Assembly: GCF_000211415.1 (NCBI RefSeq)
Contig: NZ_GL890775.1
Coordinates: 164,894-228,893 of the forward strand
Direction of reading: 5' to 3'
Length of the DNA stretch: 64,000 bases
DNA from: Enterobacter mori LMG 25706
GTDB lineage: Bacteria > Pseudomonadota > Gammaproteobacteria > Enterobacterales > Enterobacteriaceae
Shown: positions 1 to 64,000 of the stretch, one piece after another
Numbering within the stretch: the first letter of the stretch is position 1
How the letters are laid out: each line of letters opens with the position of its first letter
Notes under the pieces: model-generated
What the model saw: only the letters and a program-made list of their open reading frames with translations
The model's database searches: none
What the model was told of the DNA's origin: nothing
Position numbers and translations under genes: made by a program

Positions 1-972
1 CTTAAACCCCACCACCGGATGCTGCTGATACGGCGCCTCCAGCTCGGCAACCTGCTCCGGCGTCAGCGTGATGTCCACCGCATTCAGCAGCTCATCCAGC
101 TGTTCTTCCCGCGACGTGCCGATAATCGGTGCGGCAACCCCGCGTTTGCTCAGCAGCCATGCCAGCGCCACCTGGGCGCGGGTTGCACCGGTATCGTCGG
201 CAATGCCTGCCAGACGCTCGGCAATCAGCGCATCGCTGGCTTCTGTACCGCCATAGAGATTTTTCCCCACTTCATCCGATACCAGGCGAGCCGTGGTTTC
301 GCCCCATGGACGGGTCAGTCGACCGCGCGCCAGCGGGCTCCACGGGATCACCGCCACGCCCTCCTGATGGCACAGCGGCAGCATCTCGCGCTCTTCTTCA
401 CGATAGATCAGGTTGTAGTGATCCTGCATGGTGACAAAGCGTGCCCAGCCGTGCTGTGCCTGGAGATCCAGCGCCTGGGCAAACTGCGACGCGTGCATAG
501 ACGACGCGCCGATGTAGCGCGCTTTACCGGCTTTCACCACGTCGTTCAGCGCTTCAAGGGTCTCTTCAATGGGGGTGTTGTAATCCCAGCGGTGGATCTG
601 CAGCAGGTCGACGTAATCCATGTTCAGGCGGCGAAGGCTGTCATCAATGGAACGCAGGATTTGCGCGCGAGAAAGGCCTTCGGGCAGATCGCCCGTCTGG
701 TGATAAACCTTGGTAGCGACGACGATCTCATCCCGCCGGGAAAAGTCGCGCAGAGCGCGGCCAACGATCTCCTCGCTGCTGCCGTCGGAGTAGCTGTTGG
801 CGGTGTCAAAGAAGTTAATGCCGCCTTCAATGGCGCGTTTGATAATCGGACGACTGCTCTCTTCCGGCAGCGTCCAGGCGTGGTTTCCCCGATCCGGCTC
901 GCCAAAGGTCATGCAGCCCAGGCAAAGTCGGGAAACCTTCAGGTCCGTTTTTCCTAACGTAGTGTATTGCAC
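1..972 (-). CDS. yajO: YajO, aldo/keto reductase (stop codon just outside window)
   Basis: An NADPH-dependent aldo/keto reductase of the cytoplasm; the E. coli homologue has been linked to 1-deoxyxylulose 5-phosphate and thiamine precursor metabolism. The reverse strand reads VQYTTLGKTDLKVSRLCLGC at the N-terminus and FFDTANSYSDG further in, which holds the conserved Asp and Tyr of the AKR active site. The 324 codons present end in GFK, which is also the E. coli C-terminus, so only the stop codon is missing. The start is a GTG at 972-970 with AGGAG seven bases upstream. That AGGAG lies inside a 13-bp hairpin (977-1022), so translation may be structure-controlled. It follows dxs by 63 bases on the same strand and is probably the last gene of the xseB-ispA-dxs operon. 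Confidence 0.93.
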   Translation of the reverse strand, partial: MQYTTLGKTDLKVSRLCLGCMTFGEPDRGNHAWTLPEESSRPIIKRAIEGGINFFDTANSYSDGSSEEIVGRALRDFSRRDEIVVATKVYHQTGDLPEGLSRAQILRSIDDSLRRLNMDYVDLLQIHRWDYNTPIEETLEALNDVVKAGKARYIGASSMHASQFAQALDLQAQHGWARFVTMQDHYNLIYREEEREMLPLCHQEGVAVIPWSPLARGRLTRPWGETTARLVSDEVGKNLYGGTEASDALIAERLAGIADDTGATRAQVALAWLLSKRGVAAPIIGTSREEQLDELLNAVDITLTPEQVAELEAPYQQHPVVGFK

Positions 973-1022
973 GGTTCCGCTCCTGCTATTTTAAACATGA
1001 GGTTTAAGCATAGCAGGAGCGG
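973..1022 (-). promoter_or_regulatory. Hairpin covering the yajO ribosome binding site
   Basis: On the transcribed strand, bases 1022-1010 pair perfectly with 989-977 (13 bp). A further six pairs (1007-1002 with 996-991) sit inside, around a short loop. The 3' arm contains AGGAG (984-980), the Shine-Dalgarno of yajO, and ends four bases before its GTG. No T-run follows, so it does not look like an ordinary intrinsic terminator. Control of yajO translation is inference. Confidence 0.6.
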
Positions 1023-1035
1023 TAAAGGGGAGGGG

Positions 1036-2898
1036 TTATGCCAGCCAGCTGCGGATTTTGGCTTCGATACCTGCGGCATCCAGACCAATCGCCGCGCGGG
1101 CTTCGTCCTGGGTACCTTGCGGAATGAAATGATCCGGCAGGCCGAGGTTCAGCACCGGAACGGCTTTACGGTTTGCCATCAGCACCTCGTTTACGCCGCT
1201 GCCCGCGCCGCCCATGATGGCGTTTTCTTCCAGCGTCACCAGCACGTCGTGGCTTTCCGCCATGCTCAGGATCAGGGACTCATCGAGCGGCTTAACGAAG
1301 CGCATATCCACCAGCGTGGCATTCAGCGTTTCGGCCACTTTTGCCGCTTCCGGCATCAGCGTGCCGAAGTTCAGGATCGCCACTTTCTCACCGCGACGCT
1401 TCACCAGGCCTTTACCGATCGCCAGTTTTTCCAGCGGCTGAAGTTCAACGCCCAGGGCATTGCCGCGCGGGTAGCGAACCGCGCTCGGACCGTCCTGATA
1501 GTGGTAACCGGTAAACAGCATCTGGCGACATTCGTTCTCGTCGCTCGGCGTCATGATCACCATGTCCGGGATGCAGCGCAGGAAAGAGAGATCAAATGCG
1601 CCCTGGTGCGTCTGACCGTCGGCACCCACGATGCCCGCGCGGTCGATAGCAAACAGCACCGGCAGCTTCTGGATGGCAACGTCGTGAATAACCTGATCGT
1701 AGGCGCGTTGCAGGAAGGTGGAGTAAATTGCCACCACCGGCTTGTAGCCACCGATCGCCAGACCCGCCGCAAACGTCACCGCATGTTGCTCGGCGATGGC
1801 AACGTCAAAATACTGGTCAGGGTATTTTTTGGAAAACTCGACCATGCCGGAGCCTTCACGCATGGCGGGCGTCACAGCCATCAGCTTGTTGTCTTTGGCC
1901 GCGGTTTCACACAGCCAGTCGCCGAAGATTTTCGAATAGCTCGGCATACCGCCGCTGCTTTTTGGCAGACAGCCGCTGGTATGGTCAAACTTCGGCACCG
2001 CGTGGAAGGTGATCGGATCTTTTTCCGCCGGTTCGTAACCACGCCCTTTTTTGGTCATGATGTGCAGGAACTGCGGGCCTTTCAGGTCGCGCATGTTCTT
2101 GAGCGTGGTCACCAGCCCCAGTACGTCGTGGCCGTCAACCGGGCCGATGTAGTTAAAGCCCAGCTCCTCAAACAGCGTGCCCGGCACCACCATGCCTTTG
2201 ATGTGTTCTTCGGTACGCTTGAGCAGCTCTTTAATCGGCGGTACGCCGGAAAAGACTTTTTTGCCGCCTTCGCGCAGCGAGGAGTAAAGCTTGCCGGAAA
2301 GCAGCTGTGCCAGATGGTTATTCAGCGCACCCACGTTCTCGGAGATCGACATTTCGTTATCGTTAAGGATAACCAACATGTCCGGCTTGATATCACCCGC
2401 GTGGTTCATTGCCTCGAAGGCCATACCCGCAGTGATCGCCCCGTCGCCAATCACGCAGACGGTACGGCGCTGTTTGTTCTCTTTTTCTGCGGCAACGGCA
2501 ATACCGATACCCGCTGAAATGGAGGTGGAGGAGTGACCGACGCTCAGCACGTCATACTCGCTCTCGCCGCGCCACGGGAACGGGTGCAGGCCGCCTTTCT
2601 GGCGAATAGTGCCAATTTTATCACGACGACCGGTCAGAATTTTGTGCGGATAGGCCTGATGGCCTACATCCCAGATGAGCTGGTCGAACGGCGTGTTATA
2701 GACGTAATGCAGCGCCACGGTCAGCTCAACCGTGCCAAGCCCGGAGGCGAAATGGCCGCTGGAGCGGCTAACGCTGTCGAGCAGGTAGCGACGCAGTTCG
2801 TCGCACAGCTTCGGCAGGCTCTCTTTCGGCAACAGGCGTAACTCCTGGGTGGAGTCAACTAACGCCAGTGTCGGGTATTTGGCAATATCAAAACTCAT
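1036..2898 (-). CDS. dxs: 1-deoxy-D-xylulose-5-phosphate synthase
   Basis: Condenses pyruvate and glyceraldehyde 3-phosphate to 1-deoxyxylulose 5-phosphate, the first step of the MEP isoprenoid pathway and a precursor step for thiamine and pyridoxal. It is a cytoplasmic thiamine-diphosphate enzyme. The 620 residues match the E. coli length. The TPP-binding [19 protein letters not shown] stretch lies near residue 150 with the conserved NDN downstream, and the catalytic Glu occurs in IAEQHAVTF near residue 370. The ATG (MSFDIAKYP) at 2898 is chosen over an in-frame TTG one codon upstream because it matches the family start. It is co-directional with ispA (24-bp gap), which supplies the next prenyl steps. 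Confidence 0.98.
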
Positions 2899-2922
2899 CA
2901 AAGGCTCATCGAGATAGGTTGT

Positions 2923-3822
2923 TTATTTATCACGCTGGATTATGTAGTCCGCTAGCGCTTCCAGTGCCGAGGTATCCAGCGATTGCGCGGCCAGCTGATT
3001 CAGCGACTGGCGGGCATCCTCTATCAGGTCCCGGGCTTTACGTTGGGCTTGCTCAAGACCCAGCAGGGCGGGGTAGGTACTTTTGCCAAGCTGCTGGTCC
3101 GCACCCTGACGTTTACCCAATGTTGCAGTATCGCCCACCACATCCAGAATGTCATCCTGAACCTGGAATGCCAGACCGATACTTTCTGCGTATCTGTCCA
3201 GAATCGGCAGGGCTTTGCGCCCGTGTTCACCCGCGCTCAGCGCGCCCAGGCGAACGGCTGCACGAATGAGCGCACCCGTCTTATGGCGATGAATGCGCTC
3301 CAGCTGTTCCAGATTAACCTGACGACCTTCCGCCTCTAAATCCAGTGCCTGACCGCCGCACATCCCGGCGACGCCGCTGGCCATTGCCAGTTCGGAGACC
3401 ATCGCCAGACGGTCGCGATCGGCCACTTCCGCCATCGGTGCATCGCTTAAAATCGAGAATGCCAGCGTTTGAAGAGCATCCCCCGCCAGAATGGCATTCG
3501 CCTCGCCAAACTTAATGTGGCAGGTTGGCTGACCACGACGCAGATCGTCGTCGTCCATGGCCGGGAGATCGTCGTGGATCAGCGAATAGGCGTGGATGCA
3601 CTCCACGGCGGCTGCCGGGGCGTCCAGCGTGTTATCGCTGATACCGAACATATTCCCCGTGGCGTACACCAGGAACGGGCGCAGGCGCTTTCCACCCAAG
3701 AGTGCGCCATAGTGCATGGCTTCAACCAGTGGAGTGTTCTGAAAAGGCTGCGGTTCAATGAAACGGCGCAGGGCATCATTGGCGCGGACAACGCGCGCCT
3801 GAAGCGCGTTAGCAAAATCCAT
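2923..3822 (-). CDS. ispA: Farnesyl diphosphate synthase (geranyltranstransferase)
   Basis: Joins isopentenyl diphosphate with dimethylallyl and geranyl diphosphate to give farnesyl diphosphate, the precursor of undecaprenyl carrier, quinone side chains and heme O. The protein has 299 residues. It shows both aspartate-rich motifs of trans-prenyltransferases: DDLPAMDDDD near residue 84, where Mg and the allylic substrate bind, and DDILD near residue 224. Its ATG directly abuts the TAA of xseB, so the two are translationally linked, and dxs follows 24 bases later. Clustering with dxs fits a shared role in isoprenoid supply. Confidence 0.97.
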   Translation of the reverse strand: MDFANALQARVVRANDALRRFIEPQPFQNTPLVEAMHYGALLGGKRLRPFLVYATGNMFGISDNTLDAPAAAVECIHAYSLIHDDLPAMDDDDLRRGQPTCHIKFGEANAILAGDALQTLAFSILSDAPMAEVADRDRLAMVSELAMASGVAGMCGGQALDLEAEGRQVNLEQLERIHRHKTGALIRAAVRLGALSAGEHGRKALPILDRYAESIGLAFQVQDDILDVVGDTATLGKRQGADQQLGKSTYPALLGLEQAQRKARDLIEDARQSLNQLAAQSLDTSALEALADYIIQRDK

Positions 3823-4065
3823 TTACTCGGCGTCCGGTGTGAAAGGCGTGGTTTTCGCGTCTTCGCTGTCGGAAAGCAGGATCTGCACGCGCTGCTCGGC
3901 CTGCTGCAGTTTAACCTGCCCCTGGCGCGCCAGCTGCACGCCACGTTCGAATTCGTTGAGCGCGTCTTCCAGCGGGAGATCGCCGCTCTCAAGACGGGTA
4001 ACTATCTGCTCCAGCTCACTCAGCGCAGTTTCAAAACTGGCCGGTGCGTCGTTCTTCTTCGGCAT
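3823..4065 (-). CDS. xseB: Exodeoxyribonuclease VII small subunit
   Basis: Small subunit of exonuclease VII, which degrades single-stranded DNA to oligonucleotides; several XseB copies bind each XseA. The 80 residues equal the E. coli length. The sequence starts [20 protein letters not shown] and carries the family's two-helix segment with [18 protein letters not shown]. It is the first gene of the minus-strand operon xseB-ispA-dxs-yajO, and its stop codon touches the ispA start. The 178-base gap to the divergent thiI should hold promoters for both. Confidence 0.96.
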
Positions 4066-4243
4066 AGTGAATTGACTCTTATATTCTTCGCCCCATCATG
4101 GTAACGGACTCGGGGCAATTATCAAATAACGCGAGCGGCGCGATGGTGGTATACTTGCGCGCCTGGATGCAGCCACGGGTGTGGGCTGCTGTATCATTTT
4201 CCATTACAAGCCTTAATACGCTTGCCTAAGAAACATTGCCGCC

Positions 4244-5692
4244 ATGAAGTTTATCATTAAATTGTTCCCTGAAATCACCATCAAAAGCCAATCTGTGCGT
4301 TTGCGCTTTATTAAAATTCTCACCGGGAACATTCGTAACGTATTAAAGCACTACGACGAAACGCTCGCCGTGGTGCGTCACTGGGACCACGTGGAAGTGC
4401 GCGCCAAAGACGAAAACAAACGTCTTGATATCCGCGACGCGCTGACCCGTATTCCGGGTATTCACCATATTCTGGAAGTGGAAGACGTCCCTTTCACCTC
4501 TATGCACGACATCTTCGAAAAAGCGCTGGTTCAGTATCGCGATCAGATCGAAGGCAAAACCTTCTGCGTGCGCGTGAAGCGTCGCGGCAAGCACGAGTTT
4601 AGCTCTATTGAAGTTGAGCGCTACGTGGGCGGCGGTCTGAACCAGCACGTCGAAACGGCGCGCGTGCGTCTGACCAACCCGGACGTGACCGTGAACCTGG
4701 AGATCGAAAACGATCGCCTGCTGCTGGTAAAAGGGCGCTATGAAGGCATCGGTGGCTTCCCAATCGGCACTCAGGAAGACGTATTGTCGCTGATCTCCGG
4801 CGGCTTCGACTCCGGCGTCTCCAGCTATATGCTGATGCGCCGCGGCTGTCGCGTACACTATTGTTTCTTCAACCTGGGCGGCGCGGCGCATGAAATCGGC
4901 GTTCGTCAGGTGGCGCATTACTTGTGGAACCGCTTCGGCAGCTCCCACCGCGTGCGTTTTGTGGCGATCAACTTCGAACCCGTGGTCGGCGAAATCCTCG
5001 AAAAAGTGGACGACGGCCAGATGGGCGTGGTGCTGAAGCGCATGATGGTACGTGCGGCGTCTAAAGTGGCTGAACGCTACGGCGTGCAGGCGCTGGTGAC
5101 CGGTGAAGCGCTGGGCCAGGTTTCCAGCCAGACGCTGACCAACCTGCGTCTGATCGACAACGTGTCTGATACGCTAATCCTGCGTCCGCTGATCTCCCAC
5201 GACAAAGAGCACATCATCGATCTGGCGCGCGAAATCGGCACCGAAGATTTTGCCCGCACCATGCCGGAATACTGCGGCGTGATCTCAAAAAGCCCAACCG
5301 TGAAAGCGGTGAAGGCGAAGATCGAAGCGGAAGAAGAGCACTTCGATTTCGGCATTCTGGAAAAAGTGGTGGCGGAAGCGTCCAACATTGATATCCGCGA
5401 GATTGCCCAGCAGACCGAGCAGGACGTGGTTGAAGTTGAAACCGTGAGCGGTTTCGGTGCTAACGATGCGATTCTGGATATCCGCTCTATCGACGAGCAG
5501 GATGACAAGCCGCTGAAAGTTGAAGGCGTGGACGTGGTTTCTCTTCCGTTCTACAAGCTGAGCACCAAGTTTGGCGATCTCGACCAGAGCAAAACGTATC
5601 TGCTGTGGTGTGAGCGCGGGGTGATGAGCCGCCTGCAGGCGCTGTATCTGCGCGAGCAGGGCTTTGCCAATGTGAAGGTGTATCGCCCGTAG
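4244..5692 (+). CDS. thiI: tRNA 4-thiouridine synthase / thiamine sulfurtransferase
   Basis: Transfers sulfur to uridine 8 of tRNA (s4U) and supplies sulfur to ThiS for the thiamine thiazole ring. There are 482 residues, as in E. coli. The order is an N-terminal ferredoxin-like and THUMP region (about 1-165), a PP-loop ATP-pyrophosphatase domain with [12 protein letters not shown] near residue 183, the [10 protein letters not shown] cysteine near residue 344, and a C-terminal rhodanese domain. The persulfide-carrying Cys falls at residue 456 in [11 protein letters not shown], so the enzyme should be active. A palindromic repeat lies just beyond its stop. It is divergent from the xseB operon. 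Confidence 0.98.
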
Positions 5693-5716
5693 ATTCTCGC
5701 CGGGGAGTGCGGCCTG

Positions 5717-5758
5717 TTGCCCTCACCCCGGCCCTCTCCCACGGGGAGAGGGAGAACA
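5717..5758. repeat. REP-like palindrome, CCCTCTCC...GGAGAGGG family
   Basis: A short palindrome with arms CCCTCTCCC and GGGAGAGGG lies between the converging thiI and yajL genes. The same core recurs at about 38075-38110, 38170-38205 and 39826-39847, each time at a gene end. It may act as a transcript end or stabiliser. Confidence 0.6.
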
Positions 5759-5759
5759 C

Positions 5760-6350
5760 CTATTCGTAATAATTATAAATCCCCGCTGGCATCACCAGCG
5801 ACGATGCCACTTCGTACGCTTTCTCGCGTCCGACAAGCAGGTCAATAATCTTCAGCGCAAAATCAATCGCGGTGCCTGGCCCCTGGCTGGTGAGCAGGTT
5901 GACGCGCGGATCCCAGACCACGCGTTTATCCACCCAATGCTCTTCCGGGATCGTATCCTTAAGCCCCGGGAAGCCGGTCATGTTGCCGATGGGAAAGATA
6001 TCGTGCGGCACCAGAACCGTTCCTGCTGCGGCACAGATAGCCGCGACGATGCGGCCGGATAAATGAAACTGACGCACGGTTTCAACCAGCAGCGGGCTGT
6101 CGCGAAAACATTCCGCGCCTTTCAGGCCGCCGGGCAGGACGATGATGTCGTACTCTCCGTCAGCCACCTGTACCAGCGGTGCATCCGCCAGGATTTTCAC
6201 CCCGCGTGAACAGGTGATTGCCAGATTACCGTCGCTGGCGACGCTGGCGGTGGTGACCTTAATGCCGCCACGCACCATCAAATCGATAGTGGTGACGGCT
6301 TCCATCTCTTCGCTACCAGGGGCGAGGCAAATCAGTGCCGACGCGCTCAT
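5760..6350 (-). CDS. yajL: YajL, DJ-1/PfpI family oxidative-stress protein
   Basis: A cytoplasmic DJ-1 superfamily protein; the E. coli homologue protects thiol proteins in oxidative stress and has been reported as a chaperone and deglycase. There are 196 residues beginning [20 protein letters not shown]. The nucleophile-elbow cysteine is in [13 protein letters not shown] near residue 106, with the conserved Glu in SEEMEA near residue 15. The ATG at 6350 is selected by alignment to the family; an upstream in-frame ATG would add ten residues. Its start lies 38 bases inside the 3' end of panE, so the two are probably co-transcribed and coupled. Confidence 0.95.
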
Positions 6351-7224
6351 ATTCACTCTCCTTACGTTTAACAAGGTCATACAGTCGGGCGTTTTCCGGC
6401 ACCGCGATGCCGTGCGCGCGGGCGCGTTTTAACAGATAGCCAGTGATGTAGTCGATTTCCGTGTGGCGTAAAGCCCGAACGTCCTGCAGCATCGAGGAGA
6501 TATTTTCTGCCGTACTATCAATAACCTGCTCGACATAATAACGTAAATCATCCGCCGAGGTATGCAGGCCTTCACGTTCAATCACCGAGGCGACTTCTTC
6601 ACACAGCGCGGCAATCTCCTGAGGATGGTTTTTCAGCTCACCGTTCGGACAGTCCCACAGCGCCGTCAGCGGGTTGATCACGCAGTTCACCGCCAGCTTG
6701 CGCCACAGCTGAGGGCGGATGTTGTTGTGCCAGGCGACGTCTGGTAGCACTTTCTGTAACACGTCCGCCAGATAACTGTAGTCGCCGTCCTGCTCGCGGG
6801 CCGGACCGATATGGGTCACGCCGCTCGCAACATGCACGATGATATTGCCATCGCGCCGCGCCGCCTGAGTCGTGGTGGCCATTAGCAGCGGCTGCGAGAT
6901 GCTCTTGAGTTCATCAATGGTTCCCATGCCATTATGCAGCAGCAAAATGGGGGCTGTGGGGGGGAGCTGCGCGGCCAGCGCTTTTACCGCATCGGAAACC
7001 TGCCACGCCTTGAGCGTCACCAGCAGCAGGTCGCTTTGCGCAAGGAAATCAGGATCATTGGCGGTAAGGGATTCGTTAAAGATACTTCCGTCTTCATCAA
7101 TCAGATTTACACTGCAATAGGGCTGAGGCACGCGCAGCCAGCCCTGCACCTCATGTCCGTGCTTACATAGCGCGGTCAGCCATAGCTGACCCAGGGCTCC
7201 GCAACCGAGCACTGTAATTTTCAT
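6313..7224 (-). CDS. panE: 2-dehydropantoate 2-reductase
   Basis: Reduces ketopantoate to pantoate with NADPH in the pantothenate and coenzyme A pathway. The protein has 303 residues, as in E. coli. An N-terminal Rossmann fold begins [15 protein letters not shown] with the GxGxxG-type loop. The C-terminal domain holds [17 protein letters not shown], with the catalytic Lys near residue 176 and substrate-binding Asn residues. It overlaps yajL by 38 bases and is divergent from yajQ, with a 125-base region between the start codons. Confidence 0.97.
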
Positions 7225-7349
7225 TGTTCCTCCTCACCTGCAACTGCGCCAGGTGTTACTGCCTAATTATAGCGCCGTCGACTATGCTTTTGAGTTATGC
7301 CTTGTTGCGGGTATTATGCAACGCAACAAAAATGAAGGGAGAAGAAAAG

Positions 7350-7842
7350 ATGCCATCTTTCGATATTGTTTCCGAAGTTGATATCCAGGAAGTGCGTAAC
7401 GGCGTGGATAACGCCAGCCGTGAAGTTGAGTCACGTTTCGATTTCCGTGGCGTTGAGGCGACGTTTGAACTGAAACGACGCAAATAAGACCACTAAGGTG
7501 CTGAGCGAGTCTGATTTCCAGGTCAATCAGCTGCTCGACATTTTGCGCGCCAAGCTGTTAAAGCGCGGCATTGAAGGTACCTCGCTGGACGTGCCGGAAG
7601 AGTTTGTCCACAGCGGCAAAACCTGGTTCGTGGAAGCGAAGCTGAAGCAGGGCATTGAGAGCGCGGTGCAGAAGAAGATCGTGAAGCTCATCAAAGACAG
7701 CAAGCTGAAGGTGCAGGCGCAAATCCAGGGCGAAGAGATTCGTGTGACCGGGAAATCTCGCGACGACCTGCAGGGCGTGATGGCGCTGATCCGCGGCGGC
7801 GATCTGGGACAGCCGTTCCAGTTCAAAAATTTCCGCGATTAA
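7350..7842 (+). pseudogene. yajQ: YajQ nucleotide-binding protein, disrupted by a +1 frameshift
   Basis: YajQ is a small nucleotide-binding protein; its Xanthomonas relative binds cyclic di-GMP. The reading frame opens at the ATG at 7350 ([11 protein letters not shown]) after a strong AAGGGAGAAG site, runs about 42 codons to VEATFEL, then shifts. One extra A in the AAA at 7473-7475 sends translation to a TAA at 7485-7487. Removing it restores [17 protein letters not shown] and a standard 163-residue protein ending QFKNFRD at 7842. The downstream part is fully conserved, so the change is recent or is a sequencing error. Whether the gene is dead in the organism cannot be decided from this sequence. 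Confidence 0.9.
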
Positions 7843-7845
7843 GAC

Positions 7846-7877
7846 AAAAATGCCCGGTTTAACCGGGCATTTTTTTA
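7846..7877. terminator. Bidirectional terminator between yajQ and yajR
   Basis: The stem ATGCCCGGTT/AACCGGGCAT has an A-run before it and a T-run after it. It can end both the plus-strand yajQ and minus-strand yajR transcripts. Confidence 0.85.
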
Positions 7878-9236
7878 AGCTTTCAGGGCCTGCTCCACCT
7901 CGAAGCGGTTGGTCACCTTGCTGTCTATTTTAACGTAAGCGCTACGTTCCTCCGGCACTATCAGCACTTCAGTCACGCCTTCTTTTGCTTCCAGACGCTG
8001 TTTGAGCGCATCACTGACGTCGACCTCTTCCGGAATTTCCACGCGCAGGCTGCTCACGTAGCGTGGCTCTTTCATGGTGCTGGCAACCAGCAGCCAGACC
8101 ATCGCCAGCAGCGCACCGGCGAGAAACACGGTTTGCGAATCAAACAGGCCGTCCACCCAGCCGCCGAGCGAGCCGCCAATGGCCACCCCGAGGAACTGGC
8201 TGGTGGAGTAAATGCCCATTGCCGTACCCTTATAGCCCGCCGGAGATTCTTTACTGATAAGCGACGGCAGCAGCGCTTCCATCAGGTTAAACGCCAGGAA
8301 GAACAGCTGTACGCCAGCAACCAGTTCCCAGAAGTGCGGGCCGGAGCCCCAGAGCACGATCTCGGCAACCAGCAGCAACGCCACGCAGCCCACGAAAACG
8401 CGCTTCATCTTGCGCTTCACTTCGGCGTAGATGATAAACGGCACCACGGAGACAAATGAGATCAGCATCGTCACCAGATAGATTTTCCAGTGCTCGGCGG
8501 CAGGGAAGCCCGCAGCGGCAAGCTGGCCGGGCAGGGCGACGAAGGTGGACATCAGCAGAATGTGCAGGCACATAATACCGAAGTTCAGCTTGAGCAGGCG
8601 CGGCTCGACAATCACCTTACTAAAGCAGCCTTTCACCATTCCGGATTCACGGTTCAGAACGTGGTTTTTGCTGTCCGGCACCACCCACAGCGTAAGCGCG
8701 ATCCCGATGGTCGCCAGCACGGCAATCATCCAGAACAGGGCGTGCAGCCCCAGTTTGTGGGTGATGACAGGGCCGAGCACCATCGCAATCGCAAACGTCA
8801 CGCCAAAGCTGACGCCGATAAAGGCCATTGCCTTGGTGCGGTTCTGCTCGCGGGTGAGATCTGAAAGCAGCGCCATCACGGCGGCGGCAATCGCGCCGGA
8901 GCCCTGCAGGGCGCGGCCAAGAATAATTCCCCAGATAGAGTGGGAGAGGGCGGCAATTACGCTACCGAGTACAAAGACTAGCAGACCGCCGACAATCAGT
9001 GGTTTACGACCAACGCGGTCTGAGAGCCGCCCAAAGGGGATCTGAAATACCGCCTGCGCCAGTCCGTAGATACCAATGGCCAAACCAATCAGCGCTTCGC
9101 TGGCTCCCTGTAGCGCCATGCCGTACGTGGTCAGAACAGGCAGGACCATAAACATGCCAAGCATCCGTAGCGAGAAAACAGTCCCTAAACCCCAGGTCGC
9201 GCGTAGCTCGCCCGGCGTCATTTTATAATCGTTCAT
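7875..9236 (-). CDS. yajR: YajR, major facilitator superfamily transporter
   Basis: An inner-membrane proton-driven drug/H+ antiporter-type MFS protein of unknown physiological substrate. About 453 residues form twelve predicted membrane segments followed by a C-terminal soluble YAM domain (about residues 390-453) ending VTNRFEVEQALKA. The MFS motif A is seen as GRLSDRVGRKPLI near residue 67, and GRALQGSGAIAAAV lies in helix 4. The ATG at 9236 is preferred over a GTG two codons upstream because GAGG sits five bases before it. It is a single-gene transcript with its own terminator. Confidence 0.94.
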   Translation of the reverse strand: MNDYKMTPGELRATWGLGTVFSLRMLGMFMVLPVLTTYGMALQGASEALIGLAIGIYGLAQAVFQIPFGRLSDRVGRKPLIVGGLLVFVLGSVIAALSHSIWGIILGRALQGSGAIAAAVMALLSDLTREQNRTKAMAFIGVSFGVTFAIAMVLGPVITHKLGLHALFWMIAVLATIGIALTLWVVPDSKNHVLNRESGMVKGCFSKVIVEPRLLKLNFGIMCLHILLMSTFVALPGQLAAAGFPAAEHWKIYLVTMLISFVSVVPFIIYAEVKRKMKRVFVGCVALLLVAEIVLWGSGPHFWELVAGVQLFFLAFNLMEALLPSLISKESPAGYKGTAMGIYSTSQFLGVAIGGSLGGWVDGLFDSQTVFLAGALLAMVWLLVASTMKEPRYVSSLRVEIPEEVDVSDALKQRLEAKEGVTEVLIVPEERSAYVKIDSKVTNRFEVEQALKA

Positions 9237-9333
9237 TGCCACCTCAATTCAAAAGCAGGCACTAGTTTAGGCGGGGTGTTAATTGCGGTAAATAGGTGTT
9301 TGTTTAAGAGATATTACCATCGTGCAAAACCGC

Positions 9334-9403
9334 GTCAGGTGGCGGCGATGCCTTACCCGACCTACCGATCCCGTAGGCCCGTGCAAGCGTAGCGCCGCCG
9401 GGC
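9334..9403. repeat. REP/BIME-like pair
   Basis: Two facing imperfect palindromic units rich in GCGGCG, CCTAC/GTAGG and CGCCGCC lie between yajR and cyoE. This is the arrangement of enterobacterial REP pairs found at transcript ends. Confidence 0.65.
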
Positions 9404-9436
9404 AAAAAAAAAGCCAGGTGATTAACCTGGCTTTTT
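9403..9436 (-). terminator. Terminator of the cyo operon
   Basis: On the minus strand the stem AGCCAGGTT/AACCTGGCT (loop AATC overlapping) is followed by a run of nine T residues. It lies 14 bases after the cyoE stop. Confidence 0.88.
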
Positions 9437-9449
9437 CAATTCAGCACAC

Positions 9450-10337
9450 TTACCAGACGTAAGTGAGCAGGTTGTGTGAATCCGGCACCATAAAGTCTAC
9501 GGACATCATCACGGACAGCGAGGTGATGGCGACAATCGAGAACACAAACAGCTTGCGCGCCCAGACTTTGTCATCTTCCACTTTGTAACCGCGCAGCGCC
9601 ATGCCGAGCCACCAGACGCTCACTGCAGCCGCCACCACCAGATATTTATACCCGGCGTAGCCGCCCAGAGAGAGCATCAGCGTTGCCACAGCAAAGGCGA
9701 TGATGTAGAGCGTGATGTGGTTCTTGGCAACGGAAATGCCCTTCACGACCGGCAGAACCGGAATGTTCGCTGCCTGATAATCCTTAAAGCGGAAAATCGC
9801 GATGGCATAGGAGTGCGGCATCTGCCACAGGCTAAAGATAGCCAGCAGTATCAGCGCACCGCTGTCGAACTCGTTCGTGACTGCGCAGTAGCCAATCACC
9901 GGCGGCGCAGCGCCGGAGAGAGAACCAATCAGCGTGCCGTAGACGGAGTGACGCTTCATATACAGGCTGTAGACGCCCACATACACCACGAACCCCATCA
10001 CCCCCAGCCAGCAGGCCAGCGGGTTAGCACCAAACCACAGCAGCATAAAGCCAGCAATACCCAGCAAGGTGGCGTACACCAGCGAGACGGAAGGGGCGAT
10101 CAGGCCTTTCACCAGCACCCGATTTTTGGTCCTTTCCATCTTCTTGTCGATATCCATGTCGATGTAGTTGTTAAATACACAACCGGACGCAACAACCAGT
10201 GACACACCGACCAGCGTGTAGATAAAGAGGGTGTAATCAATGCTGCCCTTAGAGGCCAACAGGAACCCTCCGATCACGGAGATCAGGTTGCCAAAGATGA
10301 TGCCTGGTTTCGTTACTTGCAGGTATTGCTTAAACAT
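9450..10337 (-). CDS. cyoE: Protoheme IX farnesyltransferase (heme O synthase)
   Basis: Attaches a farnesyl group to protoheme to make heme O for cytochrome bo3. It is an integral membrane UbiA-family prenyltransferase of 295 residues. The first aspartate-rich motif is in [18 protein letters not shown] near residue 67, and the later conserved segment reads [19 protein letters not shown] near residue 185. About eight to nine hydrophobic segments are evident. It is the last gene of the cyoABCDE operon, 11 bases after cyoD, and is followed by a terminator and a REP pair. Confidence 0.97.
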
Positions 10338-10348
10338 ACTCGCCGCTC

Positions 10349-10674
10349 TTAGTGAACCATCATGTTGTAGTTAAGGTTCCACATAATCCAGATGGAACCG
10401 ACTACCAGGATAGCGATGATAATCACGGTAAAGATAAAGGCCGTCATATTCCAGCCTTCATCGGACTTGGTGTTCATGTGCAGGAAGCAAACCAGATGCA
10501 CCAGAATCTGAATCACAGCGGTTACCAGGATTGCGCCCAGGATAACCGGCTTAGACGCAGAACCGTTCATCACCATCCAGAACGGGATCACCGTCAGGAT
10601 GATCGACAGGATGAAACCTGTCATGTAGGTTTTTACGCTGCCGTGGGAAGCGCCATGATCGTTTGAATGACTCA

Positions 10675-10675
<1 letters not shown>
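10349..10675 (-). CDS. cyoD: Cytochrome bo3 ubiquinol oxidase subunit IV
   Basis: Small accessory inner-membrane subunit that helps CuB and heme assembly in the bo3 quinol oxidase. There are 108 residues from the ATG at 10675 ([17 protein letters not shown]) with three hydrophobic helices. A longer in-frame upstream extension is rejected because it lies inside cyoC. The cyoC stop and cyoD start overlap in TAATG, which implies coupled translation. Confidence 0.96.
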
Positions 10676-14234
<3,559 letters not shown>

Positions 14235-14712
14235 TTAACGACCTCAATTCCACGGAGTCTGGTGGCGTTTAAAGTGTGGGGGCATTTTACGGGAAGGTTA
14301 CATTACTGTAAACATCATTAGGCCTGTGTCAGGAAGGTGTTACTGGGTTCTGCCGCACATGTCACAAGTGTTGCAAATTATGTCGCTTTTTAAGACATAA
14401 GCCGCATGGCGCGGGCTTTATAACGAAAGGACCCCCAAGCATACCCTAAAAGGGGCAATTGGTATAACCATTGTTAAAAATAAACAAAAAATTAACAATT
14501 AATTATCAATAAAAAGACAACTAAAAAACGAAAATTCAATGTTTCAAATGCTGAATCGTTTAACGAGAAAATAGAGTTTGGAATTGACTCCAATAATTTC
14601 CAGAAGCTATCCCGCACAAAACAACAAATATTTTTTTTCGCGATTGTCGGTTATTTCGCCGTTATAATTTCACTTCGTGATTACAACGGGAAATAACCTT
14701 TCGTTTTTTTCT
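14235..14712. other. Long non-coding region upstream of cyoA
   Basis: 478 bases without a credible gene. The part near cyoA (14235-14400) should carry the cyo promoter and has a small inverted repeat TTATGTC/GACATAA at 14379-14400. 14450-14640 is very AT-rich, a plausible site for nucleoid-protein control. A long imperfect inverted repeat occupies 14649-14698 and is listed separately. Confidence 0.6.
14649..14710 (+). terminator. Long hairpin with plus-strand T-run after ampG
   Basis: Bases 14649-14668 and 14680-14698 form a stem of about 18 pairs with one bulge. It is followed on the plus strand by TTTCGTTTTTTTC. On the minus strand, where ampG is transcribed, only an A-rich tract follows. 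It therefore looks like a plus-strand intrinsic terminator although no plus-strand gene precedes it. Confidence 0.5.
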
Positions 14713-16188
14713 TCAGCTCATCTGCGTTTTGCGCAATGCCAGAAAATCGAGAAGTCCCCCGATAAGGATCCCGGCGATGGCGAACAGGGCACCCACGTCC
14801 AGCAGGAGCGTTTCGAGCGGGAGCGTCAGAGAGGTGGTTGCATTAATGATGAGTACGACAAGCCACAATCCCAGCGCAAGGCACCCCACCGTTAACAACC
14901 ATAAGGCAAAACGGTAGGCGCGGTGATATTCGGTACGCGGCATAAAGTGTTCAGTACGCTGGGTATATTCCAGCGTTTGACGACACACCAGCAGCAATAA
15001 AATCCCCGGCACGGCGGCAACCACCGAGAAGAGATAAAATGTCGGCCAGCCGTGGGCTTCAACGAACCAGCCTGCAATGGGGCCGACATAAACGCGGCCC
15101 ACGGCGGAAAGTGCTGAAAGCAGGGCAAACTGCGTGGCGGAAAATGATTTGTTGCACAGGGTCATCAGCAGGGCGACAAAGGCTGCCGTTCCCATTCCGC
15201 CGCAGAGGTTTTCAAAGAACACGGCTGCCGCCATGCTGATCATATGCTTATCGGAAATCGACAGCAGCCAGTAGCCCGCATTCGACGCCCCTTGCAGGAT
15301 GCCGAAGATCAGCAGGGCGCGGAACAGCGTCAGCCGCTGCATCAACACGCCGCCGTACAAGGCGCCGACGATAGTTGCAAACAGTCCCAGCGTTTTATTC
15401 ACCACGCCAACTTCCCCGGCATCAAAACCGACGCCGCGTATGAGGAAGGTGGTGGTCAGACTCATGGCAAAGGCATCGCCGAGTTTATACAGGACAATCA
15501 GCAGCAAAATCAGCCAGGCATTGTTGCGGCCAAAAAAATCACGCAATGGTTCAGCGACGGCCTGCTCCAGCGAGCGTGGAACCGGGATCACATCGCTCGG
15601 TTCAGGCGCGAACAAGGTGGCAATAATGCAGGGGATCAGCAGTGCGGCCATCAGCCAGTACATGCCCTGCCAGCCGAGATAGCGGTCAGCAAGCCACAGT
15701 GCGAGTCCACCGGAAACCAGCATGCCCAGTCGATAGCCCAGCACGCTGATGGCGGCACCCGCACCACGCTCTTCCGCTGGCAACACGTCCGTTTTCCAGG
15801 CATCGAACACGATATCCTGCGACGCGGAACAGAAGGCAATCACCACCGCAAGCGCCGCCATCCAGCGCAATTGCGTGGAAGGTTCGAGGAAGCCCATGGC
15901 GGCAATGGCCAGCAGTAACAGCACCTGCGTCATGACCAGCCAACCGCGACGCCGCCCGAGGAACGGCGGGGTATAACGGTCCATCACCGGAGACCAGAGG
16001 AACTTAAAGACGTAAGCCTGGCCGACAAGCGAGAAGAAGCCGATGGTTTTGAGATCGATATTCTCGACGGTCATCCACGCCTGTAAGGTGCCGGAGGTGA
16101 GCGCGAGGGGTAAACCGGAGGCGAAACCGAGGATCAGCAGAATGGCTGATTTCGGTTGCTGGAAAATGCGTAAGTAGTGACTGGCCAT
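14713..16188 (-). CDS. ampG: Muropeptide permease AmpG
   Basis: Inner-membrane MFS-type permease that imports GlcNAc-anhydromuramyl peptides during cell wall recycling; in species with inducible ampC it delivers the inducing muropeptides. From the ATG at 16188 (MASHYLRIFQQPKSAIL) there are 491 residues, the E. coli length, with many hydrophobic helices. FLWSPVMDRYTPPFLGRRRGW is the conserved early loop. An in-frame upstream extension of ten codons lacks family support. yajG lies 47 bases upstream on the same strand, the usual pair. Confidence 0.96.
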   Translation of the reverse strand: MASHYLRIFQQPKSAILLILGFASGLPLALTSGTLQAWMTVENIDLKTIGFFSLVGQAYVFKFLWSPVMDRYTPPFLGRRRGWLVMTQVLLLLAIAAMGFLEPSTQLRWMAALAVVIAFCSASQDIVFDAWKTDVLPAEERGAGAAISVLGYRLGMLVSGGLALWLADRYLGWQGMYWLMAALLIPCIIATLFAPEPSDVIPVPRSLEQAVAEPLRDFFGRNNAWLILLLIVLYKLGDAFAMSLTTTFLIRGVGFDAGEVGVVNKTLGLFATIVGALYGGVLMQRLTLFRALLIFGILQGASNAGYWLLSISDKHMISMAAAVFFENLCGGMGTAAFVALLMTLCNKSFSATQFALLSALSAVGRVYVGPIAGWFVEAHGWPTFYLFSVVAAVPGILLLLVCRQTLEYTQRTEHFMPRTEYHRAYRFALWLLTVGCLALGLWLVVLIINATTSLTLPLETLLLDVGALFAIAGILIGGLLDFLALRKTQMS

Positions 16189-16235
16189 GTTTTTATTGAA
16201 ACTGACCCGGCGAAGCACCGGGTCAGTGCGCAGAA

Positions 16236-16814
16236 TTAACGAGCGTTCTGCTTGATGAAGTCATGAATGCTGGTGTCCTGCGCCATATCGGCGATGGTGT
16301 CAGTCAGCACGCTGTTTACCGCGTTAGCAATGTTCTGGTTGGATGCCTGGAACGCACCTTCAACAGAGTAGCTGGCGCGGTAATTTTTGGTCATCTTGTT
16401 GCCGTTTTTCGCGGTAGCAATGATGGCGATATCCGCTTTGGTCGCGATGTTGTAGCGCACGTTACCCTGGGAGACGTCAGCGTACAGGTTGTTCACGATG
16501 ATTTGCAGATCAACCGCGCCGCTTGGCCCAATCATATAACCGCGAGAGGTCATCTGCTTCTCGAGCACTTCCTGCAGCAGGAAGCGCAGGTCGCGGGAGG
16601 CGGTCAGCGTAACCTGCTGGTTATCGCGGGTCACTTTTGCCAGCGCCTGGTCCTGACGCTGATCGGCACCGTTAATGCTCACGGTCACACCCATCAGGCT
16701 TGGATCCTGCTGAGGCAGGGTAATTTTTGGTGACACATCAATAGTCGTTGGCGGGGTTGCGCAGCCTGCCAGCATAAAAAGTGCTACCAACGGAAAGAAG
16801 AGTTTTTTTAACAT
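16236..16814 (-). CDS. yajG: YajG, predicted lipoprotein
   Basis: A 192-residue lipoprotein of unknown role that is always next to ampG. The start at 16814 (MLKKLFFPLVALFMLAGC) gives a textbook lipoprotein signal with the lipidated Cys at residue 18. An 18-codon upstream extension would break it. The mature part has the family segments ADQRQDQALAKVTRDNQ and RYNIATKADIAIIATA. Outer-membrane location is likely because Ala, not Asp, follows the Cys. Co-transcription with ampG is inferred from spacing and strand. Confidence 0.93.
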   Translation of the reverse strand: MLKKLFFPLVALFMLAGCATPPTTIDVSPKITLPQQDPSLMGVTVSINGADQRQDQALAKVTRDNQQVTLTASRDLRFLLQEVLEKQMTSRGYMIGPSGAVDLQIIVNNLYADVSQGNVRYNIATKADIAIIATAKNGNKMTKNYRASYSVEGAFQASNQNIANAVNSVLTDTIADMAQDTSIHDFIKQNAR

Positions 16815-17119
16815 TTTCAGGTTCTCAACGAATCGTAAGCATATAAAGAGAAAAATTGTCGCCATCATAACATCGCTAACGGCGAGGGGAAGTGGTCAAC
16901 GCATGTAAATTCATCGCCTTGTCCGAAAACTGACCAGTTCACCGTTTTTCTCAATCCGTGTATGACAAAACGTATGAGCCTCACAGTGAACTTCATTCGT
17001 TTGAATGAGAAAATCAGACGAAAGCTAAATATTTGTTGTCAAGGTGTAATGGAAACGGTAAAAGCGGCTAACATTTAAAGGGATGGGTGACATCCTGGCG
17101 TTGTCGGAGGAGTAATTTC

Positions 17120-17437
17120 ATGATGATACGTGAGCAGATAGAAGATAAATTAAGGGCAGCTTTTAACCCTGTGTTTCTCGAAGTTGTCGACGAAAGCTAT
17201 CGTCATAACGTACCGGCGGGTTCTGAAAGCCACTTTAAAGTGGTTCTGGTCAGCGATCGTTTCCTGGGAGAGCGTTTCCTGAACCGACATCGCTTGATCT
17301 ACAGTACCCTGACGGAAGAACTCTCCACAACCGTACATGCGCTGGCGCTGCATACCTACACCATTAAGGAATGGGAAGGCTTGCAGGATACGGTATTCGC
17401 ATCACCGCCTTGTCGCGGCGCAGGCACCATAGCCTGA
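17120..17437 (+). CDS. bolA: BolA, stress-responsive transcription/iron-sulfur factor
   Basis: Small morphogene protein induced in stationary phase and stress; it influences cell shape and biofilm and partners with monothiol glutaredoxin in Fe-S handling. There are 105 residues starting [22 protein letters not shown] lies seven bases before the first of two adjacent ATGs, which favours 17120. The conserved [21 protein letters not shown] helix-turn-helix-like segment lies at about residues 38-58. The upstream CGGCTAACA (near 17066) resembles the -10 of the gearbox promoter known for E. coli bolA, but no clear matching -35 is seen. Confidence 0.96.
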
Positions 17438-17493
17438 TAAATCGGATTTGCAACGGTTGGAGCTTTTCCAGTATGTTGCTTGCAGATTTCCTC

Positions 17494-17520
17494 AAAACGG
17501 CCTCCGGGCCGTTTTGTTTT
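17494..17520 (+). terminator. bolA terminator
   Basis: The stem AAAACGGCC/GGCCGTTTT with a short TCCG-type loop is followed by more T-rich sequence. Confidence 0.85.
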
Positions 17521-17547
17521 GTCTGAGTTTTGAGCGGATGGTGCGAT

Positions 17548-17571
17548 TTTAAGGCTAAAAATAGCCTTAAA
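17548..17571. repeat. 24-bp palindrome between bolA and tig
   Basis: TTTAAGGCTA, a four-A spacer, then TAGCCTTAAA: 10-bp perfect arms. It lies in the middle of the intergenic region, about 200 bases before tig. It could be an operator or an RNA hairpin. Confidence 0.5.
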
Positions 17572-17758
17572 GTGTGAAAAAAGCCGCAGCAACATGCCCC
17601 AACCGTTCTCGACTCACCTAAGTGATGCCGCTATAATGCCGCGTCTTATTGATTGTCTTCGGGATGATTCTGGCGACAGGGAATGTGAATCTACACTAAG
17701 AGAGCATCCCGGTAAAACAGACAGATTCAGAGTTGACCGAGCACTGTGATTTTTTTGA

Positions 17759-19066
<1,308 letters not shown>

Positions 19067-19094
19067 TTTCGCCCCAACGGTTTAAAGTTTGAAC

Positions 19095-19129
19095 AAAAAC
19101 CCGTTGCCTTTTGGCGACGGGTTTTTTTT
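19095..19129 (+). terminator. tig terminator
   Basis: AAAAACCCGT and ACGGGTTTTT flank a short loop, followed by a T-run 30 bases after the tig stop. Confidence 0.88.
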
Positions 19130-19201
19130 ATCACACCAATAGCCCAGGAAGAGTGCTAAAACGCCCTTTCAGTGTTAGCGTAACAACAAAAGGTTGTTAT
19201 G

Positions 19202-19230
19202 CTTGAAATAGGGCAATGTGAACCCCATAA
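19202..19230 (+). promoter_or_regulatory. Sigma-32 (heat-shock) promoter of clpP
   Basis: CTTGAAA at 19202-19208, a 14-base spacer, then CCCCATAA at 19223-19230. This matches the sigma-32 consensus CTTGAAA/CCCCAT. It lies 96 bases before the clpP ATG. Confidence 0.85.
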
Positions 19231-19325
19231 GTATGGAATCACGATGAATGAGACTGGCTGATAATCCGTCCATAAGGTTACAATCAGTACAGCAGGTGTT
19301 TTCAATTTAGATCCAGGAGACGGAA

Positions 19326-19949
19326 ATGTCATACAGTGGCGAACGAGATAACTTTGCACCCCATATGGCTCTGGTGCCAATGGTTATTGAACAGACCTCA
19401 CGTGGTGAGCGTTCTTTTGATATCTATTCCCGTCTGCTCAAGGAACGCGTTATCTTTCTGACCGGCCAGGTGGAAGACCACATGGCTAACCTGATCGTGG
19501 CGCAGATGCTGTTTCTGGAAGCGGAAAACCCGGAAAAAGACATTTACCTGTACATTAACTCCCCTGGTGGCGTGATTACCGCAGGTATGTCCATTTATGA
19601 CACCATGCAATTCATCAAGCCTGATGTAAGCACTATCTGTATGGGTCAGGCTGCATCTATGGGCGCGTTCCTGTTAACTGCAGGGGCGAAGGGTAAGCGT
19701 TTCTGCCTGCCTAATTCCCGCGTGATGATTCACCAGCCGCTGGGTGGTTACCAGGGCCAGGCGACGGATATCGAAATCCACGCCCGAGAAATTCTGAAAG
19801 TTAAAGCGCGCATGAATGAACTTATGGCGCAGCATACGGGTCAACCCCTCGAGCAGATCGAGCGCGATACCGAGCGCGATCGCTTCCTCTCTGCTCCAGA
19901 GGCAGTTGAGTACGGCTTAGTCGACTCCGTGTTAACCCATCGTAATTGA
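19326..19949 (+). CDS. clpP: ATP-dependent Clp protease proteolytic subunit
   Basis: Serine peptidase that forms the barrel of ClpXP and ClpAP. It has 207 residues including the short propeptide that is cleaved on assembly. The catalytic Ser lies in [10 protein letters not shown], the His in [11 protein letters not shown], and the Asp in [10 protein letters not shown], all in the family spacing. The ATG follows GGAGACGGAA. A consensus heat-shock promoter lies upstream, and clpX follows 126 bases later on the same strand. Confidence 0.98.
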
Positions 19950-20075
19950 TGCCCGCGACGCGAGTGTGCCGCTATACTAAAGTAGGGCGGCACGCTGCTT
20001 TAAGCAGCTTGCGTCTGAGATTGGCATTTGCGTCGTCATGTGCGGCACAAAGAACTTAAAAAGAGGTTTGGACTC

Positions 20076-21350
20076 ATGACAGATAAACGCAAAGATGGTT
20101 CGGGCAAACTGCTGTACTGCTCTTTTTGCGGCAAAAGCCAGCATGAAGTGCGTAAACTGATTGCCGGGCCGTCCGTGTATATCTGCGATGAATGTGTCGA
20201 TTTATGTAACGACATCATTCGCGAAGAGATTAAAGAAGTTGCGCCACACCGTGAGCGTAGCGCGTTGCCAACGCCGCATGAAATTCGTCATCACCTTGAC
20301 GACTACGTCATCGGCCAGGAGCAGGCCAAGAAAGTGCTGGCAGTGGCGGTATACAACCACTACAAACGTCTGCGTAACGGCGATACCAGTAACGGTGTGG
20401 AACTGGGCAAAAGTAACATTCTGCTGATTGGCCCAACCGGCTCTGGTAAAACGCTGCTGGCCGAAACGCTGGCGCGTCTGCTGGATGTTCCGTTTACCAT
20501 GGCTGATGCTACCACCCTGACTGAAGCCGGTTATGTGGGTGAAGACGTTGAAAATATCATCCAGAAACTGCTGCAGAAGTGCGACTACGACGTACAGAAA
20601 GCGCAGCGCGGGATTGTCTACATCGATGAGATTGACAAGATCTCCCGTAAGTCTGACAACCCGTCCATCACCCGTGACGTATCGGGCGAAGGCGTGCAGC
20701 AGGCGCTGTTGAAATTGATCGAAGGTACGGTTGCCGCCGTTCCACCGCAGGGCGGTCGTAAACATCCGCAGCAGGAGTTCCTGCAGGTTGATACCTCCAA
20801 AATCCTGTTTATCTGCGGCGGTGCGTTTGCAGGCCTTGATAAAGTGATCTCTCACCGTGTTGAAACCGGCTCCGGCATTGGTTTTGGCGCGACGGTGAAA
20901 TCCACCTCCGAAAAACCAAACGAAGGTGAGCTGCTGTCACAGGTTGAGCCGGAAGATCTGATCAAATTTGGTCTGATCCCTGAGTTTATTGGTCGTCTGC
21001 CGGTTGTGGCAACGCTGAATGAACTGAGCGAAGACGCGCTGATCCAGATCCTGAAAGAGCCGAAAAACGCGCTGACCAAGCAGTATCAGGCGCTGTTCAA
21101 TCTGGAAGGCGTTGAGCTGGAATTCCGTGACGAAGCGCTGGACGCGATCGCCAAGAAAGCAATGGTCCGTAAAACCGGCGCGCGTGGCCTGCGTTCTATC
21201 GTTGAAGCAGCACTGCTCGACACCATGTACGATCTGCCGTCCATGGAAGATGTCGAAAAAGTGGTTATCGACGAGTCCGTTATCGGCGGGCAGACCAAGC
21301 CGCTGCTGATTTACGGCAAACCGGAAGCTCAGCAGGCATCTGGCGAATAA
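20076..21350 (+). CDS. clpX: ClpX, AAA+ unfoldase of ClpXP
   Basis: Hexameric ATPase that unfolds substrates and feeds them to ClpP. The ATG at 20076 ([15 protein letters not shown]) gives 424 residues, as in E. coli; the 16 extra upstream in-frame codons lack support. It has an N-terminal zinc-binding domain (CSFCGK and CDECVDLC, about residues 15-39), Walker A GPTGSGKT near residue 119, Walker [10 protein letters not shown] near 183, and the IGF loop that docks on ClpP (GSGIGFGA near 268). It forms an operon with clpP. Confidence 0.98.
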
Positions 21351-21377
21351 TTCACCAAATCATACAAGCAGTTATTC

Positions 21378-21408
21378 AAAAAGGGGGGATTTTATCTCCC
21401 CTTTACTT
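21378..21408 (+). terminator. clpX terminator
   Basis: AAAGGGG...CCCCTTT hairpin with a T-rich tail, 28 bases after the clpX stop. Confidence 0.75.
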
Positions 21409-21423
21409 TTTCCGTATTCATGG

Positions 21424-21453
21424 CGTTGAATGTGTGGGAAACATCCCCATATA
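21424..21453 (+). promoter_or_regulatory. Sigma-32 (heat-shock) promoter of lon
   Basis: CGTTGAA near 21424-21430 and CCCCATATA at 21445-21453, separated by 14 bases. This is the same layout as the E. coli lon heat-shock promoter. The lon ATG is 81 bases downstream. Confidence 0.82.
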
Positions 21454-21533
21454 CTGGTTACATGTTAATGGTTGTGTGAAGCACAGTGACATAACCAGTT
21501 TACCTGGCGGACACTAAACTAAGAGAGAGCTCT

Positions 21534-23888
21534 ATGAATCCTGAGCGTTCTGAACGCATTGAAATCCCCGTATTGCCGTTGCGCGATGTGGTGGTTTATC
21601 CGCACATGGTCATACCCTTATTTGTAGGGCGGGAAAAATCTATCCGTTGCCTCGAAGCCGCCATGGATCATGATAAAAAAATCATGCTGGTGGCGCAGAA
21701 AGAAGCATCAACGGATGAGCCGGGTGTAAACGATCTTTTCACCGTCGGGACCGTGGCCTCTATTTTGCAGATGCTGAAGCTGCCTGACGGCACCGTAAAG
21801 GTGCTGGTAGAAGGCCTGCAGCGTGCGCGTATTACCACTTTGTCAGACGATGGCGAACATTTCTCTGCCAAGGCAGAGTACCTTGATTCGCCTGAGCTTG
21901 ATGAGCGCGAGCAGGAAGTGCTGGTGCGCACCGCGATTAGCCAGTTTGAAGGCTATATCAAGCTGAACAAGAAAATCCCACCAGAAGTGCTAACGTCGCT
22001 GAACAGCATCGACGATCCTGCGCGTCTGGCGGATACCATCGCTGCACACATGCCGCTGAAGCTGGCTGACAAACAGTCCGCGCTGGAAATGTCCGACGTT
22101 AATGAACGTCTGGAATACCTGATGGCGATGATGGAATCTGAAATCGATCTGTTGCAGGTTGAGAAGCGTATTCGCAACCGCGTGAAAAAGCAGATGGAAA
22201 AATCTCAGCGTGAGTACTATCTGAATGAGCAAATGAAGGCCATTCAGAAAGAGCTGGGCGAGATGGACGACGCGCCGGACGAAAACGAAGCGCTGAAGCG
22301 TAAGATCGACGCGGCGAAGATGCCGAAAGAGGCGAAAGAGAAAGCGGAAGCCGAGCTGCAGAAGCTGAAAATGATGTCTCCAATGTCGGCTGAAGCGACC
22401 GTCGTGCGCGGCTACATTGAGTGGATGGTGCAGGTTCCGTGGAACGCCCGCAGCAAGGTCAAAAAAGATCTGCGTCAGGCGCAGGAGATCCTGGATACCG
22501 ACCACTACGGCCTGGAGCGCGTGAAAGACCGCATTCTTGAGTACCTCGCGGTACAAAGCCGTGTGAACAAAATCAAAGGCCCAATCCTGTGTCTGGTAGG
22601 GCCGCCAGGGGTAGGTAAAACCTCTCTGGGTCAGTCCATCGCCAAAGCGACCGGACGTAAGTATATCCGCATGGCGCTGGGTGGCGTACGTGATGAAGCG
22701 GAAATCCGCGGTCACCGCCGTACCTACATCGGTTCAATGCCGGGTAAACTGATCCAGAAGATGGCGAAAGTGGGCGTTAAAAACCCGCTGTTCCTGCTCG
22801 ATGAGATCGACAAAATGTCGTCAGACATGCGTGGCGATCCGGCGTCTGCGCTGCTGGAAGTGCTTGATCCAGAACAGAACGTGGCGTTCAGCGATCACTA
22901 CCTGGAAGTGGACTACGATCTGAGCGATGTGATGTTCGTGGCGACGTCCAACTCCATGAACATTCCGGCCCCGCTGCTGGACCGTATGGAAGTGATCCGT
23001 CTCTCCGGCTATACCGAAGACGAAAAGCTGAACATTGCGAAACAGCACCTGTTGCCGAAGCAGATTGAGCGTAACGCGCTGAAAGCGAACGAGCTGACCG
23101 TTGAGGACAGCGCGATTGTTGGCATCATCCGCTACTACACCCGTGAAGCGGGCGTGCGTAGCCTTGAGCGTGAAATTTCTAAACTGTGCCGTAAGGCGGT
23201 GAAACAGCTGCTGCTGGATAAGAGCCTGAAACACATCGTGATTAACGGCGACAATCTGCACGCCTACCTGGGCGTACAGCGCTTTGATTACGGTCGCGCA
23301 GACAACGAAAACCGCGTTGGTCAGGTGACCGGTCTGGCATGGACGGAAGTGGGTGGCGATCTGCTGACCATCGAAACCGCCTGCGTACCGGGCAAAGGCA
23401 AGCTGACCTACACCGGCTCGCTGGGTGAAGTGATGCAGGAGTCCATTCAGGCAGCATTGACCGTGGTGCGCGCGCGCGCGGAAAAACTGGGCATCAACGC
23501 GGATTTCTACGAAAAACGCGACATTCACGTTCACGTTCCGGAAGGGGCGACGCCGAAAGATGGCCCAAGTGCGGGTATTGCTATGTGTACCGCACTGGTT
23601 TCCTGTCTGACAGGCAACCCGGTGCGTGCCGACGTGGCGATGACCGGTGAAATTACCCTACGTGGTCAGGTACTGCCAATCGGTGGATTGAAAGAAAAAC
23701 TGCTGGCGGCACATCGTGGTGGGATCAAAACCGTATTGATTCCTTATGAAAATAAACGCGATCTGGAAGAGATTCCGGACAACGTGATTGCCGATCTGCA
23801 GATCCATCCGGTGAAACGCATTGAGGAAGTTCTTAGTCTCGCACTGCAGAATGAACCCTCCGGAATGCAGGTTGTAACCGCAAAATAG
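21534..23888 (+). CDS. lon: Lon ATP-dependent protease
   Basis: Cytoplasmic AAA+ serine protease that removes misfolded proteins and regulators such as SulA and RcsA homologues. It has 784 residues, the family length. An N-terminal substrate-binding domain (about 1-310) is followed by Walker [12 protein letters not shown] near residue 356, Walker [11 protein letters not shown] near 420, and the Ser-Lys dyad: Ser in [11 protein letters not shown] near 679 and Lys in [10 protein letters not shown] near 722. AGAGAGAG lies just before the ATG. Confidence 0.98.
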
Positions 23889-23918
23889 TGACCTCGCGCA
23901 AAGAGCGTCAATAAAAAC

Positions 23919-23957
23919 AAGGCTGGTAAGTCATTTCGCACTTGCCAGCCTTTTTTT
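23919..23957 (+). terminator. lon terminator
   Basis: AAGGCTGG...CCAGCCTT hairpin followed by seven T residues, about 30 bases after the lon stop. Confidence 0.88.
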
Positions 23958-24099
23958 GTATAGCTAATTTAGATTGCTGATTGGGTTAGCCATCAACAAC
24001 GGGTGTTGTAAGGTCATGGCAGGCCTGATATAACTGCTGCGCGGTCGCGCTGTGAAGGATTCAGGTGCGATATAAATTATAAAAGAGAGGAAGAGAACA

Positions 24100-24372
24100 G
24101 TGAATAAATCTCAACTGATTGACAAAATTGCTGCTGGTGCTGATATTTCTAAAGCTGCAGCTGGACGTGCGTTAGATGCATTAATTGCTTCTGTTACTGA
24201 ATCTCTGCAGTCTGGGGACGACGTTGCGCTGGTAGGCTTCGGTACTTTTGCTGTTAAAGAGCGTGCTGCCCGTACTGGCCGCAACCCTCAAACCGGTAAA
24301 GAGATCACCATTGCTGCCGCTAAAGTGCCGGGTTTCCGTGCAGGTAAAGCGCTGAAAGACGCAGTAAACTGA
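24100..24372 (+). CDS. hupB: DNA-binding protein HU-beta
   Basis: Beta subunit of the HU nucleoid protein, which bends and compacts DNA as a dimer with HU-alpha. It has 90 residues starting [20 protein letters not shown] from a GTG at 24100, as in E. coli. The DNA-binding arm contains [10 protein letters not shown] near residue 60. AGAGAGGAAGAG precedes the start. The 211-base region from lon should hold its own promoters, and a terminator follows. Confidence 0.98.
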
Positions 24373-24407
24373 TTGCTTTCCCGCTTCAGGGAAGCCGAAA
24401 AGTACAA

Positions 24408-24438
24408 GGGCGCATCATTTGATGTGCCTTTTTTGTTT
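24408..24438 (+). terminator. hupB terminator
   Basis: GGCGCATCA/TGATGTGCC hairpin followed by TTTTTTG. Confidence 0.85.
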
Positions 24439-24584
24439 GTCCAGACCTGATTTGTGCGAGTTTATGCGAGTTGTGGGCTGACAATCGCCCCGTTTTCTTG
24501 TCACAATACGCCTTTACGCGCGACGGTAAGGATTTTCCGTCAGCGTCAGGTAACCAGTCACCTACAGCGGAGTGTTGTTACACC

Positions 24585-26456
24585 ATGATGGACAGCTTAC
24601 GCACGGCTGCTAACAGTCTCGTGCTCAAGATTATTTTCGGTATCATTATCGTGTCGTTCATTTTGACCGGCGTGAGCAGTTACCTTATCGGCGGTGGCGC
24701 GAACTATGCCGCAAAAGTGAACGGCCAGGAGATCAGCCGTGGGCAGTTCGAGAACGCTTTCGCCGGTGAACGTAACCGTATGCAGCAACAGCTGGGCGAT
24801 CAATTCTCTGAACCGGCAGCGAACGAAGGCTATATGAAAACCTTGCGTCAGCAGACACTCAATCGCCTTATCGATGAAGCGTTGCTGGACCAGTATGCGA
24901 AGGGACTGGGTCTGGGCATTAGCGATGAGCAGGTCAAAAAAGCTATCTTCTCAACCCCGGCATTCCAGTCTAACGGCAAATTCGACAACGCCCGTTACAA
25001 CAGCATCGTAAACCAGATGGGCATGACTGCCGATCAGTACGCGCAGGCGCTGCGTAACCAGCTGACCACTCAGCAGCTCATCAATGCCGTTGTAGGCACC
25101 GATTTCATGCTCAAAGGTGAAACCGACGAACTGGCTGCGCTGGTGGCTCAGCAGCGTGTTGTGCGTGAAGCGACAATCGATGTGAATGCGCTGGCGGCAA
25201 AGCAGCAGGTGAGCGACGCAGAAGTTAACGCTTACTACGAGCAGAACAAGAACACTTTCGTTGCGCCTGAGCAGTTCCGCGTGAGCTACATCAAACTGGA
25301 TGCGGCTGCGCTGCAGGAAACCGCGTCTGACGCGGAAATCCAGTCTTACTACGACCAGCATCAGGATCAGTTCACTCAGCCGCAGCGTAATCGCTACAGC
25401 GTGATTCAGACTAAGACCGAGGCAGATGCCAAAGCCGTGCTGGACGAGCTGAACAAAGGCGCTGATTTCGCGACCGTCGCGAAAGCAAAATCCACCGACA
25501 TTATCTCTGCGAAAAACGGCGGTGATATGGGCTGGCTGGAAGATGCGACCACGCCGGACGAGCTGAAAAATGCCGGTCTGAAAGAGAAAGGCCAGCTGTC
25601 AGGCGTCGTTAAGTCTTCCGTTGGTTTCCTGGTCGTGCGTCTGGACGACATCACCGCGGCAAAAACCAAGCCGCTGGCTGACGTTCGCGATGATATCGCG
25701 GCGCAAGTGAAACAGGAAAAAGCGCTGGATGCTTATTACGCACTGCAGCAGAACGTGAGCGATGCGGCGAGCAACGACAATGAATCTCTGGCAGGTGCAG
25801 AGCAGGCGGCAGGTGTCAAAGCGGTTGAAACAGGCTGGTTTGGACGCGACAACCTGCCGGAAGAGCTGAACTTCAAGCCGGTTTCTGACGCCATCTTCAA
25901 CGGTGGTCTGGTGGGCGAGAACGGCACGCCGGGCAGCAACTCTGACATCATTACCGTTGACGGTGACCGTGCATTCGTTCTGCGTGTCAGTGAGCACAAA
26001 GCGGAAGCTGTTAAGCCGCTGGCGGAAGTGAAAGATCAGGTTGTTGCGCAGGTTAAGCACAACAAAGCTGAGCAGCAGGCAAAACTGGATGCTGAGAAGA
26101 TCCTGGTTGACCTGAAAGCAGGTAAAGAGGACGCGCTGAAAGCCGCTGGCCTGAGCTTCGGTGAGGCGAAAACGCTGAGCCGTACCGGTCAGGACCCAAT
26201 CAGCCAGGCCGCGTTTGGTCTGACGCTGCCAGCGAAGGATAAACCAAGCTTTGGCACCACAACCGATATGCAGGGTAACGTCGTTCTGCTGGCGCTGGAT
26301 GAAGTGAAAGCGGGCACGCTGCCAGAAGCACAGAAGAAAGCGATGGTTCAGGGGATTACCCAGAACAATGCCCAGATTGCCTTCGAAGCCATGATGAGCA
26401 ACCTGCGTAAAGAAGCAAAAATCAAGCTGGGTGATGTGATGACTCAGCAGCAGTAA
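24585..26456 (+). CDS. ppiD: Periplasmic folding chaperone PpiD
   Basis: Inner-membrane-anchored periplasmic chaperone of the SurA/parvulin family that contacts proteins leaving the Sec translocon with YfgM. The ATG at 24585 (MMDSLRTAANSLVLKIIF) gives 623 residues; a 38-codon upstream extension is not supported. One N-terminal membrane anchor (about 16-35) is followed by a SurA-like N domain and a parvulin domain near residues 265-355 (FATVAKAKSTDIISAKNGGDMGWL). A second parvulin-like region lies toward the C-terminus. A terminator follows. Confidence 0.96.
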   Translation: MMDSLRTAANSLVLKIIFGIIIVSFILTGVSSYLIGGGANYAAKVNGQEISRGQFENAFAGERNRMQQQLGDQFSEPAANEGYMKTLRQQTLNRLIDEALLDQYAKGLGLGISDEQVKKAIFSTPAFQSNGKFDNARYNSIVNQMGMTADQYAQALRNQLTTQQLINAVVGTDFMLKGETDELAALVAQQRVVREATIDVNALAAKQQVSDAEVNAYYEQNKNTFVAPEQFRVSYIKLDAAALQETASDAEIQSYYDQHQDQFTQPQRNRYSVIQTKTEADAKAVLDELNKGADFATVAKAKSTDIISAKNGGDMGWLEDATTPDELKNAGLKEKGQLSGVVKSSVGFLVVRLDDITAAKTKPLADVRDDIAAQVKQEKALDAYYALQQNVSDAASNDNESLAGAEQAAGVKAVETGWFGRDNLPEELNFKPVSDAIFNGGLVGENGTPGSNSDIITVDGDRAFVLRVSEHKAEAVKPLAEVKDQVVAQVKHNKAEQQAKLDAEKILVDLKAGKEDALKAAGLSFGEAKTLSRTGQDPISQAAFGLTLPAKDKPSFGTTTDMQGNVVLLALDEVKAGTLPEAQKKAMVQGITQNNAQIAFEAMMSNLRKEAKIKLGDVMTQQQ

Positions 26457-26484
26457 TTACGAGTCTGCTCGCAGATTTTCGTAA

Positions 26485-26985
<501 letters not shown>

Positions 26986-27026
26986 TTACGCAATTTCTTG
27001 CACTGCGGCCAAATTTTGCCAGGATA

Positions 27027-27051
27027 AAGAGGTCATACCAGTTATGACCTC
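27027..27051. promoter_or_regulatory. Candidate FadR box / inverted repeat upstream of fadM
   Basis: On the minus strand 27043-27027 reads AACTGGTATGACCTCTT, close to the FadR consensus AACTGGTCNGACC. It also falls in an inverted repeat GAGGTCATA-ccagt-TATGACCTC (27029-27051). It is 34 bases before the fadM start. E. coli fadM is known to be FadR-repressed. Confidence 0.6.
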
Positions 27052-27084
27052 TCATCCTACAATAACAGTAAAGGCTATTGCGCT

Positions 27085-27483
27085 ATGCAGACAAAAATCA
27101 AAGTACGCGGTTTCCATCTCGACGTTTACCAGCACGTGAACCACGCCCGCTATCTTGAGTTTCTTGAAGAGGCGCGCTGGGACGGGCTGGAAAACAGCGA
27201 AAGCTTTCAGTGGCTGACCGCGCACAACATCGCGTTCGTGGTCGTCAATATCAACATCAACTACCGCCGTCCGGCTGTGCTGGGGGATGTGCTGACCGTC
27301 ACCAGTCAAGTTCAGCAACTAAACGGTAAAAGCGGTGTGTTGAGCCAGGTGGTGACGCTGGATCCTGAAGGGCAGGTAGTGGCTGATGCGCTGATCACCT
27401 TTGTCTGTATCGATCTGAAAACGCAGAAAGCGCTGCCGCTGGAAGGGGAGTTGCGAGAAAAGCTAGAACTGATGATCGTGTAA
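27085..27483 (+). CDS. fadM: Long-chain acyl-CoA thioesterase III
   Basis: Cleaves acyl-CoAs, in E. coli notably 3,5-tetradecadienoyl-CoA arising in oleate breakdown. It has 132 residues with a single hot-dog fold of the 4-hydroxybenzoyl-CoA thioesterase type. The catalytic Asp and neighbouring motif are seen as HLDVYQHVNHARYLEFLEEARW near residue 12. A candidate FadR box just upstream fits fatty-acid control. It converges on queC, with a hairpin between them. Confidence 0.95.
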   Translation: MQTKIKVRGFHLDVYQHVNHARYLEFLEEARWDGLENSESFQWLTAHNIAFVVVNININYRRPAVLGDVLTVTSQVQQLNGKSGVLSQVVTLDPEGQVVADALITFVCIDLKTQKALPLEGELREKLELMIV

Positions 27484-27500
27484 GACATGTTAAGGCGTAC

Positions 27501-27534
27501 TCGTGCTGTCGATACCCGTTTTGCGACAGCACGA
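27501..27534. terminator. Hairpin between convergent fadM and queC
   Basis: TCGTGCTGTCG (27501-27511) pairs perfectly with CGACAGCACGA (27524-27534) around a 12-base loop. There is little T-run on either side, so termination is likely but not certain. Confidence 0.5.
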
Positions 27535-27544
27535 GGAATTAACC

Positions 27545-28240
27545 CTATTTAAGCCCGGTTTTTTTCTGCATCGCGGTCATCACGCCGACTTTATCGGCAT
27601 GATAATGGTTCAGCCCATTCGCACGCAGATTACAGGCTGCGCATTGGCCACAACCGTCGCCTTTGATGCCGTTATAGCAGGTGAGCGTCTCGCTGCGAAC
27701 CAGGTCCAGCTTGCCCCAGTAGTCGGCTAGCGCCCAGGTTTCGGCCTTATCCAGCCACATCAGCGGAGTTTCAAAGCGCGTCTCTTTTGCCATGCCAAGA
27801 TTGACGGCGTGGTTGAGCGCTTTCACGAACTCATCACGACAGTCCGGGTAGCCGGAGAAATCAGTCTCGCACACGCCCGTGATCACCGCTTCGGCTTGCA
27901 CCTGATAGGCGTAGATTGCGGTCAGCGTCAGGAACAGAATATTGCGGCCCGGCACAAAGGTATTCGGAATACCGCTGGCATCGGGTTCATAGTCAGGTAC
28001 CGGGATACTGTCCCGGGTGAGGCTACTGACGGCCAGTTCGTTTAACAGCGTAACGTCCAGCACCTTATGCGCGCGTGCGCCCAGTTTCAAAGCCAGTTCA
28101 CGGGCCACGTCGATTTCAGCGCGGTGGCGCTGACCATAATCGAACGTCACGCAGTGAACTTCATCGTACTGATGAAGAGCCTGAACCAGGCAGGTAGTGG
28201 AATCTTGTCCTCCGCTGAACACGACGACGGCACGTTTCAT
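27545..28240 (-). CDS. queC: 7-cyano-7-deazaguanine (preQ0) synthase
   Basis: Converts 7-carboxy-7-deazaguanine to preQ0 with ATP and ammonia in queuosine tRNA modification. It has 231 residues. The N-terminal PP-loop is [18 protein letters not shown]. The zinc-binding cluster near residue 190 reads [16 protein letters not shown], with the four expected Cys. It converges with fadM and is 66 bases from ybaE on the same strand. Confidence 0.97.
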
Positions 28241-28306
28241 AAATCATCTCGACAGTTACGGTAAAAACAGTATGTTAACGCCTGACTTCAGCGCCGACCA
28301 GCTTCT

Positions 28307-30007
28307 TCACGATTTGGGGGCAGGAAGCCAGGCTTCGGTGAAATCAAACCAGCCACGGGTATTAAGCCGAATACCGTTAACGCCCGGTGGGGCGCTGATT
28401 TGATACTGGTAGTTAAATAGCGGTGTAATCACCGCATTTTCCATAAGCTGGCTAAAAATGGCTTTCAGGCCAGCATGCCGTGCCAGTTCGTCGGCCTGGG
28501 TCTGAACCGCATCCAGCGTGGCTTGTAGATGAGCAAACTGTGGCGCGCTTAACAGGTGCGGCCAAAGCGCATCACAGCGTAGCCACTGCTCAAGCGTATA
28601 CTCTGGCGCTTCCCCAATCAGCCGGTCACCCATCATGATATCCGCCTCTGCCAGTCGCTGGCATCCGTCCCATGTTTTGGCATCGTGAAAAATGACCCTA
28701 AGCTCACAGCCTTGTTGGGCAAGGTACTGTTTCAGCTGGTTTGCCATGGTGTGGAGTTCAACCGGCAAATGATAAAGCAGCGTCAATGTTTCAGGCAGAC
28801 GAACATCCGTTAAATCAGGCCACTGCGGTATATCCCAGCCGGGCAGGAGTTCTTCCGTTGGCGTGATTAAACCCTCATTCAACGGCAGCGTGTGCAGCAG
28901 CGTCGAGAGATGGATGATATTGATCAGCCGTTGTGCCTGCATTTTGTTCAGGCGTGGGCTGTTCTTCAGCGTGAGATAACAAAACCCCAGGCTGGTACTG
29001 CTGCTCACCAGCTGCAGGTTTTCCAGTTCATCAAGCTCGCCAATGGCAATTTGTACCGGATGACGACAGCTGGTGCCAAGCCCGTAGTCAAACAGCGTCG
29101 GCGTGATCCAGTATTCAATTGCTTTCAGCAGCGGGTGGCTAAGATGGTACTGCTCGTGGCTTTCCAGACGAACCAATTCAGGATCGAACACGCTCAGTTT
29201 GAAAGGACCGCTGCCCGTCATGGGCTGGTCGGGATGGGCGAGGCGACTGCAGTATGTCGCCAGGCGGTGCGCAAGCCAGTGATCCGGCTGATGGAGGGTA
29301 AATGTCAGACACTGTGGGTGGGTGACGTCAATGCGTAATACGCTCTGAAACAGCTTACGCAGGGCTGGCAGCACCAGCAGCGCCGTCAGGCTTCGCTGAA
29401 GCTGTGCCGTCTCGATTTTATCGCCGTTATGCCAGTGCAGGGTGGAACGGATGTAAAAGTGCCACCGCAGGCCGTCCGCCGAGACCTCCCAGTGGTGCGC
29501 CAGATCCCCCGTCGGTTCGCTGCCGCTGCCGTGAAAGCGCGTCAGCCCGGAGAAAACATGCCCGGCCAGATGTTGCTCCGCCCGACCGGGCAAAAATCCG
29601 GGATGAAGGGGATCCAGCGAGCGGTAGTAGGGGATACGCAGCGTCGGCGTATCGTTTTGCCAGTGGCCGCCCAGAAATGGATGCAGCAGCGCACGTAAAT
29701 CCTCAGGCGCAAGCTGTGCCAGTTCGAGGGCGTTATGTTGCTGCCCGCTTTTCAGCGCCTCTTCCATCATCACATTGCGCAGCGATTCCGGGGTGACGTG
29801 AAACGTCAGCTCACCCCGCTTTCCGCGACCAGACTGCGCTCGCCAGCTGAGCCACCCTGCCTCCTGAGCCTGACGCAGCAGCGTTCGGACATGCCGCTCG
29901 CTACAAAAACAGCGGGCGGCCAACTCGCTGATAGTGACCTGTTGTATTGCACCCTCGGAAGGTTGCCACAGTCGCTGATACTGATTAAGACGATTAAGCT
30001 GGCGCAT
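28307..30007 (-). CDS. ybaE: YbaE, SgrR-like regulator with solute-binding domain
   Basis: A predicted transcriptional regulator in the SgrR family. The 566 residues comprise an N-terminal winged-helix domain (about 1-110, with ISELAARCFCSERHVRTLLR as the recognition region) and a large SBP_bac_5-type solute-binding domain. That domain contains LHPGFLPGRAEQHLAGHVFSGL and HHWEVSADGLRWHFYIR. No signal peptide is present, so it should be cytoplasmic. The ligand and targets are unknown. It is divergent from cof, with 101 bases between. Confidence 0.92.
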   Translation of the reverse strand: MRQLNRLNQYQRLWQPSEGAIQQVTISELAARCFCSERHVRTLLRQAQEAGWLSWRAQSGRGKRGELTFHVTPESLRNVMMEEALKSGQQHNALELAQLAPEDLRALLHPFLGGHWQNDTPTLRIPYYRSLDPLHPGFLPGRAEQHLAGHVFSGLTRFHGSGSEPTGDLAHHWEVSADGLRWHFYIRSTLHWHNGDKIETAQLQRSLTALLVLPALRKLFQSVLRIDVTHPQCLTFTLHQPDHWLAHRLATYCSRLAHPDQPMTGSGPFKLSVFDPELVRLESHEQYHLSHPLLKAIEYWITPTLFDYGLGTSCRHPVQIAIGELDELENLQLVSSSTSLGFCYLTLKNSPRLNKMQAQRLINIIHLSTLLHTLPLNEGLITPTEELLPGWDIPQWPDLTDVRLPETLTLLYHLPVELHTMANQLKQYLAQQGCELRVIFHDAKTWDGCQRLAEADIMMGDRLIGEAPEYTLEQWLRCDALWPHLLSAPQFAHLQATLDAVQTQADELARHAGLKAIFSQLMENAVITPLFNYQYQISAPPGVNGIRLNTRGWFDFTEAWLPAPKS

Positions 30008-30108
30008 AAGAAACCCGGAACAATAATTATCATCTATTCACTATTACTTCCGTATATCTCACACGATACTGATACACAAGTTAATCGCATCACATTTCAG
30101 GAGTAATC

Positions 30109-30927
30109 ATGGCCCGGCTCGCTGCATTTGATATGGACGGCACGCTGTTAATGCCGGATCACCGTCTGGGGGAGAAAACCCTGAGTACCCTGAAGCGCCT
30201 GCGCGAGCGTGATGTCACCCTGACGTTTGCCACCGGTCGTCATGTGCTGGAAATGCGCCATTTGCTGGGCGCGTTTTCCCTCGACGCCTTTCTGATCACC
30301 GGCAACGGGACGCGAATTCACTCTGTGGAAGGCGATGTGCTGCACCGACAGGATCTCAACCCTGAAGTGGCGGATATCGTGCTGCACAGCACCTGGGATA
30401 CGCAGGCCAGCATCCACGTCTTTAACGATGGGGGCTGGTTTACCGGCAGCGAAATCCCGGAATTATTGCACGCGCATGTTTACAGCGGCTTTAAATATCA
30501 GCTGATCGATCTGCGACGGATCCCCGCCCATGCGGTCACCAAGATCTGCTTTTGCGGCGATCATGACGATCTCTGTCGCTTACGGATTCAGCTGAATGAG
30601 GCGCTGGGCGACCGGGCACACCTGACCTTCTCGGCGGTGGATTGTCTGGAAGTGCTGCCGGTGGGCTGTAACAAAGGTTCAGCCCTGGCGGTTCTGAGCG
30701 ACCACCTGGGCTTAACGATGCAGGATTGTATGGCGTTTGGCGACGCCATGAACGACCGCGAGATGCTGGGCAGCGTCGGTCGCGGTCTGATTATGGGGAA
30801 CGCGATGGCGCAGCTAAAAGCGGAACTTCCCCATCTGCCGGTTATCGGACACTGCGGCAATGAAGCGGTGTCCCATTTTTTGACGCATTGGCTGGACAAC
30901 AACAACCTCCCGTATTCCCCCGAATAG
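30109..30927 (+). CDS. cof: Cof, HAD-family HMP-PP phosphatase
   Basis: Haloacid-dehalogenase phosphatase; the E. coli protein hydrolyses the thiamine precursor HMP pyrophosphate and other phosphates. It has 272 residues. HAD motif I is [14 protein letters not shown] (nucleophile Asp8, acid Asp10), motif II is LTFATGR near residue 42, and motif IV is [14 protein letters not shown] near residue 206. The type IIB cap lies between. AGGAG lies seven bases upstream of the ATG. Confidence 0.96.
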
Positions 30928-30942
30928 TGAGACCCTTCCAGC

Positions 30943-30969
30943 AAGCCAGACTTCGGTCTGGCTTTTTTT
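30943..30969 (+). terminator. cof terminator
   Basis: AAGCCAGAC/GTCTGGCTT hairpin with loop TTCG followed by a T-run. It runs into the stop codon of the opposing cdsH. Confidence 0.88.
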
Positions 30970-32014
30970 ATTTCACCAGCTCTGCAATCTGCGCTTTCCA
31001 CGGGGCGATATCGCCGATGTTGGCCTGCACCCACTCCGCGTTGTAGTAGGTCTCGAGATAACGCTCGCCGCTGTCGCAGAGCAGCGTGACGATGGAGCCG
31101 GTGCGGCCCTCTTCGCGCATGCGTGCGGCAAGCTGCAGTGCGCCCCACATGTTAGTGCCCGTTGAGGCGCCCACTTTGCGGCCAAGCTGCGTCTCCAGCC
31201 AGTGCGCCGTTGCCACGCTTGCGGCATCCGGCACGCGCATCATCTCATCCACGACGTCGGGAATGAAAGAGGGCTCCACGCGCGGGCGACCAATCCCTTC
31301 AATTTTACTGCCTACCGGGCTACGCAGTTCCGCGTTACGGTTTTGCCAGTAGTCGAGGAACACGGAGTTCTGGGGGTCAACCACCATCAGCTGGGTATCG
31401 TAGCCCTGACAGCGGATGTAGCGGCCGATAGTGGCAGACGTTCCGCCCGTACCGGCGCTCATTACAATGTATGACGGAACCGGGTGCGGCTCGTGGGTCA
31501 TCTGGCGGAAAATACTGTCGGCAATGTTGTTATTGCCGCGCCAGTCGGTGGCTCGCTCGGCGAAGGTGAACTGGTCCATATAGTGGCCGTTCAGCTCGCG
31601 CGCCAGCATTTCAGAGGCGGCGTAGATTTCGCAGGCGCTTTCCACAAAGTGGCAGCGCCCGCCGTAAAATTCGATCTGTTCGATTTTGCGTCTGGCAGTG
31701 CAGGAAGGCATCACCGCGATAAACGGCAGGCCCAGCAGGCGAGCAAAATAGGCTTCAGACACCGCCGTTGAACCGGATGAGGATTCAATGATAGTGGTGC
31801 CTTCTTTAATCCAGCCGTTACATAAACTGTATAAGAACAGGGAACGTGCCAGACGATGCTTCAGGCTACCGGTAGGATGAGTGCTTTCGTCTTTCAGATA
31901 GAGCTGAATGCCGTTAAATCCCGGCAGGGAAAGGCGAATCAGGTGCGTATCCGCCGAGCGCTGATAGTCGGCATTGATTTCGCTGATCGCATGTTTAACC
32001 CAGGTGCTATTCAT
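30968..32014 (-). CDS. cdsH: PLP-dependent L-cysteine desulfhydrase CdsH
   Basis: A member of the cysteine synthase fold-type II PLP family. The Salmonella gene in this position (next to ybaO/decR) is a cysteine desulfhydrase, as is Pantoea CcdA. It has 348 residues. The PLP lysine is in [10 protein letters not shown] at residue 52, followed by [14 protein letters not shown] and the phosphate loop [15 protein letters not shown] near residue 183. It degrades cysteine to pyruvate, ammonia and sulfide. It is divergent from decR, whose product should be its cysteine-responsive activator. E. coli K-12 lacks it at this site. Confidence 0.85.
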
Positions 32015-32129
32015 CGTAGTTATCCGTTTGTCATTTTGTGCCTAGCATAGCGAATAGCACAGAAAAAATTGTTGCTATCTGGCCTTTAAAATAGAATGTA
32101 GGGAGAAAAATTTTCTCTGGGAGGTGGGT

Positions 32130-32588
32130 ATGCTAGATAAAATTGACCGCAAGCTGCTTTCATTGTTGCAAACGGACTGCACCCTCTCTTTGCAGGCGTT
32201 AGCAGATGCCGTTAATCTGACCACCACACCGTGCTGGAAACGCCTCAAGAAGCTGGAAGATGACGGCGTGCTGCTGGGCCGTGTGGCGTTATTAGATCCC
32301 GAAAAACTGGGGCTTGGACTGACGGCCTTTGTCCTGATAAAAACGCAGCACCACAGCAGCGAATGGTATTGCCGCTTTGTCACTCAGGTTTCTGAGATGC
32401 CCGAGGTGCTCGGCTTCTGGCGAATGGCGGGAGAATACGATTACCTGATGCGCGTCCAGGTGGCCGACATGAAGCGCTATGATGATTTCTACAAGAGGCT
32501 GGTCAACAGCGTACCGGGCTTGTCGGATGTCACCTCAAGCTTCGCGATGGAACAGATAAAATACACCACAGCATTACCCATTGAATAA
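32130..32588 (+). CDS. decR: DecR (YbaO), Lrp-family cysteine detoxification regulator
   Basis: An Lrp/AsnC-type regulator that activates cysteine desulfidase genes when cysteine is high. The ATG at 32130 ([17 protein letters not shown]) gives 152 residues; a GTG two codons upstream is in frame, but GGGAGG spacing and family length support the ATG. It has an N-terminal winged helix with [19 protein letters not shown] (about 32-50) and a C-terminal RAM ligand domain. The 115-base region shared with divergent cdsH should hold its binding sites. Confidence 0.94.
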
Positions 32589-32618
32589 CTTCGAAAAATA
32601 CCTTCAGGAACAAACCGC

Positions 32619-34373
32619 GTGCGATTATTTGCCCAATTAAGCTGGTACTTTCGTCGGGAGTGGCAACGCTACCTCGGCGCGGTATGCCTGCTTATTATCA
32701 TTGCTATCCTGCAGCTGATCCCGCCGAAAGTGGTGGGGTACGTCGTGGATGGCGTCACCGAACAGCATTACACCACCGCACGGGTGTTGATGTGGGTCGG
32801 CACGCTGGCGCTGACCGCGGTGATTGTATACCTGCTGCGCTACGTCTGGCGCGTGCTCTTATTCGGTGCGTCCTATCAGCTGGCCGTTGAGCTGCGTGAA
32901 GATTTTTACCGCCAGCTGAGCCGCCAGCATCCTGAATTTTATCTGCGCCACCGGACCGGTGACCTCATTGCCCGCGCCACCAACGACGTGGACCGCGTGG
33001 TCTTTGCCGCCGGGGAAGGGGTGCTGACGCTGGTGGATTCACTGGTCATGGGCTGCGCGGTGTTGATTGTGATGTCGACCCAGATTAGCTGGCAACTGAC
33101 CCTGCTGGCGCTGCTGCCAATGCCGCTGATGGCGCTGGCGATCAACCGCTACGGTGAAAAGCTCCACGAGCGTTTCAAGCTGGCGCAGGCGGCGTTTTCA
33201 TCGCTCAACGATCGCACCCAGGAGAGTATGACCAGCATCCGCATGATCAAAGCCTTCGGCCTGGAAGACAGGCAGTCCGCACTGTTTGCCGCCGATGCGG
33301 CGGATACCGGCGCGAAAAACATGCGCGTGGCGCGTATTGACGCCCGGTTTGACCCGACGATCTATATCGCCATCGGCATGGCGAATATGCTGGCGATTGG
33401 CGGCGGGAGCTGGATGGTGGTGCAGGGGTCCATGACCCTCGGTCAGTTGACCAGCTTTGCCATGTATTTGGGGCTGATGATCTGGCCGATGCTGGCGCTG
33501 GCGTGGATGTTTAACATCGTTGAGCGCGGCAGCGCCGCGTACAGCCGTATTCGCGCGATGCTGGCGGAAGCGCCGGTGGTGAAGGACGGCAGCGAAGCCG
33601 TTCCCGATGGGCGCGGGACCGTGAAAGCCGATATTCAGTCGTTTAGCTATCCGCAAACGACGCATCCGGTGCTCGAAAACGTGAACTTCACGCTGCAGCC
33701 CGGACAGATGCTGGGAATTTGCGGCCCAACGGGAGCCGGAAAAAGCACCGTTCTCTCTCTGCTGCAGCGCCACTTCGACGTGACGCAGGGCGATATTCGT
33801 TTTCATGACATTCCCTTGTCGAACCTGCTGCTGGACGGCTGGCGTAGCCGCCTGGCGGTGGTGAGCCAGACGCCGTTTTTATTCTCCGATACCATCGCGA
33901 ACAATATCGCCCTCGGTCATCCTTCGGCAACACAGGACGAGATTGAACATGTGGCGCGCTTAGCCAGCGTTCATGACGATATTTTGCGTCTGCCGCAGGG
34001 CTATGAAACGGAAGTCGGCGAGCGTGGGGTGATGCTCTCCGGCGGACAAAAGCAGCGAATTTCGATCGCGCGTGCGCTGCTGCTGAATGCTGAAATCCTG
34101 ATCCTGGACGATGCGCTTTCCGCTGTTGATGGCCGTACTGAGCATCAGATCCTGCACAATCTTCGTCAGTGGGGAGAAGGACGCACGGTGATCATCAGCG
34201 CCCACCGCCTGTCGGCGCTGACGGAAGCCAGTGAAATTCTGGTGTTGCAGCATGGGCATATCGCCCAGCGCGGGCAGCACGAGCAGCTGGCGGAACAGCC
34301 GGGCTGGTATCGCGACATGTATCGTTATCAGCAGCTGGAAGCGGCGCTGGATGAGGAGGCGACCCATGCGTAA
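32619..34373 (+). CDS. mdlA: MdlA (SmdA), ABC multidrug exporter half-transporter
   Basis: One half of a heterodimeric ABC exporter in the inner membrane. It has 584 residues: a six-helix membrane domain (about 1-300) followed by an ATPase domain. Walker A is [12 protein letters not shown] near residue 368, the signature motif is [11 protein letters not shown] near 473, and Walker B is [10 protein letters not shown]; the Asp after Walker B replaces the usual Glu. Such degeneracy is normal for one half of heterodimeric exporters. The start is a GTG. Its last eight bases overlap mdlB, so translation is coupled. Confidence 0.95.
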
Positions 34374-36147
34374 GCTCGGAACAATGTGGCCGACGCTCAA
34401 ACGCCTTCTGGCCTACGGTTCGCCATGGCGTAAACCGCTTTCGGTTGCCGTGCTTCTGCTGTGGATTGCGGCGATTGCCGAAGTCAGCGGCCCCCTGCTT
34501 ATCAGCTATTTCATCGACAATATGGTGGCGAAAAGCTATCTGCCGTGGGGGCTGGTCGCAGGCTTAGGCGTGGCCTACGTTGGGCTACAGTTAACGGCGG
34601 CAGGGCTGCACTATGCCCAGTCGCTGCTCTTTAACCGGGCAGCCGTGGGCGTGGTGCAGCAGCTGCGTACGGATGTCATGGATGCCGCGCTGCGCCAGCC
34701 GCTGAGCGAGTTTGACACCCAGCCGGTCGGGCAGGTGATATCGCGCGTGACCAACGATACTGAAGTGATCCGCGATCTCTACGTCACCGTAGTGGCAACC
34801 GTGTTGCGCAGCGCCGCGCTGATCGGTGCGATGCTGGTCGCCATGTTCAGCCTCGACTGGCGTATGGCGCTGGTGGCGATCACTATCTTCCCGGCGGTGC
34901 TGATCGTGATGGTGATCTACCAGCGCTACAGCACGCCAATTGTTCGCAGGGTGCGCGCTTACCTGGCCGACATCAATGATGGCTTCAATGAAGTGATCAA
35001 CGGCATGAGCGTCATCCAGCAGTTCCGCCAGCAGGCGCGCTTTGGCGAGCGCATGGGCGAAGCCAGCCGTTCGCACTATATGGCGCGTATGCAGACGTTA
35101 CGTCTGGACGGCTTCCTGCTGCGTCCATTGCTTAGCCTGTTCTCGGCGCTGGTCCTCTGTGGCCTGCTGATGCTGTTTGGGCTGACAACGCGTGGAACCA
35201 TTGAGGTTGGGGTGCTATATGCCTTCATCAGCTATCTGGGGCGCCTTAACGAACCCCTGATTGAGCTCACTACCCAGCAATCGATGCTGCAACAGGCGGT
35301 GGTCGCCGGTGAACGCGTGTTCGAGCTAATGGACAGACCGCGTCAGACCTATGGCGATGATGAACGTCCTCTGCAAAGCGGTTCGATTACCTTTGATAAG
35401 GTCTCGTTTGCTTACCGCGATGACCAGCTTGTCTTACAGGACATTAATCTTGAGGTACCGTCGCGCGGCTTCGTGGCGCTGGTGGGGCATACCGGCAGCG
35501 GCAAGAGTCCGCTCGCCAGTCTGTTAATGGGCTACTATCCGTTAACGCAAGGTGAGATCCGCCTCGATGGACGCCCGCTTGCATCACTCAGCCACAATGT
35601 GCTGCGTAAGGGCGTCGCCATGGTGCAACAGGACCCGGTCGTACTGGCCGATACCTTCTACGCTAACGTCACGCTGGGTCGGCCTTTTACCCAGGAACAG
35701 GTCTGGGAGGTGCTGGAGAAAGTGCAGCTGGCCGATCTGGCGCGCGGGTTCAGTGAGGGTATCAATACGAAACTAGGCGAGCAGGGGAATAACCTCTCCG
35801 TAGGGCAGAAACAGCTGCTGGCCCTGGCGCGCGTGCTGATTGAAACGCCGCAGGTGCTGATTCTCGATGAAGCGACGGCCAGCATTGACTCCGGTACCGA
35901 GCAGGCCATCCAGCAGGCGCTGGCCGCTGTTCGGGATCACACCACGCTGGTGGTCATCGCGCATCGCCTCTCAACCATTGTCGATGCCGATACCATCCTG
36001 GTGCTGCATCGTGGACAGGCCGTTGAACGAGGTACGCACAGACAACTGCTGGAAGAGAAAGGACGCTACTGGCAGATGTACCAGCTGCAGCTGGCAGGTG
36101 AAGAGCTGGCAGCCAGCGCGCGCGAAGAAGAGTCGCTGAGCGCCTGA
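34366..36147 (+). CDS. mdlB: MdlB (SmdB), ABC multidrug exporter half-transporter
   Basis: Partner of MdlA. The ATG at 34366 ([15 protein letters not shown]) gives 593 residues, as in E. coli; longer in-frame starts lie within mdlA and are rejected. The membrane domain (about 1-320) is followed by the ATPase domain with signature [10 protein letters not shown] and Walker [11 protein letters not shown] with the catalytic Glu. Walker A reads [12 protein letters not shown]: the residue after the Mg-binding Ser is Pro, where MdlB and nearly all ABC ATPases have Thr (codon CCG instead of ACG). The consensus GK-S core itself is kept, so loss of function is not certain. Confidence 0.93.
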
Positions 36148-36299
36148 CGCACCAAAAACAGGCAAGCTGCTAACAGTCATTCCTGTTGGTGCAAAACTGA
36201 AACGCACTGTGCACTGCCATGGTGCGTTTTTTTTCACCCGTTCGGTATTGAACCCCATTCCTGGCTCATCGCCCGCCGTTTTCTCGCTGTTTTCAATTC
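36148..36299 (+). promoter_or_regulatory. Upstream region of glnK with NtrC site
   Basis: TGCACTGCCATGGTGCG at 36210-36226 is a near-perfect NtrC (NRI) site of the TGCACT-N5-TGGTGCA type, about 90 bases upstream of the sigma-54 promoter. A half-site TTGGTGCA lies at 36186-36193. GCACCAAAAACAGG near 36149 pairs with CCTGTTGGTGC near 36182 and may also end mdlB transcription. Confidence 0.75.
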
Positions 36300-36315
36300 T
36301 GGCACACCCCTTGCA
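36300..36315 (+). promoter_or_regulatory. Sigma-54 promoter of glnK-amtB
   Basis: TGGCACACCCCTTGCA: the -24 GG and -12 GC elements with correct spacing to the sigma-54 consensus. It is 54 bases before the glnK ATG. Together with the NtrC site it predicts activation in nitrogen limitation. Confidence 0.9.
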
Positions 36316-36369
36316 ATGTCCCTTACGTGTTAGCTGCGGCCATTACCGAATTCTGACTGGAGGGGATTT

Positions 36370-36708
36370 ATGAAGCTGGTTACGGTTGTAATCAAACCAT
36401 TCAAACTCGAAGACGTACGTGAAGCGTTGTCTTCAATGGGTATTCAGGGACTGACTGTCACCGAAGTGAAAGGCTTTGGTCGTCAGAAGGGTCATGCCGA
36501 GCTTTATCGCGGTGCGGAATACAGCGTGAATTTCCTGCCAAAAGTAAAAATCGATGTCGCGATTGCGGATGACCAGCTTGATGAGGTCATTGATGTCATC
36601 AGCAAAGCGGCCTACACCGGCAAAATTGGCGACGGCAAAATTTTCGTTGCCGAACTGCAGCGCGTCATTCGCATTCGTACCGGCGACTCTGACGAAGCGG
36701 CTCTGTAA
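36370..36708 (+). CDS. glnK: Nitrogen regulatory protein GlnK (PII family)
   Basis: Trimeric PII signal protein that blocks AmtB when nitrogen is sufficient and is uridylylated by GlnD when it is scarce. It has 112 residues. The T-loop reads GFGRQKGHAELYRGAEY, with the modified Tyr at residue 51. The B-loop TGKIGDGKIFV near residue 83 and C-terminal RIRTGD bind ATP, ADP and 2-oxoglutarate. It is the first gene of the glnK-amtB operon, with a consensus sigma-54 promoter. Confidence 0.98.
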   Translation: MKLVTVVIKPFKLEDVREALSSMGIQGLTVTEVKGFGRQKGHAELYRGAEYSVNFLPKVKIDVAIADDQLDEVIDVISKAAYTGKIGDGKIFVAELQRVIRIRTGDSDEAAL

Positions 36709-36743
36709 GTAACTCCTGGCACACAGTGATAGGGATCGAGAAA

Positions 36744-38030
36744 ATGAAGATAGCAACACTCAAAACGGCTCTGGGGTCGCTGGCACTGCTGCCGGGCCTG
36801 GCTCTGGCTGCGCCTGCCGTGGCAGACAAAGCCGATAACGCCTTTATGATGATTAGCACCGCGCTGGTGCTGTTCATGTCAATTCCGGGCATTGCGCTGT
36901 TCTACGGCGGCCTGATCCGCGGCAAGAACGTGCTCTCCATGCTGACGCAAGTTGCGGTAACGTTCGCGCTGGTCTGCGTGCTGTGGGTCGTTTACGGATA
37001 CTCGCTGGCGTTCGGCACGGGCAATGCGTTCTTTGGTAACTTCGACTGGGTGATGCTGAAAAATATCGAGCTGACCGCGCTGATGGGCAGCTTCTATCAG
37101 TACATCCACGTTGCTTTCCAGGGATCGTTTGCCTGCATCACCGTCGGGCTGATTGTGGGTGCGCTTGCTGAGCGTATTCGTTTCTCTGCCGTCCTGATCT
37201 TCGTGGTGGTCTGGCTGACGCTCTCCTATGTGCCTATCGCGCATATGGTATGGGGCGGCGGTCTGCTGGCGAGCCATGGTGCGCTGGACTTTGCGGGCGG
37301 CACCGTTGTACACATCAACGCCGCAGTCGCGGGCCTGGTGGGTGCCTACCTGATTGGCAAACGTGTGGGCTTCGGGAAAGAAGCGTTCAAGCCGCACAAC
37401 CTGCCGATGGTGTTTACCGGTACGGCGATTCTCTACTTTGGCTGGTTTGGCTTCAACGCAGGCTCTGCAAGTGCCGCTAACGAAATCGCCGCGCTGGCCT
37501 TCGTGAACACCGTTGTCGCAACGGCGGGTGCAATCCTCTCCTGGGTCTTTGGCGAGTGGGCCGTTCGCGGTAAACCGTCTCTGCTGGGTGCCTGTTCGGG
37601 TGCTATTGCCGGTCTGGTCGGTATCACACCAGCCTGTGGTTACGTGGGTGTAGGTGGTGCGCTGCTGGTGGGGTTGGTTGCAGGCCTTGCGGGTCTGTGG
37701 GGCGTTACCGCTCTGAAACGTGTTCTGCGCGTTGACGACCCTTGCGATGTATTTGGCGTCCACGGCGTCTGCGGCATTGTCGGCTGTATCATGACCGGGA
37801 TCTTTGCAGCTAAATCACTGGGCGGCGTGGGTTATGCGGAAGGCGTCACCATGGTTCCCCAGGTGCTGGTGCAGTTGGAAAGTATTGCCATCACCGTTGT
37901 GTGGTCTGCTGTCGTGGCCTTTATTGGCTATAAGCTGGCGGACATGACTGTCGGCCTTCGCGTACCGGAAGAGCAGGAACGCGAGGGTCTGGACGTCAAC
38001 AGCCACGGCGAGAATGCGTATAACGCGTAA
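36744..38030 (+). CDS. amtB: Ammonium transporter AmtB
   Basis: Trimeric inner-membrane ammonium channel gated by GlnK. The ATG at 36744 (MKIATLKTALGSLALLPG) gives 428 residues. A cleaved signal peptide ends near residue 22 (LALA-APAV). Eleven membrane helices follow, with the twin pore histidines in AHMVWGGG/GTVVHINAA (near 168) and FGVHGVCGI (near 318) and the Phe gate in QGSFACI. An upstream in-frame GTG is ignored because the signal peptide would be displaced. It lies 35 bases after glnK. Confidence 0.98.
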   Translation: MKIATLKTALGSLALLPGLALAAPAVADKADNAFMMISTALVLFMSIPGIALFYGGLIRGKNVLSMLTQVAVTFALVCVLWVVYGYSLAFGTGNAFFGNFDWVMLKNIELTALMGSFYQYIHVAFQGSFACITVGLIVGALAERIRFSAVLIFVVVWLTLSYVPIAHMVWGGGLLASHGALDFAGGTVVHINAAVAGLVGAYLIGKRVGFGKEAFKPHNLPMVFTGTAILYFGWFGFNAGSASAANEIAALAFVNTVVATAGAILSWVFGEWAVRGKPSLLGACSGAIAGLVGITPACGYVGVGGALLVGLVAGLAGLWGVTALKRVLRVDDPCDVFGVHGVCGIVGCIMTGIFAAKSLGGVGYAEGVTMVPQVLVQLESIAITVVWSAVVAFIGYKLADMTVGLRVPEEQEREGLDVNSHGENAYNA

Positions 38031-38035
38031 TAAAC

Positions 38036-38216
38036 AGCAAAACGGCAACTTCGGTTGCCGTTTTTAGTATGTATTCCCTCTCCCTATGGGAGAGGGGCAG
38101 GGTGAGGGCCATCAGGCCGCATAAGGTTAAAGCAAAAACGGCAACTTCGGTTGCCGTTTTTAGTATGTATTCCCTCTCCCCGTGGGAGAGGGGCAGGGTG
38201 AGGGCATCAGGCCGCA
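38036..38216 (+). repeat. Tandem duplication of terminator plus palindromic repeat
   Basis: Two 86-base copies (38036-38121 and 38131-38216), differing at only a few positions, are separated by nine bases. Each consists of an ACGGCAAC-ttcg-GTTGCCGT hairpin with a T-run and a CCCTCTCC...GGAGAGGG palindrome. The first copy is the amtB terminator; the second lies just before the end of the convergent tesB. Confidence 0.85.
38039..38066 (+). terminator. amtB terminator (first copy)
   Basis: AAAACGGCAAC/GTTGCCGTTTT stem with TTCG loop and T-run, eight bases after the amtB stop. A second identical hairpin lies at 38135-38161. Confidence 0.9.
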
Positions 38217-38221
38217 CAACA

Positions 38222-39082
38222 TCACCCTCGGTTACGCATCACCCCTTCCTGCACCGTCGAGGCGACCAGCACGCCATCCTGCGTATAAAACTCCCCGCGG
38301 ACAAACCCGCGCGCGCTTGATGCCGACGTACTTTCCACGCTGTAGAGCAACCACTCATTCATGTTGAATGGACGGTGGAACCACATCGAGTGGTCGATGG
38401 TGGCGACCTGCATCCCCTTTTCCAGGAACCCCACGCCGTGCGGCTGCAGCGCCACAGGCAGGAAGTTAAAGTCAGACGCATAGCCCAGCAGGTACTGATG
38501 AACGCGGAGATCTTCCGGCACTGTACCGTTGGCACGCATCCAGACCTGAAGTTTCGGTTCTGCAGTGTGGCCTTTCATCGGGTTATGGAATTCAACGGGG
38601 CGGATCTCAAGCGGCTTATCGCAGAGGAACTTCTCCTTTACCTGTGGCGGAAGCAGATGCGCCAGCGCGCGGGCGATATCGGTTTCCGATTTGAGATCGT
38701 CAGGCGAAGGGGCTGGCGGCATCACTTTTTGATGCTCATAGCCCGGTTCAGGCGCCTGGAAAGAGGCGGTCATGTAAAAGATCGGTTTGCCATGTTGAAT
38801 GGCTGCCACGCGGCGAGCACTAAAACTGTTGCCATCTCTCAGCACTTCAACGTCATAGACAATGGGTTTTGCGCTATCGCCAGGGCGCAGGAAGTAACTG
38901 TGAAAGGAGTGCACCAGACGGTCAGTCGGGACGGTTTCCTTGGCTGCATACAGCGCTTGTCCCACGACCTGCCCACCGAAGACCTGGCGTAAACCCAAAT
39001 CTTCGCTCTGTCCGCGAAAGAGTCCTTCCTCAATTTTTTCCAGATTCAGTAATGTCAGCAGATTGTTCAGTGCCTGACTCAT
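38222..39082 (-). CDS. tesB: Acyl-CoA thioesterase II
   Basis: Hydrolyses medium- and long-chain acyl-CoAs to free acids; cytoplasmic double hot-dog fold. The ATG at 39082 ([19 protein letters not shown]) gives 286 residues; four extra upstream codons are not conserved. Catalytic regions are HSMWFHRPF (Asp just before it, near 204), [16 protein letters not shown] (Thr near 228) and [10 protein letters not shown] (Gln near 278). It converges on amtB and is divergent from ybaY. Confidence 0.96.
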
Positions 39083-39285
39083 AGTCGTCCTCAATAAACG
39101 CCGTGGCGAAAGATACGCAGAGTATAACGCAGAAATGAAAGTGGTCCGATGGGTAGATTAGTCTGAATATCGGGGAGAATTCAGGCGTTAATCATTGATT
39201 TGTGCCACACTTGAATACGTCATGTGAATGAAACGACATCGGATGGGATCGATCCCGCTGGTGCATTGATGATAAGGAGACTTCA

Positions 39286-39813
39286 ATGAAACTCGTGCCT
39301 ATGCTAAGTGGTATAGCTATTGCGGTGGCGTTGTCCGCCTGTGCAGGTAAGAGCGCTCAGGTGCCGGTGCCCGCAGCTGACCCGAACGGGATTAATACAC
39401 TTTCACAGCAATCAATTCAGCAGCCAAATGTATCCGGTACAATCTGGATCAAGCAAAGAGTGGCTCTGCCGCCGGATGCGGTATTAACGGTAACGCTGTC
39501 TGATGCTTCACTGGCTGATGCACCGTCGAAAGTGCTGGCGCAGCGTGCGGTTCGCACCGAGGGTAAACAGGCGCCATTTAGCTTCGTACTGCCTTACAAT
39601 CCAGCAGATGTGCAGCCAAATGCGCGTATCCTGCTGAGTGCGGCGGTAACGATCAACGATAAACTGGTCTTTATTACCGACACGGTGCACGAAGCGATTA
39701 ACAACGGTGGAACAAAAGTTGACCTGAATCTGGTCCCGGTGCAGCAAACGGAAGTTCCGCTTGCGCCTCAGACTAACCAGCCGGCCGTCGCAACCCCGCC
39801 TACGCAGCTGTAA
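39286..39813 (+). CDS. ybaY: YbaY, lipoprotein
   Basis: A 175-residue lipoprotein of the YbaY/META-associated type, with unknown function. The signal peptide ends in LSAC with lipid-carrying Cys19, and Ala at +2 favours the outer membrane. The central beta-rich domain (SGTIWIKQRVALPPDAVLTV to VHEAINNGGTKVDLNLVPV) matches the family, and a Pro/Gln-rich tail of about 20 residues follows. AAGGAGAC lies upstream of the ATG. It is slightly shorter than the E. coli protein (about 190 residues). Confidence 0.92.
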   Translation: MKLVPMLSGIAIAVALSACAGKSAQVPVPAADPNGINTLSQQSIQQPNVSGTIWIKQRVALPPDAVLTVTLSDASLADAPSKVLAQRAVRTEGKQAPFSFVLPYNPADVQPNARILLSAAVTINDKLVFITDTVHEAINNGGTKVDLNLVPVQQTEVPLAPQTNQPAVATPPTQL

Positions 39814-39825
39814 TTCCTGCCTTTA

Positions 39826-39847
39826 CCCTCTCCTGCGGGAGAGGGTT
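39826..39847. repeat. CCCTCTCC/GGAGAGGG palindrome between ybaY and atl
   Basis: CCCTCTCC-tgc-GGGAGAGGG hairpin in the 33-base gap between the convergent ybaY and atl. It is the fourth member of the repeat family seen at 5717 and 38075-38205. Confidence 0.65.
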
Positions 39848-40158
39848 CAGTACACCCAACGGTATTTCTGCAAATCGATCTGTCCCGAACCTGACACCTG
39901 CACACCTTCTGACAATAACGCCTGACGCTGGCGCTGCAAATCCGGCCCGGTAAGCGAAATGGCACCGTGACGATTCACTACACGATGCCACGGCAAAGCA
40001 CTTCCTTCCGGGAGCCGCTTCAGAACGCCACCGACCTGACGTGCTGCACGCGGAGAGCCTGCAAGACGCGCTACCTCACCGTAGGTGGTCACAACCCCTT
40101 CCGGGATGGAGGCCACGATTTGCCACACGCGTTGCGGGAAAGAGTCATGTTCGTCCAT
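39847..40158 (-). CDS. atl: Alkyltransferase-like protein (YbaZ)
   Basis: Binds O6-alkylguanine in DNA without transferring the alkyl group and flags lesions for nucleotide excision repair. It has 103 residues, equivalent to the C-terminal domain of O6-alkylguanine transferases. The active-site motif is PWHRVV: Trp replaces the reactive Cys of the PCHRVV motif, the hallmark of ATL proteins. The helix-turn-helix segment with SPRAARQVGGVLKRLPEGS is intact. GGAG lies six bases before the ATG. Confidence 0.95.
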   Translation of the reverse strand: MDEHDSFPQRVWQIVASIPEGVVTTYGEVARLAGSPRAARQVGGVLKRLPEGSALPWHRVVNRHGAISLTGPDLQRQRQALLSEGVQVSGSGQIDLQKYRWVY

Positions 40159-40320
40159 TTATCACTCCAGTGGGTCGTAATGAAGTGTGATGGTAAACGA
40201 AGATGAAGGCGATTGCCGCTTAAGTTTGCGCAATAAACCAGCATCCAGATGCCCATGGCTTGCAATTGACGGGCGGCATAGGGATAATGCGCCAGCGCGT
40301 TGGTTAACAACGCTCTCAAT

Positions 40321-40434
40321 GGGGGCTCTGTTGGTTCTCCCGCAACGCTACTCTGTTCACCAGGTCAGGTCCGGAAGGAAGCAGCCAGGGCAGACGACGT
40401 GTGTGCCGGGATGTAGCTGGCAGGGCCCCCACCC
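40321..40434 (+). ncRNA. ffs: 4.5S RNA, signal recognition particle RNA
   Basis: 114 bases beginning GGGGGCTCTGTTGGTTCTCC and ending GCAGGGCCCCCACCC. The Ffh-binding internal loop and tetraloop region CAGGTCAGGTCCGGAAGGAA is intact, and the 5' GGGGGC pairs with the 3' GCCCCC. It differs from the E. coli RNA at only a few positions. With Ffh it targets membrane proteins to FtsY. Confidence 0.97.
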
Positions 40435-40697
40435 ATTTCTCCCCCCCCCAAAAAAAATCTTCTGCTTTAGATAGCGTTGCTCTCAGGCTATTAATCCTTA
40501 TAGATAAAGTGGTTTTTATAAGCCCGGAAATATATCTTTCATTTAACTGAAATAATATTGTCATAAACCTGTAATAATAGACTGTCATTTTATTATCGGG
40601 TGTCTTTTTTCCGTCATAAGCAAAAAATATATATCTGGATTAGAAAGTTAACTTCGTGTATTAAATTAAACACGTATTCCGAAGGGAAGTGACAATT
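40435..40697. other. AT-rich region between ffs and a small-gene operon
   Basis: It begins with an unusual C9A8-like homopolymer stretch (about 40440-40457), which may act as part of ffs transcript ending. The rest is AT-rich with no gene and should contain the promoter of the next two genes. Confidence 0.5.
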
Positions 40698-40949
40698 ATG
40701 GCTACTGCGGCTTTCAATGTTAAAATTGATGAAGCGCTAAAAGAAAGACTTCGCCACTATGCCGAAGTTAATAATGAGAATCTAAGCGTGACCACAGAGA
40801 AACTGCTGCTGCTGGCGTTTGAAGCAGTAGAAGAGGCGGGAGTATCGGAAGAGGATATTGATAATCAGCATACGGAAGAAGAGAGCGTTTCTCCATTTAC
40901 TCCTAAAGAAATCAAGGCACTACGTAAACTTCTGAAGAAGAGAAAATGA
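40698..40949 (+). CDS. Small ribbon-helix-helix-like protein (unrecognised)
   Basis: I do not recognise this gene by name. From the ATG at 40698 it encodes 83 residues starting MATAAFNVKIDEALKERLRH. The pattern is one short strand (AAFNVKI), a helix (DEALKERLRHYAEVNN) and a second helix (SVTTEKLLLLAFEAVEEA). That is the layout of ribbon-helix-helix DNA-binding proteins and many antitoxins. An acidic linker (SEEDIDNQHTEEESV) and a strongly basic tail (KEIKALRKLLKKRK) follow. An in-frame GTG three codons upstream is an alternative start. The next gene's ATG overlaps its TGA (ATGA). The region is AT-richer than its surroundings, suggesting acquisition. Antitoxin-like regulator is only a hypothesis. 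Confidence 0.75.
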   Translation: MATAAFNVKIDEALKERLRHYAEVNNENLSVTTEKLLLLAFEAVEEAGVSEEDIDNQHTEEESVSPFTPKEIKALRKLLKKRK

Positions 40950-41161
40950 AACAACAACTGTCGACCGCCCATGACTACAAAGAGGCCTGCGATCTGTTGC
41001 GTTCAGGCTATGTTAAACATGTACGTCTTGGCTGGAATGTAGGAAGTGATGAGTTCTTTCGTATTGCGTCTGACTGGTGTGATACCGGCGCAAAAATAAA
41101 GAAAGAGGGTGAAGATTTTGTTATTTCACTGAAAGGTTTCCCGATTCCTCCTCAGCACTAA
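40946..41161 (+). CDS. Small partner protein (unrecognised)
   Basis: A 71-residue protein, MKQQLSTAHDYKEACDLL..., coupled to the preceding gene by an ATGA overlap. I do not recognise its family. It has an N-terminal helix (DYKEACDLLRSGY), then probably strands and a helix (HVRLGWNVG, DEFFRIASDWCDTG, DFVISLKGF). There is no signal peptide or membrane segment. The pairing with a ribbon-helix-helix-like gene placed first is the usual order of antitoxin-toxin operons, but no known toxin motif is visible. A strong terminator follows at 41175-41213. Confidence 0.72.
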   Translation: MKQQLSTAHDYKEACDLLRSGYVKHVRLGWNVGSDEFFRIASDWCDTGAKIKKEGEDFVISLKGFPIPPQH

Positions 41162-41174
41162 TTCCTGATCTGTG

Positions 41175-41213
41175 AAAACAGCTGACTGCCTCTATGACAG
41201 TCAGCTGTTTTTA
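41175..41213. terminator. Strong bidirectional terminator
   Basis: AAAACAGCTGACTG pairs with CAGTCAGCTGTTTT (14 bp) around a nine-base loop, with A and T runs on both sides. It ends the small-gene operon and, on the other strand, yczR. Confidence 0.9.
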
Positions 41214-41230
41214 TTATTTACGAAAAAATT

Positions 41231-42652
41231 TTATACCAGGCTTCGTTTAATCGCGGGCGTGGTTTTGTTCAGGGCGAGCCACAACGGCTTGATTCTCAAT
41301 AACGCTTGCTCGAGTTCTTCCGGTTCAAGTGAGAAAGGCATACGCAAATAGCGATCAAATGCCCCTGAAAGACCGAACCGCGTGCCGGTCCCCATGTTGA
41401 TCCCAATCGTCTCAGCCCGTGCGGCGAGCTGCGTTGCCAGCATCCCCGGCAGTTCAATCCACTACGAAAGCCCGCCTTCGGCTTCATGGAAGGTCCAGTC
41501 CGGGAAATGCTCGCGCAGGAGTTCCCCGCACTTGTTCCGTCGTTCCACCAGCATTTTCCGGCGAGTGGGCAAAAAGGTGTCGCTGTTTTCGATAAGCCAC
41601 AGCGTTGCCAGCTGTTCCAGCAGAGGGGAGCCGAGGTCCAGCGTATCGCGCGCCTGAGCGAGCGCCGAGATGGTGCGTGAAGAGGCGCGGATCCAGCCGA
41701 GACGCAGGCCACCCCAGAAGCTTTTCCCGGCAGAGCCCAGCGTAATCACCGCCGCCCCAGGATTAAACGCTGCCAGAGGGGGCGGCGGCGGCGCATCAAA
41801 CCAGAGATCGAGCATGGTTTCGTCCACGACCAGCGTGGTACGAGTCCGCGCGGCGATGTCGGTGATCGTCTGACGCGTTGCAGCGTCCATACAGCGTCCC
41901 GTTGGATTATGAAAATCCGGCATCAGGTAGGCCAGGCGCGGGGACGTTTGGGCAAGCGTTGCCGCGAAACCGTCGGTATCCCAGCCGCTTTCAGGCAGTG
42001 ATACGCCTACCGGTCGGCAGAGTGCCCCCTGAATAGCGGCGATCGCCAGCGGGTAGGTTGGATGGTCGACGACGATGCGATCGCCTGGCCCGGTCATCAT
42101 GCGCAATACCAGCGCAAAGCCGCTGACGGCACCATTTACGACCATCACTTCGTCTGCCCGCGTTGGCAGCCCGCGCGCGGTATAGCGTGCGGCAATGGCT
42201 TCCCGCAGCGCGGGCAACCCGAGCTGGTCATAGCCCGTCAGCGCAAGGTGCTGGGTAATCGCCGTCAGCGCATGGGTATACGCCTGATGGATTTCGGGCC
42301 CGGCGTTGAGTGCGGCGGTGGACAGGTCCAGCGCCGCGCTGGCCGCGGAAAGCGTCGGTACCGCGCGGGTATCCGGCAGGATCACGCGTGAGCCGCTGCC
42401 GTGGCGACTTTCCAGATAACCCTCTTCCCGCAGATGGGCGAGCGCGCTGCCAACGGTGGTTCGGCTGACGTTTAGCGTACTGGCTAATTCCCTCTCACCC
42501 GGTAGCCGCGTATTCAGCGCCAGTCTGCCATCCAGAATAAGCAGACGTAACGCATCGGCCAGCTGACGCCACAGCGGCGTACGCGATGAGGATTGTTGCC
42601 AGTGGCCTAAAAGACGTGCCAGAGACTGGCTTCCGAAACGACGAGATGACAT
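41231..42652 (-). pseudogene. yczR: YczR, MocR-family (GntR/aminotransferase) regulator interrupted by an amber codon
   Basis: MocR regulators fuse a GntR winged helix to a fold-type I aminotransferase-like PLP domain. Here the winged helix (PLWRQLADALRLLILDGRL to VSRTTVGSALAHLREEGYLE) and most of the PLP domain are intact, including the lysine in LGSAGKSFWGGLRLGW. At 41464-41462 the codon after GGLS is TAG (often Leu in relatives), followed by WIELPGMLATQLAARAE and 70 further in-frame residues to a TAA at 41231. One base change explains it. If read as a stop, about 76 C-terminal residues are lost. The start at 42652 is tentative; ATG 42688 is possible. It is divergent from yczE, its usual target. 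Confidence 0.85.
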
Positions 42653-42657
42653 ATGCA

Positions 42658-42679
42658 GTCCACTATTTAGAAACTGGAC
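42658..42679. promoter_or_regulatory. Candidate YczR operator
   Basis: GTCCA and TGGAC half-sites separated by 12 bases lie between divergent yczR and yczE. The placement fits an autoregulatory operator, but the motif is not verified. Confidence 0.35.
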
Positions 42680-42738
42680 ATTAATCATAGAGCCATTTTG
42701 ACCCAATATGAAACTCTGGTTCACTGGAGAAGATAAAA

Positions 42739-43350
42739 ATGGTACGTCGTCTGCTACAGCTTTATGTCGGTTTAGGGCTTTATGGTCTTTCCACCGCGAT
42801 GTTTATTCGTGCGGATCTGGGCGTCGATCCGTGGGACGTCTTTCACCTTGGGGTGGCCTTACAAACGGGGATGACCATTGGTACGGTCATCATTGTGACC
42901 GGTGCGGCGGTGCTTCTGCTGTGGATCCCGCTGCGTCAGATGCCAGGGCTGGGCACCCTCAGTAACGTTATTTGTATTGGGCTGGCAGCAGATGCTTCAA
43001 TGGCCTTAATCCCTGAGTTGAGTTCGCTGCCTGTCCGCATCGCGCTGCTGGTGTCCGGGATCGTCGCGAACGCCATAGCAACCGGGATGTATATCGGTGC
43101 AGGTTTTGGGTCAGGTCCGCGCGACGGCCTGATGACCGGGATCCACGCCCGGTTAGGCTGGTCAATCCGCAGCGTGCGCACCTCCATTGAAGTCTCTGTC
43201 CTGATTATCGGTTGCCTGCTTGGCGGTTCATTTGGTGTGGGGACAGTGATTTACGCCCTGACCATCGGCCCGCTTATCCAGCTCTGTTTGCCGTGGTTCC
43301 GTCAAAAGCCGCGTATCGAGACGGTTCCTCAGCCTGAGCGGGTTGTTTAA
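42739..43350 (+). CDS. yczE: YczE family (DUF161/YitT-like) membrane protein
   Basis: Integral membrane protein of 203 residues with about five to six hydrophobic helices and unknown substrate. It starts MVRRLLQLYVGLGLYGLSTA. The segments ADLGVDPWDVFHLG and YIGAGFGSGPRDGLMTGI are internal-repeat motifs typical of this family. GGAGAAG lies about six bases before the ATG. In several Proteobacteria yczE is divergent from, and controlled by, a MocR regulator like the one next to it, which is interrupted here. Confidence 0.85.
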   Translation: MVRRLLQLYVGLGLYGLSTAMFIRADLGVDPWDVFHLGVALQTGMTIGTVIIVTGAAVLLLWIPLRQMPGLGTLSNVICIGLAADASMALIPELSSLPVRIALLVSGIVANAIATGMYIGAGFGSGPRDGLMTGIHARLGWSIRSVRTSIEVSVLIIGCLLGGSFGVGTVIYALTIGPLIQLCLPWFRQKPRIETVPQPERVV

Positions 43351-43351
43351 T

Positions 43352-43368
43352 TTTGCGAAGCGCTCACA
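43352..43368 (-). promoter_or_regulatory. lac operator upstream of lacI
   Basis: The reverse strand reads TGTGAGCGCTTCGCAAA, identical over 17 bases to the operator at the lacZ promoter (44576-44592) but in opposite orientation. It sits 60 bases upstream of the lacI start. Confidence 0.8.
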
Positions 43369-43427
43369 TGTTTTAATGGCGTCCCTGTGCCAGAATAGCG
43401 GCTTGTTATCAAGCGATGCCGGACTGC

Positions 43428-44498
43428 ATGAAAGCGATCACACTCTATGACGTAGCCCTCCTTGCGGGGGTGTCTTACCAGACCGTGTCCCGCGTGATTA
43501 ATGGCGCGGAGCACGTCTCCACCCGCACGCGGGAAAAGGTGCAGCAGGCGATGGCTGAGCTGCACTATGTGCCTAATCGGGGCGCACAGCAGCTGGCGGG
43601 GAAACGCACCCGGACGCTGGGGCTGATCACCACCGATCTGGCCCTGCATGCGCCCTCGCAAATTGTCTCAGCGGTAAAATCCCGCGCGGCAGAGCAGGGG
43701 GCAAGCGTCTTAATTTCAATGGTGGAGCATGTTCAGCAATGCCAGGCTGCGGTGCAGGAACTGCTGGCTCAGCGTGTGGAAGCCTTACTGGTCAACGTCC
43801 CGCTGGACGATCCTGACGCAGAGCAGCTTCAGAAAATGGCTTTGCCTGTGCCTGTTCTGTTCCTCGATGTTTCCCCTTCGGCGCAGGTCAACAGTCTGGT
43901 ATTTAACGCCGGGCAGGGGGCCGCGCTGGGCGCGGAACATCTGATTTCTCTGGGGCATCAGCGCATCGCTCTTCTCAGTGGACCAGAGAGTTCCGTTTCA
44001 GCGCGTGCGCGTCTGGCGGGCTGGAAAACGACCCTGGCACAAGCCGGTCTTGAAGCCGCTGACGAGGTTCATGGCGACTGGAGCGCCGCCTCCGGATATG
44101 AAAAAGGCCACCAGCTTTTATCCGGATCGCAACTACCTGACGCCATTCTGGTCGCGAACGATCAGATGGCGCTGGGCGTGATGCGCGCCTGCGTTGAGAA
44201 GGGCATTGCTATACCGGGCCAGATATCGATTGTCGGGTTTGATGACACGGCCGACAGCGCCTGGTTTTCACCGCCGCTGACCACCGTTCGGCAGGCTTTT
44301 CGTGAAGCGGGCGAGCGCAGCGTGGAATGGCTGCTGACGCCGACGAGAAGCGAAAAATGCTGGCAAGAGCAGCTTCCCGTCACGCTGATCGCGCGTCATT
44401 CGAGCTCCCGTCGCGCAGCCGATCGGGTTGATCGGGAAGAGCTTGCCCATCAACTGAGAAATCTGGCATTGCTGGCTGAAAAAACCGCGCGGGGATAA
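43428..44498 (+). CDS. lacI: Lactose operon repressor LacI
   Basis: LacI/GalR-family repressor that binds lac operators and is released by allolactose. The 356 residues start MKAITLYDVALLAGVSYQTV. The recognition helix YQTVSR is the same as in E. coli LacI, so the operator preference should be the same. The hinge PNRGAQQLAGKR and effector domain (LALHAPSQIVSAVKSRA, LFLDVS, VANDQMALGVMRA) follow. The C-terminus ends LAHQLRNLALLAEKTARG, compatible with a Leu-heptad tetramer helix. An ATG four codons upstream (43416) is an alternative. It lies 77 bases after yczE and just before lacZ. Confidence 0.93.
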   Translation: MKAITLYDVALLAGVSYQTVSRVINGAEHVSTRTREKVQQAMAELHYVPNRGAQQLAGKRTRTLGLITTDLALHAPSQIVSAVKSRAAEQGASVLISMVEHVQQCQAAVQELLAQRVEALLVNVPLDDPDAEQLQKMALPVPVLFLDVSPSAQVNSLVFNAGQGAALGAEHLISLGHQRIALLSGPESSVSARARLAGWKTTLAQAGLEAADEVHGDWSAASGYEKGHQLLSGSQLPDAILVANDQMALGVMRACVEKGIAIPGQISIVGFDDTADSAWFSPPLTTVRQAFREAGERSVEWLLTPTRSEKCWQEQLPVTLIARHSSSRRAADRVDREELAHQLRNLALLAEKTARG

Positions 44499-44504
44499 AT
44501 CTTT

Positions 44505-44566
44505 TGTGATCCGGCTCGCTACGTGAGGATCGCACACTTTACCCTTCTCTGTTGCCAGGGCATGTT
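44505..44566 (+). promoter_or_regulatory. lacZ promoter with CRP site
   Basis: TGTGA-N6-TCGCT at 44505-44520 resembles a CRP site. TTTACC (44538-44543), 17 bases and CATGTT (44561-44566) form the -35 and -10. With a start near 44574 the CRP site centres at about -61.5, the E. coli lac geometry. Confidence 0.7.
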
Positions 44567-44575
44567 GACTAAAAT

Positions 44576-47694
<3,119 letters not shown>

Positions 47695-47702
47695 CGCGCC
47701 AG

Positions 47703-47727
47703 TCGCGGCCACCGTGGGTGGCCGCGT
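47703..47727. terminator. Hairpin after lacZ
   Basis: GCGGCCACC/GGTGGCCGC stem nine bases after the lacZ stop, in the narrow gap to convergent rcnA. There is no T-run, so termination is uncertain. Confidence 0.45.
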
Positions 47728-47730
47728 CGC

Positions 47731-48573
<843 letters not shown>

Positions 48574-48607
48574 TGAACATTCCGGGATAAAAACTGTGCT
48601 CTGATAC

Positions 48608-48664
48608 TACTCCCCCCCAGTAGTCTAATACTACCCCCCAGTAGAAAAATACTCAGGGGGAGTA
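48608..48664. promoter_or_regulatory. Three RcnR operators
   Basis: TACTCCCCCCCAGTA (48608-48622), TACTACCCCCCAGTA (48629-48643) and TACTCAGGGGGAGTA (48650-48664). The second is an exact TACT-G6-N-AGTA on the reverse strand and the first also fits; the third is a weaker variant in the opposite orientation. They are spaced 21 bases apart, two helical turns. Confidence 0.85.
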
Positions 48665-48705
48665 GGGCGTGATATGCTTAAAACGTCAAAATTAGGGGGA
48701 AAGAG

Positions 48706-48978
48706 ATGTCACATACGGTTCGCGACAAGAAGATGTTATTAACCCGCCTGAAAAAAATTCAGGGGCAGAGCAACGCGCTGGAAAAAATGCTTAATAGCGA
48801 CCACGAATGCGCCGATGTTCTCCAGCAGCTGGCAGCGATCCGCGGGGCGGTCAACGGCATGATGATGCAGGTGATCGAGGGCCATTTAACCGATCACGTG
48901 GTGAAAGAGCCCGAAGAAGAGCAGCGTGAAGCCGATCTTGGCGTGGTTTTAAAGGTGATCAAATCCTACCTTAAGTAG
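48706..48978 (+). CDS. rcnR: Nickel/cobalt-responsive repressor RcnR
   Basis: CsoR/RcnR-family all-helical tetrameric repressor, released from DNA by Ni or Co. It has 90 residues starting [20 protein letters not shown]. The metal ligands are present: His3 and the N-terminal amine, Cys35 in HECADVLQQ, and His60 and His64-type positions in [21 protein letters not shown] lies before the ATG. It represses itself and rcnA through the C/G-tract operators upstream. Its last eight bases overlap the end of the convergent pdeB. Confidence 0.95.
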
Positions 48979-50536
48979 AATGTGTCTTGAGGTTTATTTC
49001 CGCCCAGAGAATAAACTCCTCCCTTGGCAGCGCCTTACTGTAGTACCACCCCTGTCCATACTGCACCCCGTGAAGGTGCAGCCAGCGGAGCTGCCCGTCG
49101 GTCTCTATACCCTCCGCCACCATGGCCAGATTCAGCGATTTCGCCATTTCAATAATGTGCGGGGTGACGTTTTTATACTCCAGCGCGTCCACAAACGACT
49201 TATCAATCTTTAACGTGTCGACGTCCAGATCCTGTAGGTAGCTCAGACTGGAATAACCGGTACCAAAATCATCGATATAGATGGCATGACCCGAACGGCG
49301 AAATGCCGCGATGGCCGGTGCGCTAATTTTAGGATCGGCAAAGCCGCGCTCGGTTAACTCAAGGGCGATCTGCCTGGGATGGACTTTCCACTTATTGAGC
49401 AACTGGCTCAGCAGAGGCGGCAACTTGCCGGAGAGTAAATCGGCAGGTGCAAGGTTAATGGAAATATGCTGATCGCCATGCAGATGTAGCCAGTGACCCA
49501 TATCCTCAAACAGTTTTTCGATGACTAGCTGCGTCAGTTGCGAAATAAGGCCCGTCTGTTCCGCTAGCGGAACGAAAATTTCCGGTGAGAGATAGCTCCC
49601 GTCAGGCTGAGGCCAGCGGGCAAGCGCCTCTGCACCGACAATTTTCCCACTGCAGAGCGCCACAATGGGCTGGTAGTTAACCACAAATTCACGGTTATTA
49701 ATCGCATCAAGCAGCCTGTAGCGTGGGGATTGTATACGCCGCAGAATACGCAGAACAAAAAGCGCGGCAAGCAGGCTTATCAACACGCCAAACGGTAGCC
49801 AGAAAAGAAGCTGCCGATGCCAGGTTTCAGCCAGCGGTTTTAACGCCGCCCAGGCGACGATATTAAACCCCAGTTCAGGAACAGGCTTAATAATATACAT
49901 TGAGCCGTTGTACTGAACGCGGGTCATTTCCCGATCGACAATCATGTTGCGGATATGAGGAGCAAGCGTGTCGCTGCTGGCAAAAACGAGGTGTGTTGAG
50001 CTGCCTACCAGCGCGGCATCAATTGCGATCTCACCGAAAGGGATCACGTCCACCAACGAGGCTGGATCGATCAGCACAAGGTAATGGCCTTTGCCGAGTG
50101 CGGCCATATAGCGGTTAAAACCAAGATCGTTTTGCGTGGTCAGCCAGGCACTGTAACCATCTGCAGTAATGCGCATCGGGGGCGGGAAAGCGGCTGCGTC
50201 GCTGTCTTGTTCCAGCGAGGAGCAGAGGGGCTTCAGGCTGTCGATGTAGATCACTTCCTGAACATAACGCCATGAGAAAGCAACCCGACGCATTTCCCGT
50301 AAATGTAGATAACTACAGGGAGGCCCCTCAAAGGCCTGAAGCCGGGTCAGCGCTTCTTTTGCCTGATCAACAACCCTGTCTGTACGAAGCAGCACGCGGG
50401 AGGCGTAACTATCAAGCACATCGACAAATTTATCCTCCGCCTGGCGATGCGCCAGCCAGATACTGAGGCAAATCGGTACCAGCACAGAAAAGATCAGTAT
50501 GCCTGTGACCAGGCTGACCAGATGTCGGGTTTTCAT
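48971..50536 (-). CDS. pdeB: Cyclic di-GMP phosphodiesterase PdeB (YlaB)
   Basis: Degrades cyclic di-GMP and so favours motility over biofilm. It has 521 residues. A membrane segment (about 10-30) is followed by a periplasmic CSS-type sensor region with CSS in [10 protein letters not shown] near residue 110, a second membrane segment near 235-255, and a cytoplasmic EAL domain. The EAL domain has [13 protein letters not shown] (near 290), [25 protein letters not shown] and the final Glu in MVAEGIET, so the catalytic set is complete. It is separated from rpmE2 by 231 bases, which hold no other gene. Confidence 0.94.
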
Positions 50537-50731
50537 GCTGCTGTTTCCTTTCTCATATGCCTGTTTCCGGGCACAGAGTCGCTTGTCGGAGGCGAAAGAT
50601 TTTACCGCGAAATGATATAGTTATAGCACGCAGGCGTCATGATTTTCATTTTGTCGCAGACCTTTAAGGAAGTTTTGCGAGGAAGGGGGGGAATTTTCAG
50701 GGGTTGTTTTTTCAACTGAGCCTGGATATTA

Positions 50732-50752
50732 TTTTGTTATGTTATAACAAAA
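50732..50752 (+). promoter_or_regulatory. Zur box upstream of rpmE2
   Basis: TTTTGTTAT-gtt-ATAACAAAA, a 9-bp perfect inverted repeat like the Zur-binding sites before zinc-free ribosomal protein genes. It ends 15 bases before the rpmE2 ATG. Confidence 0.78.
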
Positions 50753-50767
50753 CATGAAGAGCGTATA

Positions 50768-51028
50768 ATGAAACCTGATATCCATCCAGCCTATCGCACC
50801 GTGGTGTTTCACGACACCAGTGCCAACGAATACTTTAAAGTCGGATCGACCATCAAGACCGACCGTGAAATTGAGCTCGACGGTGAAACGTATCCGTACA
50901 TCACCATCGAAGTCTCTTCAAAATCACACCCGTTTTATACCGGCAAGCAGAAAACGTTCTCGACGGATGGCAGCGCTGCGCGCTTCCGCAAACGTTTTGG
51001 CGGCTTTCTTAATGCGAAGCGGGGTTAA
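50768..51028 (+). CDS. rpmE2: Zinc-independent ribosomal protein bL31B (YkgM)
   Basis: Paralogue of ribosomal protein L31 that lacks the zinc-binding Cys residues (no CxxC in the 86 residues) and replaces the zinc-containing form when zinc is short. It starts [19 protein letters not shown] and contains [19 protein letters not shown] family sequence and the FRKRFGGF end. A Zur-type palindrome lies upstream. rpmJ2 follows two bases later in the same operon. Confidence 0.95.
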
Positions 51029-51030
51029 CC

Positions 51031-51171
51031 ATGCAGGTACTTAACTCGCTGCGCAGTGCGAAACAGCGTCACCCGGATTGCCAGATCGTAAAACGTAAGG
51101 GACGCTTGTACGTCATTTGCAAATCGAACCCGCGCTTTAAAGCCGTTCAGGGTCGTAAAAAAAGACGCTAA
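51031..51171 (+). CDS. rpmJ2: Zinc-independent ribosomal protein bL36B (YkgO)
   Basis: A 46-residue paralogue of L36 starting [20 protein letters not shown] and ending GRKKRR. It lacks the full zinc-binding C-C-C-H set of the standard L36. It is the second gene of the Zur-controlled rpmE2-rpmJ2 operon, two bases after rpmE2. Its TAA overlaps the stop codon of the convergent acetyltransferase gene by four bases. Confidence 0.93.
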
Positions 51172-51878
51172 ACGCGCGTTTCACGCCAACTTTCCAGGGA
51201 TCTGATCTGTTTGCCATCGACGGTAAAATTGTCGGTGGCAAGCCAGTTTTCAAACGCTTTCGCCAGCATCGGCCACTCGCTGTCGATGATTGAGAACCAG
51301 TCCGTATCCCGGTTGTGTCCTTTCGTCACCAGAGCCTGACGAAAGCGCCCTTCAAACTGAAATCCCAGACGGAGCGCCGCCTTGCGGGAAGGTTCGTTCA
51401 GGCTGTTACATTTCCATTCATAGCGGCGGTATCCCAGCACGTCGAACGCATACTGCATCAGAAGATATTGCGCTTCTGTGGACATCGGCGTGCGGCTAAG
51501 AAGGGGGGAGAAATGAACGTGTCCCACCTCCATAACGCCGTTTGTCGGATCGATACGCATCAGCGCCAGCGTACCGACTGGTGCCTGAGTCTGATTATCA
51601 ATGACGGTGAAATGTATTGGATCCGGTAATTCACATACGCTTGCCACCCACGCGGCAAATTCTCCTGCGGTGGCATCAGGTTCACGCAGCAGCCATGTCC
51701 AGCTGCGGGTATCTTCTGCCAGACGATAGGCGGAAAAGAGGGCATCGGCATGTTCCACACGCAGCGGCTCCAGCCGACAGTAGCGGCCATGCAGATGCAC
51801 GCGGGAAGGCGGCTGGCGGGGTTGCCAGTCGATAAGTTCATCGCCAACAGGTTGTCCAAACTGATTGAATGTGCTCAT
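51168..51878 (-). CDS. GNAT family N-acetyltransferase (RimJ/RimL-like)
   Basis: Predicted acetyl-CoA-dependent acetyltransferase of 236 residues from the ATG at 51878 ([18 protein letters not shown]). The segments [38 protein letters not shown] and [37 protein letters not shown] are those of the Acetyltransf_3/RimJ group. The substrate is unknown. An in-frame upstream extension would run into the divergent regulator's start and is rejected. Its pairing with a divergent MocR regulator suggests it is the regulated gene. Confidence 0.85.
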
Positions 51879-51921
51879 GTTATTTTCCGCTCTGCTGTAA
51901 GTGATCCCAGAGTAAATAAAT

Positions 51922-51968
51922 GCTGGTTCCTTAAAAAGTACCAGCGAGGTATGTTCTGGTGGTACCAC
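51922..51968. promoter_or_regulatory. Candidate MocR operator repeats
   Basis: An inverted repeat GCTGGT (51922-51927)/ACCAGC (51940-51945) and a perfect 10-bp palindrome GTGGTACCAC (51959-51968) share the GGT/ACC core. They lie between the divergent acetyltransferase and MocR genes. Confidence 0.5.
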
Positions 51969-51979
51969 GGAGAGAGAAA

Positions 51980-53440
51980 ATGAATATACCTGGCGATGAA
52001 TTTTATACCCTGATTACTGCTGCGCTGAAAAAGCGCGGTGAAGAGACCTTGCAGCGCACGCTGTATCTTGCCATACGTGAAGCTGTCCTGCAGGGAAGGC
52101 TGCAGGCTGAAAGCCGCTTACCGGGCTCCCGGGTGATTGCGCAGCAGCTTTCCGTGTCCCGTAACACCGTCAATGCGGCGCTTGAGCAACTTTCGCTCGA
52201 AGGGTATCTGCTGCGCAGTCGTCAGGCTACACGCGTGGCGCAACTGGCTCAGCGCGGAAATCGACAGGATTTTCCCGAGCCGACCGTCACGCTGGCTAAG
52301 CGAGTGACGCAGCTGCCAGAGCCGACGCCGCGGGAGACGCCGGTACTCGCTTTTACGCCCGGCACGCCAGCCATCAATTATTTTCCTCTTCCGCTCTGGC
52401 GGCGCTTGTACGATCGCGTTTTACGCGAGGAAGGGAGTGCATTGCTTGGCTATGGCGATCCGGCCGGGGAATCCTCATTACGTGAGGCGATTGCCCGCCA
52501 TCTTGCCCTGTCGCGGGGGATTGATTGCGATGCCAGCCAGATTGTTATTACCGAGGGGGCTTTGGAAGGGGTGAATCTCTGCACGCAGTTGTTGAGCGAG
52601 CCGGGGGATATCGCGTGGATTGAAGATCCCGGCTATGCGGGGGCAAAAAGCGCGTTTGCGAAATCGGGATTAACGATGGTGGGCATGCCCGTGGACGACG
52701 AGGGAATGAACTGGGAAGGGCAACATGCAGCGCGCCCTGGGCTTATCTTTACTTCGCCTTCACATCAGTTTCCCTACGGGAGCGTGCTGAGCGCGCGTCG
52801 GCGCTTGTCATTGCTGGCGCTTGCGCTCCAGCATAAGGCCTGGATTATCGAGGACGATTACGACAGCGAGTTTCGGTATTCCGGAGAGCCGGTGCCAGCA
52901 ATGCTGGGAATGGTCAATAACGCGCCGGTGGTTTATCTGGGTACATTCAGTAAAACACTGTTCCCGTCGCTCCGAATCGGTTTTATGGTCATCCCACCGT
53001 CGCTGGCAAACGCGGCGCGTCCGGCCATTGGTGTGTTATTGCGTGGGGGGCATCGTGCGGAACAGCGTACGCTGGCGCTGTTTATTGAAGAGGGCCATTA
53101 CGCTCGTCATCTTGCCGCCATGCGTCGGCTCTATCGGAAACGCTACCGGCAGCTGCGCGACGTGCTCAACGCGGAGCTACATGTCGCGCATCGTGTGCTG
53201 GCGGCGGAGGGCGGCATGCACCTGACGGTGGCGATTGACGGGATTAATGACAAGGCGATTGTTCAGCAGGCGAGGGCATTTCAGCTGGCCCCCGCGGCGT
53301 TAAGCGGGTACTACCTGACGCCGAAGCAGGGGCAAACCGGTCTTGTACTGGGGTACGGTAATACCTCTGCTTCTCAATTTGCGTCAGGTATCCGACGCCT
53401 ACAGACGCTGATTACACAGCAGCAGAACGGGAAAGCGTAA
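51980..53440 (+). CDS. MocR/PdxR-like PLP-dependent transcriptional regulator
   Basis: 486 residues from the ATG at 51980 ([16 protein letters not shown]). An N-terminal GntR winged helix has [20 protein letters not shown] and [21 protein letters not shown] linker near 90-115 follows, then a full aminotransferase-like domain with [39 protein letters not shown], the Asp in [14 protein letters not shown] and the PLP lysine in [17 protein letters not shown]. It probably senses PLP or an amine-linked ligand and controls the divergent acetyltransferase gene. Its 3' end overlaps the convergent ylaC by 29 bases. Specific target and ligand are unknown. Confidence 0.88.
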
Positions 53441-53879
53441 AGACGTCATAGAAAGAGAGCTGGCCTTTGGTTGAAACCATTTTCTGCAGCTTCTCTTTCT
53501 GCCCGGTCTCCACAGCAGGGGAGTGTAAAATGCTGTCGATCAATTCTGTCGGCACAAAGCGCGTGTTGTACCACTCGCCGTTATAGCAGACCCGGAAATC
53601 AAGCACGTCGATATCTTCGTAGCGGTAGCGGGGATTAACGTCGAAAAAGAAGAACGCGTTAAATACCACAAACAGCACAACGAGCAGCCAGACGGAGTCC
53701 ACCAGGGTTTCGGATGTCAGCATCACCACAAGCGTTGCCAGCCAGGCAGCGTACATGGCGACAAACAGTCCCGGATGCTTGCGGATGAAGCTAATGCTAA
53801 AACGCGGGCGATTGTCGCGCTTTTCGCGGTGGTTAAGATCGTCGATGGTGGCGGTGAGCAGGCGCTGTATCTCGGTCAT
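53412..53879 (-). CDS. ylaC: YlaC, inner membrane protein
   Basis: A 155-residue protein of unknown role with two adjacent membrane helices (about residues 38-82: [18 protein letters not shown] and [16 protein letters not shown]). They are flanked by a basic N-terminal region and a soluble C-terminal part ([20 protein letters not shown]). Length and order match E. coli YlaC. It converges with the MocR gene, overlapping its end, and is on the same strand as maa. Confidence 0.92.
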
Positions 53880-53996
53880 TTTCTGCCTTCATGATTGTTG
53901 AAAATACAGGGGATCTACCTATTTTAGGGGAGCCACCAGGCTGAAAAAAGTAACAGTCAGGCGTTAAAAGACTATAACAGTTGGCTCCCCGATACT

Positions 53997-54548
53997 TTAG
54001 AGCATCTTGATGATTTTTGCCGGATTGCCGCCAACGACAGCATTGGCCGGTACATCTTTTGTCACCACCGCGCCAGAAGCCACCACCACATTATCACCCA
54101 GCGTGACGCCAGGATTAATGACGGCGCGCCCGCCAATCCAGACGTTATTGCCAATGGTTACGGGCTTGCCAAACTCGACGCCGCTGTTGCGTTCATCGGG
54201 ATCCAGCGGATGAGTTGCCGTGTAGATATGCACACCCGGTGCCAGCATGCAGTTGTCGCCAATATGAATAGGGCAGACATCCAGCATCACGCAATCGAAG
54301 TTAGCGTAAAATTCTTTACCCAGGTAAATGTTGTAACCATAGTCACAGCGGAAACTCGGCTCGATATACGCGCCTGCGCTTTGTCCTAAAAGTTCCGCCA
54401 GAATGTTCTGGCGTTCAGTTTTCGCGTCGGGGGCGGTGTGGTTATAGCGGTGAATCAGATGGCGGGCTCGCAGCCGATCGCCCCGTAACGTCTCATCACC
54501 AGGGCAGTAATGTTCACCTGCAATCATCTTCTGTTTTTCTGTGCTCAT
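53997..54548 (-). CDS. maa: Maltose O-acetyltransferase
   Basis: Acetyl-CoA-dependent acetylation of maltose and other sugars; cytoplasmic left-handed beta-helix trimer. It has 183 residues. Hexapeptide repeats cover about 70-170 ([59 protein letters not shown]). The catalytic His is in YTATHPLDP near residue 115, with HYCPGDETL near the N-terminus. Confidence 0.95.
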
Positions 54549-54757
54549 TCAGGAACCTCTCTGGATATCATTACTGCAGAGTAATAGGGATAGGTCAGTA
54601 AGGGAACGTTCCCGGAAAACCTGTGTGATAAGAGTCACAACAATGTTGCGGATGAGCACGTTTTACACGGAGACCTGCTTTCGCACAGGGAGCGTAAGTC
54701 GAAAGGTGTATACAAACCAGAACGTGACGTAGAACCTCTACAGATACACGTTAAAGA

Positions 54758-54976
54758 TTAACGAACAAATTTCCATACGGACGTTGGGATTTTGTCATAC
54801 AGCTTATTCATGGTCAGCTCAGCGAGCCGATGGTCAGCGGCTGAATAAAATACAGCCAGTTCATTATCAGACAGCTCGTATTTATTTTTTTCGATGACAC
54901 GTTCGAGCGTGTCTATTGACTGACAACGTCGCAAGCGCATCAAATAATCGACTTTTGTTAATGGTTTATCAGACAT
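54758..54976 (-). CDS. hha: Haemolysin expression modulator Hha
   Basis: Small H-NS partner of the Hha/YmoA family that helps silence horizontally acquired AT-rich genes. It has 72 residues, [20 protein letters not shown] to [11 protein letters not shown], nearly identical to E. coli Hha. Its start lies 27 bases after the tomB stop, and the two act as a toxin-antitoxin-like pair affecting biofilm and persistence. Confidence 0.97.
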
Positions 54977-55003
54977 AAATTCACCTTAGTAATTGTAATA
55001 ATT

Positions 55004-55378
55004 TTAACAGGAAAGACTAACCGGGTTTGCTCTGCTCACGTTGACGAAGCAGCGGAATAGCCGATTTCCCGATTTACGCCATTTTTGCAAATCCTGGGCG
55101 TTAATGCCGTAGCTACTGAACAACATAAAGGTGTCGTCCAGGTATTCGTCAATTTGCTCAATGAGCTTATTATCTTCATTGTACTTAATTTTATAATTAA
55201 GTGCGAAGGTTGCAATATGCTCTATCAGCTCGTTCAACTGTAAATTGATCGCAGACGTTGGGTCATTCACCCAGCCATGGTTACTTTCATCAAGATTGGC
55301 AAGGCAGTCATGGTACAAGGATTCGCAGAGAAATTTCAACTGCGCGATATCATGCCTTTTTGGCGAGTACTCGTCCAT
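55004..55378 (-). CDS. tomB: TomB, Hha toxicity modulator
   Basis: A 124-residue all-helical protein that counters Hha toxicity, reported as the antitoxin of an oxygen-dependent pair. The ATG at 55378 (MDEYSPKRHDIAQLKFLCE) matches the family; 11 upstream in-frame codons do not. The block NLQLNELIEHIATFALNYKIKYNEDNKL is conserved, as is the C-terminal Cys. It is first in the tomB-hha operon, and its promoter must lie in the AT-rich 500-base region upstream. Confidence 0.96.
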   Translation of the reverse strand: MDEYSPKRHDIAQLKFLCESLYHDCLANLDESNHGWVNDPTSAINLQLNELIEHIATFALNYKIKYNEDNKLIEQIDEYLDDTFMLFSSYGINAQDLQKWRKSGNRLFRCFVNVSRANPVSLSC

Positions 55379-55887
55379 AGCGCATCCCCTTCTGAGTGAT
55401 TTCTTACTCACCGAACATCATGTCGGGATGGATACAACATACTTAGCCGCACGGGTGCTGTGTTCCTGATAACTCTAACTATAAGCCACTCTGATCGAGA
55501 TTTCACCGCGCTATTACGAAAAATTACAATTAAAACCTGATACTGCGAGCGTTTACGCAATTGCCCGGCCTGAACAGAACGATTTTATCCGAATTAACAC
55601 TGATTTTTTATCGCGTCCTTACGTTTCATTGATTTAGCGTAAACTGTCAGACGAAGACCAGATTCGGACTTTTCTTTGTTCGATAGTGGTGCTAGGAATA
55701 TTCCTAATAATTTACGCGACGAAATGAAATTAAAAAAATCATGAATTCGCCGATTAAGTTTTCAGTTAATTATGATATGTCTTATTAAGATGACAGAAAA
55801 TAAATAGCACCACAATAAGCGTAATTTATGATTTTTTTGAAATGAAAAAGGCCGCAAATGCGGCCTTTTTATCATATGAAACCGGTA
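55379..55887. other. AT-rich intergenic region tomB-acrB
   Basis: About 500 bases with no credible gene. It holds the tomB promoter region (55379-55650, no clear consensus identified), a very AT-rich stretch (55690-55840) and the acrB terminator at 55845-55871. Confidence 0.6.
55845..55871 (-). terminator. acrAB terminator
   Basis: AAAAAGGCCGC/GCGGCCTTTTT stem with a short AAAT loop and T-run on the minus strand, 17 bases after the acrB stop. Confidence 0.9.
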
Positions 55888-59037
<3,150 letters not shown>

Positions 59038-59056
59038 TTAACGGCTCCTGTTTAAG

Positions 59057-60250
59057 TTAAGACTTGGTTTGTTCTGACTGACCAGCGGCTGAAGCTTGTT
59101 GTTTATCGTCAGACTTCACTTCCTGTGCTTTAACCTGCGCGCCAGGACGAACTTTTTGCAAACCAGTGATAATCACGCGATCGCCATCTTTCAGACCTTC
59201 CGTCACCAGCCATTTATCGCCAATCGCCTGCGTAGCAGTGATATTGCGGGTTTCGACTTTGTCATCAGCCCCGACAACCAGTGCGCTCGCATCGCCGCGT
59301 GGCGTACGGGTCACACCCTGCTGTGGAACCAGAAGTGCGGTTGGATTCGTCCCTTCTTCCAGACGCGCGCGAACGAACATACCAGGCAACAGCGTGTTGT
59401 CCGGGTTCGGGAAAATCGCACGTAAGGTGATGGAACCGGTGGTCTGGTCGACCGTCACATCAGAGAATTCCAGTGTGCCTGACTGTGGGTATTTGATACC
59501 GTCATTGGTCACAAGCTCCACTTTGGCTTTGCCGTTTTCCTGTTGCAGCTTGCCACTTGCGAGCTCTTGCTTCAGACGCAGGAAATCATTGCTGGACTGT
59601 GTGACGTCAACGTAGATCGGATCAAGCTGCTGCACGGTAGCCAGCGCCGAGGCCTGACCGTTCTGCACCAGCGCCCCTTCCGTCACGGAAGATTTACCAA
59701 TACGACCGCTGATAGGGGAGGTCACTTTGGTGTAGGCCAGGTTAATACGCGCGGTTTCGACGGCGGCTTTCGCGGCAACGACGGCAGCGTTGGTCTGCTG
59801 TGCATCCGCCAGCGCAGTATCGTAATCCTGTTGACTGATGTACTGCGTACCGAGCAGTTTTTTATAGCGGCTCAGCGTGAGCTGGGAGATTTTGGCTGCA
59901 GCTTCAGCTTTCGCCAGATCGCCTTTCGCGCTTTCATAAGACGCCTGATAGGTTGCTGGATCAATCTGCTACAGAGACTCACCGGCTTTCACATCACCGC
60001 CTTCCGTGAAGTTACGTTTCAGGATAATACCGCTCACCTGAGGACGCACTTCCGCAATGCGGTAAGCACTCGTACGGCCTGGTAATTCTGTGGTGATTTG
60101 TAGAGGTTCAGATTTGAGCGTCACAACGCCTACTTCTGGCGCCTGCTGAGCTCCTTGTTGAGCCGGTTTGTCGTCACATCCTGTTAGCGCTAAGCTGCCT
60201 GAGAGCATCAGAACGACCGCCAGAGGCGTTAACCCTCTGTTTTTGTTCAT
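59057..60250 (-). pseudogene. acrA: AcrA membrane fusion protein, interrupted by an amber codon
   Basis: AcrA is the periplasmic lipoprotein adaptor joining AcrB to TolC. The frame opens at 60250 (MNKNRGLTPLAVVLMLSG; lipobox Cys25) and would give a standard 397-residue protein. Codon 94 (59971-59969) is TAG, where E. coli has Tyr in VSLYQIDPATYQ; here it reads GESL-stop-QIDPATYQ. The rest of the frame, with the hairpin, lipoyl and beta-barrel parts (TSPISGRIGKSSVTEGALVQ, LLPGMFVRARLEEG), is fully conserved to 59057. One substitution explains it. A 93-residue fragment lacks all docking parts. Suppression, recent inactivation or a sequence error are the options. Confidence 0.92.
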
Positions 60251-60339
60251 ATGTAAACCTCGAGTGTCCGATTTCAAATTGATCAAGGGTCCTGAGTCTA
60301 AAAACCCATTGCTGCGTTTATATTATCGTCATGCTATGG

Positions 60340-60363
60340 TACATACATTCACAAATGTATGTA
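60340..60363. promoter_or_regulatory. AcrR operator
   Basis: TACATACATT-caca-AATGTATGTA, a perfect 10-bp inverted repeat between divergent acrA and acrR. It is almost the same as the E. coli AcrR binding site. Confidence 0.9.
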
Positions 60364-60391
60364 AATCTGACTCCTGTAAATTCACTGACAT

Positions 60392-61045
60392 ATGGCACGA
60401 AAAACCAAACAACAAGCGCTGGAAACCCGACAACACATTCTGGATGTGGCGATTCGTTTGTTCTCTCAGCAGGGTGTGTCATCAACCTCGCTGGCGCAGA
60501 TTGCTCAGGCCGCGGGCGTCACGCGGGGAGCGATTTACTGGCATTTTAAAGACAAGTCAGATCTGTTTGGTGAAATCTGGGAGCTTTCAGAATCCAACAT
60601 TAGCGATCTAGAGACTGAGTATCGGGCAAAATTCCCCGACGATCCACTCTCAGTATTAAGAGAAATTCTAGTATATATCCTTGAAGCAACGGTAGTTGAA
60701 GAACGTCGCAGGCTAATGATGGAAATTATTTTTCATAAATGCGAGTTCGTGGGCGAAATGGCGGTCGTCCAGCAGGCGCAGCGTAGCCTGTGTCTGGAGA
60801 GCTATGACCGTATCGAACAGACGCTAACGCAATGTATTCAGGCAAAAACATTACCGGCCAACCTGCTGACGCGACGCGCCGCCATCCTGTTACGTAGCTA
60901 TGTCTCCGGGCTGATGGAGAACTGGCTATTTGCGCCACAATCTTTTGATCTTAAAAACGAAGCTCGTAGCTACGTCGCCATTTTGCTGGAGATGTTGCAA
61001 TTTTGCCCGACGCTGCGTGACGAAACCCACTCCGTTCCTGCCTGA
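60392..61045 (+). CDS. acrR: AcrR, TetR-family repressor of acrAB
   Basis: Represses acrAB and itself and releases DNA on binding varied drugs. It has 217 residues starting [20 protein letters not shown]. The helix-turn-helix is [30 protein letters not shown] (about 30-59). The C-terminal ligand domain is intact with [21 protein letters not shown]. The frame is full length, so repression should be normal. It is divergent from acrA over a 141-base region with a palindromic operator. Confidence 0.97.
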
Positions 61046-61158
61046 CCGTCGCCAGGATTTATCCTGGAGGTTCATGTTCTTGCTATTCTGCTTTCAGCGG
61101 GCGTGATATTCTTCACGCCGGACTATTTTCGGTCATTTCTCACATCATACTCACGACT

Positions 61159-64000
61159 ATGCTGCACACCAAACGCTCGCAACATCCTGTTCTTGCATTA
61201 TTTTTTGCTATGCTGTTTTTCCTGGCTTCCGCGCCGCTTTCGTATGCTCGCGCAGATAACGCCAGCGATATCCCTTCGCGTGCCGATGTTCAGGCGCAGC
61301 TTGATACGCTGAATAAACAAAAAGAGCTGTCGCCTCAGGAGAAACTCGTCCAACAGGATCTGACGGAAACGCTGGAAACGCTGGATAAAATTGAACGCGT
61401 AAAAGCAGAAACGGCTCAGCTTCGCCAGAAGGTCGCGCAGGCCCCGGACAACATGCGCAAGGCGACAGAGGCGCTGAGCGCGCTGAGCGACGTCGATAAC
61501 GATGACGAAACCCGCAAAACGCTTGCGACGCTCTCGCTACGTCAGCTGGAGTCGCGTGTGGCGCAGTTGCTGGACGATCTCCAGACCGCGCAGTCCGATC
61601 TCGCCACCTATAACAGCCAGCTTGTCTCGCTGCAAACGCAGCCTGAGCGGGTGCAAAACGCGATGTACACCGCGTCTCAGCAGCTTCAGCAGATCCGCAA
61701 CCGCCTGAATGGGACGGCTGTGGGAGATGGCGCGTTACGCGCTACGCAGCAAACGTTGCTGTTGATTCAGCAGACGTTGCTTAATGCGGAAATTGAACAG
61801 CAGCGCAAGAGCCTTGAAGGCAATACGGTGCTGCAGGATACGCTGCAAAAACAGCGTGATTACGTCACTGCCAACATTAATCGTCTTGAGCACCAGCTCC
61901 AGCTGCTGCAAGAGGCGGTAAACAGTAAACGTCTGACGCTGACGGAAAAAACCGCTCAGGAAGCCGTATCGCCAGACGAAACCGCCCGCATTCAGGCCAA
62001 CCCGCTGGTGAAGCAGGAGCTTGAGCTCAACCATCAGTTAAGTGAGCGTCTGATTCAGGCCACCGAAAGCGGTAACTCGCTGGTGCAGCAGAATATTAAA
62101 GTTAAAAACTGGCTGGATCGCGCGCTGCAGGCGGAACGTAACATTAAAGAGCAGATTGCGGTTCTGAAAGGGAGCCTTCTGCTGTCGCGAATTTTGTACC
62201 AGCAGCAGCAGACGCTGCCGTCCGCTGACGAGCTGGAGGACATGACCAACCGCATCGCAGATTTACGTCTGGAGCAGTTTGACGTCAACCAGCAGCGCGA
62301 TGCGCTTTTCCAGAGCGATAACTTTGTCGCGAAAGTGGAAGAGGGCCATTCCAGCGAGGTGAACCCGGAGGTTCACGACGCGCTGTTGCAGGTCGTCGAT
62401 ATGCGTCGCGAGCTGCTCGACCAGCTCAACAAACAGCTGGGCAATCAGCTGATGATGGCCATTAACCTGCAGATCAACCAGCAGCAGCTGGTGAGCGTCT
62501 CGAAAAGCCTGCAGGAGATTTCGACCCAGCAGATTTTCTGGGTGAACAGCAACAAGCCGATGGACTGGGACTGGGTCAAATCCTTCCCTGAGACGCTGAA
62601 GTCGCAAATCAAGAGCATGAAAATCACCGTCAACTGGGAGAAGGCCCGGCCTGCGGTGATGATTGCCTTCCTCGCGGGCCTGCCGCTGTTGCTGATTGCG
62701 GGTCTGATCCGCTGGCGTTTGAAATGGCTGAAACAGTATCAGGCCAGGCTGGCGTCGGAAGTGGGACAACTGCGTAACGACAGCCAGCTACACACCCCGA
62801 AAGCGATCCTGATTGACCTGATCCGCGCGCTGCCGGTCTGCCTGCTGATTCTGGCCGCCGGGCTGATTCTGCTCACGATGCAGCTCAACATCAGCGACCT
62901 GCTCTGGGCGTTCAGCAAAAAGCTGGCGCTGTTCTGGCTGGTGTTTGGTCTCTGCTGGAAAGTGCTGGAAAAAGACGGGGTGGCGGTGCGTCACTTCAAC
63001 ATGCCGGAACAACTTACCAGCCACTGGCGTCGCCAGATTGTTCGCATCAGCCTCGCGCTGCTGCCGCTGCACTTCTGGTCTGTCGTGTCTGAACTCTCAC
63101 CGCTGCATTTGATGGACGACGTGCTGGGGCAGCTGGTTATTCTGCTGAACCTGCTGCTGATTGCCGTTCTGATGTGGCCGATGTGCCGCGACAGCTGGCG
63201 TGATAAAGAGTCCCACAACCTTCGTCTGGCGACCGTAACGGTGCTGGCGATCATTCCGCTGGCGCTGATGGTGCTGACGGCAACGGGCTACTTCTATACC
63301 ACGCTGCGCCTGTCAGGCCGCTGGATCGAAACGGTTTATCTGGTGATTGTCTGGAATCTGCTGTTCCAGACCGTGCTGCGCGGGTTGAGCGTGGCGGCGC
63401 GGCGTATCGCCTATCGCCGTGCGATCGCGCGCCGTCAGCATCAGGTGAAAGAGGGGGCAGAAGGCGCGGAGCCGCAGGAAGAGCCGACCATCGCGCTGGA
63501 GCAGGTCAACCAGCAAACCATGCGTATCACGATGCTGGTGATGGTGGCGCTGTTTGGGGTGATGTTCTGGGCCATCTGGTCTGATTTAATCACCGTCTTT
63601 GCGTACCTCGACAGCGTCAAGCTCTGGCAGTACAGCGGCACCGAGGCGGGTGTGACGGTGATGAAAAGCGTGACCATGGGCAGCCTGCTCTTTGCGCTGG
63701 TGTCGCTGGTGGTCGCCTGGGCGCTGATCCGCAACCTGCCGGGCCTGCTGGAAGTGCTGGTGCTGTCCCGCCTGAACCTGCGTCAGGGGGCGTCTTACGC
63801 CATCACCACTATCCTGAACTACGTGATCATTATCGCGGGTGCGATGACGGTCTTTGGTTCGCTGGGTGTTTCATGGGACAAACTGCAGTGGCTGGCGGCA
63901 GCGCTCTCGGTCGGTCTTGGTTTCGGCCTGCAGGAGATCTTCGGGAACTTCGTCTCCGGCCTGATCATCCTGTTCGAACGTCCGGTGCGTATCGGCGATA
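61159..64000 (+). CDS. mscK: Mechanosensitive channel MscK (KefA), 3' end outside window
   Basis: Large potassium-dependent mechanosensitive channel of the MscS superfamily, protecting against osmotic downshock. The open frame has 947 codons without a stop, against about 1120 in E. coli. It has a signal peptide (LALFFAMLFFLASAPLSYA), a long periplasmic coiled-coil region rich in Gln and Leu (about 40-470), then about ten membrane segments. The MscS-like pore begins in YVIIIAGAMTVFGSLGVSW and GLGFGLQEIFGNFVSGLIIL, with the sequence ending in ERPVRIGD. The ATG at 61159 opens the signal peptide. Confidence 0.96.
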   Translation, partial: MLHTKRSQHPVLALFFAMLFFLASAPLSYARADNASDIPSRADVQAQLDTLNKQKELSPQEKLVQQDLTETLETLDKIERVKAETAQLRQKVAQAPDNMRKATEALSALSDVDNDDETRKTLATLSLRQLESRVAQLLDDLQTAQSDLATYNSQLVSLQTQPERVQNAMYTASQQLQQIRNRLNGTAVGDGALRATQQTLLLIQQTLLNAEIEQQRKSLEGNTVLQDTLQKQRDYVTANINRLEHQLQLLQEAVNSKRLTLTEKTAQEAVSPDETARIQANPLVKQELELNHQLSERLIQATESGNSLVQQNIKVKNWLDRALQAERNIKEQIAVLKGSLLLSRILYQQQQTLPSADELEDMTNRIADLRLEQFDVNQQRDALFQSDNFVAKVEEGHSSEVNPEVHDALLQVVDMRRELLDQLNKQLGNQLMMAINLQINQQQLVSVSKSLQEISTQQIFWVNSNKPMDWDWVKSFPETLKSQIKSMKITVNWEKARPAVMIAFLAGLPLLLIAGLIRWRLKWLKQYQARLASEVGQLRNDSQLHTPKAILIDLIRALPVCLLILAAGLILLTMQLNISDLLWAFSKKLALFWLVFGLCWKVLEKDGVAVRHFNMPEQLTSHWRRQIVRISLALLPLHFWSVVSELSPLHLMDDVLGQLVILLNLLLIAVLMWPMCRDSWRDKESHNLRLATVTVLAIIPLALMVLTATGYFYTTLRLSGRWIETVYLVIVWNLLFQTVLRGLSVAARRIAYRRAIARRQHQVKEGAEGAEPQEEPTIALEQVNQQTMRITMLVMVALFGVMFWAIWSDLITVFAYLDSVKLWQYSGTEAGVTVMKSVTMGSLLFALVSLVVAWALIRNLPGLLEVLVLSRLNLRQGASYAITTILNYVIIIAGAMTVFGSLGVSWDKLQWLAAALSVGLGFGLQEIFGNFVSGLIILFERPVRIGD

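What the first reader, a model, noticed from the sequence alone, without database searches (positions are those of the whole stretch)
59969..59971. acrA carries an in-frame amber codon while acrB and acrR are intact
Codon 94 of acrA is TAG in place of the Tyr expected in the LYQIDPATYQ stretch. All 303 following codons are conserved with no other damage. AcrA is essential for AcrAB-TolC efflux, so a real stop would make the strain strongly drug- and detergent-sensitive, an unexpected state with a perfect acrR and operator. Alternatives are amber suppression, a very recent mutation, or a sequence error.
Basis: partly seen in the sequence, partly recalled or inferred. Interest (0 to 1): 0.72.

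Follow-up and report, generated by a model that had tools for sequence, protein, structure and literature searches.

The report
Probable sequence error in acrA
The stop codon in the drug-pump gene acrA is really in the deposited sequence, but the same draft genome shows the same kind of stop in genes a cell cannot live without, plus many small insertions, so it is most likely a reading error rather than a lost pump.

Summary
The TAG at 59969-59971 (acrA codon 94, minus strand) is in the sequence, followed by 303 sense codons. It is private: the 80 named loci kept (of 542 found) and 60 of 60 congeners lack it. It is not isolated. In 1.40 Mb of this 4.96-Mb draft I found five nonsense codons in recognisable genes, each TAG where relatives have Tyr: acrA, a MocR-like regulator, a FhuA/FoxA-like receptor, and secA and leuS, which are essential. 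A sixth (TGA) is a multi-base change. Nine conserved genes, tolQ and proA among them, carry small insertions and no deletions. The draft has 22 N-runs in 1.0 Mb, no rplB, and an excess of GC-directed missense in conserved proteins. I read the acrA stop as a base-call or assembly error (0.78). A real null is possible (0.12). A Tyr-inserting amber suppressor (0.08) is not excluded: I found no tRNA with anticodon CTA, but an 87-base N-run hides the anticodon of one tRNA-Tyr copy. TAG is not depleted as a normal stop, which speaks against long-standing suppression. Raw reads over the codon and over that gap would decide.

The parts
59969..59971 (-). in-frame TAG, codon 94 of acrA
   Evidence: a Tyr codon in 80 of 80 named loci kept; frame open in 60 of 60 congeners
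59972..60250 (-). acrA piece before the stop, codons 1-93
   Evidence: matches NCBIfam AcrA NF011604.1 at positions 1-93 of 397
59057..59968 (-). acrA piece after the stop, 303 sense codons and the normal stop
   Evidence: matches NF011604.1 at positions 95-397 of 397
55888..59034 (-). acrB, 1048 aa, open
   Evidence: two private changes at otherwise invariant columns
60392..61045 (+). acrR, 217 aa, open
41462..42724 (-). MocR-like (YczR family) regulator gene, cut by a TAG at 41462-41464 where the relative has Tyr; the frame stays open beyond it
7350..7842 (+). yajQ, frame broken near 7473 by a one-base insertion relative to the intact congener

Best explanation
The TAG in acrA is most likely a base-call or assembly error in a noisy draft of an Enterobacter genome. 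The living strain would then have an ordinary acrA gene and an ordinary AcrAB-TolC pump. Shown here: the assembly carries the same kind of stop in genes that cannot be lost (secA, leuS), insertion-only frameshifts in conserved genes, N-runs, no match for the essential gene rplB, and an excess of GC-directed amino-acid changes in very conserved proteins. Inferred: that the acrA codon has the same origin. No reads were available.
For: Essential genes: TAG at a Tyr position in secA and leuS (415 + 508 open codons against 880 and 903 in two congeners). Nine inspected coding indels, all insertions relative to the intact congener: yajQ, rna, proA, ampH, tolQ, a NodT-type outer-membrane factor, pqiA, yccS and a gcd-like gene. 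tolQ is open in 60 of 60 congeners and split here. 22 distinct N-runs in 1,005,192 distinct bases against none in 970,613 bases of G034, overlaps counted. rplB: no match here, one in G034. Completeness 96.82 and contamination 2.87. GC-directed missense in 349 very conserved genes 311 against 192 in reverse, ratio 1.62, while synonymous changes in the same genes give 1.11. With G025 as outgroup, GC-directed missense is 122 in this genome against 75 in G034, AT-directed 116 against 108 (sums, recomputed). Among nonsense codons that G-directed errors can make, Tyr-to-TAG is 0.695, so five of five has probability 0.16.
Against: Under uniform error five of five at Tyr-to-TAG has probability about 7e-6, so a biased error must be assumed. 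Missense by the same class of change, pyrimidine to G, is not raised in the three-way comparison (32 here against 44 in G034), and only 23 more in the two-way comparison (164 against 141) where about 35 were expected with a standard deviation of 17. The overall substitution spectrum of this genome is close to that of G034. No N-run lies in the window itself. On contig 9 (398,100 bases) the reference-free scan gave no clear mid-gene TAG. The sequencing method and the reads are unknown.
Confidence: 0.78

Rival explanations
1. A real and very recent nonsense mutation inactivates AcrA. The strain lacks AcrAB-TolC efflux, or an AcrE-like adaptor partly stands in for AcrA.
For: The stop is private and the codons behind it show no decay, as a recent change would leave. 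The genome has an intact AcrA-like paralogue of 386 aa, 73% identical to the AcrA C piece, with an AcrB-like permease gene directly behind it. One of the 80 named loci (L043) also has an acrA frame that ends early, at codon 165. In Salmonella, AcrE works with AcrD and is described as interchangeable with AcrA (PMC8446912, abstract read).
Against: It treats acrA as a special case, although the same kind of stop occurs in secA and leuS, where a null is not possible, and although the assembly is demonstrably noisy.
Confidence: 0.12
2. The TAG is real and is read as Tyr by an amber-suppressing tRNA-Tyr, so AcrA, SecA and LeuS are made at full length.
For: Five of five nonsense codons in recognisable genes, the multi-base TGA apart, are TAG at Tyr positions, two of them in essential genes. 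Two tRNA-Tyr genes are readable here, against three in G034 and in 50 of 60 congeners, while 8 have two, one has one and one has four (counted). An 87-base N-run at C6:446004-446090 lies inside another tRNA-Tyr copy and hides its anticodon.
Against: No tRNA with anticodon CTA among 49 distinct tRNA sequences (the search behind it scored 150 of 188 candidates), nor in a pattern scan that recalls 47 of those 49. RF1 is intact. TAG as a normal stop is not depleted: 63 of 628 genes against 67 of 628 in G034, 12 lost and 8 gained. Suppression does not explain the nine insertions, the missing rplB or the multi-base TGA.
Confidence: 0.08

Closest known systems
False stops and frameshifts in draft bacterial assemblies
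   Same: Breaks in essential and conserved genes, indels all in one direction, N-runs, a missing essential gene, lower completeness than congeners.
   Different: The nonsense codons are all of one kind (TAG at Tyr), which needs a biased error; the sequencing method is not known here.
Loss-of-function acrA alleles with AcrE as spare adaptor (PMC8446912, abstract read; AcrE with AcrD in Salmonella)
   Same: An intact AcrA-like paralogue beside an AcrB-like permease gene is present.
   Different: It reaches no NCBIfam equivalog cut-off (613 bits against 765 for AcrA), so the name AcrE is by resemblance; nothing was tested in this organism.
Amber suppressor strains of the supF type (tRNA-Tyr with anticodon CTA; recalled, not taken from a call)
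   Same: TAG at Tyr positions, essential genes included.
   Different: No CTA tRNA found, TAG stops not depleted; one tRNA-Tyr copy unread.

Membership tests
Sequence or assembly artefact | breaks also occur in genes that cannot be lost | tested here: met
   secA and leuS; essentiality from established knowledge of E. coli
Sequence or assembly artefact | other marks of a poor draft | tested here: met
   insertion-only frameshifts in nine genes, 22 N-runs in 1.0 Mb, rplB absent
Sequence or assembly artefact | excess of base changes of the same class at missense sites | tested here: inconclusive
   GC-directed missense is raised but pyrimidine-to-G missense is not clearly raised (32 against 44; 164 against 141)
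Sequence or assembly artefact | independent reads disagree with the assembly | not testable with these tools
   no reads available
AcrA (NF011604.1) | both parts match the equivalog at adjoining positions, between acrR and acrB | tested here: met
   positions 1-93 and 95-397; gene order
AcrA (NF011604.1) | one unbroken frame of about 397 codons | tested here: not met
   TAG at codon 94
Amber suppressor strain | tRNA with anticodon CTA | tested here: inconclusive
   none found, but one tRNA-Tyr copy is hidden by an N-run
Amber suppressor strain | in-frame TAG at one amino acid, essential genes included | tested here: met
   five of five at Tyr; equally expected from a G-directed error (0.16)
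Amber suppressor strain | TAG avoided as a normal stop, if suppression is old and strong | tested here: not met
   63 of 628 against 67 of 628 in G034

The most novel reading that the evidence does not exclude
This Enterobacter strain reads UAG as tyrosine through a mutated copy of its tandem tRNA-Tyr genes, the very copy that the assembly fails to resolve. In-frame TAG codons have therefore built up at Tyr positions, even in essential genes (secA, leuS), while UAG still ends about a tenth of its genes.
Probability: 0.08. Interest if true: 0.8.

Novelty: not a real feature. Interest (0 to 1): 0.25.

Why it matters
If it is an error, it is a warning: this genome is one of the one-per-species genomes held for search, and its acrA, tolQ, proA, secA and leuS would be called broken in any screen for efflux loss or pseudogenes. 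If the TAG codons are real, the strain would be a natural case of amber suppression in essential genes, and would make it directly testable how a bacterium lives with a stop codon of two meanings.

Tried and rejected
A mutT-type hypermutator was considered after the first two Tyr-to-TAG changes. The substitution spectrum private to this genome (G000) is close to that of G034 (T>G 0.066 against 0.055), so it was dropped. A context effect in any reading frame (pyrimidine to G after TA) was rejected: 8 in G000 against 7 in G034.

The first tRNA pattern was badly built, since its shortest gap excludes ordinary tRNAs; one search replaced it. One of the 16 places is a tRNA-Arg(tct); ARAGORN finds no tRNA at the other 15. 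The protein search with the N piece (510 hits, 120 listed) did not settle whether another record carries this stop.

Rows dropped before counting nonsense codons and frameshifts in G000. First, ORFs whose differences do not favour third codon positions. Second, stops near the start, before or at the likely start codon: maa (residue 37), nfsA (17, Tyr-to-TAG) and ORFs with stops at residues 4 to 18, not all inspected one by one; L206 residue 45, a multi-base change at the start of an ATPase gene. Third, stops near the end: L201 residue 172 of 178 and L205 residue 1045 of 1051. Fourth, ORFs judged not to be genes: Tyr-to-TAG at window 40472 (no Pfam match), at L269:14261 (no NCBIfam match) and at L196:3654 (differences not at third positions); Tyr-to-TAA at L254:17013 (no NCBIfam match); the ORF at window 62993 that lies against the large + strand gene there. 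Fifth, L199:15597, Tyr-to-TAG at residue 8 of an ORF, where G025 also has TAG. Sixth, frameshift flags that are N-runs (dnaX, potG) or lie before the gene start (mtnK). Counting the dropped Tyr-to-TAG rows, one search shows 8 Tyr-to-TAG and 1 Tyr-to-TAA against 0 in reverse.

In the reverse direction G034 also had rows marked coding-like. Most lie within the first 42 residues; others are an ORF on L286 at 71 of 137, an ORF on L293 at 69 of 128, the end of acrB, and mirror images of the tolQ and ampH breaks. I set them aside by position and did not inspect each. The Fisher figure (12 against 0) was a rough sum made before the final count and is not relied on.

In one search the scan gave 39 candidates in 1.0 Mb of G000 (6 TAG), 20 on contig 9 (3 TAG) and 30 in G034 (0 TAG). 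I judged most to be neighbouring genes in one frame from the Met close behind the stop, and followed up six. The 3 TAG on contig 9 were set aside that way.

A species name was looked for: Enterobacter mori was guessed from recall, papers were listed and passages of two read; nothing confirmed it, and no name is claimed. Searches for natural amber suppressors gave no paper or nothing usable in the listing. A report of amber suppressors in natural coliforms is recalled, not seen.

Full report
Observation. The window lies on contig 4 of a draft genome of 4,958,591 bases in 23 contigs. The nearest named loci are Enterobacter; no species name is claimed. acrA runs on the minus strand from 60250. 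Its codon 94 is TAG at 59969-59971, with 93 codons before and 303 sense codons after it. Each piece alone matches the AcrA equivalog, at profile positions 1-93 and 95-397. acrB and acrR are open and ordinary. The position is a Tyr codon in all 80 named loci kept (the best 80 of 542 found), and 79 of those 80 keep the full frame. All 60 congeners have an open frame of at least 410 codons. A 96-aa AcrA-like protein from another source (P0062) seems to end at the matching column.

It is not alone. I compared stretches of this genome (G000) with a close complete congener, G034 (aligned blocks mostly 92 to 97% identical). The window holds a second TAG at a Tyr position, in a MocR-like regulator gene, and a one-base insertion in yajQ. 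Over 1,005,192 distinct bases of contigs 3 and 4 the comparison gave four nonsense codons in recognisable genes, all TAG at Tyr: acrA, the regulator, a FhuA/FoxA-like receptor (L195:3511) and secA (L292:14118). A reference-free scan on hexamer usage recovered these four and added leuS (L200:18253), which lay in a gap between the compared stretches. E. coli leuS has Tyr at that place, and two congeners have one open frame of 880 and 903 codons where G000 has 415 and 508. The scan gave 39 candidates with 6 TAG in G000, and 30 candidates with no TAG in 0.97 Mb of G034. The sixth TAG (L275:12052) follows a gene of 696 open codons and was not counted. On contig 9 (398,100 bases) it gave 20 candidates, 3 of them TAG with a Met close behind, which I took as neighbouring genes. 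One more nonsense codon, a TGA in an ABC substrate-binding gene (L253:11124), differs by several bases from E. coli.

Why error is the best reading. secA and leuS are essential in E. coli (established knowledge), so a TAG in them is either an error or suppressed; a plain null is out. The assembly is poor in other ways. The nine coding indels that I inspected are all insertions relative to the intact congener: yajQ, rna, proA, ampH, tolQ, a NodT-type outer-membrane factor, pqiA, yccS and a gcd-like gene. tolQ is open in 60 of 60 congeners and split here. There are 22 distinct N-runs in 1.0 Mb (one search lists 23, one of them twice) and none in 970,613 bases of G034. The essential rplB has no match in G000 and one in G034. 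Completeness is 96.82 and contamination 2.87, while most congeners show 99 or 100 and 0 or 1. In 658 compared genes, missense changes toward G or C number 1373 against 1146 in reverse. In the 349 most conserved genes they are 311 against 192, a ratio of 1.62, while synonymous changes there give 1.11. With G025 as outgroup (130 genes, 48,763 codons) GC-directed missense is 122 in G000 against 75 in G034, AT-directed 116 against 108 (sums). An excess that shows in conserved amino acids and much less in synonymous sites is what base-call errors toward G or C would leave; this step is inference. Among the nonsense codons that G-directed errors can make, Tyr-to-TAG is 0.695, so five of five has probability 0.16.

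What speaks against it. Under uniform error five of five has probability about 7e-6. The class of change that makes TAG from a Tyr codon is not raised at missense sites in the three-way comparison, 32 against 44, and only mildly in the two-way comparison, 164 against 141, an excess of 23 where about 35 were expected with a standard deviation of 17. The overall spectrum is ordinary. The stops do not crowd near gaps as far as seen: the window has no N, though one N-run ends just before its first base.

The suppressor reading. Suppression by a tRNA-Tyr would explain the pattern, essential genes included. ARAGORN on the tRNA places gave 49 distinct sequences without anticodon CTA. The Rfam search behind it scored 150 of 188 candidates, so a pattern scan was added that recalls 47 of the 49; it found no CTA tRNA. 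But two tRNA-Tyr genes are readable here, against three in G034 and in 50 of 60 congeners (counted; all matches listed there have GTA, and the list was cut). At the tandem locus an 87-base N-run, C6:446004-446090, lies inside another tRNA-Tyr copy, its anticodon unread. Against suppression, RF1 is intact, and TAG ends 63 of 628 genes against 67 of 628 in G034, 12 lost and 8 gained. It also leaves the insertions and gaps unexplained. I give it 0.08.

The real-null reading. If the acrA stop alone were real, an AcrA-like paralogue could partly stand in: 386 aa, intact, 73% identical to the AcrA C piece, with an AcrB-like permease gene behind it. It reaches no equivalog cut-off, so AcrE is a name by resemblance. 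In Salmonella, AcrE works with AcrD and is described as interchangeable with AcrA (PMC8446912, abstract read). I give this 0.12.

Verdict. The TAG is in the deposited sequence but probably not in the organism. Reads over the codon and over the tRNA-Tyr gap decide. Dropped rows, failed attempts and the handling of acrA are told under Tried and rejected.

Noticed in passing
L171:205-291 (own genome, contig 6:446004-446090): An 87-base N-run lies inside a second copy of tRNA-Tyr in the tandem locus, so one anticodon cannot be read.
   Followed up: partly
own genome, whole: No match for rplB (ribosomal protein L2), while G034 has one: an essential gene is missing from the assembly.
   Followed up: no
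L043 (Enterobacter sp. EA-1, CP025776.1): The acrA frame in this named genome also ends early, at codon 165; the cause was not examined.
   Followed up: no
P0062: A 96-aa AcrA-like protein from another source that seems to end at the column matching this stop, seen by eye.
   Followed up: no
window 55888-59034 (acrB): Two private changes at columns invariant in 79 relatives; 13 of those 79 have two or more private changes themselves.
   Followed up: partly
L253:11124 (own genome, contig 4): A TGA inside an ABC substrate-binding gene, differing by several bases from E. coli.
   Followed up: partly
own genome versus G034, 349 conserved genes: GC-directed missense excess of 311 against 192, with a much smaller synonymous counterpart.
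   Followed up: partly
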